From assembly GCA_030748575.1 (NCBI GenBank), contig JASMLR010000008.1:1-64000 (forward strand): 64,000 nucleotides of DNA. The letters are read 5' to 3'. The notes under the pieces are model-generated. The model searched no databases. It was not told the origin of the DNA and saw only the letters and a list, made by a program, of their open reading frames with translations. Positions 1 to 64,000 of this stretch are shown here, piece by piece (the stretch's first letter is position 1; the number at the start of each line of letters is the position of its first letter). Position numbers and translations under genes: made by a program. The stretch comes from Phycisphaerales bacterium. Lineage in GTDB: Bacteria > Planctomycetota > Phycisphaerae > Phycisphaerales > SM1A02.

Positions 1-1
1 G

Positions 2-319
2 AGCATTCAAGACACCAGCATCTGCAGCAATGTCCCCGCAGAATCGCAAGTTTCCGGGGACTACACCGACAACGGCGGCAACACCATTGCCGCGGTCTGC
101 CCGTGGTACCAAGGTGCCTGCTGCACAGGCAACGAACTTGCGTGCGTGGTCGCAACCGAGGAAGACTGTGAACACTTCGGCCACATCTGGCTCGGCGAAG
201 GCACGACCTGCGATGACTCGCCATGTCCAATCGCCTGCCTCGGTGATGTGACCGGAGACGGCGAAGTATCGACCAATGACCTGCTCACTGTGATTGCCAA
301 CTGGGGCCCCTGCCCATAA
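2..319 (+). CDS. Secreted protein, C-terminal part (partial), dockerin-like tail
   Basis: The frame is open at the left edge, so only the last 105 residues are seen. They are Cys-rich and contain CSNVPAE and a YTDNGGNTIA stretch like the repeats of Planctomycetota secreted beta-helix proteins. The end reads LGDVTGDGEVSTNDLL and finishes NWGPCP. This looks like one calcium-binding dockerin-type loop (D-x-T-x-D-G-x-V) followed by a Trp/Cys end, a tail common on exported Phycisphaerae proteins; its use as a sorting or anchoring signal is inference. The catalytic or adhesive part, if any, lies outside the window. It converges with the lipoprotein gene at 384-1688 across a hairpin. Confidence 0.8.
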   Translation, partial: SIQDTSICSNVPAESQVSGDYTDNGGNTIAAVCPWYQGACCTGNELACVVATEEDCEHFGHIWLGEGTTCDDSPCPIACLGDVTGDGEVSTNDLLTVIANWGPCP

Positions 320-336
320 CCCCCACCACCCCACAG

Positions 337-358
337 CACCTCCGTATTCATGGAGGTG
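337..358. terminator. Hairpin between convergent genes
   Basis: A 7-bp perfect stem (CACCTCC at 337-343, GGAGGTG at 352-358) with an 8-nt loop is followed on the plus strand by TTGTTGTTG. It sits between two convergent stop codons, so it probably ends the upstream plus-strand gene and may work both ways. Confidence 0.5.
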
Positions 359-383
359 TTGTTGTTGGGGCTCGACTGGGGGT

Positions 384-1688
384 TTAGGGGGCGAGCGTGT
401 GCATGCACTCGCTCAGGACGTGGTCTGCCTCTGCCTTGAGGGGAGTGCCGGAACGCGCGGCTGCGAAGGACTCGAGCGTGTCTCGGACCTCGTCCTGCTG
501 TGATGGGGTCGCCATGGACCATCTGGTTGCGAACTCGACGAGTTGCGTTCCATCGATGCAGACGTGCCCGAGGATGCGCTGCTGCGCCGCTTCGTCAGGA
601 TGCGCCCAGGAGGCGGTCCAGCACAGTGGCGGCGCGGTGAGCCCGACGGCGAGGGGGGGCGTGTCAAGCGACCACTCCACGACGCCTCGCTCTTGCGACC
701 AGATGCCGTTGGTGCTCGCAGGTCTGCTCGATGCCTTCAGTTGCACCGTGACCTCATGGCTCGTCAAGATGGAGGAGGTTGCCGCCCAAGCCGCGGCAAG
801 GCGGGGCCTGCTGCCAATTGCAGCGGTGAAGGTGGCCTGCAGTTCATCGCTGAATCCCTCCGGAAAAGAGTCTTCCAACCGGGATCCCAGGGCCCGCACC
901 TGCGCGTTCCAGTCTCCGGTCATGCGCAGCCCCAACGCCCGCGCCGCGATGCGGGGCAGACCTGCTTCAATCGAGTCGGGGTCCAGAGCTGCCATGGTGG
1001 CCTCGTCGGCAGTCAGCCATCCGCGCTGCCAAAGGAAGGCCAGGGCCGCGGAGAGCAGGCGTTCCTGGAAGTACGACTTCAGTCGGTCGTCGCCCGGACC
1101 GCCGCCGGTTACGTCCTCGCCCGGGAGCATCTGACTGGAGAAGACCAGCGCCCAGCCAAGCATGGCCGCATCGGCCGCATCCGAGTGAATGCGATCATTG
1201 AGCAGTCGCAGCATGTCTGGAAGCAGGGGGTCATCGGCCAGTTCGGTGCGAAGGTGCCGCCGGATGCGGTTGACGATCGCGTCAATTCCCTTCTGCAACG
1301 CAAGCACGTCATCCACTGCAGTGACGTCTCCGCCGAGGCACTCCATAAAGCAGGATGCGGTCCCGAGTGGCGATGCGTGCGTGGTCCAGAGGCCCTGGCC
1401 TCCGAAGCCATCCGGCCAGCCGGCGCCCGACACATCGCTCGCGAAGAGGTAGCGTGGGGGCGTCAGTCCCGGGTCGCTGCCGCGGCGTGACCGAGGCGCA
1501 TAGTGCGGCCCCATGGCGTGCCGAATGGCATCGAGTTCCACGTCCTCGATGTCAGACGATACGGCCACGTCCCGATGCAGCACGTCGCCTGAGATCGTCA
1601 TGGTGACGTCGTAGTCGAGTTGGCAGCCGGTGAGCACCAACGAAAGCAGGCAGCCAAGAGCCGTGAAGGACCGCGAGGTGTACTGCAT
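384..1688 (-). CDS. Hypothetical lipoprotein
   Basis: A 434-residue protein of no recognised family. The ATG at 1688 is chosen because it gives a type II signal peptide with lipobox LTGC (Cys about residue 22) and has AGGAG 7 nt upstream; an in-frame start further upstream would run into the mutY promoter. The rest is soluble-looking and mostly helical, without membrane segments. It is probably anchored to a membrane on the periplasmic side. It is divergent from mutY with only 43 bp between, so the two promoters overlap. Function unknown. Confidence 0.75.
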   Translation of the reverse strand: MQYTSRSFTALGCLLSLVLTGCQLDYDVTMTISGDVLHRDVAVSSDIEDVELDAIRHAMGPHYAPRSRRGSDPGLTPPRYLFASDVSGAGWPDGFGGQGLWTTHASPLGTASCFMECLGGDVTAVDDVLALQKGIDAIVNRIRRHLRTELADDPLLPDMLRLLNDRIHSDAADAAMLGWALVFSSQMLPGEDVTGGGPGDDRLKSYFQERLLSAALAFLWQRGWLTADEATMAALDPDSIEAGLPRIAARALGLRMTGDWNAQVRALGSRLEDSFPEGFSDELQATFTAAIGSRPRLAAAWAATSSILTSHEVTVQLKASSRPASTNGIWSQERGVVEWSLDTPPLAVGLTAPPLCWTASWAHPDEAAQQRILGHVCIDGTQLVEFATRWSMATPSQQDEVRDTLESFAAARSGTPLKAEADHVLSECMHTLAP

Positions 1689-1719
1689 GACGCTTCTCCT
1701 GTGCCGCCCTCGTGATCCG

Positions 1720-1725
1720 TAGACT
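1720..1725 (+). promoter_or_regulatory. -10-like box of mutY (leaderless)
   Basis: TAGACT ends 6 nt before the mutY ATG, so transcription would start at or next to the start codon. No Shine-Dalgarno is visible. Confidence 0.45.
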
Positions 1726-1731
1726 ATCCAC

Positions 1732-2772
1732 ATGCGTTGGGAACATCGGCGGATCACCGCCGCAATCGAGCAGTGGTTCACCCTCCATGCGCGATCGCTC
1801 CCGTGGAGGGGTCATCGAACGCCCTGGCGAGCGTTGGTGAGCGAGTTTATGCTCCAGCAGACCCAGGTCTCGCGGGTGCTTGAGCGGTACGAGCCCTTCC
1901 TTGAGCGGTTCCCAACACCGGCGTCGCTCGCCGCTGCGACGGAGCAGGAACTTCTCTCCATGTGGCAGGGGCTTGGCTACTACCGTCGAGCGCGATCTCT
2001 GCACAAGGCGTCGATGCAGATTGTCGAGCAGTTCGGCGGCGATGTGCCGCTCGACGCGGCGTCGCTGAGGAAACTCGCAGGCGTCGGTCGGTACACGGCG
2101 GGCAGCATGGCATCCATCGTCGGTGGCCACCGCGAGCCCATCGTCGACGGCAATGTCAATCGGTTGCTTGCAAGGCTTGCATGCGACGATGGCCCGCAGG
2201 ATGCATCCATGGCGCGGCGCATGTGGGAGCGTGCCGCCGCGTTGGTGGAGGCGAGCGGTGATCCGGGCATGCTCAACGAGGGCATGATGGAACTTGGGGC
2301 CACCGTCTGCGGACCGGCATCGCCATCCTGCGATGCATGTCCACTCCGGGATGGCTGCGAGGCATTCGCAGCGGGCCGCGTAGGCGAGGTGCCACAGCCA
2401 AAGACCTCCGGCCGCCGAACCGTGATGCATCAGCACGCCATCGTCGTGCGACAGGGATCACAGGTCCTGCTCGAGCAACGGCCATCATCTGGTCTCTGGG
2501 CGAGCATGTGGCAGGCGCCGACGATCGAGTCGGACCGCGAGTTGGATGTGGATGAACTGCTGAGAAGGTTGCCGGCCGGGTTCGAAGACCTCACGCGGGT
2601 CGAGAGTCTCACGCGAACGCTGACGCATCGCACGGTGCACATTCACGTGCACACGGCGGCGACGTGCGTTGGTGGGCAGGCGGAGGGATGGGTGTGGGTG
2701 TCCGATCGCGATGGCCCCGGCCATCCGCTCAGCAGCGCCGCCCGGGCTGCGCTGCAGGCAGGCGGCTCCTGA
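1732..2772 (+). CDS. mutY: A/G-specific adenine glycosylase
   Basis: Base-excision repair enzyme that removes adenine mispaired with 8-oxoguanine. Seen: SEFMLQQTQV with the catalytic Glu at 38, the helix-hairpin-helix LAGVGRYTAG near 115-124, VDGNV with the catalytic Asp at 139, and the [4Fe-4S] ligands C193-x6-C200-x2-C203-x5-C209. The C-terminal 120 residues form the NUDIX-like domain that reads 8-oxoG. At 346 residues it has the normal full length. Transcribed alone, with a -10 box directly before the ATG and a hairpin terminator downstream at 2967-2989. Confidence 0.97.
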   Translation: MRWEHRRITAAIEQWFTLHARSLPWRGHRTPWRALVSEFMLQQTQVSRVLERYEPFLERFPTPASLAAATEQELLSMWQGLGYYRRARSLHKASMQIVEQFGGDVPLDAASLRKLAGVGRYTAGSMASIVGGHREPIVDGNVNRLLARLACDDGPQDASMARRMWERAAALVEASGDPGMLNEGMMELGATVCGPASPSCDACPLRDGCEAFAAGRVGEVPQPKTSGRRTVMHQHAIVVRQGSQVLLEQRPSSGLWASMWQAPTIESDRELDVDELLRRLPAGFEDLTRVESLTRTLTHRTVHIHVHTAATCVGGQAEGWVWVSDRDGPGHPLSSAARAALQAGGS

Positions 2773-2966
2773 ACGATCGCTGCGGGGCTCTCCAGGGGCA
2801 TTTTTGGGGGCCAGACGGGGGCTCGACGCTGACTTCAGAGGTTTTTCACGATTCTGGTCGCCGGGTGGTGACAGAAACCACCGGGCTGCGCGGATACGTG
2901 GTGAGGCAGGCGCCCGATCGCAACAGGCGGCTCGACCTCCCAAACTTGCTCCCTTGCACACGAGCA

Positions 2967-2989
2967 GGCTCGCCGACGGTCGGCGAGCC
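2967..2989 (+). terminator. Intrinsic terminator after mutY
   Basis: A perfect 10-bp GC-rich stem (2967-2976 with 2980-2989, 3-nt loop) is followed by CTGTTCGCTTTTGTTC. It lies in the 262-bp gap between the convergent mutY and the HD-domain gene; nothing else is recognisable in that gap. Confidence 0.65.
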
Positions 2990-3034
2990 CTGTTCGCTTT
3001 TGTTCACCGCAGCGGAGCCGCTCGCTACGCAGCG

Positions 3035-5353
3035 TCAGCCGGCCTCGGCCGCTTCGACCTCCGCCACTTCATCTTCCGGCAAGGGCTCTTCGGGATAGGC
3101 GATCCTGCCATGATGAATGGCGCAGACGCGGGCGAGGATGGCCTCCTTCACCTTGGAGAGTTCCGCCAGGGTGAGCGGGCAGTCATCGAACTGGCCGTCG
3201 AGGAGCCGCTTCCTGGTCATGTCGTGTACGAGCCCTTCGATCTGCCCGGGCGTCGGGTCGTTCATCGCGCGGGTCGCGCTCTCGACACAATCCGAAAGCA
3301 TCAGCACGGCTGCTTCCCGCGTGAGAGGCTTCGGCCCCGGATACCGGAACTCGACCTCCTGCGGCGACTCCTTGTCGCCGGCCTCTTCCGCCTTCTGACG
3401 CGCGGCGTGGTAGAAGTACTCCACCAGCGTGGTGCCGTGATGTGACTCGATGAAGTGGATGATGCCTCGGGGTACACGGTGCTCGCGTGCCAGTTCGATG
3501 CCGTCCTTGACGTGGCCAATGATGACCAGAAGGCTCATTGCGGGACTCAAACTGTCGTGGCGGTTTTCGCCGCCCTGCTGATTCTCAACGAAGTACTGAG
3601 GCTTGTGCATCTTCCCGATGTCGTGGTACAGCCCTCCGACATAGACAAGCAGCCCATCGGCCTCAATCGCCTCGGCCGCTGCCTCCGCGATGCTCGCCAC
3701 CTGAAGTGAGTGGTCGTAGGTGCCGGGTGCCCGCTGTTGAAGTTCGCGCAGCAGCGGCCTTCTCGGATCCCGGAGTTCCGCAAGCGTCATGCCGGTTGTG
3801 ATGTGGAAGACGCGTTCGATGCTGGGGAGAATGCCGAGGACAAGAAAGCCGACGCACATGGCGGCGCCCGCCGCCTGCGCCGCATCCGTCAACACCTGCA
3901 GCCAGGCATCACTGAACGAGGGCAGTTCGATCATCGCCAGCACAATCGCTGCGACTGCGCTGACAATGGCCGCAATGGACGAAGCGCGAATGAGACATCC
4001 CCGGCTCCGCACTTCATCGAGTTGAGCCACCAGCGTGCCTGCGCCAGCCATGAGCACGATGAACCAGCCGATGGACTCCTGAAGGGCGACGGTCATAATC
4101 GCCGCTTGGACGGCTGCAAGCGCCATGGCAAGCCGCTGGTCGTACGAGAGCCGAAGAATCGTGCTGGTCAGGAGCAGCGGCCCAAGGGCGGCGGCCAGTT
4201 TCAGTGCCGGAACATCCGCAGCAATGAGAATCGTCGCTGCCAGCATCAGGAGCATGAGCAGGCAGATGGCGACCAGCCGCAGTGGGTTCCTGGAGATCCG
4301 CTGGTAACTCATGGAAGTGAAGCCAGCAAGAAAGAGGGACAACGCAGCGAGCAGCAGGCCGACGCCCATGCGTGGAACCCATCGCATTTCCCAAGAGCTG
4401 GTGCTTGCGAACATGGCTGCTTCGCGGACCGCCTCCTGATGTTGCAGGTCGGTCAGGCGGTCGCCGGCGCGGTACAGCGTCTCGCCCGCGAGGTGCTCGA
4501 TCATGACAGGTTCGACGCCGTCCATCGCTGCCAGCTTCAGGGCATCCGTTCGTGCCTTGTCCAGTTTGAGCGTCGGGCTCGCTTCATAGGCAATCCGCGC
4601 CACGACGATGTCGACGACTGGTTCCGGAAATGCGGCGCGGCGGACAATCTCACGCAGCCGCGTTGAGGCGGAACCGTTCTCGATCGCGGTGACGTTGACC
4701 GGGTCAGCACGCAGCGGCTGCTGATAGGTCCCGTCGGCCAGGCCAAGCGCTCGATTGGTGGCTGCCTGGGTCGAGAACATCTGGAACGTCTCTGCGTCGA
4801 GAATCGGTCCCTGGATCAGTGCGTGGTCCACCAACGCGTCGGTCCAGGTGGTCCAACTGGTGGTGGGGCCGTCCGGGCCGGCGAACTGCTTGAGGGCGGC
4901 AAGTCGCGTGGCGTTGAGCCCGAACTGTTTTTTGAGTTCGTCGGCAACATCGGAAAGCGATTCCGTGCCTGCGACCGCTGTGGGGATTCCGGCCAGTGAC
5001 GAACGGAGCCGATCCAGGGCGGCTGCATTGGGCACGTAGATGAAGGGTGACGCCGACCCAACTTCGTCGCGAAGCCGGGCCGTCGCCGCCTTGTTCTCAA
5101 TCTGATAATCGAGTCGGGTCAGTTCGGACTGACGGGCGTACAGACCGGGATAGACGAAGATTCGCTCTCGCCCCCACGCGACCAGAAAGCTCGCGCAGGT
5201 CAGAAACACCAGAATGATGACTGCGGAGCGGATGAACTCCGGCCGCTTGAGCGCCTGACGGGCGGCAGCGCCCGGCCGCGGAATGTTCCTGCGGATCTCC
5301 TGCCGGCGCTGTTCACTCCGTCCAGACGGTCGTGGCTTGTTGGAGGTGTTCAT
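3035..5353 (-). CDS. 7TM-HD phosphohydrolase (PgpH/YqfF-like)
   Basis: A 772-residue membrane protein. Order: one N-terminal transmembrane helix (about 43-62), a periplasmic 7TMR-HDED domain (about 65-320), a block of about seven hydrophobic helices (about 330-500), and a cytoplasmic HD domain with GLYHDIGKMHKPQYF (His577-Asp578) followed by further His/Asp ligands (IIGHVKDG, IESHHGT, LSDCVES). Characterised family members such as Listeria PgpH hydrolyse cyclic di-AMP; that activity is expected but not shown here. The Ala/Glu-rich C-terminal tail is probably unstructured. Monocistronic, starting with ATG. Confidence 0.92.
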   Translation of the reverse strand: MNTSNKPRPSGRSEQRRQEIRRNIPRPGAAARQALKRPEFIRSAVIILVFLTCASFLVAWGRERIFVYPGLYARQSELTRLDYQIENKAATARLRDEVGSASPFIYVPNAAALDRLRSSLAGIPTAVAGTESLSDVADELKKQFGLNATRLAALKQFAGPDGPTTSWTTWTDALVDHALIQGPILDAETFQMFSTQAATNRALGLADGTYQQPLRADPVNVTAIENGSASTRLREIVRRAAFPEPVVDIVVARIAYEASPTLKLDKARTDALKLAAMDGVEPVMIEHLAGETLYRAGDRLTDLQHQEAVREAAMFASTSSWEMRWVPRMGVGLLLAALSLFLAGFTSMSYQRISRNPLRLVAICLLMLLMLAATILIAADVPALKLAAALGPLLLTSTILRLSYDQRLAMALAAVQAAIMTVALQESIGWFIVLMAGAGTLVAQLDEVRSRGCLIRASSIAAIVSAVAAIVLAMIELPSFSDAWLQVLTDAAQAAGAAMCVGFLVLGILPSIERVFHITTGMTLAELRDPRRPLLRELQQRAPGTYDHSLQVASIAEAAAEAIEADGLLVYVGGLYHDIGKMHKPQYFVENQQGGENRHDSLSPAMSLLVIIGHVKDGIELAREHRVPRGIIHFIESHHGTTLVEYFYHAARQKAEEAGDKESPQEVEFRYPGPKPLTREAAVLMLSDCVESATRAMNDPTPGQIEGLVHDMTRKRLLDGQFDDCPLTLAELSKVKEAILARVCAIHHGRIAYPEEPLPEDEVAEVEAAEAG

Positions 5354-5443
5354 AGCGGGATACCGATGGTCAGTCTACTGTTGGCGGCCCACCCGGCGTG
5401 GTAGCCTCCAGATGCCATTGAACCGGGTCGCAGAAAGGCAGAC

Positions 5444-5983
5444 ATGCCGAGATGTCAAAAAACAGGGATCGGCCTCGGATTGCTCCTGATCGGAGGCTCG
5501 TGCTGGCCGCCAGCCGGATGCGCTGCCAGGCCTGCTGAACCCGCGCCGGCAGCGCAGGTGGTGCTCACCGCGGAGCAGGGCAGCCGGGCCATGCACATCA
5601 TGGCGGCGGCGGTGCCGCCGGCGCACGGGCCGCCACTGCAGCTTCTTCCCACCTCCGGTGTTCGATGGTCCGACCTTCGCCGCGCCATGGGGACGATCGC
5701 GATGCCGCCGCGGCCGAGCGGTGGCGAGACGCTGACCGCTGTCGTGGCCTCGGACATCGGCGATGACCGAGCATGGTTTGAGTTGCTGACGTCGGATGGA
5801 TGGCCTGCGGTGGTGCGGGCCACACGCTGCGGCGACGGGATTCAGTTGGAGGCCTGGATGGGTCCGTACCCGACCGCGCCCGAAGCCGTCGACGCTGCGC
5901 GGTCGCTTCAGGCGGCAGCGGCCGAGTCGCTGCGGCAGTGGGGGCGGAAGCCCGAACTTCCTGCCGAGGCCGTCAGTCGCTGA
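5444..5983 (+). CDS. Hypothetical small lipoprotein
   Basis: A 179-residue protein with an N-terminal hydrophobic stretch and lipobox PAGC (Cys about 26), so probably a lipoprotein. The mature part has an Ala/Pro-rich linker and a compact domain with WFELLTSDGWPAVVRA and WMGPYPTAPEA motifs, faintly SPOR-like in layout, but no family is assigned. GAAAGG lies a few bases before the ATG. Its last 11 bp overlap the end of convergent gatA. Confidence 0.65.
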   Translation: MPRCQKTGIGLGLLLIGGSCWPPAGCAARPAEPAPAAQVVLTAEQGSRAMHIMAAAVPPAHGPPLQLLPTSGVRWSDLRRAMGTIAMPPRPSGGETLTAVVASDIGDDRAWFELLTSDGWPAVVRATRCGDGIQLEAWMGPYPTAPEAVDAARSLQAAAAESLRQWGRKPELPAEAVSR

Positions 5984-7448
5984 TCGGTGGACTGGCCAGG
6001 TGCCAGTCAGACGCCGCTTGCAGGTGGTGCGCGACGCGAAGCACGGTGTCCTCCCCGAGCACCGGCCCCTGAATCTGGATGCCAAGCGGCAAACGGACAC
6101 CCTCGCGCTCCGTCATCGGTCCGGGGATGGAGACGCCGCAGATGCCGGCGATGTTGGCAGTGACGGTGTACCTGTCACAGAGGTACATCGACATCGGGTC
6201 CGCATGTGATCCGAACCGAAAGGCCGGGGCTGACACCGTGGGGCCGAGCAGAACGTCGACACTGGTGAACAGCCGCTGGTACTCGTCGTGGATGAGTCGC
6301 CGCACCTGCAGCGCTCGCTTGTAGTACGCGTCGTAGTAGCCGGCGCTCAGGACGTACGTGCCGAGCATGATGCGGCGACGTGCTTCCTCTCCGAGGCCTT
6401 CGCTCCTGCTCGCTGCATAGAGAGGCTCCAGCGCGAGGTCCGGCCGCGACGTTCGTCGGCCATATCGAATGCCGTCAAATCGAGCCAGATTGCTAGAGGC
6501 TTCAGCGGGTCCGAGCACGTAGTAGCAGGCGATCCCAAGGTCTGTCGTCTCAAGGTGCACCGGTTTGATGTCGCACCCGAGCGACCGCAAGGCGTCGGCC
6601 GCGGTGTCGACCGCGTTGTTGACGCCCGCGTCGTTGTCGTCGGACATGTGTTCGACCGGCACACCAACGCGGAGACCCTTCAGTGGGGCCTGAAGGGCAT
6701 CAAGGCCGGCCGTGCCCGGCGCATCGGCCGAGGTGTCGTCTCTGGCGTCCACGCCCGAGAGCGTCTGCATGACCAGCGCCGCATCTGCAGCCGTTCTGGT
6801 GAAGGGGCCGATCTGATCCATGCTTGGCGCAAAGGACACCAGACCCCATCTGCTGACGCGGCCGCCGGTCGGTTTGAGGCCGGTGATTCCACAGAACGCC
6901 GCCGGCTGCCGAATGGACCCGCCGGTATCGCTTCCGAGCGCGCACGGCACCAGGCCAGCGGCGACGGCGGCAGCGCTTCCCCCCGAGGAGCCGCCCGGGA
7001 CACGCTGGGGATCCCACGGATTGCGGACGACCCCGAACGCGCAGTGTTCCGTTGATGAGCCCATCGCGAACTCGTCGCACCGGGTCCGGCCGAGCAACAC
7101 GGCGCCGGCGCCTCGAAGTCGCTCGGTGACGGTTGCGTCGTACGGGCTGACGAAGTTCTCCAGAATCCGCGAGCCACACGTAGCCGGCTCGCCTTCGACC
7201 ATGATGTTGTCCTTGAGCGCGATCGGCACGCCCGCGAGCGGGCCCGCCTGCTCGCCTCGCCGGACGTCGGCATCGACTCGCTCGGCCATGGCTCGGGCGG
7301 TGTCGGCCCGCACGTCCTGAAAGCACCCGAGGTCGCCGTCGAGCCTGGAGATGGCCCGCAGGTGCCACTCGAGGACCTCCGTCGCCGTGACCTCGCCCTG
7401 CTGGACCGCCTGGGCGATGTCGCACACCGTGCGAGGCCGATCACCCAT
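5973..7448 (-). CDS. gatA: Asp-tRNA(Asn)/Glu-tRNA(Gln) amidotransferase subunit A
   Basis: The amidase subunit of GatCAB, which releases ammonia from glutamine to convert mischarged Glu-tRNA(Gln) or Asp-tRNA(Asn). The amidase-signature triad is visible: Lys in VPIALKDNI, and the two serines in GGSSGGSAAAVAAG and DTGGSIRQPAAFCG. 491 residues, full length. The ATG at 7448 overlaps the gatC stop by 8 bp, indicating translational coupling. gatB is not in this window. Confidence 0.96.
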   Translation of the reverse strand: MGDRPRTVCDIAQAVQQGEVTATEVLEWHLRAISRLDGDLGCFQDVRADTARAMAERVDADVRRGEQAGPLAGVPIALKDNIMVEGEPATCGSRILENFVSPYDATVTERLRGAGAVLLGRTRCDEFAMGSSTEHCAFGVVRNPWDPQRVPGGSSGGSAAAVAAGLVPCALGSDTGGSIRQPAAFCGITGLKPTGGRVSRWGLVSFAPSMDQIGPFTRTAADAALVMQTLSGVDARDDTSADAPGTAGLDALQAPLKGLRVGVPVEHMSDDNDAGVNNAVDTAADALRSLGCDIKPVHLETTDLGIACYYVLGPAEASSNLARFDGIRYGRRTSRPDLALEPLYAASRSEGLGEEARRRIMLGTYVLSAGYYDAYYKRALQVRRLIHDEYQRLFTSVDVLLGPTVSAPAFRFGSHADPMSMYLCDRYTVTANIAGICGVSIPGPMTEREGVRLPLGIQIQGPVLGEDTVLRVAHHLQAASDWHLASPPISD

Positions 7449-7758
7449 CTTCAGGCCCCCCTCCGAGCACCTTGGGCACCGAGATGTAGTCGCCCTCGCG
7501 GGCCGGCGCCATCTGCAGCACCGCGGCGCCGGGCAGCGGGGGCTCCGGCTGGTCCTGGTGGAGCCGCGAGCAGTGCCCGTGGGGGGAGGCGAGCGGCTCG
7601 ACGCCCGTGACGTCGACATCCGTCAGTTTCGCCACGTACTCGAGGATTCCCTCCAGATCACGCTGGATCTCACTCGCTTCCTGATCGGACAGTTCAAGTC
7701 GGGCAAGTGCTGCAATGTGGCGGACTTGTGCCGCTCCGAGTTGTTCCGGAGTGCTCAT
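7441..7758 (-). CDS. gatC: Asp-tRNA(Asn)/Glu-tRNA(Gln) amidotransferase subunit C
   Basis: Small subunit of 105 residues that clamps GatA to GatB. It has the family pattern VRHIAALARLELSDQEA near the N-terminus and a C-terminal GDYISVPKVL close to the usual R-x-D-x-V-x-x ending. The ATG at 7758 is preceded by a TACCCT hexamer 8 nt away, so the gatCA mRNA may be leaderless. Divergent from ptsI. Confidence 0.93.
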   Translation of the reverse strand: MSTPEQLGAAQVRHIAALARLELSDQEASEIQRDLEGILEYVAKLTDVDVTGVEPLASPHGHCSRLHQDQPEPPLPGAAVLQMAPAREGDYISVPKVLGGGPEDG

Positions 7759-7766
7759 GGCGGCGG

Positions 7767-7772
7767 AGGGTA
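7767..7772 (-). promoter_or_regulatory. -10-like box of gatCA (leaderless)
   Basis: On the minus strand TACCCT ends 8 nt before the gatC ATG, leaving no room for a Shine-Dalgarno. Confidence 0.4.
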
Positions 7773-7807
7773 CTTCGCCGAGGGGCCCGCGGGGGCCCAC
7801 AGGCCTC

Positions 7808-7813
7808 TACAAT
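7808..7813 (+). promoter_or_regulatory. -10-like box of ptsI
   Basis: TACAAT (5 of 6 to TATAAT) lies 31 nt before the ptsI ATG, giving a short leader of roughly 25 nt. Confidence 0.4.
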
Positions 7814-7844
7814 GTTCGGCCCGCCCAGCCGGTGGGGCCTCTTC

Positions 7845-9596
7845 ATGAAGACCCTGCATGGCATCCCGGTGGCTCCTGGCATTGCACACTCGGTTGCGTT
7901 TGTGCTCGATCAGGCGAGGGAACGTATTGCCCGCGATGGTGTTGCGGAGTCCCGCCGGGCGGAAGAGGTGGCCGGACTTGAGCGAGCGCTGGAGGCGGCG
8001 GAAGCGTCCCTTGAAGCGGACCGTCGTCAGGTGGAGCGTGACCTTGGCCCCGAGGCTGCCCAGATTTTTGACGTGCACCTGGTCCTGCTCAGGGACGAAG
8101 CCCTCGTGTCGCCGGTCAGGAGTCGGATTGTTGACGAAGGGGTCACGGCGGCCTTTGCCGTTTCGGAAGCCTTCCATGGGCTTGCCGAGCGGTTTCGAAC
8201 GATGGGCAGTCCGATCTTTCGCGACAAGGCCCGGGACATCCTGGATCTGGAACGCCGCATTCTGGATCAACTTCTCGGAAGGACCCGGGAGCGACTCCAG
8301 AAGGTCACCGAGCCGGTGGTCCTGCTGGCGCATGAGTTGACGCCTGCCGATGCCGCCTCGCTCTCACGCGAGCGGGTCGTGGCCATTGTGCTTGAGGCTG
8401 GGGGACGGACCGATCACGCATCGATCGTGGCCTCAGCGATCGGCATTCCGGTCGTTGTGGGCATCGGTGACGTCCTAGGAGACGTGAGCGATGGTGATGA
8501 AGTCATCGTTGACGGCGCCGCGGGCGTCGTCGTGCTTCAGCCCGACGATGCGACAACCACGAAGTACCGCAAACGGCGAGAGGGTCTGGAGCGGTTTCGG
8601 GCCAAAGTTGCCGGCGCCGGCGAGACGAAGACGGCCGACGGCGTTCACATTGACCTGTTCGGCAACATCGAGTTTGTGCGTGAGATCGAGGGTCTCATTG
8701 ACGTTGGTGGCGACGGCGTCGGGCTCTACCGCACCGAGTTCACGTACCTGACCAGTGTGACCGAGCCGGATGAAGAAGCACTCTTTGAAGCGTACTCCAC
8801 GGCGCTGAAGCGGCTCGACGGCCGGCCGCTGACGTTGCGGACGCTGGACCTCGGGGCGGACAAGTACACCCAGGCGCTGGCCATTGAGCCGGAACGCAAC
8901 CCATTCCTTGGCCTGCGGAGTATTCGCCACAGCCTTCAGAACCTCCCGATGTTCCGCCGCCAGTTGCGGGCAATCCTTCGCGCTTCCCCGTTTGGAAATC
9001 TGCGCGTCATGTTCCCGCTGGTGACCACCGTCGGCGAGTTCCGGCAGGCTCGGTTGCTGCTTGATGACGTGGCGGACGAGTTGCGGGACGAAGGGCACGA
9101 GGTTGCAGACGGCATCCCCGTCGGCATGATGGTCGAAGTGCCCAGCGCGGCGATCATGGCATCGACGTTCGCCCGGGTTGCGGACTTCTTCTCAATCGGC
9201 ACCAATGACCTCATCCAGTACACGGTGGCGGTGGATCGGGGGAACGAACGCGTGGCCAGCCTGTACACGGCGGCCAGCCCAGCCGTGCTGAGGCTCGTAA
9301 AAACGGCCGTTCGGGCCGCACAACGACGAAATGTCCCCGTGAGCATTTGCGGGGAGTGTGCCAGCGATATCACGTACACTATGCTCCTGTTGGGACTCGG
9401 CCTGCGGAGCCTCTCGCTTGTTCCTGCTCAGATCCCCCGGGTACGTGAAGTCATCCGGCGAGTGACGATGGAAGACTGCGAGCGGCTCGCCAGGCGGATT
9501 GGGTCCCTGGACTCTGAACGGACCATCCTCAAGGTGCTTCGTGACGAACTCATTCGTGTGCTACCCGAGATCGACGGCGAACTGGATGAAGATTGA
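7845..9596 (+). CDS. ptsI: PTS enzyme I (phosphoenolpyruvate-protein phosphotransferase)
   Basis: First enzyme of the phosphotransferase chain: it autophosphorylates from PEP and hands the phosphate to HPr. Seen: the active His in GGRTDHASIVA, the PEP/Mg-binding LYRTEFTYL and GTNDLIQYTVAVDR, and the catalytic Cys in ICGECASD (usually GEMAGD). 583 residues, normal length. The ATG at 7845 begins KTLHGIPVAPGIA as in the family. No HPr, HPr kinase or sugar permease lies nearby, so a regulatory rather than sugar-uptake role is possible. Confidence 0.95.
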   Translation: MKTLHGIPVAPGIAHSVAFVLDQARERIARDGVAESRRAEEVAGLERALEAAEASLEADRRQVERDLGPEAAQIFDVHLVLLRDEALVSPVRSRIVDEGVTAAFAVSEAFHGLAERFRTMGSPIFRDKARDILDLERRILDQLLGRTRERLQKVTEPVVLLAHELTPADAASLSRERVVAIVLEAGGRTDHASIVASAIGIPVVVGIGDVLGDVSDGDEVIVDGAAGVVVLQPDDATTTKYRKRREGLERFRAKVAGAGETKTADGVHIDLFGNIEFVREIEGLIDVGGDGVGLYRTEFTYLTSVTEPDEEALFEAYSTALKRLDGRPLTLRTLDLGADKYTQALAIEPERNPFLGLRSIRHSLQNLPMFRRQLRAILRASPFGNLRVMFPLVTTVGEFRQARLLLDDVADELRDEGHEVADGIPVGMMVEVPSAAIMASTFARVADFFSIGTNDLIQYTVAVDRGNERVASLYTAASPAVLRLVKTAVRAAQRRNVPVSICGECASDITYTMLLLGLGLRSLSLVPAQIPRVREVIRRVTMEDCERLARRIGSLDSERTILKVLRDELIRVLPEIDGELDED

Positions 9597-9853
9597 CCAA
9601 CCGCCGACCAACGAACAAGGCACAGAACCAACCACCGGCCGTCGGGTCGAGGGAGTGGCCGCCGCGGGCCGCGTGCATCAGCACGCCGCCGGCCGGAACT
9701 CACTCGGTGCGACGGCCACGAACCGCTTGACCATGACATCTTCTCGACATTCGGACACGAGTATGCCCCCCGGCCTGCGGCCGGCGCGGGGTCGTCGTCC
9801 CTCCGTCTTCGATCAAGGTGTCTCAGGTCGACCACAACCACGAAGGACATATT
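9597..9853 (+). other. Long leader region ahead of rne
   Basis: 257 bp without a gene. A perfect 6-bp hairpin (CCGGCC 9770-9775, GGCCGG 9779-9784) is the only clear structure. In proteobacteria the rne leader is the site of RNase E autoregulation; that role here is inference. Confidence 0.3.
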
Positions 9854-12334
9854 GTGGCCAAGAAAAAACGCGCGAAGCAGGACGCTTCTGCGGGCGAGAT
9901 CATGCTCGTCAACGACTCACCTGGAGAGGAGTGCCGCGTCGCCATTCTGCGCGACGGGCGCCTCGAGGATCTGTTCACTGAGCGCGCCGCGACAGCGACG
10001 AGCGTAGGGAACATTTACAAGGCGAAGGTCAGCAACGTCGAAGGGGCCATTCAGGCTGCCTTCGTCGACTACGGCCAGCCGCAACGCGGCTTCCTGCACA
10101 TTTCGGACCTGCACCCCCGGTACTTCCCGGGCGGCGAGCAGTCCGAGAAGGTGGGAAAGAAGACGGCGCATCGCGACCGCCCGCTCATTCAGAAGGCACT
10201 CAAGCGAGGCGATGAAATCCTGGTGCAGGTGCTGAAGGAGGGCATCGGCACGAAAGGGCCGACGCTGACGAGCTACCTGTCCATCCCCGGCAGGCTCATG
10301 GTGATGATGCCATACATGGATCGGGTCGGCGTCACACGTCGCGTTGAGGACGAGGATGAGCGCAAAGCCATGCGCAAGGTTCTTGATTCGCTCGATCTTC
10401 CCGACGACTTCGGCTTCATTCTTCGCACGGCGGGTATGGGGCAGACCAAGCGGGAACTCAACCGCGATGTGGCGTATCTGACACGCATGTGGAAGGTGAT
10501 GGAGAAGCGGATCGGCAAGATCGGCTCACCTGCAGAACTCTATACCGAGTCCGACCTGGTCCTGAGGACCGTGCGAGACGTGCTTCGGCCCGAGATCGAG
10601 GCGATCGTGGTCGACTCCGAAGACGCGTTCAATCGAGTGACGGGCTATCTGCGGGTCATTGCCCCGAGATCGGCGCCTCCGGTCGTTCACTACAAGCGGC
10701 CGATGCCGCTCTTCCATGCGTTCAATGTGGAGCGTCAGATTGAGACCATCCACGCCCGGGAGGTTGACCTTCCCAGTGGCGGTCGGCTCGTCATCGATCA
10801 GACCGAGGCGTTGGTTGCGATCGACGTCAACTCAGGCCGAAGTCGGTCCGCTCGAGACAGCGAGACCAATGCCTACAGGACAAATCTGGAGGCAATCGAA
10901 GAGATTGCCCGGCAGTTGCGGCTTCGAGATCTCGGCGGATTGGTGATCAACGACCTGATCGACATGCGGCAGCGGTCGCGACGCAAGGAGGTCTACGAGA
11001 AGTTCGGAGAGATGCTCAAAGTTGATCGAGCCCGAACGACCATTCTCCCGATCAGTGACTTCGGCATTCTGGAAATGACCCGCCAGCGGATGCGGCCGAG
11101 CATTCGGATGGCGAACTACGTGGAATGCCCCGGATGTGCCGGCCACGGCGAAGTCAAGGCTCCGGACATGGTCGCCGCCGATGCGGTTCGTGAGATCGGA
11201 TACCTGCTGCATTGTGATGAGACGGCCAAGTTGGAAGTGGTCGTTTCGCCCCGCGTTGCTTCGTCGCTCCTGTCGACCAAGCGGCGGGTTCTGGATGCAA
11301 TTGAGGATCGCATGGCGAAGCCGGTTGATGTGCGGGTCAGCGAGAGCATCCCCGTCGACCGGGTCGTGTATTACGCCTACGACGCGCGGGGGTCCGACCT
11401 GGATCTGGAGAAGCTCACGCCCGGGGCGCGGCCGTCTCTGGAGGAGCTGATCGCCGAGCCTGACCCCGACAACAAGGCGGAAGAGGCGAAACGCACCGGT
11501 CGGCGTCGATCCCGTCGGCGTGGCCAGGCTCCACCGGCCGATGCAGCTGCGATCGCGCTGTCGGGCGAGTTTCAGCGAGAGCTGGAGGCATTGGAGGCCG
11601 AGGCAGACCGCGAGGAGGCAAAGGACTCGAGCGAGGGTGAAGCCGCAGGGGGCTCCAGGAAGCGTCGTCGTCGCCGCCGTCGCCGCCGCAAGCCCACGCC
11701 GCTGATCGAGACGGCTTCTCGGTTGTACGTGCTGGCCAAGGCGATGGGGCTGACGTCCAAAGAGATCATCGCGCGGTGGGATGCATCCGGAAAGGAAAAG
11801 AACACCGGCTTTGTGCTCAACAGCCACATGTCAACGGTGACGCCCGAGCAGGCCTCGACCATTCAGGGCTGGTTTGATCGGCCGGAAGAGGGAGGGGAGA
11901 CCGAGTCCGCCGATGCCACCACCGAGGCCGCCGATGAATCGCCGGCGGAGGAGCAGCCCGCACCGCGGAAGCGGCGTCGGCGGCGACGGCGTGGTTCGGC
12001 AAGCCAGGAGGAGACTGCATCGGCTGAGCAGAAGCCCGAGGACAGCAGCGATGCCTCCGAGGCGCAGCCCGAGCCTGACAAGAAGCCTCGCAAGAAGCGG
12101 GCGGCGAAGAAGGCATCCAGGAAGTCGGCCGAGACCGAACCTGCCGATGGAGACGGCGACGCTCCGCCCAAGAAGAAGCGGGCTCGCAGCCGGAAACGCA
12201 AGAAGGCGGAGGGTGATGCGACCCAAGCCGATGACATGCCCAAGAAGCCAAGGCGTCGCACGCTGTACAGCAGCAGCCGCCGCAAGTTGGCGCCGGGGGC
12301 AGCTGGTGAAGCGTTGGCGCAGTCGGAGTCCTGA
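9854..12334 (+). CDS. rne: Ribonuclease E/G with IF-2 N-domain-like insert
   Basis: Endoribonuclease of the Rne/Rng family for mRNA decay and rRNA processing. Start GTG at 9854 is preferred (GAAGGA 6 nt upstream); an in-frame GTG at 9818 is possible. Seen: S1 domain GNIYKAKVSNVEGAIQAAFVDYG, catalytic Asp324 (AIDVNSG) and Asp367 (INDLIDM), and Zn-link C425-P-G-C428, with the same spacings as E. coli D303/D346/C404/C407. After the catalytic core come Arg/Lys-rich tracts (RKRRRRRRRRRK), then about residues 617-675 a module SRLYVLAKAMGLTSKEII...LNSHMST resembling the IF-2 N-terminal domain, then an acidic/basic disordered tail typical of RNA and degradosome binding. 826 residues. First gene of the rne-dxr-rseP run. 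Confidence 0.95.
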   Translation: MAKKKRAKQDASAGEIMLVNDSPGEECRVAILRDGRLEDLFTERAATATSVGNIYKAKVSNVEGAIQAAFVDYGQPQRGFLHISDLHPRYFPGGEQSEKVGKKTAHRDRPLIQKALKRGDEILVQVLKEGIGTKGPTLTSYLSIPGRLMVMMPYMDRVGVTRRVEDEDERKAMRKVLDSLDLPDDFGFILRTAGMGQTKRELNRDVAYLTRMWKVMEKRIGKIGSPAELYTESDLVLRTVRDVLRPEIEAIVVDSEDAFNRVTGYLRVIAPRSAPPVVHYKRPMPLFHAFNVERQIETIHAREVDLPSGGRLVIDQTEALVAIDVNSGRSRSARDSETNAYRTNLEAIEEIARQLRLRDLGGLVINDLIDMRQRSRRKEVYEKFGEMLKVDRARTTILPISDFGILEMTRQRMRPSIRMANYVECPGCAGHGEVKAPDMVAADAVREIGYLLHCDETAKLEVVVSPRVASSLLSTKRRVLDAIEDRMAKPVDVRVSESIPVDRVVYYAYDARGSDLDLEKLTPGARPSLEELIAEPDPDNKAEEAKRTGRRRSRRRGQAPPADAAAIALSGEFQRELEALEAEADREEAKDSSEGEAAGGSRKRRRRRRRRRKPTPLIETASRLYVLAKAMGLTSKEIIARWDASGKEKNTGFVLNSHMSTVTPEQASTIQGWFDRPEEGGETESADATTEAADESPAEEQPAPRKRRRRRRRGSASQEETASAEQKPEDSSDASEAQPEPDKKPRKKRAAKKASRKSAETEPADGDGDAPPKKKRARSRKRKKAEGDATQADDMPKKPRRRTLYSSSRRKLAPGAAGEALAQSES

Positions 12335-12337
12335 CCT

Positions 12338-13510
12338 GTGAGCAGCGGGCCAGGCATCCTGATACTCGGGTCGACTGGGTCGATCGGGTGCAGCACCGTT
12401 GAGGTGGTGGAGCACCTCCGAGCGTGCGGCGGGTATGACCTGCCGGTGCGGGGGCTCGCAGCCGGAGGCAATGTGACGCTCCTGGCCGAGCAGGCCAGGC
12501 GGCTTGGCACGCGGCACGTCGCGATTGCCGATCCGAACGCGGTGTGGGCGGGCGATGCAGCAGCGCTGACTGGCCCGGATGCAGCGGCCCAACTGGTGCG
12601 GGAGCAAGCCGAGCCCGGCGACATCGTGCTGGCAGCCATCGTGGGCGCTGCCGGTATTGACGCGGTGCTGGCGGCGATCGAACGGGGATGCCGGATCGGG
12701 CTGGCCAACAAGGAGACGCTCGTTGCTGCCGGTGCCGTCGTCATGCCGGCGGCCCGCGAAGCCGGCGTCGAGATTCTGCCGGTCGACAGCGAACACAGCG
12801 CCATCTTTCAGTGCCTGCATGGTCACCCGCCCGGAGCAGAGGTGGAGCGGCTGGTGCTGACCGCGTCCGGCGGCCCGTTCCGTGGCTGCAGCCGCGCCGA
12901 GATCGAGGCGGTGACCGTGGAGCAAGCCCTGGCGCACCCGACCTGGAAGATGGGTCCCAAGGTGACGGTTGATTCCGCCACGCTGGCCAACAAGGCTCTG
13001 GAGGTGCTTGAGGCACACTGGCTGTTTGGTCTTCCGGCTGATCGTATTGACGCCATCATCCATCCCCAGTCCATCATCCACGGCTTTGTCGAGTTCGTTG
13101 ATGGCTCCGTGCTGGCGCAGGCCGGGCCGCCCGACATGCGGACCCCGATTCAAGTGGCGTTGACCTGGCCCGAGCGGCTGCCGGCCGCTGGCCGAAGGAT
13201 GGACTGGGCGGAACTCTCCGGGCTGAGTTTCGAGCCGATCGACCACGACACATTTCCGATGATTCGTCTGGCCTGGAACGCCATTCGAGAGGGGGGGACG
13301 GCGGGGGCGGTGTTGAATGCTGCCAACGAGGTGGCGGTCGAGGCCTTTCTCAGCGGGGAGATTCGGTTTGCGGACATCTTCAGGCTGGTCGTGGATGCGT
13401 GCGATGCGTGCCCGCCACGGTCGGTCACGGATCTGGACGGGATCACCGCAGCGGATGCGGAGGCCCGCCGCTGGGTGCGTACCCACCTCCCGGCTGGCTC
13501 ACGGACATAG
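12338..13510 (+). CDS. dxr: 1-deoxy-D-xylulose 5-phosphate reductoisomerase
   Basis: Second step of the MEP isoprenoid pathway, making 2-C-methyl-D-erythritol 4-phosphate with NADPH. Seen: the nucleotide-binding GSTGSIG, NKETLV, the metal/substrate motifs DSEHSAIFQ and GGPFRG, the flexible loop HPTWKMGPKVTVDSATLANK, and IHPQSIIHG. 390 residues, full length. GTG start 3 nt after the rne stop with GGAG about 9 nt upstream. Followed 9 nt later by rseP, a common neighbour. Confidence 0.97.
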   Translation: MSSGPGILILGSTGSIGCSTVEVVEHLRACGGYDLPVRGLAAGGNVTLLAEQARRLGTRHVAIADPNAVWAGDAAALTGPDAAAQLVREQAEPGDIVLAAIVGAAGIDAVLAAIERGCRIGLANKETLVAAGAVVMPAAREAGVEILPVDSEHSAIFQCLHGHPPGAEVERLVLTASGGPFRGCSRAEIEAVTVEQALAHPTWKMGPKVTVDSATLANKALEVLEAHWLFGLPADRIDAIIHPQSIIHGFVEFVDGSVLAQAGPPDMRTPIQVALTWPERLPAAGRRMDWAELSGLSFEPIDHDTFPMIRLAWNAIREGGTAGAVLNAANEVAVEAFLSGEIRFADIFRLVVDACDACPPRSVTDLDGITAADAEARRWVRTHLPAGSRT

Positions 13511-13519
13511 GACTTCGGC

Positions 13520-15607
13520 ATGGACCTGTTCATATCCGGATTCAACATTCTGGTGATCGCGCTCGGTTTCGGGACGTTGATCTTCATTCACGAACTGGGA
13601 CACTTCGCCGCAGCGAAGTGGGCCGGAATTCGCACGCATGCCTTTGCGATTGGATTTGGCCCGCCGATCTTCAGTTGGCGGCGCGGGCTTGGATTCTGCT
13701 GGGGCTCGAGCGAGGTGGTGGTGCGTCGGAAGTGCGGCCGGGCCGCGATGCAGATGACCGACCGCGAACTTGCCGAGGAGGGTCTTGGGGAGACTGAGTA
13801 CTCGGTCCGCTGGCTCCCGCTCGGGGGCTTCGTGCGGATGCTCGGGCAGGATGACCTCGACCCGGGGGATCGCGCGGTGACCGATCGGGGCTTCAGCAGC
13901 GTTTCGATCGGAAAGCGGATGATTGTCATTTCCGCCGGTGTCATCATGAATGTGCTGCTCGCGATCGTGTGCTTTGTGATTGCATTCAGCGTCGGCGTGC
14001 CATTCGAGGCCGCCGTCATCGGGGAAGTGGCTCCGAACGCGCCTGCCAGTCGCGCGGTGGCGGTGGACGGATCTGTGCCGGCAGGCCTTCGCCCGGGCGA
14101 TGTGATCAAGTCCATCGATGGCCAGCAGGCCGAAGCATTCGTCGATGTGCAGGTGGCTGCCGGGATGTCGATTCCAGGCGAGGCGCTCCGCATGGTTGTG
14201 CAGCGGCAGGGATCGGACATCGCGTTCGACGTCGTGCCCGAAGAAAGTCCGGTGACGGGCATGCGCGGCATCGGCGTCATGCCAGCCGCTTCGTTGACGC
14301 TCTCGACGATCGGAGACCTGCGGGACATGGTGGAGTCGGTTGTCTCCACGCTGGACATCGCGGCCGAGGTGGGGCCGGGTTGGTCGATCGACACGATTGA
14401 TCAGCAGAAGGTTGCCAACTGGGGCGACCTGGAGCGGGCGAGCATGGATGTCGGCGGTGGGTCGATGGCCGTGGGGTGGGCAGGGCCTGACGGACAATCT
14501 GTTGGCAGCACCCTTTCCGCCACACCCCAATGGCAAACGCTCGTCTACGCGGGGGCGACGGCATCGTCGGTGGTGGGGTATGAACTTGGTATCGGCGGCT
14601 TCGTGCCACTGGTGAAGATCGACCGGGTGCCGGCAGGAAGCGTCAATGAGGGGGTGCTTCTGCCCGGCGATGTGGTGCTTGCCGTGGGGGGCGTTGACGG
14701 ACCCAGAATGCGCGGCTTCCGCGCGGCCATCGCGGAGGCGCCCGGGGACACGCTGGCCATGCGGGTGCGTCGCGGGGACGAGCCTATCGACCTGGTGGTC
14801 CATCTCACCCGGTCCGGCTTGATGGGCCGGACCGCCATGGCGGGGGTCTTCCCTGCGTACGCGTGGGACTGCCCACTGATGGCGGCGCCCATGATGTCTG
14901 TGGAAGGGGGCGACGAAACGCTCGCGGCAAGTGTCCCGGACGGCGTGCTGCCCGGCAGCCGGTGGGTCTCGGTCGACGGCGTTCAGATCGGATCCTGGCG
15001 TGATGTGTGGATGGCGTTTCGCGCCGCTGCAGCACGCGGCGCCGAGGCGTTGTCGGTCGAGATCGAAAACCCGACGATCGGTCGGGAACGACGCGCCGTG
15101 ATGCTCCCGATTCCATCATCTGCGCGATCGGCGATGGCTGGCCTGCAGTGGCAGCCGCCGCTGCCTTCGTGGTGCTTTGACTCTCTGAACGTGGTTCGGA
15201 GCAGCGATGGCAATCCCATTCGGGCGCTGAGCATGGGGGTCCAGGAGACCTGGAAGTTCATCGTGGTGACGTATCTGACCATCGACCGGTTGGTCCGGGG
15301 CTCGGTGGGGGTGGAGCACCTGCATGGGCCGGTCGGGATTGTGCATGTCGGGACGAAGGTCATGAGCCGGGGGTTCATGTACCTGCTGTTCTTCCTCGGC
15401 ATCATCAGCGTGAACCTCGCCGTGCTCAACTTCCTGCCGCTGCCCATCGTCGATGGCGGCATGTTCCTGTATCTGGTGTACGAGAAGATCCGCGGCGTGC
15501 CCCCTCCGATCGGCTTTCAGAACGCGGCCATGCTTCTTGGCCTCATGCTCATCCTGACGGCCTTCGTCGTGACGTTCTACAACGACGTCATGCGGCTCAT
15601 TCAGTGA
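13520..15607 (+). CDS. rseP: Site-2 protease, RseP/M50 family, enlarged
   Basis: Intramembrane zinc protease. N-terminal helix with HELGH (24-28) and C-terminal membrane part with NFLPLPIVDGG carrying the third zinc ligand Asp. At 695 residues it is much longer than the about 450 of E. coli RseP. The middle holds one clear PDZ (GLRPGDVIKSIDG, about 190-240), a second (VLLPGDVVLAVGGVDG, about 380-430) and a third PDZ-like segment (GVLPGSRWVSVDGVQIGSW, about 475-520). An extra loop sits after the first helix. AGGA overlaps the dxr stop 7 nt before the ATG. It may cleave anti-sigma factors or leftover signal peptides; the substrate is unknown. Confidence 0.92.
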   Translation: MDLFISGFNILVIALGFGTLIFIHELGHFAAAKWAGIRTHAFAIGFGPPIFSWRRGLGFCWGSSEVVVRRKCGRAAMQMTDRELAEEGLGETEYSVRWLPLGGFVRMLGQDDLDPGDRAVTDRGFSSVSIGKRMIVISAGVIMNVLLAIVCFVIAFSVGVPFEAAVIGEVAPNAPASRAVAVDGSVPAGLRPGDVIKSIDGQQAEAFVDVQVAAGMSIPGEALRMVVQRQGSDIAFDVVPEESPVTGMRGIGVMPAASLTLSTIGDLRDMVESVVSTLDIAAEVGPGWSIDTIDQQKVANWGDLERASMDVGGGSMAVGWAGPDGQSVGSTLSATPQWQTLVYAGATASSVVGYELGIGGFVPLVKIDRVPAGSVNEGVLLPGDVVLAVGGVDGPRMRGFRAAIAEAPGDTLAMRVRRGDEPIDLVVHLTRSGLMGRTAMAGVFPAYAWDCPLMAAPMMSVEGGDETLAASVPDGVLPGSRWVSVDGVQIGSWRDVWMAFRAAAARGAEALSVEIENPTIGRERRAVMLPIPSSARSAMAGLQWQPPLPSWCFDSLNVVRSSDGNPIRALSMGVQETWKFIVVTYLTIDRLVRGSVGVEHLHGPVGIVHVGTKVMSRGFMYLLFFLGIISVNLAVLNFLPLPIVDGGMFLYLVYEKIRGVPPPIGFQNAAMLLGLMLILTAFVVTFYNDVMRLIQ

Positions 15608-15625
15608 TCTTTGCAGTGTGGGCGT

Positions 15626-15662
15626 ACAGGCGGGCCTGTGCGGGTTGTGCGGGCACGAACCC
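15626..15662 (+). terminator. Paired hairpins after rseP
   Basis: A 5-bp hairpin (ACAGG/CCTGT, 15626-15639) is followed by a longer one (15642-15662, GGGTTGTGC against GCAC-g-AACCC). No T-run follows, so termination is uncertain. Confidence 0.3.
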
Positions 15663-15779
15663 CATCTGAATCCCCTCCAAACGCTTGGTCCGGGGCGAGT
15701 TCAATCCCAACATGAACGATGTTGAGCCACACGGTCACGGTGGCCGAAGCCAGTTTCAATGCTCGCAGGAGGGGCATGT

Positions 15780-16847
15780 GTGACACCGATGGTCGATGAA
15801 CATAGCGGCGTTCTGCCTCGCATTCTGATTGTCGAGAGTGATCCTGAGGTGGCGAGGCTCCTGGTTTCAGCGGTCGCATCGGCCCGTGAAGGCCGCTGCG
15901 ACTGGCCCGCAGGCGAGGACAACGAGCCAGGTGGCTGCGTCGTTGTGGACTCCCTCTCCATGTTGCACAGGATGGACCTTCGTCGATTCGGCGCCGCACT
16001 GGTGGCGTCCGTCATGTACGACGGATGTGGTCTGGATGTGCTGGCATACCTTCGAGGCCTGGCACCCAGTCTGCCTGTGGTCATGGTCGGCAGCGTCGCT
16101 GACTCGACGATCGCGTCGGAGGCCATTCGGGGCGGCGCTGCCGAGTTCGTAATCCTGACCGGGCATGAGCAGGTGACCATTCCACTGGCCGTTCGAAAGG
16201 CCATCGTGCATCGGCAACTACGGCGGGACAACGAACATCTGCAGCAGACGCTGACGCGGTCCATGGCGGAGTTGGCCGAGATGAACCGCCGGCTCGAGAG
16301 CAGTGTTCTGCGGCTTGAGGATGTCGCTCGAACGGACGACCTGACGGGCCTGACGAATCGTCGGTGGCTGAACCGAACACTGGAGGAACGCTGGGCGGAG
16401 TCCGACCGGCACGAACTGGAACTCGGGTTCCTGATGATCGACCTGGACGGGTTCAAACAACTCAATGACACGCTCGGGCACCACCGGGGTGACGATGTGC
16501 TTCGCCGGATCGGCGACCTGCTTGCCCAGACGTGCCGAGAGATCGATGTCCCGGCCCGATACGGCGGCGACGAGTTCTGCGTGCTCCTGCCCCATGCGGA
16601 TCTTCAGGCGACCATTGCGGTCGGCCAGCGGATCGCGGCGGCGTTTGAGGCCGTGAGGCAGACCTGGGGTCTGGGCACCGCGCCGCTTGGCATCTCGATC
16701 GGCGTGGCCCATCGCGGCGTCAGCGGCGCCGCGAGCCCGGATGAACTGGTACGCCATGCGGACGAGGCGATGTACGCTGCCAAGAAGAGCGGCCGCCAGT
16801 TGATGCTCCGCGAAGCGGGCCATGGCATGCGACTTCTGGTCGCCTGA
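15780..16847 (+). CDS. Diguanylate cyclase with receiver-like N-domain
   Basis: Makes cyclic di-GMP. GTG at 15780 is chosen because a perfect AGGAGG (15767-15772) lies 7 nt upstream; an ATG 9 nt later is too far from it. Residues about 12-135 fold like a response-regulator receiver (RILIVESDPEVARLL), but the expected phospho-Asp segment reads AALVASVMYDG, so the acceptor seems lost. A heptad linker (HLQQTLTRSMAELAEMNRRL) leads to the GGDEF domain with GGDEF at 262-266 and an inhibitory RxxD site (REID) five residues before it. 355 residues. Output is likely product-inhibited and signal-fed by something other than phosphorylation. Confidence 0.92.
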   Translation: MTPMVDEHSGVLPRILIVESDPEVARLLVSAVASAREGRCDWPAGEDNEPGGCVVVDSLSMLHRMDLRRFGAALVASVMYDGCGLDVLAYLRGLAPSLPVVMVGSVADSTIASEAIRGGAAEFVILTGHEQVTIPLAVRKAIVHRQLRRDNEHLQQTLTRSMAELAEMNRRLESSVLRLEDVARTDDLTGLTNRRWLNRTLEERWAESDRHELELGFLMIDLDGFKQLNDTLGHHRGDDVLRRIGDLLAQTCREIDVPARYGGDEFCVLLPHADLQATIAVGQRIAAAFEAVRQTWGLGTAPLGISIGVAHRGVSGAASPDELVRHADEAMYAAKKSGRQLMLREAGHGMRLLVA

Positions 16848-16852
16848 CGAAC

Positions 16853-17326
16853 TCAGCCCTGCTGCTCGATATCTCGCTTGTGCGCCTTGGCCTTCAGGGC
16901 TTGCCGTTTGTCATAGGTCCGCTTGCCGGTGCCGATCCCAATGAGCAGTTTGGCTCGGCCATTTCTCCAGTGGATCTCAAGCGGGACAATCGCCACACCT
17001 TTGGCCGATGCTGCACGTGCCAGTTTGCGAATCTCCCGCTTGTGGGCGAGCAGTTGGCGGGTGCGGATGGGCGCGTGCTGAAACCGCGAAGACGCATTTG
17101 GGTACTCCGCGATGTGCACGCCATGAAGGGTCAGGCTGAGTGGGACCAGCTCCGCGCGAACATACCCCTCCTGCAGGCTGGCCTGCCCGCTGCGAAGCGA
17201 CTTGACCTCAGTACCGGTCAGCCGGATGCCGCATTCAAGCGTTTCCTGAATCAGGTAGTCGTGCCGCGCACGTCGATTCCTGATCAGCGGCTCGCCGTCG
17301 TCTGTCTTCTTGCGTGATTTGGCCAT
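16853..17326 (-). CDS. smpB: SsrA-binding protein
   Basis: Partner of tmRNA in rescuing stalled ribosomes. Seen: RARHDYLIQETLECGIRLTGTEVKSLR and the basic C-terminal tail that enters the mRNA channel (GKRTYDKRQALKAKAHKRDIEQ). 157 residues from ATG 17326, the usual length. No tmRNA gene was found nearby. Converges with the diguanylate cyclase gene, leaving 5 bp between stops. Confidence 0.97.
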   Translation of the reverse strand: MAKSRKKTDDGEPLIRNRRARHDYLIQETLECGIRLTGTEVKSLRSGQASLQEGYVRAELVPLSLTLHGVHIAEYPNASSRFQHAPIRTRQLLAHKREIRKLARAASAKGVAIVPLEIHWRNGRAKLLIGIGTGKRTYDKRQALKAKAHKRDIEQQG

Positions 17327-17413
17327 CGCGGGGTGGCGCCTCTTCGTGCCGCTGTCCGTTGGCGGCGGGCATGCCGCGTGCGGGCCCTGGCCCCCTGGAG
17401 GTGTTCCCATGTT

Positions 17414-17430
17414 CACCCCCGGCGGGGGTG
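17414..17430. terminator. GC hairpin between tRNA-Leu and smpB
   Basis: A 7-bp stem CACCCCC/GGGGGTG with a 3-nt loop lies just downstream of the tRNA on its strand. There is no T-run, so it may be a processing or weak termination structure. The rest of 17327-17465 shows nothing recognisable. Confidence 0.3.
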
Positions 17431-17465
17431 GGGAAGCCGGGGGCCGGGCAAGCCGGAGAAGATCA

Positions 17466-17551
17466 TGCGCGAGAGAGGACTCGAACCTCCACGGGATTTT
17501 ACTCCCACCAGCACCTCAAGCTGGCGCGTCTGCCAGTTCCGCCACTCGCGC
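17466..17551 (-). tRNA. tRNA-Leu (GAG)
   Basis: Read on the minus strand: acceptor stem GCGCGAG with CTCGCGC, discriminator A, anticodon stem CCAGC/GCTGG with loop TTGAGGT (anticodon GAG, codon CUC), a long class II variable arm closed by GGGA/TCCC, and T-loop TTCGAGT. 86 nt. The 3' CCA is not encoded and must be added afterwards. Confidence 0.95.
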
Positions 17552-17578
17552 TCGGGTGAAGCCACGGAGGATACCACG

Positions 17579-18181
17579 TCACCGCTGTCCCAGCCATGCC
17601 ATGGCCTCCGCTGGTTCGTCGGCAGCGACAATGACCGGGACCTGGGGTGGCAGGTGCCTGTTGATGAGGTGCCCCAGCAGCGAGCCCGGAAGGCAGCCCC
17701 GCCCGGCGGAGGCCCCATGGATTCCGTCTCTCTGGAGATCTTCGAGAATAAGCAGCGACGCGTGGGGGCCGGCCATCTCAAAGATCCTGATCAGATGGTC
17801 ATCGGCATCCGCCTTCATGGACGCGTGCACCATCGAGGCGGGAGACAGGGCAAGCCTGCCGCCTTCGGTGACCAGGCGGGCGCATGAGAGGCCGTCGCTC
17901 ACCACATGGCATGCGTGCGGCCGCAGGAGGGCCGGCGCGTTGAAGGTCGCCGCCTTGAGTGACTCCCAACTCCCCGGCAACCACGTCCGCGGGTCCTCCT
18001 GGAATGGATCCGCTCCGCGTCCTCCCGACCACTGGACCGAAAGGTCCGCCCGGCTGCCGGGAGGCGGCTGCGTGGTCGCGTGGTCGTCGAGGAGTTCAAT
18101 GGTCTGCGCTGCGAGCGTGACCCGTCCGTGGAGCCAGTCGCCGCTGAGCGGCATCGTTGCCAGGCGATCAGGCAGGCTCAT
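17579..18181 (-). CDS. Hypothetical protein, coupled to queE
   Basis: A 200-residue soluble protein with no recognised motif. Its ATG overlaps the queE stop by 4 bp (ATGA), so it is translated with queE. The sequence is rich in Leu/Ala/His and lacks signal peptide and membrane helices; the C-terminal half (HASLLILEDLQ, VPVIVAADEPAEAMAWLG) has alternating hydrophobic strands like an alpha/beta fold. A role in deazapurine metabolism is only suggested by position. Confidence 0.7.
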   Translation of the reverse strand: MSLPDRLATMPLSGDWLHGRVTLAAQTIELLDDHATTQPPPGSRADLSVQWSGGRGADPFQEDPRTWLPGSWESLKAATFNAPALLRPHACHVVSDGLSCARLVTEGGRLALSPASMVHASMKADADDHLIRIFEMAGPHASLLILEDLQRDGIHGASAGRGCLPGSLLGHLINRHLPPQVPVIVAADEPAEAMAWLGQR

Positions 18182-18861
18182 ACGCCGCGGCGCTCCGGAT
18201 GCCAAATGACCTTGTGCATCTGAAGCTGCAACCTGGCACTCAACTGATCCTGAAGCATCCACTCGGCCAGCATCTGGGCTTCCAAGCCCGCATGCCCGTC
18301 AATCTGCTTGCCGGGCTTCTGAGCGTGAACCGGCGAGAGAAGAACCGCAGAAACTCGGTCGGTGAGTTGGTGCGTCTCGATCACACCTCTGGCCCATTCA
18401 TAATCCTCGCGATCCCCGATCACGAACTTGACCTCGTCGTCGCTTCGCAAGTGCGCGATGTTTCCAAAGTCATTGCGGTCGGCCTCGCCGCTTCCCGGGC
18501 ACTTCAGATCCATGATCCGAATGACGCGATCATCGCAGGCGGAAATGTCGCAGGCGCCGGATGTCTCAAGCAGCACCGTCTTGCCGGCATCGCACAGGCG
18601 GGACATCAGCGGGTGCACGGCCTCCTGAAGGAGTGGCTCGCCGCCGGTGATCTGGACAAGCGGCGTGTCCCATTGCAACGCGTAGTTGACAATGTCGTCG
18701 ACCTGCATCGTCGAGCCTTCGCTGAAGGCGTACTCCGTATCACACCAGGTGCAACGCAGGTGACAGCCGCGAAGTCTGACGAACACGCAAGGCAGCCCCG
18801 CGCGGCTCGACTCTCCCTGCACCGAATGAAAGATCTCGTTGATCAGAAGCCGCGTCTGCAT
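18178..18861 (-). CDS. queE: 7-carboxy-7-deazaguanine synthase
   Basis: Radical SAM enzyme of the queuosine/7-deazaguanine pathway, converting 6-carboxytetrahydropterin to CDG. Seen: the N-terminal NEIFHSVQGE typical of QueE, the cluster motif C-HLR-C-TW-C (CxxxCxxC) about 33-40, and the SAM-binding ITGGEPLLQ. 227 residues, full length. QueC, QueD and QueF are not in this window. Lies 26 bp after nuoC on the same strand. Confidence 0.95.
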   Translation of the reverse strand: MQTRLLINEIFHSVQGESSRAGLPCVFVRLRGCHLRCTWCDTEYAFSEGSTMQVDDIVNYALQWDTPLVQITGGEPLLQEAVHPLMSRLCDAGKTVLLETSGACDISACDDRVIRIMDLKCPGSGEADRNDFGNIAHLRSDDEVKFVIGDREDYEWARGVIETHQLTDRVSAVLLSPVHAQKPGKQIDGHAGLEAQMLAEWMLQDQLSARLQLQMHKVIWHPERRGV

Positions 18862-18887
18862 CGGGCGTCACCGGGTCCGGTCGGAAC

Positions 18888-19433
18888 TCACGTAGCCGAG
18901 CGATCGATTTCGACGCAGTTCTCCCGCTCGCCGCGGCCTCGGAGCGGGTAGTCCTTCCTGAGCGGATGGCCCGGGAAGTCTCGCCACATGAGGATGCGTC
19001 GCATGTCCGGGTGGCCCCTGAACCGAATGCCGAACATGTCGAAGACTTCACGCTCTCGCCATTCGGCTCCCGGCCAGATGTCGGTGACACTGTCGACCAC
19101 GAGGGCCGGATCTTCGTCGATGCCAAGGGTGTCAATCGTCGGATCCAGCCAGACTCGAACAACCAGAAGCAGGTCGTGCGTGTGGCTTCGCAGAACCCAG
19201 GTGACTCCAAAGCGGCCGGGCTGCGGCGCGGCATACCCCAAGTAGTCAACGGCGGTCACGTCCGAGAGCAGGTTGTAGGCGCAGCCCGGGTCCTCGCGCA
19301 GGAAGTGCATGACCTCGTGAAGGTCTGCGGCCTCAACGATCAACGTGGTGCGGCCGCGAAACTCGGTCGCGGACAACTGCTTTCCCGGGAAGGCGTCGCG
19401 GACGGCCTTGAGTGTCGGATGCGTGGTGCTCAT
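18888..19433 (-). CDS. nuoC: NADH-quinone oxidoreductase subunit C
   Basis: Peripheral-arm subunit of respiratory complex I (30 kDa family). The signature is clear: [25 protein letters not shown] followed by [15 protein letters not shown] (written here as one diagnostic region, about 120-170). 181 residues, not fused to NuoD. It stands apart from other nuo genes; nuoB lies 9 kb away at 28731. A TACCAT hexamer ends 9 nt before the ATG. Confidence 0.95.
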
Positions 19434-19442
19434 GGGCTCCGC

Positions 19443-19448
19443 ATGGTA
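19443..19448 (-). promoter_or_regulatory. -10-like box of nuoC
   Basis: Minus-strand TACCAT ends 9 nt before the nuoC ATG, suggesting that nuoC-queE-unknown is a separate, nearly leaderless transcript. Confidence 0.4.
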
Positions 19449-19461
19449 GCCCGCCTCGAGC

Positions 19462-22400
19462 TCAGGGGGCGCCGCCGCTGCCGCGGGGGTGCTCCAGCGT
19501 GATCGTGTCGATGGCGGGATCCATGTTCCAGGTCATGCGGGTGGCCTGCACCGGCATGCGGGCCCCTTCGGTCAGCACCGAGACGGTCCGGCCTGCTCGG
19601 GCAACCAGTTCGGCGATGCGGGTGCGGGTGTTGTACTCGAGCATGTGGCAGTCAGCCCGTCTGGTCGGCGTGCTCAGGTAGACCCGCCCGATCGCGCGGA
19701 GCCGGTCCACCTCCATGTCGCCGCCAAGTTGCAGGGGGGCGTCAGAGACCGTTTCGCTGCGTCTGGTCAGCACCCGGACCTCCTCGGCGGTCAGGGTGGC
19801 AATGTCACGGTCGTCGACAGAACTCTTCCAGAGCCCTTCCACGTCGCCGGACATGGTGAGGCGGAAGCGATCATCCGCCTCGTGAATCAGATCCAACCGC
19901 TCGGACCAGACAAAGCGGCTGGTCCCCGGGCCTGAGAAGGGGCCTCGCTCCCCGCCGGAGCGGCCGGACCAGTCGGGTTCGCGAATGACGATGTCGCCGT
20001 CGCCCGTGACCTCGGCTTCCGTGTAGAGGTCGTTCCATGTGATGTGCTGCGCGCCGACGTAGAACACTCGGGGCAGCACCGCTCTGGCCGCGGTCTGCCA
20101 CTGACGCGACTCCAGCCTCGCGTTGCCCTTGGCGATGAGGGTGTGGAGGGCGCGGCTGCCCGAGGCAAACGGTGAATCGTCGACGGGCTCCTCGGTCGAT
20201 GCCTCGTCGAGCCGGGCGAACTCCAGCCGCACCGAGTCGCCTTGCAGGCTGCTCCGCTGATCCGCGGAGCGATCCACCACGCAGTCGACGTTGCCGCGGA
20301 GGTCCATGGCCCCAGCGCCGTCTCCAAAGCGACTGTCATAGTGGAGTGATTCGGTCCAGGTGGTCCGCATGGTGACGGCCGGATCCCCGGCGCGGCCCAC
20401 GATCCGCGGTGGGGGAATGCGGACATCCGCTGACAGTTGGAGCGGTGCGGCCAGCATGCGTGAGCGTCCCCGGCCGGCCCAATCTGCGGTGCCGGCCAGT
20501 CGGTTGATGGTGAGATCATGGCCGCGATCGATCAGGACGTCCTGCCTGGCGATCAGCACGTCGCTTCCAGTCAGCCGGACAACTTCCTGCGCCGCATCCC
20601 CCGTGAGCGCATCTGCAAAGGCCCGACTGCCGTCATCCATCAGAACCTGCACGTCGCCGGTCGCTTCAAAGGTTCGGAGCGTGACGCTCCCGGCGGGCCC
20701 GCCAGACGTGAACTCGTCTGCGGCGGGCTCAAGCGTCGCCTCGAGGCGGTCGGCCCAGAGCGTCTGGCCATCGCTGTGGGCGCGTACGCGGTTGGTGCAC
20801 GTGAGCTGCTCCGGCGTTGCGCGGCCCTGATCATCCCTGTCGAACTCCATGGTGAGCGATTCGGCCGAGATGGTCCCGTCCGGGCTCTCGACCGAGACCG
20901 AGCCGGAGAACGCGATGGACTGCATGGCGGCGTCCTGCGTACTGGCTGCCGGGTCAAACTCGATGTGCACGGCCTCGGCCCAGGTGATCTCACTGTCCGC
21001 CTGGCCGAGCGTCTCCGGAAGTGCTGGCCGGTGAATGCGCCGATCCTCCGGCAGATTCAGGGGTGTAGCGAGCAGGACGGCGCGGCCCGGGCCGGTCCAG
21101 TCGGCGGTACCGAGTGTCCGCTCGATGCGCATGTGCGTTCCGCGTTGGATGACGACTTCGTCGCGGGCAATGGTGACGTCGTCTCCTGCAAGTTCCACGG
21201 ATTCCTGCGCGGCGTCGCCGCGAAGCTGGTCGGCCCAGGCTCGCGCGCCGTCGGCAAGACGAACCTGGACGTCGCCGGTGGCCAGAAACTCCCGTACTTC
21301 AACCGACGCCTCGGACTGCTCGTCCGCATCGCCGGTCGGCTCCAGCGTCGCCAACAACTCGTCCGTCCACAACACCTGCTCGTCGCTTGCAGCCCGAACG
21401 CCGCCCTTGGCGATCATCCGGTCGGGTACGGCACGCCCGTCGCTGCCCGGCTCAAACCGCATGTCAAGCGTGTCGGCGTCGATTTGCCCTTCGGGGCTGC
21501 GGACGGCGACGTCGCTTCGGAACGTGATGGACCTGAGCCCTCGCTGCTCGGCCCCGCCGGGCTCAAAGGCGAGATCCACGCCGTCTTCCCAGTGAATGGT
21601 GGTCAGGTCGTCCATCGCGCCATCCGGCGTGCGCGCGGTGGACGCTGCCTCATCGACGCCGGTGGGCGTGTTGTTGAGTGCTGCTTCGCCGGCTCCGATG
21701 ATGCCGCCTCGCCCGGCATCGGGCTCGGCCCACACATGGGCGCTCTGGAGGGACAGGTCTTCCGTGTTGATGCGGACGCGGTGGGGCGGGGAGGAGGTGA
21801 GATCGAACCTCGCCTGATCGGACCGCCATGTGATGCGGTCGCACGTCGTGGTCAGTCCCTGCTCCGGCGCGAGCACGCGAACAGGCGATCCGACGAGTTC
21901 CAGCAAGGTGTCCTGAGTTCTGGCCGGGCGGGGTTCGTCCGGCTCCAGCGGCACCATGGTGAGGGGGCCGGAGCAGGTGATGAGGGTCTCCTGCGGCGCA
22001 AGTGGCGGCGGTGGAACACCCATCGCGGAGGCGGCCACGAGCATGGGGACGCTCATGGGCGCGCTCATCGGCACGCTCTCGGGCGGGCGGCTGGCGCCGG
22101 ACCGATTGGTCAGGGCATCGGATGCGAATGAAAACACGACGTGAAGGAGGTCGGCGGTGACGAGCCGAGGGTGCGCCTGGGGGACGTCAGCGGCCGGGGC
22201 CTGTTCGATCCGCACCGAGTCGTGCAAAGTGACGCGATAGAAGGGGGGTGGATCGGGGGCCGTCGTCTCGCTGGAGACGGCGACGATGCGGCGTCTGGCT
22301 GGCGACGATGGACTTGGGCGCGTCCTCGATGCTGTTTGCACGGCCGCGTCCTTGAGCAGGAGGAAGTCAAGCTCCTTGATTTCGAGGTACTCGATGCGGT

Positions 22401-23061
22401 TGTCGCGGTCGTTGAGCAGCACGCTCAGCCCGTGCCCCACCATGTGCTCAGTTGCCGTCGTCAGTTCCAACTGGCCTTCGCACGCAATACGCCCCGAGAG
22501 ATTGTCGAACAGGGCCGCGTCGGTGTGAATGGTGAGCGCCGGCGCGTCAACCGAAGGGTCGGCATAGCCGCGCTCGGCAGCCTCAAACATGCGGATGACC
22601 ACATCGCCGATCAGCCGGCCTTCCTCCAGGGCCCGCCTCGGCGCAAACGCGTCGGCCTCGCGGCCGGAGAGCGTGATGAGGCGTCCGCCCGCCATGAACA
22701 GTTCCACATCCGGGTCACGCATCTGCACCCAGTTGGCGGGTAGATCGGGGGGGTTCGGATCGAGGTGGCTGAACCGGTACTGCTGCGCGAGGTTGCCATC
22801 GGGACCGGCGACCTGCAGCCAGCCTCCCTTGGGCAGCGACACGGACAGGTTGGGGTCGGTCAAACCGCCCGCCATGGGATCGCCCGGGTCCAGTGGGCGG
22901 GGCCCGATCAGTTCGGTTGGCGCCTGCGGCGGTTCGACCTGCGCCGGCCCTTCGCGGTGGTCAAGCAGCGCGATGGCGATCAGGACCACAGCGGACACCG
23001 CCGCGCCAATCAGGCCGAGCCGCCAGGCCAGGCCGCTGGGTTCGTGCCGCCGATCGCTCAT
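19462..23061 (-). CDS. Giant LptC/OstA-like envelope protein
   Basis: 1199 residues with one N-terminal membrane helix (about 9-34) and a long periplasmic part rich in beta strands. Many segments have the OstA/LptA/LptC style ([56 protein letters not shown]). Two about 160-residue repeats (about 510-668 and 708-876) share the order FxGxVxVxSPDG/xxISADxLxMxF, then ATGDVQV, DGARAxAD, GDAAQE, and GTADWxGxGR. This suggests an elongated beta-jellyroll bridge that carries lipopolysaccharide across the periplasm. The context agrees: it is third in an operon started by kdsD, as lptC/lptA follow kdsD in E. coli. Family placement is inferred from strand pattern and context, not from a search. Confidence 0.7.
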
Positions 23062-23633
23062 GCGTGGAGCGTGACCTGATGTACGTCGATGTCGCCGCCG
23101 CAGAAGGTGTCATAGGCAATCGCAGCCTGGCAGGCGGCCGTGACGACCGCTTCGTCCGACATGGATGCGGACGCTGTCGCGTGGAACGCGCCAAGTGCAT
23201 ACTCCGCGCCCGACCCGATGGCATGGCAGTGCTGGAACTCGGTCACGCCGAGATCGCTGGAGATCTTGAACAGCCCGCCGGGGGAGGCCAGCAGAAACGA
23301 CGCATCGAGATCGCCGAAGGGCGTTTCCTTGCTGGCTGCCTGCTCATTGACCAGCGAGTAGGTTTCGCGAAGCGCCCGCCAGAAGCCGAGGAAGAACGTG
23401 TAGACCTCCCGCCGGTTGTGCAGGCCCGGGGGGTCAGACCCGGCGAGATAGTGGTCCAGGATGTCGTCATACACGGCCCAGCCTGTGCCGCCGAGCAAGG
23501 CGTCTCCGATCGGGGTGATCTTGGTGGCCCGGGCGTTGGATGCTTCGATCAGCATGCCTTCCCCGAACACGGCGAGCGTGTCAGCGGCCATGGTGATCCG
23601 TCCGTTCCTGCGAAGTGCGGCGACGATTGACAT
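23058..23633 (-). CDS. HslV/proteasome-like Ntn-hydrolase subunit with Ser1
   Basis: A 191-residue protein that aligns with HslV: after Met removal it would start SIVAALRRNGRITMAAD, matching TTIVSVRRNGHVVIAGD of HslV. Asp17 is kept and the catalytic Lys appears at 37 because of a small insertion; GGTGWAVYDDILDHYL matches the HslV helix after strand S4. The nucleophile position carries Ser instead of Thr. No hslU ATPase is in the window. Its ATG lies 4 nt after the kdsD stop and its stop overlaps the LptC-like start by 4 bp, so the three are co-translated. It may be a peptidase or a lone ring that does not use HslU. Confidence 0.8.
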   Translation of the reverse strand: MSIVAALRRNGRITMAADTLAVFGEGMLIEASNARATKITPIGDALLGGTGWAVYDDILDHYLAGSDPPGLHNRREVYTFFLGFWRALRETYSLVNEQAASKETPFGDLDASFLLASPGGLFKISSDLGVTEFQHCHAIGSGAEYALGAFHATASASMSDEAVVTAACQAAIAYDTFCGGDIDVHQVTLHA

Positions 23634-23637
23634 GGCT

Positions 23638-24687
23638 TCAGTCCACCGCGACTCGGGGTGCAAGGAGATCCTGCACGTCGATGATGCCCACGGCCTTGCC
23701 GTCTGAATCCACGACTGGAATCTCGTCGATGCGGTGCTCGGCGATCATGGTTCGTGCTTCGCCGACCGTTGCGGTCGCCTGAATGGTGAGCGGATCACGG
23801 GTCATGACGGTGCCGATGGGGTCCTTGAGCGCAGCGGGGTTGGTGAGCACCAGGCGACGAAGGTCGCCGTCGGTGAACAGGCCGGTCACGCGGCCCTCTG
23901 CGTCGAGCACCAGAACGGCTCCAGCGTGCCGAACCGTCCCCGCATGGTCCTGCTCGCCGCTGCGGAGGGCATCGGCGACGCTTTGCGCTTCGGTGGTCGT
24001 GGTCAGGTTGACGCCCGGGCGGAATCGGACCAGTTCGTCCACGGGACGCAGCATGGCGCCGAGCGAGCCTCCGGGGTGGCGCCTGCGAAAGTCTGAGGCT
24101 GTGAACGAGCGGGCGTGGGCGACGGCGAGTGCCAGCGCGTCGCCGCAGGCGAGGGTTGCCGTGGTTGATGTCGTGGGCGCCAGGCTGAGCGGGCCGGCCT
24201 CCGAGAAGGAGCCAAGGGCGATATGGCAGTCGCACAGCCTGGCAAGATGGGTGTCGGCGGCTTTCGAGATGCCCAGCCGCTTGACGCCGTCGGCCTTGAG
24301 AATGGTGGCGAGGTCCACGATCTCCGCGGTCGCGCCGGAGTAACTCAGGAGCATGACGACGTCGTCGCTGCGAATCGCGCCCAGGTCGCCGTGGACGGCG
24401 TCCGCCGGATGGACGACATGCGACGGAATGCCCAGTGAAGAGAACGTGGCGGAGATCTTGGCGCCGACAAGGCCCGACTTGCCCATGCCCGTCACGACCA
24501 GATGCCCCTTGCATCCGTCGACCAGTTCAATCGCGGCGTCCCATGCCGCGGCGGCCACGCCGCCCGCTTCGAGATCCTTCCGGAGCCCTTCCAGTGCGGC
24601 GGACTCCGCGCTCAGGACGTCGGCGACCAGTTCGCGTGGGCTCGGTCCGGCGATTCTGGATTCGGCTGTGGAGGTATCAGGAGTCAT
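23638..24687 (-). CDS. kdsD: Arabinose-5-phosphate isomerase
   Basis: Converts ribulose 5-phosphate to arabinose 5-phosphate, the first step of KDO synthesis for lipopolysaccharide. Seen: a SIS domain (about 40-180) with GMGKSGLVGAKISATFSSLG and SYSGATAEI, the family motif RHPGGSLGAMLRPVDELVR, and two CBS domains (about 215-345). 349 residues from ATG 24687. Heads the operon with the HslV-like and LptC-like genes. kdsA, two steps later in the pathway, is at 35856-36707. Confidence 0.95.
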   Translation of the reverse strand: MTPDTSTAESRIAGPSPRELVADVLSAESAALEGLRKDLEAGGVAAAAWDAAIELVDGCKGHLVVTGMGKSGLVGAKISATFSSLGIPSHVVHPADAVHGDLGAIRSDDVVMLLSYSGATAEIVDLATILKADGVKRLGISKAADTHLARLCDCHIALGSFSEAGPLSLAPTTSTTATLACGDALALAVAHARSFTASDFRRRHPGGSLGAMLRPVDELVRFRPGVNLTTTTEAQSVADALRSGEQDHAGTVRHAGAVLVLDAEGRVTGLFTDGDLRRLVLTNPAALKDPIGTVMTRDPLTIQATATVGEARTMIAEHRIDEIPVVDSDGKAVGIIDVQDLLAPRVAVD

Positions 24688-24701
24688 GGCGGGTCCGGCT
24701 G

Positions 24702-24707
24702 TAGGAT
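24702..24707 (+). promoter_or_regulatory. -10-like box of scpA
   Basis: TAGGAT ends 12 nt before the GTG at 24720, allowing a leader of only about 5 nt. Confidence 0.35.
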
Positions 24708-24719
24708 GCCCGTGCCGTA

Positions 24720-25658
24720 GTGACACGGAGTGCCCAGTGTATCGCCGTGAGCCCGGTCAGCCCTGAACGCGACCTCGAACCACCCTCGGAACCACCCTCG
24801 GAACCACCCTCGGAACCACCCTCGGAACAAGCCCCAAGCAAGCCCGCGTGGGAATACGCCCCGGACGACCGCATGGATCACCCCCTGCCAAGCCAGAAAG
24901 ACTACCGCGTCAGCCTCGAGGCCTTTGAAGGCCCGCTGGACCTGCTTCTCTTTCTGGTGCGGCGCGCGGAGGTCGACCTCCAGGACATTCCGATTGCCGA
25001 GATCACCGATCAGTATCTGGATGTGCTGGGCAAGACGCAGCGTGACGACGTCGACATCGAACAGGCGGGCGAGTTTCTCGTCATGGCGGCAACCTTGATC
25101 GAAATCAAGTCCCGCTGCCTGACGCCGCCCGAAACGCAGACCCGTGACGAGGACGGGGACGAGTCGGGGGGCGACCCGCGAGACGAGTTGATTCGCCAGT
25201 TGCTCGCGTATCAACGCATTCGCACGGCGGCCGAGTCGCTGCTCGATCGGCGGAGCGGATTCGCTTCGCGATTGGCTACAAAGGTCGGGTGCGACCGCGG
25301 CACGATTCCAGTTCTGCCGGAGGGCCATGAACTGGAGGACGTACACGCCATGGATCTGGCCGACGCCTATGAGCGCATCGCTGCGGCGATTGACTTTGCT
25401 CGACTTGGCGATCACGTTGTGGAACTTGATGACACGCCCATCGCGCTCTACGAAGAGGATCTTGTCGACCGATTGACCCGGCGAGGCGGGCAGGCGCTCA
25501 CACTGCAGCAGGCGTTTGCGGGCCAGCAGCCCGTGCAGCGGGTTGGCATGTTCCTCGCGGTGCTTGAACTGGTCCGGCAGTATCGGGTTCGATTCGAGCA
25601 GGACGAAGACGGCCCCATCAGTCTGGTCCTGAGAGAGGCCGAAGGCGACGACGCCTGA
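24720..25658 (+). CDS. scpA: Segregation and condensation protein A
   Basis: Kleisin subunit of the SMC-ScpAB condensin. The conserved part starts at ATG 24873 (about residue 52): YRVSLEAFEGPLDLLLFLVRRAEVDLQDIPIAEITDQY region, then EFLVMAATLIEIKSRCLTP, and a C-terminal winged-helix part. GTG at 24720 is used because it follows a -10 box; GTG 24747 and ATG 24873 are alternatives. The N-terminal extension contains a PPSE tetrapeptide repeated four times, encoded by a 12-bp tandem repeat. scpB and smc are not in the window. Convergent with rluB. Confidence 0.93.
   Translation: MTRSAQCIAVSPVSPERDLEPPSEPPSEPPSEPPSEQAPSKPAWEYAPDDRMDHPLPSQKDYRVSLEAFEGPLDLLLFLVRRAEVDLQDIPIAEITDQYLDVLGKTQRDDVDIEQAGEFLVMAATLIEIKSRCLTPPETQTRDEDGDESGGDPRDELIRQLLAYQRIRTAAESLLDRRSGFASRLATKVGCDRGTIPVLPEGHELEDVHAMDLADAYERIAAAIDFARLGDHVVELDDTPIALYEEDLVDRLTRRGGQALTLQQAFAGQQPVQRVGMFLAVLELVRQYRVRFEQDEDGPISLVLREAEGDDA
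24779..24826 (+). repeat. 12-bp tandem repeat inside scpA
   Basis: Four identical copies of ACCACCCTCGGA, in frame, encode repeated PPSE in the N-terminal extension of ScpA. Perfect identity suggests recent copy-number change. Confidence 0.95.
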
Positions 25659-25664
25659 ATCCGC

Positions 25665-26570
25665 TCAGCGTCGAGGCTTCCTGTTGGGGCGTTTGCCCTT
25701 CTTCTTGCCGGGCTTGGATGCGTCCCGACGCAGGTGCTCAAGCTCGCGTTCGGTCAGATCACGCCACTGCCCCGGGCGAAGATCTTCCAGTTTGAGCGGC
25801 CCGATCGCGATTCTCCGGAGCTTCCGGACGGGGTGGTCGAGCGCAAGCATCATGCGGCGAATCTGTCGATTGCGGCCCTCGGTCAGAACGACTCGCAGCT
25901 TGGTTCGATCACGCTGAGCGCGAAGAATGCGGACGGACTCGAACCGTGCGGGTCTCGGGCGGCCGGTGCGGTCATCGGGCAGGTTGATACCTCGCTCCAG
26001 CCTGCGGACCATGGCTGCGTCCACCTCGCCGTTGACCGTGATGTCATAGACCCTGGGTACATGGTTCGATGGGTGTGTCAGCAGATGGGAAAGCCCGCCG
26101 TCGTTGGTCAGCAGCAGCAGGCCGGACGAGTCCATGTCGAGCCGACCCACGCTGAACAGCCGGACCTTGGTGGGGTGCGCCACCAGATCGACGGCTCGGC
26201 GTCGGCCCTCCGGGTCGGAGGCGGTGCATACGAAGCCGCGTGGCTTGTACAGCATGACGCAGACGGGCGGCGCGCCTGTTCGGACCCGCTGGCCGTGCAC
26301 GGTGATGGTGTCGACCGCGGGATTGACCCAGGCCGGAAGCCCCTTGATCTGCAGGCCATTGACCCGGACGGCGCCTTCTTCGATCAGCGCCTCGCAGGCC
26401 CGCCTCGACGCGACGCCTGCAGCCGCCATGACCTTCTGGAGACGGGGGCCGCGCGTAGCGTCCCGAAACGGGCCCTCGCCCTCACGCTGCGGCGGAGCGG
26501 CGTCGCTGTGTTCCGGGTCAGTCGTCCAGCCGGGCGCGATGTCCTCGGGTTGTCGTGAGGGGGTATGCAT
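25665..26570 (-). CDS. rluB: 23S rRNA pseudouridine synthase B family
   Basis: RsuA/RluB-type pseudouridine synthase acting on large-subunit rRNA. Seen: an S4-like domain (RLQKVMAAAGVASRRACEALI...VRVNG, about 43-75), the catalytic Asp in GRLDMDSSGLLLLTNDG, and the family motifs VYDITVNGEV and TEGRNRQIRRMM. A Lys/Arg-rich C-terminal tail (KKKGKRPNRKPRR) follows. 301 residues from ATG 26570. It often neighbours scpA/scpB in other bacteria; here it converges with scpA. Confidence 0.93.
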   Translation of the reverse strand: MHTPSRQPEDIAPGWTTDPEHSDAAPPQREGEGPFRDATRGPRLQKVMAAAGVASRRACEALIEEGAVRVNGLQIKGLPAWVNPAVDTITVHGQRVRTGAPPVCVMLYKPRGFVCTASDPEGRRRAVDLVAHPTKVRLFSVGRLDMDSSGLLLLTNDGGLSHLLTHPSNHVPRVYDITVNGEVDAAMVRRLERGINLPDDRTGRPRPARFESVRILRAQRDRTKLRVVLTEGRNRQIRRMMLALDHPVRKLRRIAIGPLKLEDLRPGQWRDLTERELEHLRRDASKPGKKKGKRPNRKPRR

Positions 26571-26614
26571 GGGGGTGGTGCTGCCGCTTCTGCGGGAGGC
26601 GCAGCCGTATAGGC

Positions 26615-26620
26615 TACCGT
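26615..26620 (+). promoter_or_regulatory. -10-like box ahead of yihY leader ORF
   Basis: TACCGT ends 6 nt before an ATG at 26627. A second candidate, TATAGG at 26608-26613, overlaps the region used by the divergent rluB gene. Confidence 0.35.
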
Positions 26621-26626
26621 AGAGTC

Positions 26627-26704
26627 ATGTGCAGCACCGCCCCCGGCGCGTTCCGGGCCATCAACACGTACGCCGCGGCCCCGCGGGCGGGCCACAGGGC
26701 CTAG
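26627..26704 (+). CDS. Possible 25-residue leader peptide of yihY
   Basis: A short ORF starting MCSTAPGAFRAINTYAAAPR and ending in TAG at 26702-26704, 6 nt before the yihY ATG. Its ATG sits 6 nt after a -10-like hexamer, the same spacing as leaderless genes in this window. It could be translated first, with yihY read by reinitiation. There is no homology evidence, so it may be chance. Confidence 0.3.
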   Translation: MCSTAPGAFRAINTYAAAPRAGHRA

Positions 26705-26710
26705 GCGGTC

Positions 26711-27724
26711 ATGGGGCTTCGAAGCTGGCATCGGTCCTGGCGGGAACTTCGATCGCGGCTGTGGTCGCTGGGGTGGAGCGAACTGACCGGGCGGGATCGC
26801 AGGCTCCGATTCGCGTTGGAACTCAGCAGGCTTGCCATCCTTCGTCTGCGGCGAAACCGCGCCGGAATGATGGCGGCGGCGTTGTCCTATCGCGTGCTGT
26901 TTTCGCTGCTTCCGCTGCTGGTGCTGGCCGCGGCGGTTGCCCGGATGTCGGTCTCGAAAGAAAGGTTCCTTTCGGCTGTCCATGATCTGGTGACCCGGCT
27001 TGGTCTGGAGCGGGTCGAGGTGTCGGGCGGTTCCCATGCGGGCGAGCACGTGGACCTTGGTCATTGGCTTGAGGGGCTGGCGAGCCAGGCCGCGGCCTAT
27101 GACGTCACGGGCATCACGTGGATCGGTCTGATCGTGCTTGTGTGGGCCGTCTACCGACTCTTTGCAGAGATCGAGGCGAGCCTGAGCGTCATTGGCTCGG
27201 GCGTGCGGCGGAGGAGCGCGTGGGCCCGCGTGGCGGTGTCGCTGGGCCTGCTTGTTGTCGGGCCGGCGCTGGCAACGTGGGGTCTGGCGCTGCTGGATGA
27301 TGTGACGAGTCAGTTGGAGGCAACCGGCGTTTCGCTTATCGCCAACACGGGCCGCATTCTGCTCTCGCTGCTCGTCGTGTGGGGGTTCATCACGCTGTCG
27401 TATCGGTTCATTCCAGCCGGCAAACTCCGGTGGAAGCCTGCGGCGGCCGGGGCCGCTGTCGCGGCGATCGCGTTGTGGGTTGGCGAGTGGGCGCTTGAGC
27501 AGTTCGTCGTCGGGACCGTGCGGACCAGTTCGGTGGGCGGCAGCCTCGGCCTGGTGCCGATCCTCATGTTGTGGGTCTATGTGATGTGGCTGTGCGTTCT
27601 GTACGGCATGGAAGTCGCCGTCATCCTGCAGCGGGCGCGACGCCGCTGGAAGTCACTCGGCGACATCGGCATGCCATCGACGCTCGATGTCGGCAACGGG
27701 GCCGAAGGCGGCAACGAAGGCTGA
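26711..27724 (+). CDS. YihY/BrkB family inner-membrane protein
   Basis: A 337-residue protein with six predicted membrane helices. Family signature: RNRAGMMAAALSYRVLFSLLPLLVLAAA near 55-82, followed by WIGLIVLVWAVYRLFAEIEASLSVI, SYRFIPAGKLRWKPAAAGA, and the last helix SLGLVPILMLWVYVMWLCVLYGMEVAVIL. The biochemical role of the family is unknown; older names (ribonuclease BN, BrkB) are not reliable. Its 3' end overlaps the convergent DUF1570 gene by 72 bp. Confidence 0.9.
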   Translation: MGLRSWHRSWRELRSRLWSLGWSELTGRDRRLRFALELSRLAILRLRRNRAGMMAAALSYRVLFSLLPLLVLAAAVARMSVSKERFLSAVHDLVTRLGLERVEVSGGSHAGEHVDLGHWLEGLASQAAAYDVTGITWIGLIVLVWAVYRLFAEIEASLSVIGSGVRRRSAWARVAVSLGLLVVGPALATWGLALLDDVTSQLEATGVSLIANTGRILLSLLVVWGFITLSYRFIPAGKLRWKPAAAGAAVAAIALWVGEWALEQFVVGTVRTSSVGGSLGLVPILMLWVYVMWLCVLYGMEVAVILQRARRRWKSLGDIGMPSTLDVGNGAEGGNEG

Positions 27725-28672
27725 CTCCACCGAGGCCGTCGCGCCATCCGGGCCGGGGACGCCGAGGGTTGAGAGGAACTCGCCCAGTGCGCGGCGCTTT
27801 CTGCGGTGCAGCCAGGAAACGAGCGAGCCGGCCTGGTCGTAGAGCACGCCCACGTGCGCGCCGGCCGTGTGATCGATTCGGTCCAGACGCAGCATGTCTT
27901 CAAGTGCAATGGCCGTGCCGGCGGCGAGCGCGGCGCGGAATCCGTCGGCCCGCCTGGCATGATCACGGTCGGGGCCGAATGGTTTACGCGGCCGATCCGT
28001 CTCGAACGCGACCGCGATGCCCTCGTGGAGCCAGTCGGGCCAGCCGTCCCGGCCGGGGAAGGCCGTGCCGACGTGGACCAGTTGATGCACGGCCTCGTGG
28101 ACGGCGATCTCCGTCCTTCGCGCTGCTTCTTCACGGGCGAGTTCGGCTCGGGCGTCGTCAAGCGTGCTTCGGGCTGCGTCAACCTGCTCGTTCGGGGCCC
28201 CGGCGGCATCGGCAGCGTCGATCCGGGCTTCCGCATCATCGAGCGATTGGAACGCGTCCCCCATGGCCTGTCCGGCGGCGGGGTCGAACCAGACGATCCA
28301 GTCAAACCGAGGGCTGAAGTAGCCGCTGACCAGATCTGCGGCACCTCCGAGATCTTCGGTCTGGCGGGCAAAGTCCGCGAAGGTCTCACGCGTCGGTAGC
28401 ACGATGCAGAGCAGACGCTCCTCGGGCCTGGCGCGAGGGGCGCCCACGGTGCGGCACCACCGGTCGTACTGTCGCCGGGTCTCTTCCAGCGTCGACTCGG
28501 CCGCTCGCACGAGCGTTCGGTCCGTCAGGGAGAGGATCTGGTACCGCTTGGTTCGGTGGAGCCGCGCGTCAGGGAGCAGTTGGCGGGCGAGGGCCAGGCT
28601 CCGGGCACCCGTGGCCTCGGGCGGCAGGTCCACCGCAGCAAAGCAGATCACGAGCATCGCGGCCATATGCAT
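27653..28672 (-). CDS. DUF1570-type gluzincin-like secreted protein
   Basis: 339 residues. Start ATG 28672 is used because GATACT lies 6 nt upstream; ATG 28666 is an alternative. The first 15 residues are a weak signal peptide ([11 protein letters not shown]). The middle has a zinc-protease pattern HEAVH (192-196) with a second Glu in PDWLHEGIA (217), as in gluzincins. This matches the DUF1570 family common in Planctomycetota. Proteolytic activity has not been shown for this family. A helical linker rich in Ala/Glu/Asp (about 145-185) separates two halves. Confidence 0.75.
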
Positions 28673-28714
28673 GGATTCAGTATCGACGTTCCGCCGAGTT
28701 GAATCCACTCTCGC

Positions 28715-28720
28715 TACCAT
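28715..28720 (+). promoter_or_regulatory. -10-like box that decides the nuoB start
   Basis: TACCAT ends 10 nt before ATG 28731 and overlaps an in-frame ATG at 28719. If this is the -10 box, the upstream ATG is not transcribed and the protein starts MGLETALP. Confidence 0.4.
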
Positions 28721-28730
28721 GAACCGTCCT

Positions 28731-29300
28731 ATGGGACTCGAAACAGCCCTTCCAGTAGATGGATTCCTCACGACGTCCTTGAGCCGCCTGGTCAACTGGG
28801 CTCGGCGGAGTGCTGTGTGGCCGATGCCGTTTGCCACGGCGTGCTGCGGCATCGAACTGATGGCGACGGCGTCTAGCCGGTACGACCTGGCCCGGTTCGG
28901 AGCGGAAGTCTTCCGCTTCAGCCCGCGTCAGGCGGACCTTCTGATTGTCGCCGGCCGCGTGCCGGTCAAGATCATGCCGGTGCTTCAGCGAATCTACGTG
29001 CAGATGTGCGAGCCCAAGTGGGTCATCTCAATGGGCGCGTGCGCATCGACCGGCGGCGTGTTTGACACGTATTCGGTGGTGCAGGGGATTGACCAGTACA
29101 TTCCCGTGGACGTGTACGTGCCCGGCTGCCCGCCGCGACCGGAGATGTTGATGGAAGGCATCATGGCCATCCAGCGGATCATCGATCAGGACGGCATTCC
29201 GCACCACGGCGAAGGCGCCCGGGTTCCGCTGCATCTGGAGGTCGAACCGAACTGGCAGCCGCGGCCGCAGCCCGTCGATGTCAGTATCGGCGCGACCTGA
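28731..29300 (+). CDS. nuoB: NADH-quinone oxidoreductase subunit B
   Basis: Complex I subunit carrying the terminal iron-sulfur cluster N2 next to the quinone site. Ligands are visible: ATACCGIEL (two adjacent Cys), MGACASTGG, and [11 protein letters not shown]. The family segments [15 protein letters not shown] and [10 protein letters not shown] are intact. 189 residues from ATG 28731 (193 if ATG 28719 is used). It is monocistronic and separated from nuoC by 9 kb of unrelated genes. Confidence 0.96.
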
Positions 29301-29353
29301 GCGGTCCGTCCCGCGGTCCATCTCCAGGGTTTGGTTCCAATACGCGGTTTGCG

Positions 29354-30943
29354 TCAGTGCTTGAAGTGCCGCGTCCCGGTCAGCAGGCACGTGACGCCGC
29401 GCTCGTTGCAGATCGCAAAGGTGTCTTCGTCCCGCTTGGATCCGCCGGGGTGAATGATGCAGGTGACGCCTGCATCGATGAGCAGTTCCGGACCATCGGC
29501 AAAGGGGAAGAAGGCGTCCGATGCCGCAAGGGTCGGATGGGCACCCTGAAGGGCCTCGCCGGACTTCTCGACGGCAAGCTTCGCTGCGGTCAGGCGATCG
29601 ACCTGCCCGGCGCCCAGGCCGAGCAATCGTCCCTCGCCAGCAATCGTGACTGCATTCGAGCCGGCGTGCTTGGCGGCGACCAGGGCGATGATGGCGCTCT
29701 CACGCAGGGAATCGTCGGGCGGCGGCCCGGCGGCGTGCGTCCATCGATCGAACCGCATCGGCTCGATGTCCGGCGTCTGCGCAAGCAGCCCGCCCGGGAT
29801 GGACTTCAACTCGATGGCACTGGATGGAGGGGCCGTGATGTCCGGCGTTGCGACCAGGCGAATGTTCTTCCACCGCTCGGTGAGCATGGCCGTGGCGCCG
29901 GGGTCGAAGGACGGGGCCACGATCACTTCGACAAATCGTTTGCCTTCGACGATGGTTGCCGCAAGACCAGCGTCCACCGGGGCGGACACACCCACGATGC
30001 CGCCGAATGCGGCCATCGGATCGCCCGACCACGCGGCCGAGAATGCTTCGATGGCCGTCGGGGCGAGCGCGGCGCCGCACGGGTTGGCGTGCTTGATGAC
30101 CACGGAGGCGATTTGTCCGTCGCCGACCCGAGCGAGGTCTCTGCAGCATCGCCATGCCGCCGAGGCGTCGTTCAGATTGTTGTAGCTCAGCGGCTTGCCG
30201 TCGATCGTCTCGGCGCTGGCGATCCCCGCCTCGCCGGTACCGGGGAGCACATAGAGCGCGGCCTGCTGGTGCGGGTTCTCGCCGTAGCGGAGCGGCGTCG
30301 ATCTGGTGGCGGAAACATGCAGCCTCGGCGGCAGGGCGTCTTCGGTCGATCGAGCGAGCCAGTTGGATATGGCCGCGTCGTACCCGGCAGTTCGGGCGAA
30401 TGCGGCTGCCGCGAGTTTCTGCCGCAGATGCAGGCTGGTGCAGCCGTCGTTGGCCCGCATGTCGGAGATGAGCGCGTCGTACTGGGAGGGGCTTGTGACC
30501 GTGGCCACGAAGTCGTGATTCTTGGAGGCCGAACGCAGCACGGCGGGCCCGCCAATGTCAATCTGCTCGATGGCCTCGGTGTCCGTGGTGTCCGGGTTGG
30601 CGATGGTTCGCTCGAAGGGGTAGAGGTTGATGCACACCAGATCGATCGGCTCGATCCCGTGGTCGCGCATCGCTTCGACGTGCCCCTCGAGGTCGCGTCG
30701 GCCGAGCAGGCCCCCGTGGATGCGGGGATGCAGTGTCTTGACGCGTCCATCCATCATCTCGGGAAACCCGGTGACGTTCTCAACCGGAGTCGTGGGCACG
30801 CCGGCGGCTGCCAGTGCTGCGGCAGTGCCACCTGTGGAGATGATCTCCACGCCGCACTCGTGCAGGTGGCGGGCGAGGGAGACGACGTCTGACTTGTCAC
30901 TGACCGAGATGAGGGCTCGGCGTACGGGGACGAGATCCGGCAT
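29354..30943 (-). CDS. purH: Bifunctional AICAR formyltransferase / IMP cyclohydrolase
   Basis: Last two steps of IMP synthesis. N-terminal MGS-like cyclohydrolase domain (RALISVSDKS, STGGTAAAL, EMMDGRVKTLHPRIHGGLL) and C-terminal transformylase with RYGENPHQQAALY, KHANPCGAA and the end DAFFPFADGPELLIDAGVTCIIHPGG region. 529 residues, full length. The ATG at 30943 lies 4 nt after the upstream PQQ-propeller stop, so both share a transcript. Confidence 0.97.
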   Translation of the reverse strand: MPDLVPVRRALISVSDKSDVVSLARHLHECGVEIISTGGTAAALAAAGVPTTPVENVTGFPEMMDGRVKTLHPRIHGGLLGRRDLEGHVEAMRDHGIEPIDLVCINLYPFERTIANPDTTDTEAIEQIDIGGPAVLRSASKNHDFVATVTSPSQYDALISDMRANDGCTSLHLRQKLAAAAFARTAGYDAAISNWLARSTEDALPPRLHVSATRSTPLRYGENPHQQAALYVLPGTGEAGIASAETIDGKPLSYNNLNDASAAWRCCRDLARVGDGQIASVVIKHANPCGAALAPTAIEAFSAAWSGDPMAAFGGIVGVSAPVDAGLAATIVEGKRFVEVIVAPSFDPGATAMLTERWKNIRLVATPDITAPPSSAIELKSIPGGLLAQTPDIEPMRFDRWTHAAGPPPDDSLRESAIIALVAAKHAGSNAVTIAGEGRLLGLGAGQVDRLTAAKLAVEKSGEALQGAHPTLAASDAFFPFADGPELLIDAGVTCIIHPGGSKRDEDTFAICNERGVTCLLTGTRHFKH

Positions 30944-30947
30944 GCCG

Positions 30948-32111
30948 TCAGTTGCTCCCGGCTGTCGTGAGGCACTCGAGTTCGGAGTTTCCGCCGATGA
31001 GAACGATCACGTTCCCGTCGATTGCAAAGTGCGAAACCTGGTTCAGGGGCACGGTGGCGTCGACGGACCCGGTGCGAGCGGAGACCGTTTGAAGGGTGGC
31101 TGACGCTGCGTCCCAGGCGATGAGCAGGTCGCCGGTCGTGCCGACCACGGAACCGGTCACGTCTTCGGCCGTCCAGACCTCCACGCCTTCCGGGGCGTTG
31201 GCAGGCAGCGCCTGCATCTTGACCAGACCGGTTCCGGGCACCTGCTGGTAGACGCCATCATCAATCATGGTCGGGCCGTCACGCAGCGGGGTTGCAAACA
31301 TCCGAGACCATCGAAGGCGGCCATCCGCTGCGTTGAGCATGCGGAGGTGCTGGTCGGTACTCGCAATCGCAACGAGGCGGGAAGAGGTCGCTGGCTCGCC
31401 TGATGCGCCCTCAAGCAGTTTGTACTGCCACTTGAGTGACCCGCTATTGGCATCAAACGCCGCGAGATTGCCACCCTCGGCGGAGGCGATCACGGTGTCC
31501 CCGGCGATCACGGGAGGTACTGCGATCCGCCTGCCGATGCGATGGGCCGTGGCGACCACGCCGATCTGCCAGGCCTGCCAGACCACTTCGCCAGAAAGGC
31601 CTCCGTAGATGTACTTGCCGTCATAGGCCACACCCGCTGTCGCGGCGAGCCAATCGAGCGGTTGCACGCTTGCTTGAGACGCGGTGTTGGACAGGGGAAG
31701 GCCTGTGGTCGCCGAGAGCGTCAGGATGGAGTCGCTGCGGACCACGTAGACCCGCTGAGCCTCTGGAAGGTGCACCACGTTCATGATGAGGTCGGCGCCG
31801 CCGGCGCCGAAAGAGGTCCATCGGCCGCGTCCCGTGTGCAGGTCGACCATCTCAACCTCGTTGGAGGTGTTGACCAGAAACAGCCCGCCGCCGGAGAGGT
31901 AGACGTCCGTGATCGACGAAGCGTCGATTGGTGTTCGCCAGGTCACCCGCAGCCGGAGTGCCTTGGCAGACCGGGGTCCAAGCGGCATCTGCTGCTCGAG
32001 CCTCTGGGCCTGCGCTTCATTGTGAGCAGCCGGATCGTCGGTTGTGGACGCGGCGGGCTCGGCTCCTAGGAGCATCAGTGCGGCGGCGAGAAGGCCTGAA
32101 ACGGTGGACAT
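30948..32111 (-). CDS. Secreted PQQ-like beta-propeller protein
   Basis: 387 residues with an N-terminal signal peptide (LLAAALMLLGAEPAAS). The rest repeats short beta blades with GxxxxxxWxxxLxxxxxxP patterns (AFDANSGSLKWQYKLL, NAADGRLRWSRMF, TATTGLPLSN), as in PQQ-dependent dehydrogenase-like or BamB-like propellers. No PQQ ligand set is evident, so it is likely a structural or binding propeller in the periplasm. AGGAGAT lies 7 nt before the ATG. Upstream of purH. Confidence 0.8.
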   Translation of the reverse strand: MSTVSGLLAAALMLLGAEPAASTTDDPAAHNEAQAQRLEQQMPLGPRSAKALRLRVTWRTPIDASSITDVYLSGGGLFLVNTSNEVEMVDLHTGRGRWTSFGAGGADLIMNVVHLPEAQRVYVVRSDSILTLSATTGLPLSNTASQASVQPLDWLAATAGVAYDGKYIYGGLSGEVVWQAWQIGVVATAHRIGRRIAVPPVIAGDTVIASAEGGNLAAFDANSGSLKWQYKLLEGASGEPATSSRLVAIASTDQHLRMLNAADGRLRWSRMFATPLRDGPTMIDDGVYQQVPGTGLVKMQALPANAPEGVEVWTAEDVTGSVVGTTGDLLIAWDAASATLQTVSARTGSVDATVPLNQVSHFAIDGNVIVLIGGNSELECLTTAGSN

Positions 32112-32256
32112 GCGCCGGATCTCCTGCGGGGATCGAAAGTGAGGGCTACGGCCGCTGCATCGGGGGCCTGAGCGTCCGTGGTGGAATGGGGGAGGATAGC
32201 AGGCCCCCTTGCCCTCAGGGCGATCCGCATCCCCTGCGGCGATGGCGTCGAGGGCC

Positions 32257-32262
32257 TATCGT
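32257..32262 (+). promoter_or_regulatory. -10-like box of ribE (leaderless)
   Basis: TATCGT ends 8 nt before the ribE ATG. The 159-bp gap 32112-32270 shows no FMN riboswitch pattern. Confidence 0.4.
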
Positions 32263-32270
32263 GGGCAGGC

Positions 32271-32876
32271 ATGTTTACGGGCCTTGTGCAATGCATTGGA
32301 ACGGTGGCGACCGCGCCGGAGCCGACCGAATCGGGTGTCCGGCTCCGTATCGCGGCGGATTGGGATCACGCGGTCCAAGCGGGCGAGTCGATTGCCGTCA
32401 ATGGCTGCTGTCTGAGCTACGTCGAGGGCGGACCGGATCTGGCGTTTGACGTCGTGGGGCAGACGCTGGCAGCGACGACCCTGGGGGGGCTCACGCAAGG
32501 GGACCCGGTGAATCTGGAGCATGCCGTCACCCCGAGCACGTTGTTGGGCGGGCACATCGTGCAGGGCCATGTGGATGATGTGGCGGAGGTGATGTCGGTG
32601 TCGAAAGCCGCGGCCGACTACCGCGTCAGGGTGGCCGCCCCGCCGGGGTCCGTCGGACTGCTCGTGTCCCGCGGGTCCATCACCGTCTCCGGGGTTTCGC
32701 TCACGCTGGCCGCGTTGGGCCCGGACTGGTTCGAAGTGGCGTTGATACCGACGACCTTGGAGGAGACGACGCTCGGGACGCTTGTCGCGGGAGACCGTGT
32801 GAACCTTGAGTACGACGTGCTCGCCAAGTTCGTGGCGAGGCGGCTCGAACTCGGACTCATTGAGCCAGCGACTTGA
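32271..32876 (+). CDS. ribE: Riboflavin synthase, alpha chain
   Basis: Joins two lumazine molecules into riboflavin. The start MFTGLVQ matches the family (MFTGIV), and two lumazine-binding repeats are visible: residues 1-95 (VNGCCLSY, ATTLGGLTQGDPVNLE) and 98-195 (GGHIVQGHVDD, LLVSRGSITVSGVSLTL, TTLGTLVAGDRVNLEYD). 201 residues. The other rib genes are not nearby. Its last 20 bp overlap the convergent DUF192 gene. Confidence 0.96.
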   Translation: MFTGLVQCIGTVATAPEPTESGVRLRIAADWDHAVQAGESIAVNGCCLSYVEGGPDLAFDVVGQTLAATTLGGLTQGDPVNLEHAVTPSTLLGGHIVQGHVDDVAEVMSVSKAAADYRVRVAAPPGSVGLLVSRGSITVSGVSLTLAALGPDWFEVALIPTTLEETTLGTLVAGDRVNLEYDVLAKFVARRLELGLIEPAT

Positions 32877-33348
32877 GCCGCTGAAGGTCCAGGTCGACCG
32901 GCTGGCCCGCCCGCAGCCCGAGCTCGGCAATCGATCCGGCCGGCAGTTCAATAGCGAACCGGACAGGGATCCGGCTGGTGTAGAGCGGGAGACGTTGGTG
33001 ATAGCGCCACACGGACTCGTCTGCCTGTCGAGGTGGCTCGGCCTTCATTTCGTGCATGGCGGCAATGCGGCCCTGTCCGTCGATGAAGATGACATCGATG
33101 TCGATCAGGCAGTTGGCCATCCAGAACTCGTGGATGCCCGGCGACGCAAAGACGAAGAGCATGCCCGTTCCGTCGGGAAGGTCCGCTCGATCCATGAGGC
33201 CCTGCTGAATCGCAGCCTCGTCGGCTGCAATCTCAAGTGACCAGGCTCGGGAACCGAGTTGGAGCTCCGCATGCGAGTTGGACTCCCGGCCGCACGCCGG
33301 CAGCATGAATCCTGCGAGGAGCAGGCACACCGCAGTGATTCGAATCAT
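32857..33348 (-). CDS. DUF192 family lipoprotein
   Basis: 163 residues. ATG 33348 overlaps the gluQ stop (ATGA), which decides the start over the ATG at 33360. Type II signal peptide with lipobox LPAC (Cys about 19). The DUF192 core is clear: QQGLMDRADLPDGTGMLFVF, HEFWMANCLIDIDVIFID, and a C-terminal AGSIAELGLRAGQPV. The family function is unknown. Last gene of the kdsA-mcsA-mcsB-gluQ run. Confidence 0.9.
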   Translation of the reverse strand: MIRITAVCLLLAGFMLPACGRESNSHAELQLGSRAWSLEIAADEAAIQQGLMDRADLPDGTGMLFVFASPGIHEFWMANCLIDIDVIFIDGQGRIAAMHEMKAEPPRQADESVWRYHQRLPLYTSRIPVRFAIELPAGSIAELGLRAGQPVDLDLQRLKSLAQ

Positions 33349-34319
33349 CCCGTGAGCCATGCGATGTGCTCCAGGGTCAGCGTGATGTCGTGGCTGGGAA
33401 TGGCGGTCACGTCCAGTCCCGCTAGAAAGTCGGCTGCGGTCATCGGGGTGGGGGCCTCGGTCATGCCGCACCAGTATCCCATGAGCCCCAGGACCTGCTC
33501 GGCCGGGACGCCGGCCTCGCGGAACGTGGCCAGTCGCGTGTCACCGTGCCGTTTGGCGAGCCGCCGCCCGTCCGCGCCTCGCACCAGTGGTACGTGCCAC
33601 CATTGCGGGGTTGGCAGGTTCAGGGCGTCCTGGATCGCCTGTTGGCGGGCGGCGCTCGGGAGGAGGTCGTCGCCTCGGATGACATCCGTGATGCCGTGCC
33701 GGGCGTCATCAACGGCCACGGCCAGTTGGTACGCGGGGCCGCCGCTTGCGGTCCACACCGGGAAGTCGCCGCCGACGCGTGAGAGATCAAAGGTCGAGGA
33801 CCCGGCGAATGCGTCGTTCACCGTGATGTCGTCTTCGGCGACCATGAACCGCCAGGTCGCTGACTGCTCGGGTGCCGCGACGGCGGTTCCCGCATCGTCC
33901 GGCCGCAGCGATGGATCGTAGTGCAGGCCGTGTTCCCGCTCGTGCGGCGCGGACTGGGCCTGGGCAATGTCGCGGCGGCTGCGGTCGCACCGGAAGATGC
34001 GGCCGGATGCGCCGAGCTGCCGGAGTGCGCCTACGTACGGTTGCAGGCAGGCCGACTGGAGGGGGACCTCCTCATCCCAGGTCAGTCCGAGCCACGCGAG
34101 GTCTTCGCGGGCCTGATCGATGGTCTCCGGTTTGACGCGGGGATGGTCAAGATCTTCGATCCGCAGCACGATGGTCCAGTCCTGCTTGCGAGCGATCGCC
34201 CAGTTGATGGCAAAGGTTCTGGCGTTACCCAGATGCAGCGCGCCAGTCGGCGATGGCGCGAGCCGCGTTCGTCGCGGGGCCGCATGCTGGCAGTCGGTGT
34301 GCACGCGCTCCGGAACCAC
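33345..34319 (-). CDS. gluQ: Glutamyl-Q tRNA(Asp) synthetase
   Basis: A truncated GluRS paralogue that adds glutamate to queuosine at position 34 of tRNA(Asp). Class I motifs: RLAPSPTGALHLGNAR (HIGH type) and RLAKRHG (KMSKS type). 324 residues from GTG 34319, without an anticodon-binding domain. Start is uncertain (GTG 34304 also possible). The zinc site of E. coli GluQRS (C-x-C ... Y ... C) is missing; only one Cys (FRCDRSRRD) remains. Eight bases after mcsB. Confidence 0.88.
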   Translation of the reverse strand: MVPERVHTDCQHAAPRRTRLAPSPTGALHLGNARTFAINWAIARKQDWTIVLRIEDLDHPRVKPETIDQAREDLAWLGLTWDEEVPLQSACLQPYVGALRQLGASGRIFRCDRSRRDIAQAQSAPHEREHGLHYDPSLRPDDAGTAVAAPEQSATWRFMVAEDDITVNDAFAGSSTFDLSRVGGDFPVWTASGGPAYQLAVAVDDARHGITDVIRGDDLLPSAARQQAIQDALNLPTPQWWHVPLVRGADGRRLAKRHGDTRLATFREAGVPAEQVLGLMGYWCGMTEAPTPMTAADFLAGLDVTAIPSHDITLTLEHIAWLTG

Positions 34320-34327
34320 GTCGCTTG

Positions 34328-35362
34328 TCAGCCGCTCAGCCGTTGCCGGAGCAATTCGGCGCGGGCCGCCTGGGACTCCGGCGGAGAGAGCGACTTGCCG
34401 GCCTGCTGCTGCAGATGCCCGGACTGAATCATCTGAAAGAGTCCATTGATGCAATCCAACGCGACGTTCGGAATGAGTTCCAGGCACACCCCGAGGCGAA
34501 CGGTACTCAGGCGGCGCATGGCCTCGTCAACTTTCATCACCCGGGCTGAACGAAGGATGGCGAGGTCGCGGTGAACGCGATCCTCCAGTGCCAGTCGGTC
34601 GCGACGAAGCAGTGCCTGCCTTGCTGACCGCTCGTACTCCACGATGCCCGGGACGATCGTGGACATGAACCTGTCCAGAAGTTCCTCTTCGGTGCATCCA
34701 AGCGTGATCTGATTGCTGACCTGGTAGAAGTGGCCCGACGACTCCGAACCTTCGCCGTAGTACCCGCGGACGGCCAGTTGGAGGTCCTTGGCTGCGTGCC
34801 GGACCTTCTCAAGTTCACGCGTCAGCCGAAGGGCTGGCAGGTGAAGCATGGCGGAGAATCGCACGCCCGTGCCCGCATTGGTGGGGCATGCGGTCTGGTA
34901 TCCCCATCGCTCATGGAAGGCCCACTCGACGGCGCCTTCGGCAGCCTTGTCCATTGCGAGGACCCGCTCGAAGCACGCATGCGGTTGAAGCCCCGGCGAA
35001 AGCGCATGCATTCGAACGTGGTCTTCCTCATTGACCATGACGCTCATCGACTCATCCTGAGCGACGGCGACGCCGCGCGGGCCTTGCTGGTCCGCATGCT
35101 GGCGGCTGATCAGGTGCCGTTCGTACAGCACGCGCCGTTGCAACGGACTGACGGATTCGAGGTCAACCCACGTCGTTGTTTCGCTGCAGCACTCGGGCTC
35201 CAGAGCAAGCTGCACCCTGGAGATGACACTTTGGCGTTGATCCGCCGTGGCCCGGTGGACGAAGGGGAGTCCCGACAGGTTGCGCGCAATCCTCGCTCTG
35301 CTTGTCAGCACCACGTCCAGATCCGGCGGTTCGGCCTGCCCGGTTCGCTCGTGCGAGGTCAC
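34328..35362 (-). CDS. mcsB: Protein-arginine kinase
   Basis: ATP:guanido phosphotransferase family; McsB phosphorylates arginines in proteins and marks them for ClpCP. Seen: VVLTSRARIARNL at the N-terminus, NEEDHVRMHALSPG (the guanidine/catalytic region), CPTNAGTGVRFSAMLHLPAL with the catalytic Cys, and the C-terminal RVMKVDEAMRRLSTVRLG. 344 residues, full length. The ATG overlaps the mcsA stop by 4 bp. ctsR and clpC, usual neighbours in Firmicutes, are absent here. Confidence 0.95.
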   Translation of the reverse strand: MTSHERTGQAEPPDLDVVLTSRARIARNLSGLPFVHRATADQRQSVISRVQLALEPECCSETTTWVDLESVSPLQRRVLYERHLISRQHADQQGPRGVAVAQDESMSVMVNEEDHVRMHALSPGLQPHACFERVLAMDKAAEGAVEWAFHERWGYQTACPTNAGTGVRFSAMLHLPALRLTRELEKVRHAAKDLQLAVRGYYGEGSESSGHFYQVSNQITLGCTEEELLDRFMSTIVPGIVEYERSARQALLRRDRLALEDRVHRDLAILRSARVMKVDEAMRRLSTVRLGVCLELIPNVALDCINGLFQMIQSGHLQQQAGKSLSPPESQAARAELLRQRLSG

Positions 35363-35859
35363 AGCGACTCTCCGGACGTCGGCGGCTGCTGCTCGGAAAG
35401 GCGGCCCAGCTTCGCCTTGATCTCAGCGGCGCGTTCATACTGCTCGGCCTGCACAGCGCGGTCGAGTTCCTCGACGAGCCGCCGCGACTCGTGCCGCTTG
35501 GCGTGGACCGATTCGGCCCCTCCGGGGCCGCGGCCGACATGGCGGGTGCCGCCGGCTTGCGCCGACTCGATCATGATGCCGATCGCTTCTTCGAATGTGT
35601 CATAGCACTGGGGGCAGCCCAGCAGGGAACTCTTGCGAATGTCGGCGAGCGTCGCGCCGCATCCGGGGCAGGATGGAATGGCCGACGGTTCTGTCGGTGT
35701 GGCAATCTTGGCAAGCAGTTTGTTCACCGGTTGCTTGCCCGGATTCGGAACGCCGGCTTCGGCCGCGTGTACCTCGCAGAGATGAATCTCCGTGTGCTCG
35801 CCCCCCGAGATGATTACCTGGTGGACGATGGCGGGACGGTCACAGCGGTCACACTTCAT
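35359..35859 (-). CDS. mcsA: McsA, zinc-finger activator of McsB
   Basis: 166 residues. Three Cys-rich metal sites: MKCDRC at the start, CPGCG (about 64-68) and CPQC (about 82-85), and a C-terminal UVR motif (RRLVEELDRAVQAEQYERAAEIKAKL region, about 123-150). This is the McsA layout. The ATG overlaps the kdsA stop by 4 bp, tying protein-arginine phosphorylation genes to a KDO gene. Confidence 0.93.
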   Translation of the reverse strand: MKCDRCDRPAIVHQVIISGGEHTEIHLCEVHAAEAGVPNPGKQPVNKLLAKIATPTEPSAIPSCPGCGATLADIRKSSLLGCPQCYDTFEEAIGIMIESAQAGGTRHVGRGPGGAESVHAKRHESRRLVEELDRAVQAEQYERAAEIKAKLGRLSEQQPPTSGESL

Positions 35860-36707
35860 GGCGTCGCCACCTCTTGGGCGAGGGCGGTGCGAATGGCGTG
35901 CGCCTGACGGATGATGGCGGCGGCGGCGTCAAGCGGCTGGCAAGTTGCGGCGTCGGATCTGGCCGCTGCCGGATTCGGATGCATCTCAAGGAACAGGGCG
36001 TCAACGCCTGCAGCGGTTGCGGCGCGGGCGAGGAGGGCCGCGCGTTCCGGACGACCAGCGGTCTGCACCGGTCCGTGGTCTGCGGCACCTCCGCCCGGAA
36101 GCTGGGTCGAGTGGGTCACGTCGAAGCACACGGGCCAGCCCAGATCGGACAGGTCGCCGAGCCCGATGAAGTCGTTGACGAGCCGGTGGTATCCGAAGAA
36201 TGTTCCTCGCTCCGTCAGCATGATGCCGCCGGCGCCGGCATCAGCCGCCTTCTCAGCGGCGTGTCGCATGTCGGCGGGGGCGAGGAACTGCCCCTTCTTG
36301 ATATTGATCGGCTTCCCGGTGCGTCCACAGGCGGCCAGCAGGCTCGTCTGGCGGCAGAGAAACGCCGGGATCTGGAGCATGTCCACGACCTCTGCGGCCG
36401 GGGCGGCCTGGTCGGGCTCGTGGATGTCGGTCGTCACGGGCACGCCGTACCGGTCCCGGATGCGGGCCAGCGCGTCCAGCCCCTGCTGCATGCCGGGGCC
36501 CCGATGCGACTGCAGGCTCGTTCGGTTGGCCTTGTCGAAACTGCCCTTGAAGGCCCACGGAAGGCCCAGGTCGCCGCAGACGCGGGCGAGGGTCTCCGCA
36601 ATGGCGTCGTGGGTGGCGTCATCCTCAAGCACGCAGGGGCCGGCAATGATCAGCAGATCCCTTCCCGGACCGATGGTGTGCGTGCCGATAGGGCAGGTGG
36701 GTGGCAT
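35856..36707 (-). CDS. kdsA: KDO 8-phosphate synthase
   Basis: Condenses arabinose 5-phosphate with PEP for lipopolysaccharide KDO. Seen: IIAGPCVLED, FKGSFDKANRTS, TDIHEPDQA, IPAFLCRQTSLL, NIKKGQFLAP, ERGTFFGYHRLVNDF, FDVTHSTQLPGG. Cys25 in AGPC marks the metal-dependent class (E. coli has Asn). 283 residues from ATG 36707, chosen because TACCCT lies 7 nt upstream; an ATG at 36746 would add 13 residues. First gene of the five-gene minus-strand run. Confidence 0.96.
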   Translation of the reverse strand: MPPTCPIGTHTIGPGRDLLIIAGPCVLEDDATHDAIAETLARVCGDLGLPWAFKGSFDKANRTSLQSHRGPGMQQGLDALARIRDRYGVPVTTDIHEPDQAAPAAEVVDMLQIPAFLCRQTSLLAACGRTGKPINIKKGQFLAPADMRHAAEKAADAGAGGIMLTERGTFFGYHRLVNDFIGLGDLSDLGWPVCFDVTHSTQLPGGGAADHGPVQTAGRPERAALLARAATAAGVDALFLEMHPNPAAARSDAATCQPLDAAAAIIRQAHAIRTALAQEVATP

Positions 36708-36714
36708 GCTGCAC

Positions 36715-36720
36715 AGGGTA
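36715..36720 (-). promoter_or_regulatory. -10-like box of the kdsA operon (leaderless)
   Basis: Minus-strand TACCCT ends 7 nt before ATG 36707. It falls inside the longer reading from ATG 36746, which supports the shorter protein. Confidence 0.45.
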
Positions 36721-36854
36721 TCCGCCCCGGGAGGTCCGGGAAACATGGCCTCGGCGGCGAGTGGCTGGCTTTCGCCGGCGGGTAGGCGGTTTGAAGTGGG
36801 CGGCGGTCGGGAATGGAGTCAAGATGGGGTGTTCAGGAGCCGATGCATTCGATG

Positions 36855-36907
36855 GGCCCGTGTGGGTTGTGGCTGCGGCGTTCTGAACGGCCCGCACCAC
36901 AGGGGCC
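36855..36907 (+). promoter_or_regulatory. Leader hairpin before the DUF1444 gene
   Basis: Two 5-bp arms separated by a G-G mismatch (36855-36865 with 36897-36907) form a hairpin that ends just before the GGAGG at 36911-36915. It could control ribosome access; no ligand motif is recognised. The remainder of 36708-36854 holds nothing clear besides the kdsA promoter. Confidence 0.3.
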
Positions 36908-36923
36908 TTTGGAGGCATGGATC

Positions 36924-37718
36924 ATGTCAGAACTGCCCCGCGAGCCGGAAGCTTTTTCCGAAGCGATCATGCATCTGCTTCGAAGGCAGTATCCGAATCA
37001 GGCCATCGATCTGGCCGGTCCGATGGACCTGGTCATCGACGGGCGGCATCTGGCGCTGACGAATCTCCTGCGGATGGTCAACTGTGATCCGGGAAACGGC
37101 ATGAAGATCGTCGAGGACTTTCTCTCGCGGATCGTGGAAGGCGATGCGATCGGTTCGACGCCGATGCCCCTCTCGCTGGCTCGGTCGCGCATCATGCCGC
37201 GGATCCAGCCAAACACACTGTTTGAGCATCTGGATCGGTCACAGGTGGCGCACACGCCGTGGGTCAATGACACGTCCATTGTGTACGTGATTGATCTGCC
37301 AAGGATGACGGTCAGCATCACGCTGGAGCAGATCGTCCGCTGGGGCCTGGACATGGAGGAAGTGGAGGCGCAGGCTCGAATGAACCTGTCGAGTTACGCG
37401 TCTTCCGTCGAAGTGAAGCTGGTCGAGTCGGCCGAAGGTGGCCGGGTCGCCATTCTGTCGGTCCAGGACGGGTACGACGCTGCCAGACTCCTCATGCGAT
37501 CGCTGCACGGGCGGCTGGCGCCGAAGCTGCGGGGCGATTTCTACGTCGCTGCTCCGGCGCGTGACATCTTCCTTGCCGTCTCTCAGGGGCCCGACGACTT
37601 CGTCGAACGTGTGCAGGTCCGCGTGGACCGCGACTACCGACGCCTGCCGTACCCGATCACGAATGAGCTCTTTGTCGTGACGCAGGACGGCGTGGCCGGG
37701 ACTGCCGCCGCGGCCTGA
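36924..37718 (+). CDS. DUF1444 (YtpQ-like) protein
   Basis: 264 residues; ATG 36924 has GGAGG 8 nt upstream. Soluble, without signal peptide. Layout as in DUF1444: an N-terminal helical part (FSEAIMHLLRRQYPNQ), a middle IMPRIQPNTLFEHLD and VNDTSIVYVIDLPRMTVSITLEQI, and a C-terminal PAPARDIF-like AAPARDIFLAVS. The family is often found near stress or redox genes, and its function is unknown. Upstream of trpG on the same strand, 28 bp apart. Confidence 0.8.
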   Translation: MSELPREPEAFSEAIMHLLRRQYPNQAIDLAGPMDLVIDGRHLALTNLLRMVNCDPGNGMKIVEDFLSRIVEGDAIGSTPMPLSLARSRIMPRIQPNTLFEHLDRSQVAHTPWVNDTSIVYVIDLPRMTVSITLEQIVRWGLDMEEVEAQARMNLSSYASSVEVKLVESAEGGRVAILSVQDGYDAARLLMRSLHGRLAPKLRGDFYVAAPARDIFLAVSQGPDDFVERVQVRVDRDYRRLPYPITNELFVVTQDGVAGTAAAA

Positions 37719-37734
37719 ACCTGCGAGGGGGCGG

Positions 37735-37740
37735 TACCCT
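37735..37740 (+). promoter_or_regulatory. -10-like box of trpG (leaderless, GTG start)
   Basis: TACCCT ends 6 nt before the GTG at 37747. An ATG at 37745 is out of frame. Confidence 0.4.
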
Positions 37741-37746
37741 CTCCAT

Positions 37747-38352
37747 GTGCTGCTCCTCCTGGACAACTATGACTCGTTCACCTGGAATCTGGTGCACTGC
37801 ATCGGGGTCCTGAAGCCCTCACTTGAGATTCGCGTGGTCCGTCATGACGAGGTGACCGCGGCCGAGGTCCTCGACCTGGCACCCAGCCATGTCGTGCTCT
37901 CGCCCGGACCGTGCACTCCGGCGGAGGCTGGCGTGTGTGGTCAGGTCGTTGAGGCGGTCAAGGGGCGTATTCCTCTGCTAGGCGTGTGCCTCGGTCATCA
38001 GGTCATTGCTGATGTTCATGGGATGGACGTGGTTCGGCACGACACACCTGTACACGGGAAGACCTCGCTGGTACATCACGACGGCCGCGGTGTGTTTGAG
38101 GGCGTCGAAGACCCGTTCGAGGCGTCGAGATACCACTCCCTGATCGTCCGGCGGGATTCCGTGAACGCCGACTTTGAGGTGTCCGCCTGGACCGATCGCG
38201 AAGAAGTCATGGCGATCCGCTGGAAGGGGGGATGGCCCGCGGGCCCCGCCGCGTCACTGACGGGCGTGCAGTTTCACCCGGAGAGTTTCATGAGCGTGTG
38301 CGGACCCGAATTGGTCCGGGCGTTTCTCTCTCAACCGACTCCGATACCATAG
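37747..38352 (+). CDS. trpG: Anthranilate / aminodeoxychorismate synthase glutaminase
   Basis: Class I glutamine amidotransferase that feeds ammonia to TrpE or PabB. Seen: LLLDNYDSFTWNLVH start, the oxyanion SPGPCTPAEAG, nucleophile GVCLGHQVI, and the His-Glu of VQFHPESF. 201 residues. TrpG and PabA cannot be told apart without the partner gene, which is not in the window; many bacteria use one subunit for both. GTG start next to a -10 box. Confidence 0.93.
   Translation: MLLLLDNYDSFTWNLVHCIGVLKPSLEIRVVRHDEVTAAEVLDLAPSHVVLSPGPCTPAEAGVCGQVVEAVKGRIPLLGVCLGHQVIADVHGMDVVRHDTPVHGKTSLVHHDGRGVFEGVEDPFEASRYHSLIVRRDSVNADFEVSAWTDREEVMAIRWKGGWPAGPAASLTGVQFHPESFMSVCGPELVRAFLSQPTPIP
38345..38350 (+). promoter_or_regulatory. 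-10-like box overlapping the trpG stop
   Basis: TACCAT ends 7 nt before ATG 38358, so the following small gene may have its own leaderless transcript. Confidence 0.3.
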
Positions 38353-38357
38353 AGCCC

Positions 38358-38750
38358 ATGTCCATGACGACATCCATTCCGACGTTCCGCGGCCGCGTGC
38401 AGGCGATCGACGGCGGTCAAGTCACGATCAGCATTCCTGATTCGCCGTACCGGCTGGTTCTGGCGGTGCTGCATCCACCTGCTGCCGGTGTTGGCGATGC
38501 CGTACACGGGACCGTTGTGGCGGAGGCGGCGCGTGTCCATGTTGCATCTGCCGGGGGGCGGTTTCTGGAACCGACTCAGGGACCGCTTCGGACCGTGGCT
38601 GGCCGGGTTGAGTGCATCGATGATGCCGGCTGCATTGTGCGGTCGGTCATCCCGCTGCGGGTCAACCTGGACGCAGTGGATCCAGACCTTCGCGAAGGGG
38701 ATCTGGTGACGTTCGATGTGCGGCCGTCCGCCGTCTGGTCCGAAGCCTGA
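38358..38750 (+). CDS. Hypothetical beta-rich protein
   Basis: 130 residues, no signal peptide. Two similar halves (RGRVQAIDGGQVTISIPD and AGRVECIDDAGCIVRSVIP) each start G-R-V-x-x-I-D and continue with beta strands, so it may be a duplicated OB-like barrel. Six bases after the trpG stop. ATG 38364 is an alternative start. No family assigned. Confidence 0.6.
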   Translation: MSMTTSIPTFRGRVQAIDGGQVTISIPDSPYRLVLAVLHPPAAGVGDAVHGTVVAEAARVHVASAGGRFLEPTQGPLRTVAGRVECIDDAGCIVRSVIPLRVNLDAVDPDLREGDLVTFDVRPSAVWSEA

Positions 38751-38793
38751 TTCCGGGTCCGGGCTTGTGGCATCCACCTGGGGCCATCAACCG

Positions 38794-39468
38794 CTACAAC
38801 GGGCGAATGCCCTCGACCAGCGCCATGAACGACGCGCGGGACGCATCCACCGTTGCCGCGGGTCCAAGCATCTTGATGAAAATCGATCCCCGGCCTGACT
38901 CGACCATAGCGACGAGCATGGCGTGGTCCGCCTTATGCCAGCCGCCGCCCATGCCGAGATACTCGCCACGCAACTCCACCAGCGTGACCGGCATGTCGGA
39001 GACGGTCAGGTGTGTGACGATGGGCTCCGGCGGCAGGTCGTCGCCGCGGAACTGTCCCGTCCATCGGCGGATGTTGGCATCGGTCGTATTCCCTGCCGCT
39101 TCCGCGAAGTGAATCAGGGTCAACTCCGCGGGCTCGGCCCCTTCAGGCGCGGGAATCGTCCAGGTGTGAAGCCGCATGGGCTTCTGGACCGGGCTCCATC
39201 GCCAGATGGGATCCGTGGGCGCTTCCAAGCCCAGAAACTCAATCCGCCTCGGATCGGCCGGCTTGGCAAGATGGGCATTGAGTTCGCTTCGGTGCCCGCC
39301 GCTGGCGTCGACCGCCGCCAGGCCCTGCGCCCGATTCGTAGTGGGCTGGGCCTGCGACGCAGACTGGTCGCCTACGGTGCCTGGCGGGGGAGGTGGTTCG
39401 GCGTCCTGGGACCCGCACGAAGCAGCAAACGCCAGCGTGATGACCAGAAGAAAGCGGGAGCAAGACAT
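38794..39468 (-). CDS. Hypothetical lipoprotein
   Basis: 224 residues; type II signal peptide with lipobox AASC (Cys about 18), then a Pro/Gln-rich linker and a domain with FLGLEAPTDPIWRWSPVQKPMRLHTW, VTLVELRGEYLGMGGG and SIFIKMLGP. Layout and motifs recall small planctomycetal lipoproteins without known role. TATCGT lies 6 nt before the ATG. Convergent with the gene at 38358. Confidence 0.7.
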   Translation of the reverse strand: MSCSRFLLVITLAFAASCGSQDAEPPPPPGTVGDQSASQAQPTTNRAQGLAAVDASGGHRSELNAHLAKPADPRRIEFLGLEAPTDPIWRWSPVQKPMRLHTWTIPAPEGAEPAELTLIHFAEAAGNTTDANIRRWTGQFRGDDLPPEPIVTHLTVSDMPVTLVELRGEYLGMGGGWHKADHAMLVAMVESGRGSIFIKMLGPAATVDASRASFMALVEGIRPL

Positions 39469-39474
39469 GGTGGA

Positions 39475-39480
39475 ACGATA
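39475..39480 (-). promoter_or_regulatory. -10-like box of lipoprotein gene (leaderless)
   Basis: Minus-strand TATCGT ends 6 nt before ATG 39468. Confidence 0.4.
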
Positions 39481-39530
39481 GCATGGCCGGGCCGCGCCGC
39501 GGCGTGATGGGCGAACGCAGGCGGGAATGC

Positions 39531-41066
39531 ATGTCCGATCAGGTGCTGGGCAACATGATGCTCTGGGATGGCTCGGCGCCTCGGCCGTCGCCCGTGACGA
39601 TCCGTGTCCGAAACGGGCGAGTCGTGCGGGTCGCGCCGGCCATAGCGGGCCCCGTGGATGTCGACTTCGGCGGGGCGGTCGTGACGCCCGGCTTGGTCGA
39701 TGCGCATCTGCACCTGATGCTCGGGGGCGAGTCTTGCATGCGTGCGGACCTTTCGGCGGCAACCGGACGCGCCGACTTTGAAGCCGTGGTTGCCGCAGCG
39801 CACGAGGAACTGCCGCCGGATCGCTGGCTGGTTGCCAGCGGCTGGAATGAGACCCGCTGGCCGGATGGCGGCCTGCCCGATGCAACCTGGCTGGCCTGCG
39901 CGGGCGAGCGGCCCGTGGTCTGCTGGCGATGCGATTGGCACGCAGCGCTCGTCAGCCCCTCGGTCATGGCCATGCTGGATCTGTCATCCCCGCCGCCGGG
40001 AGGGCAGGTGGTCCGCGGCCCGGGCGGGGCGCCGACGGGTCTCTTTCTGGAGGCCGCAGCGTGGAAACTGATCAATCCGCTGGTGCCGGCCATTCCCGAG
40101 GACGAGCGGGCCACCGCACTCGACGCGGGCATGCGGCATCTGCTCGAGTCCGGGGTCACGATGGCCCGAACGATGGAGTACCGGGCCGATGTCGAGCGGC
40201 ACTATCTGCCGCGGCTCGGCGACCTGCCAGTCAAGCTCTCGGTCGTACAACTCGACCGCGACCTCCCGCTGGATCTGGACTGGATGTCGGATGTGCCGCG
40301 GAGCGATCGATTCCACGTCCGCAGTTGCAAGGCGTTTCTCGACGGAACGCTCGGGTCGAGGACAGCCCGGCTTCATGAGCCATACGCCGATGACCCCGCC
40401 GCCCGCGGCATGTGGGTCGAACTGGCGCTGGCGGGCAGAGATCAGGAGTGGCTGGATGCAGTCCTGGATGCAGGCTGCTCGCCGGTCATGCATGCGATTG
40501 GTGACGCGGCCGTCGCCCGGGCGCTGGAGCTTCAACGGCGGCATCCCGCCATGTGCACCATCGAGCATGCCGAAGTGATCTCTCGGGCCGAGTTGGACGC
40601 CATGGAGGGGGCGAGGTTGAGCGTGCAGCCGACCCACCGCGCCGAGGATGCGGCCATGGCGCGAGACCGGCTCGGAGGCCGGGCCGAGGGGCTCCTTCCG
40701 CTTCGGTCCATGCAGCGGCGGGGGGCGATCCTGTCCTTTGGAACCGATTGGCCCATCTCCCCGGTGGATCCCGTCCGGACACTCCGCGCGGCCATCACCG
40801 GCGAGGACATCCAGGGCCGTCCTTTCCATGCCGACGAGGCGTTGTCGCCGCACGACGCCTTCGTCGCAGCCACCATCGAAGCGGCCGCGACCTGCGGGTA
40901 CGCCAGGCCCTTGTCTGCGGGGGCTCCCTGCGACCTGGCGGTCTGGGATGGAGATCCGTTCGAGGACATTCACGCCGCAACCGTGCAGGCGACCATCGTG
41001 GATGGGACACTGGTTGCCGGATCCCTTCCCACGCCCCAACCGCATCAGCGAGGAACCGCCCCATGA
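39531..41066 (+). CDS. YtcJ-like metal-dependent amidohydrolase
   Basis: 511 residues, amidohydrolase family 3. Metal-site motifs: DAHLHL (after the N-terminal beta sandwich), the Lys of CKAFLDGTLGS, HAIGDAAV, IEHAE, and the Asp of SFGTDWPISP; a C-terminal beta sandwich ends it (GAPCDLAVWDGDPF). It hydrolyses an amide or imine bond, substrate unknown. ATG 39531 is used; an in-frame ATG at 39483 adds 16 residues. Its TGA overlaps the moaC ATG by 4 bp. The link to molybdopterin synthesis is only positional. Confidence 0.9.
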   Translation: MSDQVLGNMMLWDGSAPRPSPVTIRVRNGRVVRVAPAIAGPVDVDFGGAVVTPGLVDAHLHLMLGGESCMRADLSAATGRADFEAVVAAAHEELPPDRWLVASGWNETRWPDGGLPDATWLACAGERPVVCWRCDWHAALVSPSVMAMLDLSSPPPGGQVVRGPGGAPTGLFLEAAAWKLINPLVPAIPEDERATALDAGMRHLLESGVTMARTMEYRADVERHYLPRLGDLPVKLSVVQLDRDLPLDLDWMSDVPRSDRFHVRSCKAFLDGTLGSRTARLHEPYADDPAARGMWVELALAGRDQEWLDAVLDAGCSPVMHAIGDAAVARALELQRRHPAMCTIEHAEVISRAELDAMEGARLSVQPTHRAEDAAMARDRLGGRAEGLLPLRSMQRRGAILSFGTDWPISPVDPVRTLRAAITGEDIQGRPFHADEALSPHDAFVAATIEAAATCGYARPLSAGAPCDLAVWDGDPFEDIHAATVQATIVDGTLVAGSLPTPQPHQRGTAP

Positions 41067-41521
41067 CAAGACCCTTGACGCATCTCGATGAACAGGGCCG
41101 GGCTCGCATGGTTGATGTTTCAGGCAAGCCGCCGATGCGGCGAGTCGCGGTGGCCGAGTCACGGTTCTGCGCTCAGGCCGAGACGCTTGATCGGTTGATG
41201 GCAGGCGACCTTCCGAAGGGCGAAGCACTTGCGGCGGCGCGGCTGGCGGGCATTCAGGCAGCCAAGCGGGTGGACGCGCTGATCCCCCTGTGCCACACCT
41301 TGCCGCTCGAACACGTCGAGGTGACCTTTCATCGAGGTGGACCGGACTGGATCCGCGTCGAGGCCTCGGCCACGGTGACGTCCCGGACCGGCGTCGAGAT
41401 GGAAGCCCTGATGGCCGCCAGCGTGGCGGCGCTCACGCTGTGGGACATGACCAAAGCCATCGACACGGACCTGAAGATTGAAGGCACGCGGCTTCTGAAA
41501 AAGACCAAGACGCCCGTGTAG
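41063..41521 (+). CDS. moaC: Cyclic pyranopterin monophosphate synthase
   Basis: Second half of the first step of molybdenum cofactor synthesis (acts with MoaA). Seen: THLDEQGRARMVDVSGK, IPLCHTLPLEHVEV, and GVEMEALMAASVAALTLWDM followed by TKAIDTDLKIEGTRLL. 152 residues, normal length. Starts inside the amidohydrolase stop (ATGA). No other moa gene is in the window. Its stop abuts that of convergent trpF. Confidence 0.97.
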   Translation: MTRPLTHLDEQGRARMVDVSGKPPMRRVAVAESRFCAQAETLDRLMAGDLPKGEALAAARLAGIQAAKRVDALIPLCHTLPLEHVEVTFHRGGPDWIRVEASATVTSRTGVEMEALMAASVAALTLWDMTKAIDTDLKIEGTRLLKKTKTPV

Positions 41522-42169
41522 TCACCCGTCAGCGGCCCGAACGGCGGCGCAGAACGCCTCGATCCGCGCCGGGTCCTTGACGCCCCGGCTGGACTCGATG
41601 CCGCTGCTGACATCAACGCCCCATGGACGCAGCGTCTGGATGGCCGCCGTGACCGTGTCCGGCGTCAGCCCGCCGGCGAGGATCCACGGCGTCTGGATGG
41701 CTACGGCAATGGGCAAGAAGGCTTCGTGATCGAACGCCTCGCCGCTGCCTCCCCGCGGGCTGTCGATGAGCAGCCGCGCGACGTGGGGGCTCGCGTCCCA
41801 GCGGCGGATGGCGTCCAGGTCGTTCCAGGCTGCAGCCCGGACCACCGGCCCGCCGGCCGCGGCCAGTTCGACGAGGCGTGGCGGCTCATCGCCGTGCAAC
41901 TGGGTCCAGGGGCAGATGCCATGGTGGATGTCTGGCTCCTCAGGATTGACCAGCAGGGTGATCGGCGTGAGGCAGGGAGGTGTTGCCGCTGCCAGTTGTC
42001 GGGCCTCGTCCCGCGTCACGGCGCGGGGCGAGCCCGCCACGCGGACCAGACCAATGGCGTCAGCGCCGGCCTCTGCGGCCACATCCAGATCGCGCATGCG
42101 GCGGAGCCCGCACAGTTTGATGCGGGTCGGGCCCACCCCGGGATCAGACCACCTCGTGGCGGCGGTCAT
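41522..42169 (-). CDS. trpF: Phosphoribosylanthranilate isomerase
   Basis: Third step of tryptophan synthesis. Seen: RIKLCGLRRMRDLD (catalytic Cys), WTQLHGDE, ILAGGLTPDTV and the phosphate-binding end PWGVDVSSGIESSRGVKD. 215 residues, TIM barrel of normal length. ATG overlaps the rhomboid gene stop by 4 bp. Other trp genes are elsewhere (trpG at 37747). Confidence 0.96.
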   Translation of the reverse strand: MTAATRWSDPGVGPTRIKLCGLRRMRDLDVAAEAGADAIGLVRVAGSPRAVTRDEARQLAAATPPCLTPITLLVNPEEPDIHHGICPWTQLHGDEPPRLVELAAAGGPVVRAAAWNDLDAIRRWDASPHVARLLIDSPRGGSGEAFDHEAFLPIAVAIQTPWILAGGLTPDTVTAAIQTLRPWGVDVSSGIESSRGVKDPARIEAFCAAVRAADG

Positions 42170-43344
42170 GTGCTGGGCTCTCCGGCGGTGGCTTCTCTCA
42201 GACTGGCCTCCCGTAGCAAGGCCTCCGCGAGGTCGCGGCGTTGCCCCCCGAGGCCATCGGCCAGCGCCTGCTCCAGCAGTGGCACCGCCTCGGTGGCGGC
42301 GTCCAGCGATCGCACCAGCAGGACCGCAAGCAGAAGCCGGACTTCGCCAGCGGCCTGAGCGTCGCCGTACCGCGCGAGATAGCGGCGATAGGCATCGGCG
42401 GCGGCCGGCCGATCGCCGGAGACCTGCAGGTGGTTGGCGATGGCCAGTTGATCAGCCGCCGGCAGCGTGGCTTCGGGGCAGTCGTTGACGCCTCGTTTCC
42501 ACCTGTCTGCGGCGGTCGTCATGTCGCCGCGGCGGATGGCGGCGCGGACTTCGCCGACGAACGCCGACTGGAGGGGCTGCTGCGGCGAACTTCCCGCTCG
42601 GGGCGGCTCGGTGACGGTGGCTCGGTACGCGCGTCGCCGCCGCCACTGGCCAAGCAGGAAAACGGCGTCGGTCTGCGTGCGGGCGATGACGGGCGTGTAC
42701 AGCAGCACCAGCGTCAGGGCAATGCCCCACGCGTAGCCTCCGAGGTGGGCCGTGTACGCCACGTTGCTGCCCCCGAGGCCGGCCCATCCCGCCAGATCCA
42801 TGATCACCCAGAAGGCAATGATCCAGAGGGCCGGCACCATCCAGATCCGGATCAGGATGAAGATGACCAGCACCCGCACATGGCAGCGGGGGGCCAGCAC
42901 CAGAAAGGCGCCAGCCAACGCGCCCACCATGCCGCTGGCGCCGATGACCGGCACGGGCGAGGACAGGGCGTGGGCCGCGCCGGCCACCGCCCCTCCCATC
43001 AGGGCAAAGACCGCGAAACTCGATCGCTGCATCTTGTCCTCGACGGCCGACCCGAAAACCCACAGGCACATCAGGTTCAGCCCGATGTGCAGCAGGCGGA
43101 GCAGCGGGTGCTCCTCGCCTGGCAGCAGGGGGTTGTCGTGGGCAAACTGGTACGTGATGAGCTGCCACCAGTGGAAGTCCGCCGAGGAGAGCTCCATCAA
43201 CTGAATTGCCTCAAGGCCCCGCGCTTCATCGAAGGAGCCGATCACCAGAACGGCCAGGTACGCGACCATCATCAGGACGATGAGCGTCTCCGTAACGATC
43301 GGGCGGCGGCGGCGATGGAGATCTGTCCCGAGAAGGATGAACAT
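42166..43344 (-). CDS. Rhomboid-family membrane protein with helical tail
   Basis: 392 residues. Six membrane helices with GASGMVGALAGAFL (catalytic Ser of the GxSG motif) and AHLGGYAWG (catalytic His), so it is likely an active intramembrane serine protease. After about residue 225 comes a soluble region with TPR-like helices (DQLAIANHLQVSGDRPAAADAYRRYLARYG, described as about 280-310). ATG 43344 is chosen because a TACACT hexamer lies 8 nt upstream. Confidence 0.9.
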   Translation of the reverse strand: MFILLGTDLHRRRRPIVTETLIVLMMVAYLAVLVIGSFDEARGLEAIQLMELSSADFHWWQLITYQFAHDNPLLPGEEHPLLRLLHIGLNLMCLWVFGSAVEDKMQRSSFAVFALMGGAVAGAAHALSSPVPVIGASGMVGALAGAFLVLAPRCHVRVLVIFILIRIWMVPALWIIAFWVIMDLAGWAGLGGSNVAYTAHLGGYAWGIALTLVLLYTPVIARTQTDAVFLLGQWRRRRAYRATVTEPPRAGSSPQQPLQSAFVGEVRAAIRRGDMTTAADRWKRGVNDCPEATLPAADQLAIANHLQVSGDRPAAADAYRRYLARYGDAQAAGEVRLLLAVLLVRSLDAATEAVPLLEQALADGLGGQRRDLAEALLREASLREATAGEPST

Positions 43345-43352
43345 GGCCGGCA

Positions 43353-43358
43353 AGTGTA
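43353..43358 (-). promoter_or_regulatory. -10-like box of rhomboid-trpF (leaderless)
   Basis: Minus-strand TACACT ends 8 nt before ATG 43344. Confidence 0.4.
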
Positions 43359-43410
43359 CGGGAGCGCTGCGGCGGCACATGAATCCCGCCCCGGCAGCCT
43401 CAGCAGCATG

Positions 43411-43448
43411 TACAATCATCGGCCCGGCGTGGGAGGGGCCCACGCCGG
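43411..43448 (+). promoter_or_regulatory. Promoter and 5' hairpin of gltA
   Basis: TACAAT at 43411-43416 is a good -10 box. A perfect 10-bp stem (43424-43433 with 43439-43448, 5-nt loop) would form at the very 5' end of the mRNA, about 40 nt before the ribosome site AGGAG. Such 5' stems protect mRNA from decay; control by a protein is also possible. Confidence 0.45.
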
Positions 43449-43486
43449 TGATTCCGGGATTTGCACCCCGAGCAGGAGCGAGTTTG

Positions 43487-44635
43487 ATGTCTGAAGCAAC
43501 CACCACCATGACCATGGACAAAGGGCTTGATCACACCATTATTGGTGAGTCAACCAAGTCCTTCATTGACGGCCAGAAGGGTGTGCTGGAGTACGTGGGC
43601 ATCGATATCGACAGCCTTGCGAGGAACTCGACGTTCGAAGAGACGTGCTTCCTGCTGTGGAACGATCGTCTGCCGACGCCCGACGAACTGGAGGCGTACA
43701 CCAGGCGGATTCGGTCGCACTATGACCTCTCCGATGCCATGTGGGACGCTGTTCGCGCGGTGCCTCATGGTGCGCCGCCCATGCACGTTCTGCAGGCGAT
43801 GGTGGCGATGCTCGCCTTTGAGGATCCTGCCTGTGACGATCAGTCCCGGGACGCCGAGGAGGAGAAGGCCATCCGCATCCTCGCCAAGACGCCTGCAATC
43901 ATCGCCAACTTTGACCGAGTGCGTAAGGGACTGGAGATTGTTCGCCCGGACGCCGGTGACGACATTGCGACCAGTTTCCTCCGGATGCTCAATGGCGCCG
44001 CGCCTGGCGAGGCAAGTGCCAAGGCCCTCGACGTCTGCCTCATCCTCCACGCGGATCACGGGATCAACGCGTCGACCTTCGCCACGATGGTCGTCGTGGG
44101 TACGGAAAGCGATATGTACTCCGCCGTCACCGGGGCCATTGGAACGCTCCGCGGGCCGTTGCACGGGGGCGCCAATGAACGCGTCATGCACATGCTGCAG
44201 GAGATTGACGGGCTCGACGCTGTTGAAGATTTCGTGCTCGGTCGGTTGTCCCGCAAGGAGAAGGTCCCGGGATTCGGGCACCGTGTGTACAAGGCGATCG
44301 ACCCACGTGCGACCTACCTCAAGACCTTTGCGGAATCGATTGCGACTGAGACCGGGAATCTCGACCTGTTCCACATGAGTCGTCGCATTGAAGAGATCAT
44401 GGAGTCACAGGTGGGCGCCAAGGGTATTCACCCCAACGTCGACTTCTACTCGGCGACCACGTACTACTCGCTGGGCCTGGCCATCGATCTGTTTACACCG
44501 ATCTTTGCCATGAGCCGCAACGCAGGCTGGGCAGCCCACGCCCTTGAGCGTCTGGAAGACAACCGTCTGATCAGGCCTCGTTGTCAGTACACCGGCCCTC
44601 ATGGGGCGGCTTACATTCCTGCGTCCGAACGCTGA
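43487..44635 (+). CDS. gltA: Citrate synthase
   Basis: Condenses oxaloacetate and acetyl-CoA. Seen: LRGPLHGGANERV (catalytic His), PGFGHRVYKAIDPRA, HPNVDFYSATTYYSLG (catalytic Asp) and HADHGINASTFA. 382 residues, the shorter dimeric type like Bacillus CitZ/archaeal enzymes rather than the 427-residue hexameric one. AGGAG 8 nt before ATG 43487. The last 25 bp overlap the convergent FG-GAP gene. Confidence 0.97.
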   Translation: MSEATTTMTMDKGLDHTIIGESTKSFIDGQKGVLEYVGIDIDSLARNSTFEETCFLLWNDRLPTPDELEAYTRRIRSHYDLSDAMWDAVRAVPHGAPPMHVLQAMVAMLAFEDPACDDQSRDAEEEKAIRILAKTPAIIANFDRVRKGLEIVRPDAGDDIATSFLRMLNGAAPGEASAKALDVCLILHADHGINASTFATMVVVGTESDMYSAVTGAIGTLRGPLHGGANERVMHMLQEIDGLDAVEDFVLGRLSRKEKVPGFGHRVYKAIDPRATYLKTFAESIATETGNLDLFHMSRRIEEIMESQVGAKGIHPNVDFYSATTYYSLGLAIDLFTPIFAMSRNAGWAAHALERLEDNRLIRPRCQYTGPHGAAYIPASER

Positions 44636-46929
44636 TCGGCGGATGACTCAGGCTGCTCGTAGATGAGCAGTCGATCGTGGCAAAGCATGACGACGTCGTG
44701 GGCGCCGTCGCCGGTCAGGTCTGCGATGGCCACATGGCGAGGCTGGTACTCGCGGGCGTCTCCGCCGTGAAACAACTGGGTTTCAAAGATCTGGAACCCC
44801 GTGGCGTGCAGCAACTGTTCGGTGGCATCGAATGTGAAGATCTCGAACATCTGCTCGCCCGCGTCCAGCGCGACCATGTCGCCGTACCCGTCGGCGTTGA
44901 TGTCGCCCACGGCCAGCCGGTGTGGGACGTGTCCGTCGAGAGGACTCTTCCATGAGCCCGCTTCGTGGAGGGCCCTTCGTTGTCCGCCGAGCGGAATGAC
45001 CGCGAAGCCATCTTCGCCAATCGTGAGGATGCCGGGCGCTTCGCCCGAGAATCGCCCGGTTGCCAGCGGGCCGGGGGTGAAGCCGCGGATTCGGAGCGAT
45101 TCAGACTGCTTCCAGCCCTCGCCGTCTTCGTCCGGCTGAAATATGAGGATTCGATCGTTGGCCTTGTCGGCTGCGACGAGGGTGCCATCGAGGGGGGCAA
45201 CGGCGACCAGATCGCTGTCCGGATCATCCGTGTTGAACTGCCGCACAACCCGCCATCCGCCGCCGTCTCCCGGTGCGTAGCGGACGGCGCGGACGAAATT
45301 GCCATCAGCGACGAGGAGTTCATCCGTGCCGTCGCCGTTGACGTCCAGCGTGGCAATGTTGTCGCTCTGAGCGGCGTCGACCAATCCGTACTGGCCCATG
45401 GATCGCTTCTCGAGTTTGGTGAAACCTCCCTCGCCGTCTGCCAGCAGGAGCATCATTGGTCGCTCCCGCGTCAGGACGATGAGATCTTCATGGCCGTCCT
45501 GGTCGACATCAACAGACTGAATGTGGTCGGGCTTTCGGCTGAGCGATCCGAGATCGATGGTGCGGGCCTCGTCGCTCGTGAGGTCGAGCAGATCGAGGAC
45601 ATAGTCCCGCTTGTTGTTGGCCACGATGGCGGCGTGCGGCGCTCCGCCCAGCGTGACGACGTTCATGGCGGCCGGCTCGTTGCCGTCCGAAATCGGGATG
45701 GGGGTGGGGAATGGCAGTTCGCCCTCGCCCAGCGGCGTTCTTCCGACGATGCCTTCCTCGGAGGACATCACCAGTAACTCCGCGGGGTGATCGGGGGAAG
45801 CGGCCGCTACGGCGATCGCGTCGATGTCCTTGAGGCTCGGTGAGGAGTCGCCCGCGATCAGGTCGCCGTCGGCCGACTGCAGGAACACGGTCAGCGCGTT
45901 GGACCGCGTGTCCGCGGCAACCAGATCCGTTCGCCCGTCGCCATCGACGTCGGTCACCGCCCAGGCGCGATTGCGCTTTCCCGGGTCGGGGAATCCGTGG
46001 ACGGTAAAGGCAGCCTCGCGGTCGCCGGTTGCGTCCACGTCTTCGTGCTGCAGGTCGTACAGGACGACTCGGCGGGCGTTTCGTTCAATGACCGCAATTC
46101 GCTTGGCGGGCGACCCGCGCCGTCCGATGGCTTCAAACTCCACGATGGGCGGCATCTCAAAGATGGTCTGTGGTCCTGGCTCGACACCCTGATCTCCCCG
46201 CCTTCCGAACCAGATTCGCACGGGCGCCGCGTTGTCCGGGCTGATGCCGGCAATGTCCATCAGGCCGTCCCCGTCGTAGTCTGCGGGAACGATTCCGGAG
46301 ATCGTTGCGCCGGCCGGATACCGACGCATCGGTCCGAGGGAGAACCCGTCAATGGGCCAGATGGTCAGTTCGCCCGCGACAATCGACGCGAGTTGGGGCG
46401 CCCCGTCGCCTGAAATGTCCGTGACCGCGAAGGCGGCTGGCGATGCTGCGAGTTTGCTGACATTCCGGCGAAGTTCGGCAGTGAACGAGCCGGGCTGCGT
46501 CTGCCGAAGCATCACGATGCGGCCAGGGGGGCCCGCCGTCACCAGGTCTTCAAGCCCGTCGCCGTCCACATCCTTCGCGGCCATCGCGGCCACGACGTCT
46601 GCGACGGGAACGAGGATCCGCTCAAATCGCCAGTGATCCGGAAACTCATTGATGTCCCGCGGCATGTCGACCTGATCGTCCGGGCTGGCGTCGGGCTTCT
46701 GCTGGAGGATCTCAATTCTGCTGCGGTGGTTGTTGGCCACGACGATGTCGTTCAGCCCGTCCCCGTTCATGTCTGCCACCATCAGTGGGCCGGGGCCGTC
46801 ACCGATGGGTATGACCTCAAGGGCATCGAAGCCGAAGTAGTCGGCGAGCGATCCCTGGTCATCAGTCTGCGCGGAAGCCGTCGCCAGCAGACCGCAGAGG
46901 CAGGTTGTCGTCAAAGGCAGGGGCAGCAT
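44611..46929 (-). CDS. Secreted FG-GAP/VCBS repeat protein
   Basis: 772 residues with a signal peptide (LCGLLATASAQ). The mature part is a run of FG-GAP/VCBS blades with D-x-D/N-x-D-G-x-x-D calcium loops: VADMNGDGLNDIVV, AKDVDGDGLEDLV, PADYDGDGLMDIAG, VTDVDGDGRTDLV, VDVDQDGHEDLIV, TLDVNGDGTDELLV and near the end GDINADGYGDMVA and IADLTGDGAHDVV. About a dozen blades fit one or two beta-propellers. Likely a cell-surface or periplasmic binding protein. A minus-strand TACCAT at 46954-46959 and GGAG 8 nt before the ATG serve as promoter and ribosome site. Confidence 0.88.
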   Translation of the reverse strand: MLPLPLTTTCLCGLLATASAQTDDQGSLADYFGFDALEVIPIGDGPGPLMVADMNGDGLNDIVVANNHRSRIEILQQKPDASPDDQVDMPRDINEFPDHWRFERILVPVADVVAAMAAKDVDGDGLEDLVTAGPPGRIVMLRQTQPGSFTAELRRNVSKLAASPAAFAVTDISGDGAPQLASIVAGELTIWPIDGFSLGPMRRYPAGATISGIVPADYDGDGLMDIAGISPDNAAPVRIWFGRRGDQGVEPGPQTIFEMPPIVEFEAIGRRGSPAKRIAVIERNARRVVLYDLQHEDVDATGDREAAFTVHGFPDPGKRNRAWAVTDVDGDGRTDLVAADTRSNALTVFLQSADGDLIAGDSSPSLKDIDAIAVAAASPDHPAELLVMSSEEGIVGRTPLGEGELPFPTPIPISDGNEPAAMNVVTLGGAPHAAIVANNKRDYVLDLLDLTSDEARTIDLGSLSRKPDHIQSVDVDQDGHEDLIVLTRERPMMLLLADGEGGFTKLEKRSMGQYGLVDAAQSDNIATLDVNGDGTDELLVADGNFVRAVRYAPGDGGGWRVVRQFNTDDPDSDLVAVAPLDGTLVAADKANDRILIFQPDEDGEGWKQSESLRIRGFTPGPLATGRFSGEAPGILTIGEDGFAVIPLGGQRRALHEAGSWKSPLDGHVPHRLAVGDINADGYGDMVALDAGEQMFEIFTFDATEQLLHATGFQIFETQLFHGGDAREYQPRHVAIADLTGDGAHDVVMLCHDRLLIYEQPESSADQRSDAGM

Positions 46930-46995
46930 GCAGGTGTCTCCGTCGTGGGAACCATGGTAGGCAGGTGGGGTGGGGGCCGTCGGCTTGCGGCGGGC

Positions 46996-47001
46996 TACAC
47001 T
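46996..47001 (+). promoter_or_regulatory. -10-like box of the trypsin-like protease gene
   Basis: TACACT lies 40 nt before ATG 47042; a strong AGGAGG follows at 47029-47034, 7 nt before the start. Confidence 0.4.
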
Positions 47002-47041
47002 GAGCGGCGTCGAGGCCATTGAGCGGCCAGGAGGTTTCAGG

Positions 47042-47983
47042 ATGCGAGTGCGTACTTGGGTGTGTGCGGTGATGCTGACGGCCGGGGCGGGGGCGGACGT
47101 TGTCGTTCTGGACGACGGGGGCGAACTCCATGGCGATGTGATCAAACAGGACGAGCGGAGCCTGTGGATCGATGTCGGCCCGACGGTGGTCAAGATCGAC
47201 AACAACGACGTCAAGGATGTGCGGGTGGAGCGAGCGGAGGAGGTTGCGTCGGTTCCGACGGGTTCCATCTTCCACGTCGTTGACCAGGCGCCTGAACTGA
47301 GCATCCGCCAGCAGGCGGCTCGGGTCAAGCCTTCGGTCGTGCTCGTCAAGACGCCCTCGGGCACGGGGTCGGGCGTCATCGTCCACGAGGACGGGTATGT
47401 CGTGACCAATGCGCACGTGATTCAGGGCGAGAAGGATCTCCGCCTCGTGACCTGGAGGCCCACGGAGGACGGGACGCTGGCCCGACGCACGATTCCCGAC
47501 ATCCAGATTGTCGCGGTGAACAACCACCTGGATCTGGCGCTCCTGAAGTTGCCGGCGGAAGACGGCACCAGTTGGCCGTGGGTGCCTCTGGAGGCGTGGG
47601 AATCCATCGAGGTCGGGCAGCCCGTGTTTGCGATCGGCAATCCGCTCGGGCTTGAACAGACGACGAGCCAGGGGGTGGTGTCTACAACGCAGCGGAGTTT
47701 CGACGGGCTCAGCTACATTCAGACGGACGCAGCGATCAATCCCGGGAACTCCGGGGGACCCCTGTTCAACGTCGGGGGCGAGGTCATCGGCATCACGAAC
47801 ATGGGGATTCTCTCGGGCGAAGCCCTCGGCTTTGCGATTCCAACGCGGTACGTGAAGGACTTCCTGCGGAATCGTGAGGCGTTTGCGTACGACCCGTCGA
47901 ACCCCAACACCGGCCACAACTACCACGCGCCTCCTCACCGGGTCCAGCCCGGGCAGGCGCCCATGTTGGAGAAAACCCCGTGA
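47042..47983 (+). CDS. Trypsin-like serine protease (HtrA/S1C without PDZ)
   Basis: 313 residues. Signal peptide (VCAVMLTAGAGA) then a short N-terminal beta domain (DDGGELHGDVIKQDERSLWID) and the protease: catalytic His in VVTNAHVIQG, Asp in NNHLDLALLKL, Ser in NPGNSGGPLFN. There is no PDZ domain, so it may act without PDZ-based activation. It is coupled to the following gene through a GTGA overlap. Confidence 0.9.
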   Translation: MRVRTWVCAVMLTAGAGADVVVLDDGGELHGDVIKQDERSLWIDVGPTVVKIDNNDVKDVRVERAEEVASVPTGSIFHVVDQAPELSIRQQAARVKPSVVLVKTPSGTGSGVIVHEDGYVVTNAHVIQGEKDLRLVTWRPTEDGTLARRTIPDIQIVAVNNHLDLALLKLPAEDGTSWPWVPLEAWESIEVGQPVFAIGNPLGLEQTTSQGVVSTTQRSFDGLSYIQTDAAINPGNSGGPLFNVGGEVIGITNMGILSGEALGFAIPTRYVKDFLRNREAFAYDPSNPNTGHNYHAPPHRVQPGQAPMLEKTP

Positions 47984-49740
47984 CAGATCCACTTCGCAAC
48001 TCGATGGTCGCGCTACTCGCGTGCTGTACGGCAACGGTTTCAATGGCGGGGCCGCTCCGGATTCAGGAGGTCGCCCCGGACTCGGCGGTCGCCGTCCTGC
48101 AAGTTCGCGAGGTGTCCGACCTGGTCGCCACCCTTCGGGGACACGGTGTGTTGATTGACGAGGACGAAGCCGACTGGGACGCGTACATCGGGAGTGTTGC
48201 CGATGAACTCCCCAGTGGCTTCTCCGTCGTCCTCGACGGGGTGCTGCAGGAGACCGGCGCGTTGGATCTCATCTCGTCGATGTCGATTGGCGTCGCGACA
48301 TGGATCGATGACGGGGATCGTGGGAAGTCCCTCACCGTGGCGGGCTGGGTTGACTTCGGGGTTCAGGCGGAGCCGATCACGACCGCCTGGGACGCGGCCT
48401 GGGAGGAGATTCGCAAGCGGCCGTCTGCGGTGACCGAGTCGGTGCTGGGGCGGGACGTCGATCGTCTGCAGTCGCAGGCCGATGCCGAGTCGCCCGCGGA
48501 CCCCATGCCCAAAGATCTCTGGGCGGTGCGAGCGGAGGGGCGGGCCTACATCTCCAACACCAGAGCAGGCATGGAGCGGCTGCTGGATGCTGCCGACGGC
48601 ACGACCTTCGACGACGCGCTTGGAGACTCCGAGTCCTGGTCAGCGGTACGGGGCATGGTGGGGCCGCACGACGCACTGCTCTTCGCCCTGTTTACCGAAC
48701 GGGCCTTTGAGGCAGGCGGGCTCTTTGACCCGATGGGCCTGACGCACATGCTGCAGGCCTCCACGGATGCCTTCATCGGCCCGATCCGGGCCATCGCCGT
48801 TGCTGGCGGTACAGGCGGGTCTGACACGATGGTGGAGGCGTCGGCAGCCCTGTGGATGCCGGAGGGCCTGGGCGGCCTGCTTCGGCTCCTCGCCGGCGAC
48901 ACGCAGATCGGAGGCGTTCCGAAGTGGCTCGGCCCGGATGCAATCTCCGTGACCAGACTGAACGTCAGGTTCAAGCGTATTCCGGACTGGTTGCGGCAGG
49001 TGGTCGCGTCCAACCCGATGCTCATGGGCGTCGGTCAGATGCTCGATCAGATCGAACCGGCCATGCGAGCGATTCTCGATCCACTGGACCGAGAGATGTT
49101 GATGATCGGTACGCTCACGCATCCCATCTCCCAGGAGAGCCTGAGGGATCTGCAGGTCATCGCGTGCAGCAATCCCGTGGGCCTCTCAGACGCGCTGACC
49201 GCTACGGCCGCCGAGTCCGGCATGGAGCCACGGGAGTTTCAGGGGCATCAGATCTGGTCCACCGAACTCGATGGGTTGGGTCCGCTGCCAATGCCGGGCA
49301 TGCCGGCGGGCCGCGTGAGTCTGGCAGTTGCGGCGGACTCGCTGCTGGTCGGAGACGATGCGGCCGTCGAGGCCGCGCTTCGGAGCATTGGCGACCATGG
49401 CCGGGACGGGCCGGCGTGGGCGGGCCGGGTTCTTGATCAGTTCCCCGACGAAGCGGTCGCCGCATGGGGGGGCTGGAACCTTCCCGAGAGCCTGATCGCC
49501 GCGGCGGAGGTCTCTCGGCTGCGGATGCGGGCGTGGGAAGCCGAACTCAAAGCGGACGACCCCGAACTCTGGGAGGAGATCAAGGGTGAACTTGCAGAGG
49601 AGGCGGACTCCGAATCGACCGAGCGAGCGGCGAAGTTCGCTGAAGCCCTCGGCCCGCTCGGCTGGTGGGCGACCTCGGCCGATGACGGGTTCCGCCTGCG
49701 GCTCTTTGTGCTTCCTTCTGAGGCCGCTGCTTCCCGCTGA
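47980..49740 (+). CDS. Hypothetical exported protein
   Basis: 586 residues, GTG start overlapping the protease stop. N-terminal signal peptide (MVALLACCTATVSMAG). The body (IQEVAPDSAVAVLQVREVSDLVATL, AYISNTRAGMERLLDA, MPAGRVSLAVAADSLLVGDDAAVEAALRS) resembles the large DUF3352-type planctomycetal proteins, an assignment made by pattern only. A Glu/Asp-rich helical stretch precedes the C-terminus. It could be substrate or partner of the protease before it. Confidence 0.75.
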   Translation: MTDPLRNSMVALLACCTATVSMAGPLRIQEVAPDSAVAVLQVREVSDLVATLRGHGVLIDEDEADWDAYIGSVADELPSGFSVVLDGVLQETGALDLISSMSIGVATWIDDGDRGKSLTVAGWVDFGVQAEPITTAWDAAWEEIRKRPSAVTESVLGRDVDRLQSQADAESPADPMPKDLWAVRAEGRAYISNTRAGMERLLDAADGTTFDDALGDSESWSAVRGMVGPHDALLFALFTERAFEAGGLFDPMGLTHMLQASTDAFIGPIRAIAVAGGTGGSDTMVEASAALWMPEGLGGLLRLLAGDTQIGGVPKWLGPDAISVTRLNVRFKRIPDWLRQVVASNPMLMGVGQMLDQIEPAMRAILDPLDREMLMIGTLTHPISQESLRDLQVIACSNPVGLSDALTATAAESGMEPREFQGHQIWSTELDGLGPLPMPGMPAGRVSLAVAADSLLVGDDAAVEAALRSIGDHGRDGPAWAGRVLDQFPDEAVAAWGGWNLPESLIAAAEVSRLRMRAWEAELKADDPELWEEIKGELAEEADSESTERAAKFAEALGPLGWWATSADDGFRLRLFVLPSEAAASR

Positions 49741-49754
49741 GCGCGCCGCGTCGC

Positions 49755-49770
49755 CCTGACGCCGGTCAGG
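49755..49770. terminator. Hairpin between convergent genes
   Basis: CCTGAC/GTCAGG, a 6-bp stem with a 4-nt loop, overlaps the mlaE stop codon. Weak terminator candidate. Confidence 0.3.
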
Positions 49771-50605
49771 TCCAGCCCAGTTCGAGGAAGACCGCGTCGT
49801 AGAGCAGGTCGCTCACAATCACCGCAACGATCGTCTGAACGACGGTGTCTGTCGTCGCCTTGCCGACACCTGCAGCCCCGCCGCTGACCCGCAGGCCGTT
49901 GTAGCAGGCGATCGCCCCAAGCATCAGGCCGAATGTCGCCGCCTTGAGAAGGCCCGTCAGGAAATCTGCCAGATTCAGTTGAGCCAGCGTGTTGTCGATG
50001 TAGGTCGTGAGGCCGACGTCAAAGAACAGGACTGAAACGCCGCAACTGAACGCGACCGCGGTGACGTCCGCGAGCACGGTGAGGAGTACCAGGCTTACGG
50101 CGGTTGCGGTCATTCGGGGTAGTACGAGAAACCGCACGGGGTCCAGCGCGTGCGCTTCGAGCGCTTCGATCTCCTCGCCAACCACCATGGTGCCAATCTC
50201 CGCAGCGATGGAGGCGCCTGCGAAACCGGTCAGGACGACGGCGGAGATGATCGGGCCCATTTCGCGGAACACCGCGATGCCGACGATGTTGGCGATCTTG
50301 CTCTCCTGGCCAAGTTCGGAGAGCGGTGGGTACATGGAGATCGCCAAAATCAGGCCAATGCATGCACTCACGACCAGCACAATGGTCATCGAACGCACAC
50401 CGACTCGAACCATCTGGGCAACGATGGCAGGCCAGCCGAGCCGCACCCTGCTGCGCCGGAGGGATCGCAGGTACCAGGCCCCGACCATTCGAGTGAGGCC
50501 GGTCGTGCCGCCGACCAGGTGCAGGAGGTCGATTGCCTTCTGTCCGATGCGGCCGATGCCCCGCGTGACCGCCGAGCCGCTGTCTGGATGAGGTGTGTCA
50601 GGCAT
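49766..50605 (-). CDS. mlaE: MlaE/YrbE-family ABC permease
   Basis: Permease of phospholipid-type transporters that keep outer-membrane lipid asymmetry. 279 residues, five or six membrane helices; family motifs LILAISMYPPLSELGQE, FREMGPIISAVVLTGFAGASIAAEIGTM, EEIEALEAHALDPVRFLVLPRM, and the C-terminal CYNGLRVSGGAAGVGKATTD. The ATPase (mlaF) and the MCE protein (mlaD) are not adjacent. Its start overlaps the STAS gene stop by 8 bp. Confidence 0.95.
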   Translation of the reverse strand: MPDTPHPDSGSAVTRGIGRIGQKAIDLLHLVGGTTGLTRMVGAWYLRSLRRSRVRLGWPAIVAQMVRVGVRSMTIVLVVSACIGLILAISMYPPLSELGQESKIANIVGIAVFREMGPIISAVVLTGFAGASIAAEIGTMVVGEEIEALEAHALDPVRFLVLPRMTATAVSLVLLTVLADVTAVAFSCGVSVLFFDVGLTTYIDNTLAQLNLADFLTGLLKAATFGLMLGAIACYNGLRVSGGAAGVGKATTDTVVQTIVAVIVSDLLYDAVFLELGWT

Positions 50606-50930
50606 CGGAGTCGCGAATGGTGAAGACGGTATCCAACTTGGAGATCTTGAAGATGGACGCGACGCGGTGCGATGGACTGACCAGCGTCAGGGTTCGCTGC
50701 TGCCGGCGGCACGTCTGAAGCGCTTCAACGAGCGTGGCGACCCCCGAAGAGTCCATGTAGGGGACTTCCGAGAGAACGATCTCGACGGGAAGGGTGCCTT
50801 CGGCAAGGGCGGCCTGCAGCGACCGCCGCAGGCTCGGGGATGTCGAGAGGTCAATCTCGCCCCGCGGCGTCACTCGAAGCACGTCGCCCTCCGTGGCGCA
50901 ATCGATGGTGAGCGATTTGTCAGTGGCCAT
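50598..50930 (-). CDS. STAS-domain protein (MlaB-like or anti-anti-sigma)
   Basis: 110 residues. Single STAS fold: LRVTPRGEIDLSTSPSLRRSL, then VPYMDSSGVATLVEAL, where the first Ser of DSSG is the residue phosphorylated in SpoIIAA/RsbV proteins. Overlaps mlaE (8 bp) and the HATPase gene (11 bp), so all three are coupled. MlaB is a STAS subunit bound to MlaE, so the protein may be a transporter subunit, a sigma-factor regulator, or both. Confidence 0.88.
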   Translation of the reverse strand: MATDKSLTIDCATEGDVLRVTPRGEIDLSTSPSLRRSLQAALAEGTLPVEIVLSEVPYMDSSGVATLVEALQTCRRQQRTLTLVSPSHRVASIFKISKLDTVFTIRDSDA

Positions 50931-51396
50931 CGGCTGCGTTCTCCAGGGTGAGGGTCCGGGCCGGAATGTGAACACGCATCGTCAGCAGGGTGCCGCCCTC
51001 CGGCCGATGCTGCCAGGTCACCTCGTCGGTCGCCTGCTGAATGAGATGCACGCCCAGGCCGCCGGGCCGGACGTCATCCAGGTTTCGGGACTTGATCAGG
51101 TCGAGCGGCACCTGCGTGCCATCGTCCTCCAGCACAATGGTCAGGTCGATGCCCTCGCCGGCCCGGGCCGCGCGGCACCGCATGCGAATCCGGCCGCCAG
51201 GTTTCTCCTGATAGGCGTGGCGAACGATGTTGGATGCCGCTTCATCGACGGCCATGGCCAGTTCATGGGCTCGGTCGTCGGTCAGGCTGCGGCGGCGGCT
51301 CCAGAACTCGATGGTGTCCCGGAGGATGCCCAAGAGGTCTGGCTTGGCGTCGATTTCGACAGCGATTTCAGAATGGTCGCATTCAGGGTCGGGCAT
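50920..51396 (-). CDS. RsbW/SpoIIAB-like serine kinase (HATPase)
   Basis: 158 residues. GHKL ATP-binding motifs: N-box [15 protein letters not shown]1 EDDGTQV, and G2 [10 protein letters not shown]. Such proteins bind a sigma factor and phosphorylate a STAS partner. ATG 51396 is preferred because TATGAT lies upstream with an ATG at 51414 inside or next to it; using 51414 adds 6 residues. It lies upstream of STAS and mlaE in one transcript. No sigma factor gene is adjacent. Confidence 0.87.
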
Positions 51397-51410
51397 GGCA
51401 GTGGGGCCGA

Positions 51411-51416
51411 TCATAC
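51411..51416 (-). promoter_or_regulatory. -10-like box of the HATPase-STAS-mlaE operon
   Basis: Minus-strand TATGAT (5 of 6 to consensus) directly follows the 19-bp repeats and ends 14 nt before ATG 51396. Confidence 0.4.
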
Positions 51417-51460
51417 CGAGGAACCGGTTTCTTACCGAGGAACCGGTTTCCTTACGGAGG
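51414..51460. repeat. 19-bp tandem repeat with AACCGGTT core
   Basis: Two nearly identical copies (51414-51432 and 51433-51451) of TACCGAGGAACCGGTTTCT, differing at the last base, and the start of a third (TACGGAGGGA at 51453-51460 with a shift of one base). Each copy contains the palindrome GAACCGGTTTC. The position between a divergent anti-sigma-type operon and guaA is that of an operator or of ECF-like -35 elements (GGAACC). Function is inferred from position only. Confidence 0.85.
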
Positions 51461-51519
51461 GACAGGCTTCACACCCCCGGGGGCAGGCCGTGGCTCTGAT
51501 CCAACCACCGCGGCTCGGG

Positions 51520-51525
51520 TAGACT
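51520..51525 (+). promoter_or_regulatory. -10-like box of guaA
   Basis: TAGACT, then a leader with GAGGAG (51539-51544) 7 nt before ATG 51552. Unlike many genes here it has a normal ribosome site. Confidence 0.45.
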
Positions 51526-51551
51526 CCCCGCCTTCTCTGAGGAGCCCAGCC

Positions 51552-53141
51552 ATGGCGAGCCCAGCCATCGGCTCGACCCGGCCAGCCGGCGTCGAGACCA
51601 TCGCAATTCTCGACTTCGGAAGCCAGTACGCCCAGTTGATCGCTCGCCGCGTCAGAGAGGCCGGCGCGTTCAGCGTACTGGTGGCGCCCGATGTGGACCT
51701 CGACGATCTGAAGTCGCTGGACCCGGCCGGCATCATCCTCTCGGGAGGGCCTGCCAGCATTGACCAACCGGGGGCGCCACGCTGCGATCCCGCCGTGCTG
51801 GATTTGGGCGTGCCGGTTCTTGGGATCTGCTATGGCATGCAGCTCGGCTGCCACCTGCTCGGCGCGACGGTCGATCGCGCCGAGTCCCGCGAGTACGGTC
51901 GAGCCCGCATGGCCATCGCGTCGCCGACCGGACTCTTTGAGGGGCTTCCCTCGGACATGACGGTCTGGATGAGCCACGGCGATCAGATCACGCACCTGCC
52001 GGACGAGTTTGACGTCATGGCGGAGACGGCCACGTGCCCCGCCGCGGCGGTTGTTCACCGGACCCGCAAGTTCTACGGGCTGCAGTTTCATCCGGAGGTG
52101 ACGCACACACCGCATGGGATCGATCTGCTTCGCAACTTCCTCTACGAGGTTTGCGGGTGCCGGGGCACCTGGCGAATGGCTGACTTCATGGAAGCCCAGT
52201 GCGCGGCGCTGCCCGAACTTGTGGGCGATCGTCGCGTCATTTGCGGACTGAGCGGAGGCGTGGACTCCTCCGTGGTCGCAGCACTTCTGCACCGGGCGAT
52301 CGGGGACAGGCTCACGTGCATCTTCGTGGACAACGGTCTGTTGCGGAAGAACGAACGGGAACTGGTGGAGACAACGTTCCGCGATCACTTCGACATCGAT
52401 CTTCGTGTGGTTGACGCGTCGAAGGCGTTTCTGGCGGATCTGGCCGGGATCGAGGACCCCCAGGAGAAGCGCCGGCGGATCGGGCACCGCTTCATCGACG
52501 TCTTTCGCACATCGGCCGACGAAGTTGCTGCTTCGGGAGGGCCGCCTGTGCACTTCCTCGCGCAGGGCACGCTCTATCCCGATGTCATCGAATCGGGGCA
52601 CGGCCACGCTGGAACTGCGGCCAACATCAAGCTGCACCACAACGTCGGCGGCCTCCCAGAGGAACTCGGCTTCGAACTCATCGAGCCGCTTCGAGATCTC
52701 TTCAAGGACGAAGTGCGGACACTGGGCGAAGTGCTGGGTCTGCCGCCCCATGTGGTCTGGAGGCATCCATTCCCGGGGCCCGGCCTTGCCGTCCGTGTGC
52801 TGGGAGACATTGAAGAGTCCAAGTTGGACCTGCTCCGCGACTGCGACGAAATCGTGCTTGACGAGATTGTCTCTGCCAACCTGTATCGCAACACAAACCA
52901 GGTGTTCGCCGTACTCCTGCCGGTCAAGAGCGTGGGCGTCATGGGCGACGGGCGAACGTACGACTCGGTTGTGGCGGTGCGAGCAGTGGAAACGCAGGAC
53001 TTCATGACGGCGGACTGGGCGAGAATTCCCTACGACGTACTGGCGACCATCAGCAACCGCATTATCAATGAAGTGTCCGGTGTGAACCGCGTTGTGTACG
53101 ACATCTCGAGCAAGCCACCCGCCACGATCGAGTGGGAGTGA
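51552..53141 (+). CDS. guaA: GMP synthase (glutamine-hydrolysing)
   Basis: Converts XMP to GMP. N-terminal glutaminase with [16 protein letters not shown], nucleophile Cys93 in GICYGMQL, and LQFHPEVTH; then the ATP-pyrophosphatase P-loop [17 protein letters not shown]; then the dimerisation domain ([16 protein letters not shown], ending KPPATIEWE). 529 residues, full length. Its stop abuts that of the convergent PIN-TRAM gene with no bases between. Confidence 0.98.
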
Positions 53142-54320
53142 TCAATCCTGCTCGGGGGCATTCGGGCCGCGGCCCCGATGTCCGGGCTGGGCCGTGGCCG
53201 CCCGGGCCAGACCTTCGGGTTGATCTGGCGACACGTTGGCAAACACGAGCCTGCCGGCGCTGGTCTGCACCGCGTTGGTGATGACAACCTCAATCTCATC
53301 GCCGATCCGCTGGTCAGCATTCTCGACCACCACCATGGTGCCGTCAGGCAGGTATCCCACGCCCTGTCCCGCGGCCTCGCCAGCCCGGGTGATCAGGAGG
53401 TGGAGCCGCTCCCCGGGCACGGCCGGGTCTCTCAGGACGTCGCCGAGGTCGTGCAGGTTGAGCGTTGCCACGTCGCGGATCTCTGCGACCCGCGCGAGGT
53501 TGGCATCCGTCGTGACAATTCGGAGGTTCTTCTCCGCCGCCAGATCAATCAGCATGGAATCGACCTCCATGGCGGGCGGCGTCTCGATGTGCTCAATGTC
53601 AAGCGTAATGCCGGAAGTGTTCTGGAGCCCCCGCAGATTGGCCATGCCTCGCCGACCGCGGTCGCGTTTGAGTCGGTCATTTGAATCGGCCAGCGTGTGC
53701 AGTTCGGCAACGACAAACTGCGGGACGATCAGCGGCGCGTCCAGAAAGCCCGTCTTGGTAAAGGTGTTGAGCCTGCCGTCAATCAGCGATGACGTGTCCA
53801 GAAGCATGGGCCGGACGCCTCGCACCTGGCGGGAGAACTCGACATATGGAATGACCAGCCGAATGCTGTCCCGCGTCGAGAGTACGACAGAGACCGCGAC
53901 GTAGCAGAGCGTGAGGCCCACCGCGAGTTTGAGGAGCGTGAGGTACTTCAGGGCTGCTTCGTCTTCGGTGAGTTCCCAGGCGCCTGCGATCAGGTCGATC
54001 AGCACACCGACGGCGAGGGATGCAAACAGGCCGGCCACGACCGCCAGGTAGATGCCCACCACATTGGAGATCCGCTTGTGGGGGGTTCGGATGTCCAGGA
54101 GCACGACGATCGCCACGACGGCAAGGGTCGCGGCGATCGGCATGACGAAGTCGATCAGGGGGTTGCCCCCGGGCTTTGAGTTGGTGATCGGGACCGAGGC
54201 CGCAGCGATCATGAGCCCGAGGTACAGAATCCGGACCGCCGTCAGCAGAAAGGGGGGGTCCGAGTGGCTCACTTCGTCCTTGGTGGATGTGCGTGCTGCG
54301 TTCGACTGGGAATCCTGCAT
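53142..54320 (-). CDS. PIN/TRAM-domain membrane protein (YacL-like)
   Basis: 392 residues. Four N-terminal membrane helices (about 20-150), a PIN nuclease domain with acidic residues LLDTSSLIDGR, AELHTLADS, DSMLIDLAAE and VTTDANLARVAE (about 175-300), and a C-terminal TRAM domain (GQGVGYLPDGTMVVVENA, GDEIEVVIT). Expected to be a membrane-bound RNase, its substrate unknown. The Cys-free C-tail is Pro/Gly-rich. ATG 54320 lies 7 nt after a TACACT hexamer. Confidence 0.93.
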   Translation of the reverse strand: MQDSQSNAARTSTKDEVSHSDPPFLLTAVRILYLGLMIAAASVPITNSKPGGNPLIDFVMPIAATLAVVAIVVLLDIRTPHKRISNVVGIYLAVVAGLFASLAVGVLIDLIAGAWELTEDEAALKYLTLLKLAVGLTLCYVAVSVVLSTRDSIRLVIPYVEFSRQVRGVRPMLLDTSSLIDGRLNTFTKTGFLDAPLIVPQFVVAELHTLADSNDRLKRDRGRRGMANLRGLQNTSGITLDIEHIETPPAMEVDSMLIDLAAEKNLRIVTTDANLARVAEIRDVATLNLHDLGDVLRDPAVPGERLHLLITRAGEAAGQGVGYLPDGTMVVVENADQRIGDEIEVVITNAVQTSAGRLVFANVSPDQPEGLARAATAQPGHRGRGPNAPEQD

Positions 54321-54327
54321 CGCCGCG

Positions 54328-54333
54328 AGTGTA
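54328..54333 (-). promoter_or_regulatory. -10-like box of PIN/TRAM gene (leaderless)
   Basis: Minus-strand TACACT ends 7 nt before ATG 54320. Confidence 0.45.
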
Positions 54334-54352
54334 CCAGTGCACTGCGGCGCGA

Positions 54353-54358
54353 TACGAT
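54353..54358 (+). promoter_or_regulatory. -10-like box of the SRP RNA gene
   Basis: TACGAT ends 7 nt before the first paired base of the RNA at 54366. Since the RNA 5' end is fixed by its stem, this calibrates the spacing between this hexamer and the transcription start. Confidence 0.55.
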
Positions 54359-54365
54359 GGACGCC

Positions 54366-54489
54366 GGGGGTGTGGCAGGCGGCCGGGTCCTCTGGGCGGT
54401 CGGCTCGTGAATCTGGTCAGGGCTTGATCGCAGCAGCCATAAGCGTCGCTGTCCGTGCCATTGGTTGCCTGGCCGCCTACCACGCCCCC
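54366..54489 (+). ncRNA. ffs: Small signal recognition particle RNA (4.5S-like)
   Basis: Recognised by the domain IV core GGTCAGG (54415-54421 or so), a 10-nt apical part GCTTGATCGC, then AGCAGCC, i.e. the SRP loop with the same spacing as in E. coli, where the 10 nt are TCCGGAAGGA. The two ends pair over 19 bp (54366-54384 with 54471-54489, two G-U or A-C type variations). About 124 nt. It sits directly upstream of dnaX-ybaB-recR, the same order as scr-dnaX-yaaK-recR in Bacillus. The apical loop lacks the usual GGAA tetraloop. Confidence 0.85.
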
Positions 54490-54527
54490 CTCCGTCTCCA
54501 AGCCCTTGAGCATGAGGTTCTTCGCCG

Positions 54528-56273
54528 GTGAGTTACACCGTTCTAGCCCGTCGTTACAGAAGCCGCGACTTTGACGAAGTTGTGGGCCAGTCTGCCATTG
54601 CCGACACGCTGAAGCGGGCGGTCGAGCATGACCGCACGGCACACGCCTATCTGTTCTGCGGCACCCGCGGGGTCGGGAAGACAACCATGGCCCGCATTTT
54701 CGCGCGGGCGATCAATGTGACGGGCGACCTTCAGGACGGAGACGCCATTGCCGAGGCGATCATGCGGGGCGACGATCTTGATGTCATCGAGATCGACGGG
54801 GCGTCCAATCGGGGCGTGCAGGAGGCCCGCGATCTCATTGCGGCGGCCGGTCTGTCCCCGGCCAGGTGTCAATGCCGGATCTACATCATCGACGAAGTTC
54901 ACATGTTGACGACCGAGTCGTTCAACACGCTCCTGAAGACCATGGAGGAGCCGCCGGACCACGTCAAGTTCATCCTGTGCACGACGGAGCCGCACAAGGT
55001 TCTGCAGACGATTCAGAGCAGATGCCAGCGGTTTGACTTCAAGCCGATCTCGGGGCGGCTGATCGCGGAGCACCTTCGATCCATTCTGGATGCCGAAGGC
55101 GTCTCGGCCGAGGACGCGGCGATCGCTCGAGTGGCGGAACTCGGCAACGGGTCCATGCGAGACGCGTTGAGCGTGATGGATCGGCTCCTTGCCGCTGAGG
55201 ATGGCGGGATCACGCTCGACTTTGTTGAGGCGACGTTGGGCCTGCCCGCTCGCGCGCTCGTCGATGCCATCATCGATGCCATTGCATCGGGAGATACCGC
55301 GGGCGTGCTGACCTCTGCCGATGCCTTGCTTGCCGCCGGTACCAGTATCGAGCAGGCGATGGCGGCACTCGTTGAGTCCTTCAGGGCGATGCTGATCGTC
55401 TCGGCGTGTGGGGCCACCAGTGAGGTGCTGGAGGCATCCGACGCCAGACGCAGCGTGGCAGTTGAGCAGGCCAGCCGGTTTGACGCCGCGTCAATTGTCC
55501 ACGCCATCGCCGTCTGCGACGCTGTCGCGAGGCAGGGGCGTCTGGGCGCCTCGGCGCGGGCCGTGATGGATGCGGGTCTGGTCCGATTGGCGTTGGGCAG
55601 CGCGCTGGTGGATCCATCGGCCATTGCAGCGATGCCGCCGTCTGAGGCCAACGCACCCCGCGGCGACGGCCCCAGCACGCCGCCGGCCGCCGCGACGTCA
55701 TCGACTGGAACGAAGGCGAAGGGAACTGCCAGGCGGCCCGCCAAGGCCCAGCCGAGCAAGTCCCAACCGAGCAAGTCCCAACCGAGCAAGTCCCAGGCGA
55801 GCAAGTCCCAGGCGAGCAGGCCCCAGGCGAGCAGGCCCCAGGCGAGCAAGTCCCAGGCGAGCAAGTCCCAGGCGAGCAAGGCCCAGGCGAGCAAGGCCGC
55901 CGCCGCGTCCGAGCCGCCTGCGGCCCGAGCCTCTCTGGAAGACATCTGGACCCGGCTCGTCTCCGAGGCGACGACGCAGGCCGCCAAGGCCGCGTTTGAA
56001 GGCATTCACCCGGTGCGGTTCGACGGCGATCTGGTCGTGGTCAGGTCCGAGGAAGGGCCGGTGCCGGCGGTGCTGGTCGAGCGGCTGGCAAGCCGCATGT
56101 CGGATGCAGCCGGGCGATCGGTCCGGGTGGAGTCGGACGCGCCGGCGAAGGCGCCCGCACCGACGGTCCCCGTGGAGGACGTTGACGACCCCCGGGTGGA
56201 ACTGGCCAAAGATCTCTTCGATGCGACGGTGATCGACGTGCGAAAGGGACAGGGAGGTTCGAAGGATGTTTGA
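54528..56273 (+). CDS. dnaX: DNA polymerase III gamma/tau subunit
   Basis: Clamp-loader ATPase. Seen: RYRSRDFDEVVGQ start, Walker A CGTRGVGKTTMAR (about 45-57), Walker B YIIDEVHML, sensor LCTTEPHKV, and QSRCQRFDF. Of the usual zinc-module cysteines only scattered ones remain (C-Q-C before RIYIID). After the AAA+ and domain III a low-complexity linker of about ten pentapeptides (K-S-Q-A-S type, about 406-455) precedes the tau-like C-terminal domain. 581 residues. GTG start. The stop overlaps the ybaB start by 8 bp. No A-rich slippery site for making gamma was seen. Confidence 0.96.
   Translation: MSYTVLARRYRSRDFDEVVGQSAIADTLKRAVEHDRTAHAYLFCGTRGVGKTTMARIFARAINVTGDLQDGDAIAEAIMRGDDLDVIEIDGASNRGVQEARDLIAAAGLSPARCQCRIYIIDEVHMLTTESFNTLLKTMEEPPDHVKFILCTTEPHKVLQTIQSRCQRFDFKPISGRLIAEHLRSILDAEGVSAEDAAIARVAELGNGSMRDALSVMDRLLAAEDGGITLDFVEATLGLPARALVDAIIDAIASGDTAGVLTSADALLAAGTSIEQAMAALVESFRAMLIVSACGATSEVLEASDARRSVAVEQASRFDAASIVHAIAVCDAVARQGRLGASARAVMDAGLVRLALGSALVDPSAIAAMPPSEANAPRGDGPSTPPAAATSSTGTKAKGTARRPAKAQPSKSQPSKSQPSKSQASKSQASRPQASRPQASKSQASKSQASKAQASKAAAASEPPAARASLEDIWTRLVSEATTQAAKAAFEGIHPVRFDGDLVVVRSEEGPVPAVLVERLASRMSDAAGRSVRVESDAPAKAPAPTVPVEDVDDPRVELAKDLFDATVIDVRKGQGGSKDV
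55743..55892 (+). repeat. 15-bp tandem repeat inside dnaX
   Basis: About ten copies of a 15-bp unit (AAGTCCCAGGCGAGC and close variants) encode KSQPS, KSQAS, RPQAS and KAQAS pentapeptides in the linker of tau. The variants come in adjacent pairs, a sign of recent slippage or unequal exchange. Confidence 0.95.
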
Positions 56274-56592
56274 CGGACTCAAGAACATGGCGGGAATGGC
56301 CTCGATCATGCGTGACCTTCCGAAGCTGCAGGCGCGCATGGAGGAGGTGAAGGCCTCGCTGAGCGGTGTGCGCGTTCAGGCAGTCAGTGAGGGCGGCCGC
56401 GTGACCGTGACCGCTGATGCCGCGGGTAATCTCGTGGATCTGACCGTGAGCGGCGGCAGCGACGAGGAGATTCTCGAGACGGCGAATCGCGCTCTGGTGA
56501 TGGGGCGGCAGGAGGCGCAGCGGCGACTGTCGGACGTGGCCCGCGAGATGGGACTTCCGAGCGAAGGGCTCGGCCTGCCGGGGGCGATGTAG
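56266..56592 (+). CDS. YbaB/EbfC nucleoid-associated protein
   Basis: 108-residue DNA-binding dimer that belongs between dnaX and recR in most bacteria. Family pattern: MFDGLKNMAGMASIMRD, KLQARMEEVKASL, then VTVTADAAGNLVDLTV and a C-terminal helix. Overlaps dnaX by 8 bp and recR by 1 bp (TAGTG). Confidence 0.95.
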   Translation: MFDGLKNMAGMASIMRDLPKLQARMEEVKASLSGVRVQAVSEGGRVTVTADAAGNLVDLTVSGGSDEEILETANRALVMGRQEAQRRLSDVAREMGLPSEGLGLPGAM

Positions 56593-57221
56593 TGTCCTCC
56601 GGAGGCGGCTATCCAGAGCCGGTCGAGCGATTGATCGAGCGTCTTCAGCGGATGCCCGGTATCGGCCGCCGGACCGCGACTCGGCTGGCCTTTCATCTGC
56701 TCAAGGCCCCGCCGGAGGAAGGCGAGACACTTGCCTCGGCGATCCTTGACGTCCGCCGCCGCGTCGCGTGCTGCGAGATCTGCTGGCAACTGACGGACGT
56801 GCAGCCGTGCCGGATCTGCGAGGATCCGAACCGGGACGCGTCCTGCGTGCTCGTCGTCGAGCAGCCACGCGACCTCATGAGCATGGAGGCGACCGGGTTG
56901 CACCGGGGTGTGTATCACGTTCTGACCGGGCGGCTCGATCCGCTTGGGGGTGTGGGGCCGGAGGACATCACGGCGCAGGCGCTCCTGGACCGCGTCGATA
57001 CGCCGGCTGCCAATGCTCGAGGTGTTCAGGTGGAAGAGGTCATCCTTGGGCTCAGCCCCACGCTTGAAGGCGATACGACCGCCCACTTTCTTGCCGAGAC
57101 GCTCGCTGACCGCGCGGTGACCGTGACGAGGCTCGCTCGCGGCCTTCCTTCCGGTGCGGCCCTGGAGTTCGCGACGCCGGCCGTGCTGGCTGACGCGCTG
57201 CTGGGCCGGACGCCGGCCTGA
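56592..57221 (+). CDS. recR: Recombination mediator RecR
   Basis: Works with RecO/RecF to load RecA on gapped DNA. Seen: VERLIERLQRMPGIGRRTATRLAFHLL (helix-hairpin-helix), zinc finger C-C-E-I-C...C-R-I-C (about 57-75), a Toprim domain with LVVEQPRDLMSMEATG and HVLTGRLDPLGGVGPEDI, and a Walker-B-like end. 209 residues. GTG start shares a base with the ybaB stop. Confidence 0.97.
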   Translation: MSSGGGYPEPVERLIERLQRMPGIGRRTATRLAFHLLKAPPEEGETLASAILDVRRRVACCEICWQLTDVQPCRICEDPNRDASCVLVVEQPRDLMSMEATGLHRGVYHVLTGRLDPLGGVGPEDITAQALLDRVDTPAANARGVQVEEVILGLSPTLEGDTTAHFLAETLADRAVTVTRLARGLPSGAALEFATPAVLADALLGRTPA

Positions 57222-57275
57222 GCAAGTGCCTGAACAGGTGCCTGAGCACGCTGCAGGCCTGGGCGGGGTTGCCCG

Positions 57276-57281
57276 TACCAT
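57276..57281 (+). promoter_or_regulatory. -10-like box of rpoN (leaderless)
   Basis: TACCAT ends 6 nt before ATG 57288. A second in-frame ATG follows at 57294. Confidence 0.45.
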
Positions 57282-57287
57282 GGGGCG

Positions 57288-58799
57288 ATGGGTATGGAGT
57301 TTGAAACCCGCCAACAGGCCGGGCTGACGCAGCAGCAGAAGCTGAGCCCGAGGATGATCCAGTCCATGGAGATCCTCCAGATGCCGGTGCAGGCACTGCA
57401 GGAGCGGGTGGACCACGAACTGGAAGCCAACATCGCGCTCGAAGTTGATGAGCATCTCGCGGGAGCCGAGGGGCCGACCGAAGGGGAGATCGAGGACGAA
57501 GAACTCGTTGTTGGCGAGTCGGACGCGTCCGGCGACGGGGCCGACGACTTTGAGCGGCTGGCGACGATGGAAAAGTCGTACGGCGAGGCCTTTGACAACG
57601 AGTATTCCTCATCAAGCTGGTCCGCCTCTCGCATGGCCGGAGAGCGTGATCGCAAGATGGATGCGATGGCCAATCTCAGCGCGCGGTCCGAGAGCCTGGT
57701 CGACCAGGTACTCCACCAGTGGTCCTTTGCCGAAGTGCCGGACGACATTGCCGTGGCCGGGCGAGTGCTCATTGAGCATCTCAACGACGACGGGCTTCTC
57801 GATCTCCCACTGGAGGAGATCTCCGCTCGTCAGGCCGAGGATGAACCCGTCTCGGTGGCGAAGTTGGAGCAGGCCAAGGCGGTCCTGCAGGGCATCGTCG
57901 AGCCCCCCGGCATTGCGGCCTTGACGATCAAGGAGTGTCTCCTTCAGCAGGTCGATGCCTGGAAGCGGCGTGAGGGAGAGGATGTGGAAGCCTGGGGACG
58001 CGTCGGGGCGCTCATCGAAGATCATCTGGACGACCTGGTGCAGAACCGTCTTCCCGCGATTGCCCGCCGAACCGATCTGGACATCGACGGCATCAAGCAT
58101 GCGATGCGACTCATGCACCGGCTGAGCCTCTCGCCCGGCCGAGAAGTGGTCGATGAGCATGTGCCGCCCGTGCTTCCGGACGTCATTGTGGAGTACGACC
58201 AGGGGCAGGACTGCTACGTCGCGGCGCTCTGCGATGGCGTCGTGCCGCCGCTGCGAGTCTCACCGAGGTATCAGGAGATGGCGTCCGACAAGGGCGTGGA
58301 CGCAGATACCCGGGCGTTTCTGTCTCGAAGCGTCGGAAACGCGCGGTGGTTGATCGAATCGATCAATCAGCGTCGCAATGCGCTGCTTCGCGTTGTTGAG
58401 GTGGTTCTGGATCGGCAGCGTGGTTGGTTCGATCAGGGGGCGAGGGGCCTCAAACCACTGCCGATGACCGAGGTCGCTGACCTGCTTGGTGTCCATGTGG
58501 CGACGGTGAGTCGAGCTGTTTCCGAGAAGTGGATGCAGACGCCTCGGGGCATTGTGCCGCTCCGCCGGTTCTTCTCAGGTGGGACGGAAACGAGCAGCGG
58601 CGAGGACATGTCCTGGGAGGCGGTGAAAGCCCTGCTTCAGGACATTGTTGCCGAGGAAGATCCAGCCAAGCCGCTTGGGGATGAGGCGCTGGCCGCCGCA
58701 CTTCGGGAGCGGGGTGTGGCCATCGCACGTCGAACCGTCGTCAAGTACCGCCAGCAACTCGGCATCCCGCCTGCGAGACTCCGACGAACGTACGGTTGA
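57288..58799 (+). CDS. rpoN: RNA polymerase sigma-54 factor
   Basis: 503 residues. Region I is Gln/Leu-rich (QQAGLTQQQKLSPRMIQSMEILQM), region II is acidic (about 60-105), then the core-binding domain and the DNA-binding C-terminus with the RpoN box ARRTVVKYRQQL (consensus ARRTVAKYRE) and the preceding HTH (MTEVADLLGVHVATVSRAVSEK). Full length. It needs AAA+ enhancer-binding activators, none of which are in the window. Converges with frr. Confidence 0.96.
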   Translation: MGMEFETRQQAGLTQQQKLSPRMIQSMEILQMPVQALQERVDHELEANIALEVDEHLAGAEGPTEGEIEDEELVVGESDASGDGADDFERLATMEKSYGEAFDNEYSSSSWSASRMAGERDRKMDAMANLSARSESLVDQVLHQWSFAEVPDDIAVAGRVLIEHLNDDGLLDLPLEEISARQAEDEPVSVAKLEQAKAVLQGIVEPPGIAALTIKECLLQQVDAWKRREGEDVEAWGRVGALIEDHLDDLVQNRLPAIARRTDLDIDGIKHAMRLMHRLSLSPGREVVDEHVPPVLPDVIVEYDQGQDCYVAALCDGVVPPLRVSPRYQEMASDKGVDADTRAFLSRSVGNARWLIESINQRRNALLRVVEVVLDRQRGWFDQGARGLKPLPMTEVADLLGVHVATVSRAVSEKWMQTPRGIVPLRRFFSGGTETSSGEDMSWEAVKALLQDIVAEEDPAKPLGDEALAAALRERGVAIARRTVVKYRQQLGIPPARLRRTYG

Positions 58800-58806
58800 G
58801 TCGACG

Positions 58807-59370
58807 TCAGACTTGCTCGACTTCCGACGTCTTGTCGTTGCAGAGCGTGTCGATCTGCCCGGCCTTGGACTTGGTCAGATCGTCGATCTCGTTCTTGAGG
58901 TCCTTGCCCTGATCTTCGGAGAGCGAATTGCTCTTGTCCTTGATGCGGGCGTCCACCTGTTTCATCGCGTCGCGGCGTTCGTTGCGAATGGCGATCCGGG
59001 TTTCTTCGGCGAGCTTGCGAACCTGAGCCGCGAGTTGCTTGCGGCGGTCAGCCGAGGGCGGTGGCACGTTGATCCGGATCTGCTCGCCTTCCACCTGTGG
59101 ATTCAGGCCAAGGTCCGCCGCCTCGATCGACTTGGCGATCCCGTTCTTGAGCGTTGGATCGAAGGGCTTGACGAGCAATTGGGTGGCTTCGGGCACCGAG
59201 ACCGCCGCGACATCCCGCAGGTCAACCATGGACCCATAGGCATCCACCTTGAGGTACTCAAGCAGCGCCGTGCTGGCCCGCCCCGTGCGAATGCCGCGTA
59301 GTTCGTGTTGGTAATACTCGATGGACTTGTCCATCCGAGCTCGAGTTTCCTTGACGATGGCGTCGCTCAT
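58807..59370 (-). CDS. frr: Ribosome recycling factor
   Basis: Splits post-termination ribosomes with EF-G. 187 residues of tRNA-like shape; RTGRASTALLEYLKVDAYG, AVSVPEATQLLVKPFDPTLK, the NVPPPSADRRKQLAAQVRK hinge and a Lys-rich C-terminal helix. Follows pyrH by 22 bp on the same strand, the conserved pyrH-frr order. rpsB and tsf, which usually precede, are not here. Confidence 0.98.
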   Translation of the reverse strand: MSDAIVKETRARMDKSIEYYQHELRGIRTGRASTALLEYLKVDAYGSMVDLRDVAAVSVPEATQLLVKPFDPTLKNGIAKSIEAADLGLNPQVEGEQIRINVPPPSADRRKQLAAQVRKLAEETRIAIRNERRDAMKQVDARIKDKSNSLSEDQGKDLKNEIDDLTKSKAGQIDTLCNDKTSEVEQV

Positions 59371-59392
59371 GCCTTCTCACTCCGTTCTGCCG

Positions 59393-60136
59393 TCAGGTGG
59401 TCGTTGCGGGCTCAGTGTTGTGAATCAGCGTGCCGACCTGCTCGCCCTCCACGACCCGCCTGATGTTGCCAGCCTGCTTGAAGTCAAACACGATGACCGG
59501 AAGATCGTGTTCCATGCACATCGAGAGCGCGGTCAGATCCATGACGCCAAGCCGGCTCTCGATCGCGGTCGCGAAGGTGAGCGTGTCAAAGCGTTCGGCA
59601 TCGGGATTGGTGGTGGGGTCGGCGGCATAGACGCCGTCCACCTTGGTCGCCTTGAGTACGACGTCGCAGTTGAGCTCTGTGGCTCTGAGCGACGCGCAGG
59701 TGTCGGTGGTGAAGAACGGGTTGCCTGTACCTGCTGCAAGGATGATGCAGCGGCCCTTCTCCATGTGCCGGAGCGCCCGCTTCCGGATGAACGGTTCTGC
59801 GATGGAGGGCATGTTGATCGCAGACATCAGTCGGGCGGGTTGGCCCAGATGCTCGATCGCTTCCTTGAGTGCCATGCCGTTCATGACCGTCCCGAGCATG
59901 CCCATGTAGTCGGCCGTCGACTGGTCAATGCCCAACTCGCGTGCGAGGTTTGCGCCGCGAATCATGTTTCCGCCTCCGACGACGACCGCCAGACCGACTC
60001 CGGTGCCGGCGACCGAGCAGATCTCGGCGGCAATGCTCCGAAGCTCGTCGCCGTCGATACCTCCCACGCCCGGGTCGGAGAAGCTCTCTCCACTGATCTT
60101 CAGTAGCACGCGGTTGTAGGGGGAGCGGCCCGTCAT
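59393..60136 (-). CDS. pyrH: UMP kinase
   Basis: Makes UDP from UMP. Seen: RVLLKISGESF, VVVGGGNMIRGA, MLGTVMNGMALKEAIE, GTGNPFFTTDTCASLRA, and KATKVDGVYAADPTTNPDA. 247 residues, hexameric amino-acid-kinase type regulated by UTP/GTP in relatives. GAGGAC lies 6 nt before the ATG. Co-transcribed with frr. Confidence 0.97.
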   Translation of the reverse strand: MTGRSPYNRVLLKISGESFSDPGVGGIDGDELRSIAAEICSVAGTGVGLAVVVGGGNMIRGANLARELGIDQSTADYMGMLGTVMNGMALKEAIEHLGQPARLMSAINMPSIAEPFIRKRALRHMEKGRCIILAAGTGNPFFTTDTCASLRATELNCDVVLKATKVDGVYAADPTTNPDAERFDTLTFATAIESRLGVMDLTALSMCMEHDLPVIVFDFKQAGNIRRVVEGEQVGTLIHNTEPATTT

Positions 60137-60196
60137 GGTGTCCTCGCAGATCCGACCATTGAACGACGCCGGTGGTCGCTGGTCAAGTTGGAGTGA

Positions 60197-60658
60197 CTAC
60201 GCACCCTGAAGCCAGTTCAGGCGTTGCTGCAGCAAAGACGTGACATCGTCGAGCATGTTCCGGGCGGCGACCGGCCACACGGCCCAGCAGGTCGAGTACG
60301 GCTCGGAGGCAAGTTCCAGCCCGTCCCGGATGGTCCGTTTCATGCGGCGGGTGTTGAGTTGCGACAGAAACTCCTGGTCGAGCGGCGAGGCAATCTGGAG
60401 GTTGTCCGGTGCCGGGACGATGATGGCGACCGGGTTGTCCTGCTCGGTCGCTTCGTTCTCAAGGAAGTAGGCCACCGTCCAGAACCAGCAGTCTCCGTAC
60501 CACCGGAGGCCTTCAATCAGCTTGCACTGGGTATGGAGAAAGTCGCGTGTGGCGTCGAAGAGTTCCGCAGCGGGGACCGGGAGGTCCATTCGCAAGTCAT
60601 CGATCGACGGGACGTTGAGTTCGTCCTGCCACGGTGATCTTTTGTCTGTCATCGACAT
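60197..60658 (-). CDS. Hypothetical protein
   Basis: 153 residues, cytosolic, no recognised family. Notable Trp/Cys content in two segments (QCKLIEGLRWYGDCWFWTVAYFLENEA and STCWAVWPVAARNML). Starts at ATG 60658, 8 nt after a TACAAT hexamer; ATG 60652 is an alternative. Sits 60 bp upstream of pyrH on the same strand, so it may share its transcript. Confidence 0.65.
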   Translation of the reverse strand: MSMTDKRSPWQDELNVPSIDDLRMDLPVPAAELFDATRDFLHTQCKLIEGLRWYGDCWFWTVAYFLENEATEQDNPVAIIVPAPDNLQIASPLDQEFLSQLNTRRMKRTIRDGLELASEPYSTCWAVWPVAARNMLDDVTSLLQQRLNWLQGA

Positions 60659-60666
60659 GGAGGGGC

Positions 60667-60672
60667 ATTGTA
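60667..60672 (-). promoter_or_regulatory. -10-like box of the 153-residue gene (leaderless)
   Basis: Minus-strand TACAAT ends 8 nt before ATG 60658. Confidence 0.45.
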
Positions 60673-60716
60673 CCGTTCCGAGGCCGGAAGGCGGGGCGGG
60701 AGGCCCGGCCCGCCTG

Positions 60717-60722
60717 TAGAAT
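60717..60722 (+). promoter_or_regulatory. -10-like box of response regulator (leaderless)
   Basis: TAGAAT ends 7 nt before ATG 60730. It is only 45 bp from the divergent TACAAT at 60667. Confidence 0.45.
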
Positions 60723-60729
60723 CGTCGGC

Positions 60730-61266
60730 ATGCCGCTTCCCGACAGCTCGGCCCCACCCGTGGCGGACGTTTCTTCCGCCCGAATTCTGCTGGTCGATGA
60801 CAACCTGCAGAACCTGGAACTCATGGAGGCCTATCTCGCGGAACTCGGATGCCAGGTGCAGACGGCGGAGGATGGCGTTGCGGCCATCGAGGCCATCGAG
60901 GCGTCGCCTCCCGACCTGATCCTTCTGGACGTCATGATGCCCAGAATGTCCGGTTTCGAGGTGTGCCAGCGGATCAAGGCCCAGCCCGCGACGCGAGACA
61001 TCATCGTCATCATGGTGACGGCCTTGAATGAAGTCGGGGACTTCGAACGGGCCGTCGAGTGCGGGACGAATGACTTCATTGCCAAGCCTGTCAACAAGGT
61101 TGAATTGCTGGCTCGGGTTCGGTCGCTGCTGGACCTGCGAATGCGGCAGCAGCAGGGGAGCCCGGTCGGATCAGAGATTCGGCCCCGCGCCTCGGACATC
61201 GAGGGTCTGACCGATGAGGGGGATTGCATGCTCCCGCCGCCCGTTGAGGAAGACTCGGCAGGCTGA
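60730..61266 (+). CDS. Single-domain response regulator
   Basis: 178 residues. A complete receiver (about 17-135): acidic pair in LLVDDNLQNLELM, phospho-acceptor Asp in LILLDVMMPRMSGFEV, conserved Thr in MVTALNEVGD and Lys in IAKPVNKVELLARV. It resembles DivK and the receiver of PleD. The last 40 residues are acidic and unstructured, with no output domain. It likely acts by protein contact, perhaps with a histidine kinase or a diguanylate cyclase; none is adjacent. Confidence 0.93.
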   Translation: MPLPDSSAPPVADVSSARILLVDDNLQNLELMEAYLAELGCQVQTAEDGVAAIEAIEASPPDLILLDVMMPRMSGFEVCQRIKAQPATRDIIVIMVTALNEVGDFERAVECGTNDFIAKPVNKVELLARVRSLLDLRMRQQQGSPVGSEIRPRASDIEGLTDEGDCMLPPPVEEDSAG

Positions 61267-61278
61267 GCGGCGGCGCGC

Positions 61279-61328
61279 GATGACGCCGGTCCCACCTTCG
61301 GCCACATCGGGCCGGTACCGGCGTCATC
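61279..61328. terminator. Strong nested hairpin between convergent genes
   Basis: A perfect 12-bp stem (GATGACGCCGGT 61279-61290 with 61317-61328) whose 26-nt loop contains a second stem (CGGCC 61299-61303 with GGCCG 61310-61314). On the plus strand GATCGTTGTTTG follows. It can stop the response-regulator transcript and likely the opposite one. Confidence 0.6.
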
Positions 61329-61358
61329 GATCGTTGTTTGTGAAAGGCGCTGCGTCGA

Positions 61359-61556
61359 TCAGGCTGCTGCAGCCCGGCTTGTGATGGCCGGGGTGTCACC
61401 GGGGCGAACCCAGGCGGAGCCCTTGGGATCAAAGCGGCTCATGAGGTGATCGAGGTACGAGCGGAGCGCGGTGGGCGTGAAGGTGATCAGCCAGTCGACC
61501 GGGGCCGTCGGATTGTGGGTGCGGATGGCATCGATCAGATGGGCTTTGCTGTCCAT
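61359..61556 (-). CDS. Small hypothetical protein
   Basis: 65 residues. Contains DWLITFTPTALRSYLDHLMSR and the end WVRPGDTPAITSRAAAA. The composition looks like a real folded small protein and not a shadow of another gene, since nothing is on the other strand. AGGAG lies 12 nt before the ATG, a little far. Planctomycetal proteins of similar layout exist to my knowledge, but this could not be checked. Followed upstream by a 210-bp gap (61557-61766) with a T-run at 61738-61743 and no gene. Confidence 0.5.
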   Translation of the reverse strand: MDSKAHLIDAIRTHNPTAPVDWLITFTPTALRSYLDHLMSRFDPKGSAWVRPGDTPAITSRAAAA

Positions 61557-61766
61557 GGGCTCGCTCGTCTCCTGTGCGGGGTGGGCTCTTGCCGACCCGA
61601 GGCTTCACTTCGGCTCCGCGGCGTGCCCTGGTGGAAGTGATAACTGGCCTCCAGGGCGAGAAAACGCGGGTTGAACGCGCTGACCACACCATGTCGGGCG
61701 TGCCGGCGGCTCCAGCAACACAACATATGGGGGGTGATTTTTTCTTCGCCCAACGTCCGGAAGGGG

Positions 61767-63476
61767 TCAGGGCGTCGGCTTGGTGATGGTGTGCACGGCG
61801 TCAGCGGCCAGCGTGCCGTGACTCGTTCGGGTGCCGTCGGCCCACTGGATCCGCACCTGCTCAAGGGAGGGCGACTGGCCGAGCCCGATGTGTACGGTGG
61901 GGTCGTTGGAGGCAAAGTAGGACCACCCCCGCCGGACCGGCCGGGTCACCGTCCGATGGCCCGTGACGCCGGAGAGGGTCGCGCCGAGGGCCGGGCGACC
62001 CGTCGGGTCAAGCACCCGGACGCGGACCCAGTGGCCGTCCTCGCCTCGGAGATTGCGGTAGAGGTTGGCAGGGGCGTCGCGATTGACCACGACGATATCC
62101 ATGTCGCCGTCGGCATCGAGGTCGCCGAAGGCGGCGGCGCGGCTGGTCAAGGTTGCCGGGTTGCGGGTGCCGTCACCCAGGGGATGGGCTTCGAACCGGC
62201 CGTTGGCGGTGCCGTGGAGGACGGCGTTGATCTGGGCGTAGGGATCTGCATCCTCGGCGGCTGGCTCGCGGGTCACGGCCCCGTTTGCTTCGTAGAGATC
62301 CAGATGCCCGTCGTGGTCAAAGTCGATCCAACCCAGACCGAATCGCGTGGCGTTCCGCGTCTTCGAGCGGACGCCTGTTCGGCCGGTGATATCCACGAAG
62401 TAGTCGCCATCGTTCCGGAAGATCGAATCCGACTCGCCCGTCAGGTTGCACACGATGATGTCGAGGTCGCCGTCATCGTCGATGTCATTGGTATCGACGC
62501 CCATTCCCGCCTTCGCGATGCCTTCGTTGTCCAGAGCGCACCCCCGATCCATACCGGCCTCCCGCCAGGTCCCATCGGTGTGGCCCATCCAGAGCAGGTC
62601 CGCCATGCCGTCATTGGCGACGAAGAGGTCGGGGCGTCCATTGGCGTCCCAGTCTCCGGTGATGACGCCGAGGCCGGTCCCGTTGGCCGCATCGAATCCG
62701 GCCTCCGCGGTCGCATCCGTGAATCGCCCCGTGCCATCGTTTCGGTAGAAGACGTCCCGTGCCGGCGCAAGGTAGTTTCGCGGGGAGCAGTAATCCTCGC
62801 CGCCGAGGGGGCTGAAGCAGGTCATCTCGGTCGTCGGAGACCAGTCCAGATAGTTCGTTGCGTACAGGTCGAGGTCACCATCAAGGTCGGCGTCAAAGAA
62901 GATCGCCGAAGCGCCCCAGCCGGGATGCCCGGTGCCCGAGTGCTCGGTGACATCGGTGAACGTGCCGCCGTCGTTTCGCAGCATGGTGTTCCGGCCCACG
63001 TTGGTGATATAGATGTCAGGATCCCCGTCTCCGTCGATGTCCCCGACGGCGACGCCCATTCCATATCCCCTGTCTCCGCCGCCCGAGGTCTCCGTGACGT
63101 CGGTGAAGTCCATGGACCCGTTGTTCTGATACAGCCGATTGCCCGCCGTGCCTTCGGCGCCGTCCGGCCACGCGGCTCGAATGTCGCCGCCCTGAACAAA
63201 GTAGATGTCCAGGTCGCCGTCGAGGTCAAAGTCGATCAGCGCGACGCCGCCGCCCACGATCTCCGGCATGAGAAAGTCGCCGGTGTGCCCGGACTCCCAG
63301 ATGAAGTCGATGCCCGCGTCGGACGCGAGGTCTTCGAAGCACGCGCGGATCTCGGCAGGCCTCGGTGCCGCGGCGGGGGCCGGCGTCTCGGCAGGCTCTG
63401 ATGCTCGATCGCAACCCGGCGCGACCATCACGCCCATGGCAGTCAGTGTGAGCGATCGCATGAGACAGGGGATCAT
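61767..63476 (-). CDS. CRTAC1-type lipoprotein (FG-GAP + ASPIC/UnbV)
   Basis: 569 residues. Lipobox APGC (Cys about 22) after a short signal peptide. Then FG-GAP/VCBS blades with calcium loops (LIDFDLDGDLDIYF, VGDIDGDGDPDIYI, FFDADLDGDLDLYA, TGDWDANGRPDLFV, TNDIDDDGDLDIIV, WIDFDHDGHLDLYE, FGDLDADGDMDIVV) and a C-terminal ASPIC/UnbV domain (GRPALGATLSGVTGHRT, HIGLGQSPSLEQVRIQWADG). Probably a surface-anchored beta-propeller. Its ATG overlaps the stop of the upstream TPR gene by 4 bp, a pairing common for this family. Confidence 0.92.
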   Translation of the reverse strand: MIPCLMRSLTLTAMGVMVAPGCDRASEPAETPAPAAAPRPAEIRACFEDLASDAGIDFIWESGHTGDFLMPEIVGGGVALIDFDLDGDLDIYFVQGGDIRAAWPDGAEGTAGNRLYQNNGSMDFTDVTETSGGGDRGYGMGVAVGDIDGDGDPDIYITNVGRNTMLRNDGGTFTDVTEHSGTGHPGWGASAIFFDADLDGDLDLYATNYLDWSPTTEMTCFSPLGGEDYCSPRNYLAPARDVFYRNDGTGRFTDATAEAGFDAANGTGLGVITGDWDANGRPDLFVANDGMADLLWMGHTDGTWREAGMDRGCALDNEGIAKAGMGVDTNDIDDDGDLDIIVCNLTGESDSIFRNDGDYFVDITGRTGVRSKTRNATRFGLGWIDFDHDGHLDLYEANGAVTREPAAEDADPYAQINAVLHGTANGRFEAHPLGDGTRNPATLTSRAAAFGDLDADGDMDIVVVNRDAPANLYRNLRGEDGHWVRVRVLDPTGRPALGATLSGVTGHRTVTRPVRRGWSYFASNDPTVHIGLGQSPSLEQVRIQWADGTRTSHGTLAADAVHTITKPTP

Positions 63477-64000
63477 GGCGCGGCACCACCCGTCGCCTGT
63501 CGATATCGCTCCACAAGTTGTTGCAGCCCTGGGTCATTCGGGAAGCGGTTGATGCCCGAGATGGCCGTCTCCAGCGCGGCGCGACCGTTGCTGTTTCGGC
63601 GGTGAGCGTCGCTGAGAACCGTCCAGGCCGTCGGTGGGGCGTCGATGCGATCCGTGACCTTCGACAGAACGGCAATCGCATCATCGAGCCGGCCGGCCCG
63701 CATGAGCATGTGTCCGTACATGACATGATCGGCAGCCTTCGGCACGCCGATCTCAAACGCTCGATCGAGTGGAACGAGTGCCGCCGCCAGATCGTTCGGA
63801 TCGGCTGCCTCCTCCTCGCCGTCGAGGCGGCGCAGCAGAATCTCCAGTCGGCCGATCTGAAGCCATGCTTCCACGAAGTCAGGCTTGATGTCGGCGGCGC
63901 GATGGGCGTGCGTCAGCGCGTTTTGCAGATCGCGTGCATTGGTCAATGCGATGGCCAGGTTGTAGTGCGTTGGCGCGTCCTGCGGATCCAGCCGCGATGC
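63473..64000 (-). CDS. TPR-repeat protein, C-terminal part (partial)
   Basis: Open at the right edge; 175 residues are visible. Tetratricopeptide repeats: PTHYNLAIALTNARDLQNAL, AWLQIGRLEILLRRLDG, HVMYGHMLMRAGRLDDAIAVL, and AWTVLSDAHRRNSNGRAALE. The frame is open through 64000, so the TTG at 63946 is not the true start. Co-translated with the CRTAC1 lipoprotein. Confidence 0.85.
   Translation of the reverse strand, partial: ASRLDPQDAPTHYNLAIALTNARDLQNALTHAHRAADIKPDFVEAWLQIGRLEILLRRLDGEEEAADPNDLAAALVPLDRAFEIGVPKAADHVMYGHMLMRAGRLDDAIAVLSKVTDRIDAPPTAWTVLSDAHRRNSNGRAALETAISGINRFPNDPGLQQLVERYRQATGGAAP

Follow-up and report, generated by a model that had tools for sequence, protein, structure and literature searches.

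Why should the permease of a lipid ABC transporter be encoded in overlapping frames with a STAS protein and a serine kinase that both resemble regulators of sigma factors? This arrangement is found in the window, by which we mean the whole stretch of DNA analyzed here (64,000 nucleotides from a Phycisphaerales bacterium, assembly GCA_030748575.1, contig JASMLR010000008.1). The first-pass annotation of this DNA put forward two possibilities: a phosphoswitch that controls the lipid transporter, or one STAS protein shared by the transporter and sigma-factor control. Our comparison of the locus with its relatives suggests that a planctomycete kinase switch encoded in the lipid-transporter operon probably turns the transporter on and off. 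The reading frames were checked and the minus-strand HATPase-STAS-mlaE trio is real, with coordinates that agree with the overlaps of 11 and 8 bp given in the first-pass annotation:

50920..51414, minus strand: RsbW/SpoIIAB-type serine kinase (HATPase_c_2), 164 aa, assigned from Pfam, alignment and predicted structure
50920..50930, minus strand: overlap of the end of the HATPase gene with the start of the STAS gene, 11 bp
50598..50930, minus strand: RsbV/SpoIIAA-type STAS protein, predicted to stand in MlaB's place, 110 aa, containing YMDSSGVATL, assigned from Pfam, NCBIfam and predicted structure
50598..50605, minus strand: overlap of the end of the STAS gene with the start of mlaE, 8 bp
49766..50605, minus strand: MlaE-family lipid ABC transporter permease, 279 aa, assigned from Pfam and matches to MlaE chains

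All three products score above their Pfam cut-offs (HATPase_c_2 83.7 bits, STAS 75.2 bits, MlaE 209.4 bits, the last against a PF02405 cut-off of 22.5). The permease falls under the cut-off of the NCBIfam subfamily model TIGR00056 (187.5 vs 212.2 bits) and matches the MlaE chains 7ch8_G (E 6e-28) and 6xbd_G (E 1e-27), of which 7ch8 is from P. aeruginosa and 6xbd from E. coli. The STAS protein exceeds the cut-off of the NCBIfam ant_ant_sig model (81.8 vs 53.45 bits) and lies far under that of the MlaB equivalog (24.3 vs 90 bits). Its predicted structure (pLDDT 90.8) has RsbV as the closest fold, together with SpoIIAA, and the best MlaB chain appears at rank 26. The protein is predicted to act in MlaB's place and is not filed as MlaB. 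Weak phmmer matches of the STAS protein to recA chains were sums over repeats and were disregarded. For the HATPase, the predicted structure (pLDDT 87.8) returns SpoIIAB and RsbW as top folds, and the scores stay under the NCBIfam equivalog cut-offs (RsbW 57.2 vs 145; SpoIIAB 38.5 vs 135), which places it by sequence in the RsbW/SpoIIAB superfamily and not as the same orthologue.

The STAS protein keeps the phosphorylatable serine that the first-pass annotation pointed out, within D60-S61-S62-G63, and Ser61 corresponds to the phosphorylated serine of SpoIIAA (Ser58). The ATP site of the HATPase is also kept (N-box E58 and N62, D97, and PGGLG at 117-121), and these residues are invariant in 18 aligned relatives. 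The annotation erred in setting the STAS protein apart from a purely structural MlaB: MlaB has Thr52 at the equivalent position, and this residue is reported to matter for ATPase activity (PMC5016091, PMC7367683).

No mlaF or mlaD lies beside the trio in the window. The next gene, at 47980..49740, is convergent, and a guaA-like gene (named by eye) diverges upstream. Between the HATPase start and this guaA-like gene, at 51411-51468, there are two near-identical 19-bp tandem repeats of the TCATACCGAGGAACCGGTT type and a weak third copy; in a set of 353 loci, exact copies of their 12-base core were confined to those from the window's own genome, and the repeats are possibly a regulator site.

Candidates for the missing parts of the transporter were found where the first-pass annotation had proposed to look, elsewhere in the genome, which has an MlaF-MlaD pair on each of the contigs C11 and C77, the latter also with a second MlaE. 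The adjacent C11 products P0005 and P0004 form an MlaF-like ATPase/MlaD pair (MlaD Pfam 34.4 bits vs 25.1) that misses the strict NCBIfam equivalogs, with MlaF at 203.5 vs 441 bits (still the best of the models listed) and MlaD at 30.5 vs 135. The trio and the C11-type MlaF largely occur together: among 98 genomes, 74 have both, 3 the trio only, 4 MlaF only and 17 neither, counting MlaE at E < 1e-70 or as a contig-end piece and MlaF at E < 1e-90. In genomes of at least 94% completeness the same table reads 50/0/0/12, and all seven mismatches are at 93% or less. This table leaves out G077, G081 and G088, which have MlaF inside the operon, and keeps G072 as absent/absent, though its locus L323 has a divergent HATPase-STAS-MlaE on its MlaF contig. 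The window's genome (G000) also has a second STAS-HATPase pair on contig C22 (L314:6634-7523); its STAS site reads LSSSALG, and the pair follows a large gene that on visual inspection resembles a secretin gene.

The trio itself is kept widely, as the co-occurrence check across Planctomycetota suggested in the first-pass annotation brought out. At the level of the order we sampled 101 relatives and read the neighbours in 89 genomes (90 loci), the other 12 being without a close MlaE or without an MlaE match. Within Phycisphaerales, kinase and STAS lie beside MlaE in 68 of the 79 close-MlaE loci. The 11 loci lacking the trio comprise contig ends (G022, G051, G093), loci with the order STAS-MlaE-MlaF and no linked kinase (G077, G081, G088), and G008, G033, G069, G089 and G099, the last of which has the kinase and no STAS beside MlaE. 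Elsewhere in G008, G033, G069, G077, G081 and G088, only weak kinase-like matches were found (E 2e-15 to 7e-9). In G089, a HEAT-HATPase-STAS cluster lies on contig C11 (L322/L336), a different contig from mlaE, and its HATPase match is in two pieces. In most Phycisphaerales loci MlaF does not adjoin the trio.

Our phylum sample held 392 genomes, 77 of them with an MlaE match at E 1e-65 or better, and all 51 outside the order were read; kinase and STAS accompany MlaE in 23 of these 51 Planctomycetota loci, a frequency that holds for the MlaE group at E 1e-65 or better only, weaker matches being left out. Three loci with fewer than 1000 bases upstream (G342, G364, G418) are kept in these counts. 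The 23 loci include MlaF in 13, MlaD in 18, both in 12 and a HEAT-repeat lipoprotein in 19. L056 and L308, whose MlaF match looks unrelated, are kept in the neighbour counts. Over all loci examined, kinase and STAS occur with MlaE in 92 of 141, from 92 different genomes. A set of named contigs, mostly Phycisphaerales MAGs whose nearest two members have 80 and 77% MlaE identity, gives 70 of 80; this set overlaps the genome set, and the two counts are kept apart and not summed. The linkage of the three genes is not due to chance. Other arrangements were seen as well. In L275, L278, L287, L288, L301 and L305 the order is HATPase-STAS-MlaE-MlaD and the retrieved sequence contains no MlaF, a further way of dividing the transporter, and in a family-level group (f54: L269, L272, L279, L292, L304, L306) mlaE-mlaF and two mlaD matches occur without STAS and without kinase, with a shared but different MlaF tail.

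The most complete versions of the operon also contain a phosphatase. In two of the 92 loci, L293 (G142) and L282 (G119), a SpoIIE-type PP2C gene directly precedes the kinase, and the order phosphatase-kinase-STAS-MlaE-MlaF-MlaD forms one operon. In L293, taking longest-ORF starts, the genes are:

5216..6991: PP2C phosphatase, which has FHA and GAF domains
4728..5219: kinase
4409..4747: STAS protein
3609..4412: mlaE
2462..3595: mlaF, followed by mlaD

Adjacent genes of L293 overlap from PP2C through mlaE, and in L282 the genes follow in the same order but are separated by 6 to 24 bp. The window trio looks like the first half of such an operon, which would have been split in its order if the change ran in that direction. 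Genes of the SpoIIE family are present in 101 of 101 relatives, with 3 in the window's genome among the matches listed, none of which is known to be the cognate phosphatase. A SpoIIE gene lies 5-6 kb from the trio in only one Phycisphaerales genus (G061, G066, G070), again among the matches listed. Furthermore, a small HEAT-repeat protein is encoded upstream of the kinase in 71 of the 92 loci (for example L261-L268, L026 and L060). It has a lipobox-like N terminus with an invariant Cys and scores around the cut-off for Pfam HEAT_2, and could possibly be an envelope sensor; the window's genome and eight congeners gave no strong match to it.

In the genome set, DSSG is present in 92 of 92 kinase-linked STAS proteins. 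In the named-contig set it is present in 60 of 70. An acceptor Ser or Thr is found throughout both sets (92/92 and 70/70, or 162 of 162 rows in two overlapping sets). The ten without DSSG have Thr (nine) or Ser (one) at the acceptor position, mostly in an MNTPG or MGTPG context with one MNSPG and one MATAG, compared to MDSSG, and their kinases look intact. These ten Phycisphaerales loci (L166, L179, L189, L197, L207, L208, L212, L215, L217, L221) cluster on the MlaE tree, with 3 changes at the fewest, and a single origin is compatible. They rule out a strict tie of DSSG to the kinase, and the phosphosite argument is weaker for it. On the kinase side, one of the 92 genes is truncated at a contig end, and the other 91 all retain the N-box Glu and Asn; a strict four-position check is passed by 85 of 92, and the failures are one gene at a contig end and, for the most part, variants with GGIG or with a shifted alignment.

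Where an unfused STAS has no adjacent kinase, DSSG is found in three of eight (G008, G162, G300), the other five having SSPG (G033), DSAG (G069), DSGA (G077 and G088) and DSSA (G081), and all eight keep Ser at the acceptor position. L173 likewise combines DSSG with the lack of a kinase. Of the 13 STAS domains fused to MlaE, none is next to a kinase and one (L280) keeps DSSG. The two-by-two comparison of kinase and DSSG (92/0 vs 3/5) gives p 7e-7 with kinship ignored; rows with a missing kinase and fewer than 1000 bases upstream (G022) are dropped from the STAS count. Corrected for the tree, in the genome set only, typically 4 pairs go the expected way, 0 the opposite way and 3 show no difference (median p 0.125, not significant), on a quick MlaE tree with long-branch warnings. 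The acceptor is thus near-universal in unfused STAS proteins and may be Thr, as it is in MlaB; a hint of the kinase comes only from the DSSG context.

The MlaF proteins may carry a further trace of the STAS partner. The C11 MlaF ends in GGYAADLLG, a tail that lines up with the C-terminal residues of P. aeruginosa MlaF, and the C77 MlaF is without this tail motif. The motif [YF]xxD[LI][LIF] is present in all 30 of the MlaF loci retrieved within the order, where 83 genomes have a match. Sorted by neighbour, with kinship ignored, it occurs in 10 of 14 MlaF proteins next to kinase and STAS and in 2 of 5 next to STAS only, and in 0 of 12 with a fused STAS and 0 of 20 without STAS. In E. coli, the MlaF tail is described as filling a groove between MlaB and MlaF (PMC7367683), and the distribution that we observe would fit docking of the unfused STAS protein on MlaF.

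We consider it fairly likely, judging from sequence comparisons, that the trio is the regulatory and membrane half of an Mla-type transporter, set by an RsbU/RsbW/RsbV-type partner switch that gates the Mla ATPase via STAS phosphorylation. The STAS protein would take MlaB's place and, when unphosphorylated, would dock on MlaF with the help of the C-terminal Y-x-x-D-L-L tail, allowing MlaF to assemble with MlaE and hydrolyze ATP. Phosphorylation of Ser61 by the HATPase would take the STAS protein off MlaF and turn transport off, and a SpoIIE-type PP2C phosphatase would reverse this and turn transport on. In the window's genome, MlaF and MlaD would come from contig C11 and the phosphatase would act in trans. 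We infer the phosphorylation of Ser61 and the direction in which it acts, as well as which MlaF is the partner and which lipid is transported; polarity is the least certain step. The equivalent site of E. coli MlaB gives some guidance here: T52E is reported to weaken MlaF binding (PMC7367683), and T52A to abolish ATPase activity in a complex that still assembles (PMC5016091). Since T52A leaves assembly intact, the mechanism need not be simple release. In addition, because MlaB binds the ATPase MlaF (PMC7367683), STAS contacts that exclude MlaE would not count against a phosphoswitch. As to the first-pass idea of a phosphoswitch controlling a lipid transporter, the kept trio, the versions with MlaF and MlaD and the two PP2C operons tie kinase and STAS to an Mla-type transporter, whereas the effect on transport is a step that we infer.

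Other readings of the same operon have to be weighed. Both predicted folds are closest to sigma-regulating proteins (RsbV/RsbW and SpoIIAA/SpoIIAB), and the genome encodes a FliA/WhiG-family sigma factor, which would favor an ordinary anti-sigma/anti-anti-sigma switch merely co-transcribed with mlaE, or a STAS protein that serves a sigma factor and the transporter both, as the first-pass annotation had considered. However, no sigma gene turned up when the 92 kinase-STAS-MlaE loci (592,748 bases) were searched with FliA- and RpoD-type queries (ECF-type factors being left out), and none of the three Sigma70_r3 genes over the cut-off in the window's genome is near the trio; the nearest, the sole one on contig C84 (C84:106334), is ~55 kb away. 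The two of them other than L147 were tested against NCBIfam and are below the SigB/F/G cut-off. The linkage to MlaE, MlaF and MlaD across the phylum, the MlaF tail that mostly follows STAS, and the separate STAS-HATPase pair on C22 also speak against a sigma output, which we regard as improbable.

It could instead be binding and not phosphorylation that matters: the STAS protein would promote assembly constitutively, as an MlaB-like factor, and the kinase would do no more than dock or serve as an ATP-dependent chaperone. The assembly of the E. coli T52A complex (PMC5016091) is in line with this, as are the passages of the E. coli Mla work in which no kinase is named (PMC5016091, PMC7367683), the STAS-MlaE-MlaF loci of G077, G081 and G088 with only weak HATPase matches elsewhere, and the loss of the DSSG context in ten named kinase-linked STAS proteins. 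Such a role is harder to reconcile with the N-box Glu and Asn in every complete kinase gene, the acceptor in every kinase-linked STAS row and the PP2C phosphatase in two operons, and we think it unlikely. The switch might also work with the opposite polarity: phospho-STAS could activate the transporter, or the kinase could hold free STAS and keep transport off until a phosphatase or ligand acts. RsbV and SpoIIAA are bound to their kinases in solved complexes, and comparison with the interface described in PMC7367683 suggests that the kinase might compete with MlaF by binding to one and the same helical face of the STAS protein. The lowered MlaF binding of E. coli MlaB T52E (PMC7367683) favors phosphorylation as the off state, and the opposite polarity seems to us conceivable if rather doubtful.

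A phosphorylation switch that turns transport off, the reading we prefer, would touch on an existing proposal. Two studies suggested that MlaB is controlled by phosphorylation at Thr52, and one of them calls the regulation of active MlaB an open question, in the sections concerned (PMC5016091, PMC7367683). A survey that used an MlaB model near other Mla genes described MlaB as sparsely distributed, and the window STAS protein fails the MlaB model named there (PMC10665443). In the relevant passages, a later structure paper and a review assign MlaB a regulatory role and give no kinase for it (PMC7790496, PMC10094684), and in the portions of the open-access literature covered, with subscription papers and preprints outside this scope, we found no report of a kinase with MlaE or MlaB. 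Both halves of the system are of known kinds; what would be new is that the output of a partner switch is a lipid transporter.

If this is correct, a membrane transporter would join the outputs of partner switching. Kinase and, twice, phosphatase are encoded with the transporter, which makes the idea of MlaB phosphorylation testable with four or five purified proteins. Planctomycetota have unusual envelopes, and would gain a candidate for fast control of membrane lipids. We propose more tentatively, as something possible that we stop short of calling probable, that Planctomycetota have a phylum-wide module for the direct, post-translational gating of an envelope lipid transporter by a full phosphatase-kinase-STAS switch, with the HEAT-repeat lipoprotein as a possible envelope sensor. 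The kinase would then be the first dedicated to an MlaB-type subunit, and the STAS protein of Mla would have to be seen as descended from anti-anti-sigma factors or as their cousin.

The module shares parts with several known systems. With MlaFEDB of E. coli and P. aeruginosa it has in common an MlaE permease, an MlaF with a C-terminal tail that meets MlaB, an MlaD (MCE) protein and a STAS protein whose interface with MlaF includes a residue that can be phosphorylated. In contrast to MlaFEDB, the planctomycete STAS protein is RsbV/SpoIIAA-like and comes with its own kinase, twice with a phosphatase and in 71 of the 92 loci with the HEAT-repeat lipoprotein, and the operon is split in Phycisphaerales. 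STAS domains are also paired with transporters by fusion to MlaE (DUF140), as known from earlier work (PMC5016091, PMC1810536) and found here in 13 loci, or to SulP/SLC26 transporters. Unlike the unfused STAS proteins, the fused ones found here mostly lack DSSG, have no adjacent kinase, and go with an MlaF that is without the tail motif.

The RsbU/RsbW/RsbV and SpoIIE/SpoIIAB/SpoIIAA systems of Bacillus have the same HATPase_c_2 kinase and phosphoacceptor STAS protein, and the SpoIIE-type PP2C of the two full operons; here, however, no FliA- or RpoD-type sigma gene adjoins, and the linked output is a lipid ABC transporter. A similar logic is seen in SiaABCD and other partner switches with an output other than a sigma factor, in which a kinase and a STAS-like protein steer a different target; SiaC-SiaD (7e6g) and SiaB-SiaC (6kko) are among the structure matches of the STAS protein and the HATPase. 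The target in the SiaABCD pathway is a diguanylate cyclase, whereas the output linked to the planctomycete switch is a transporter.
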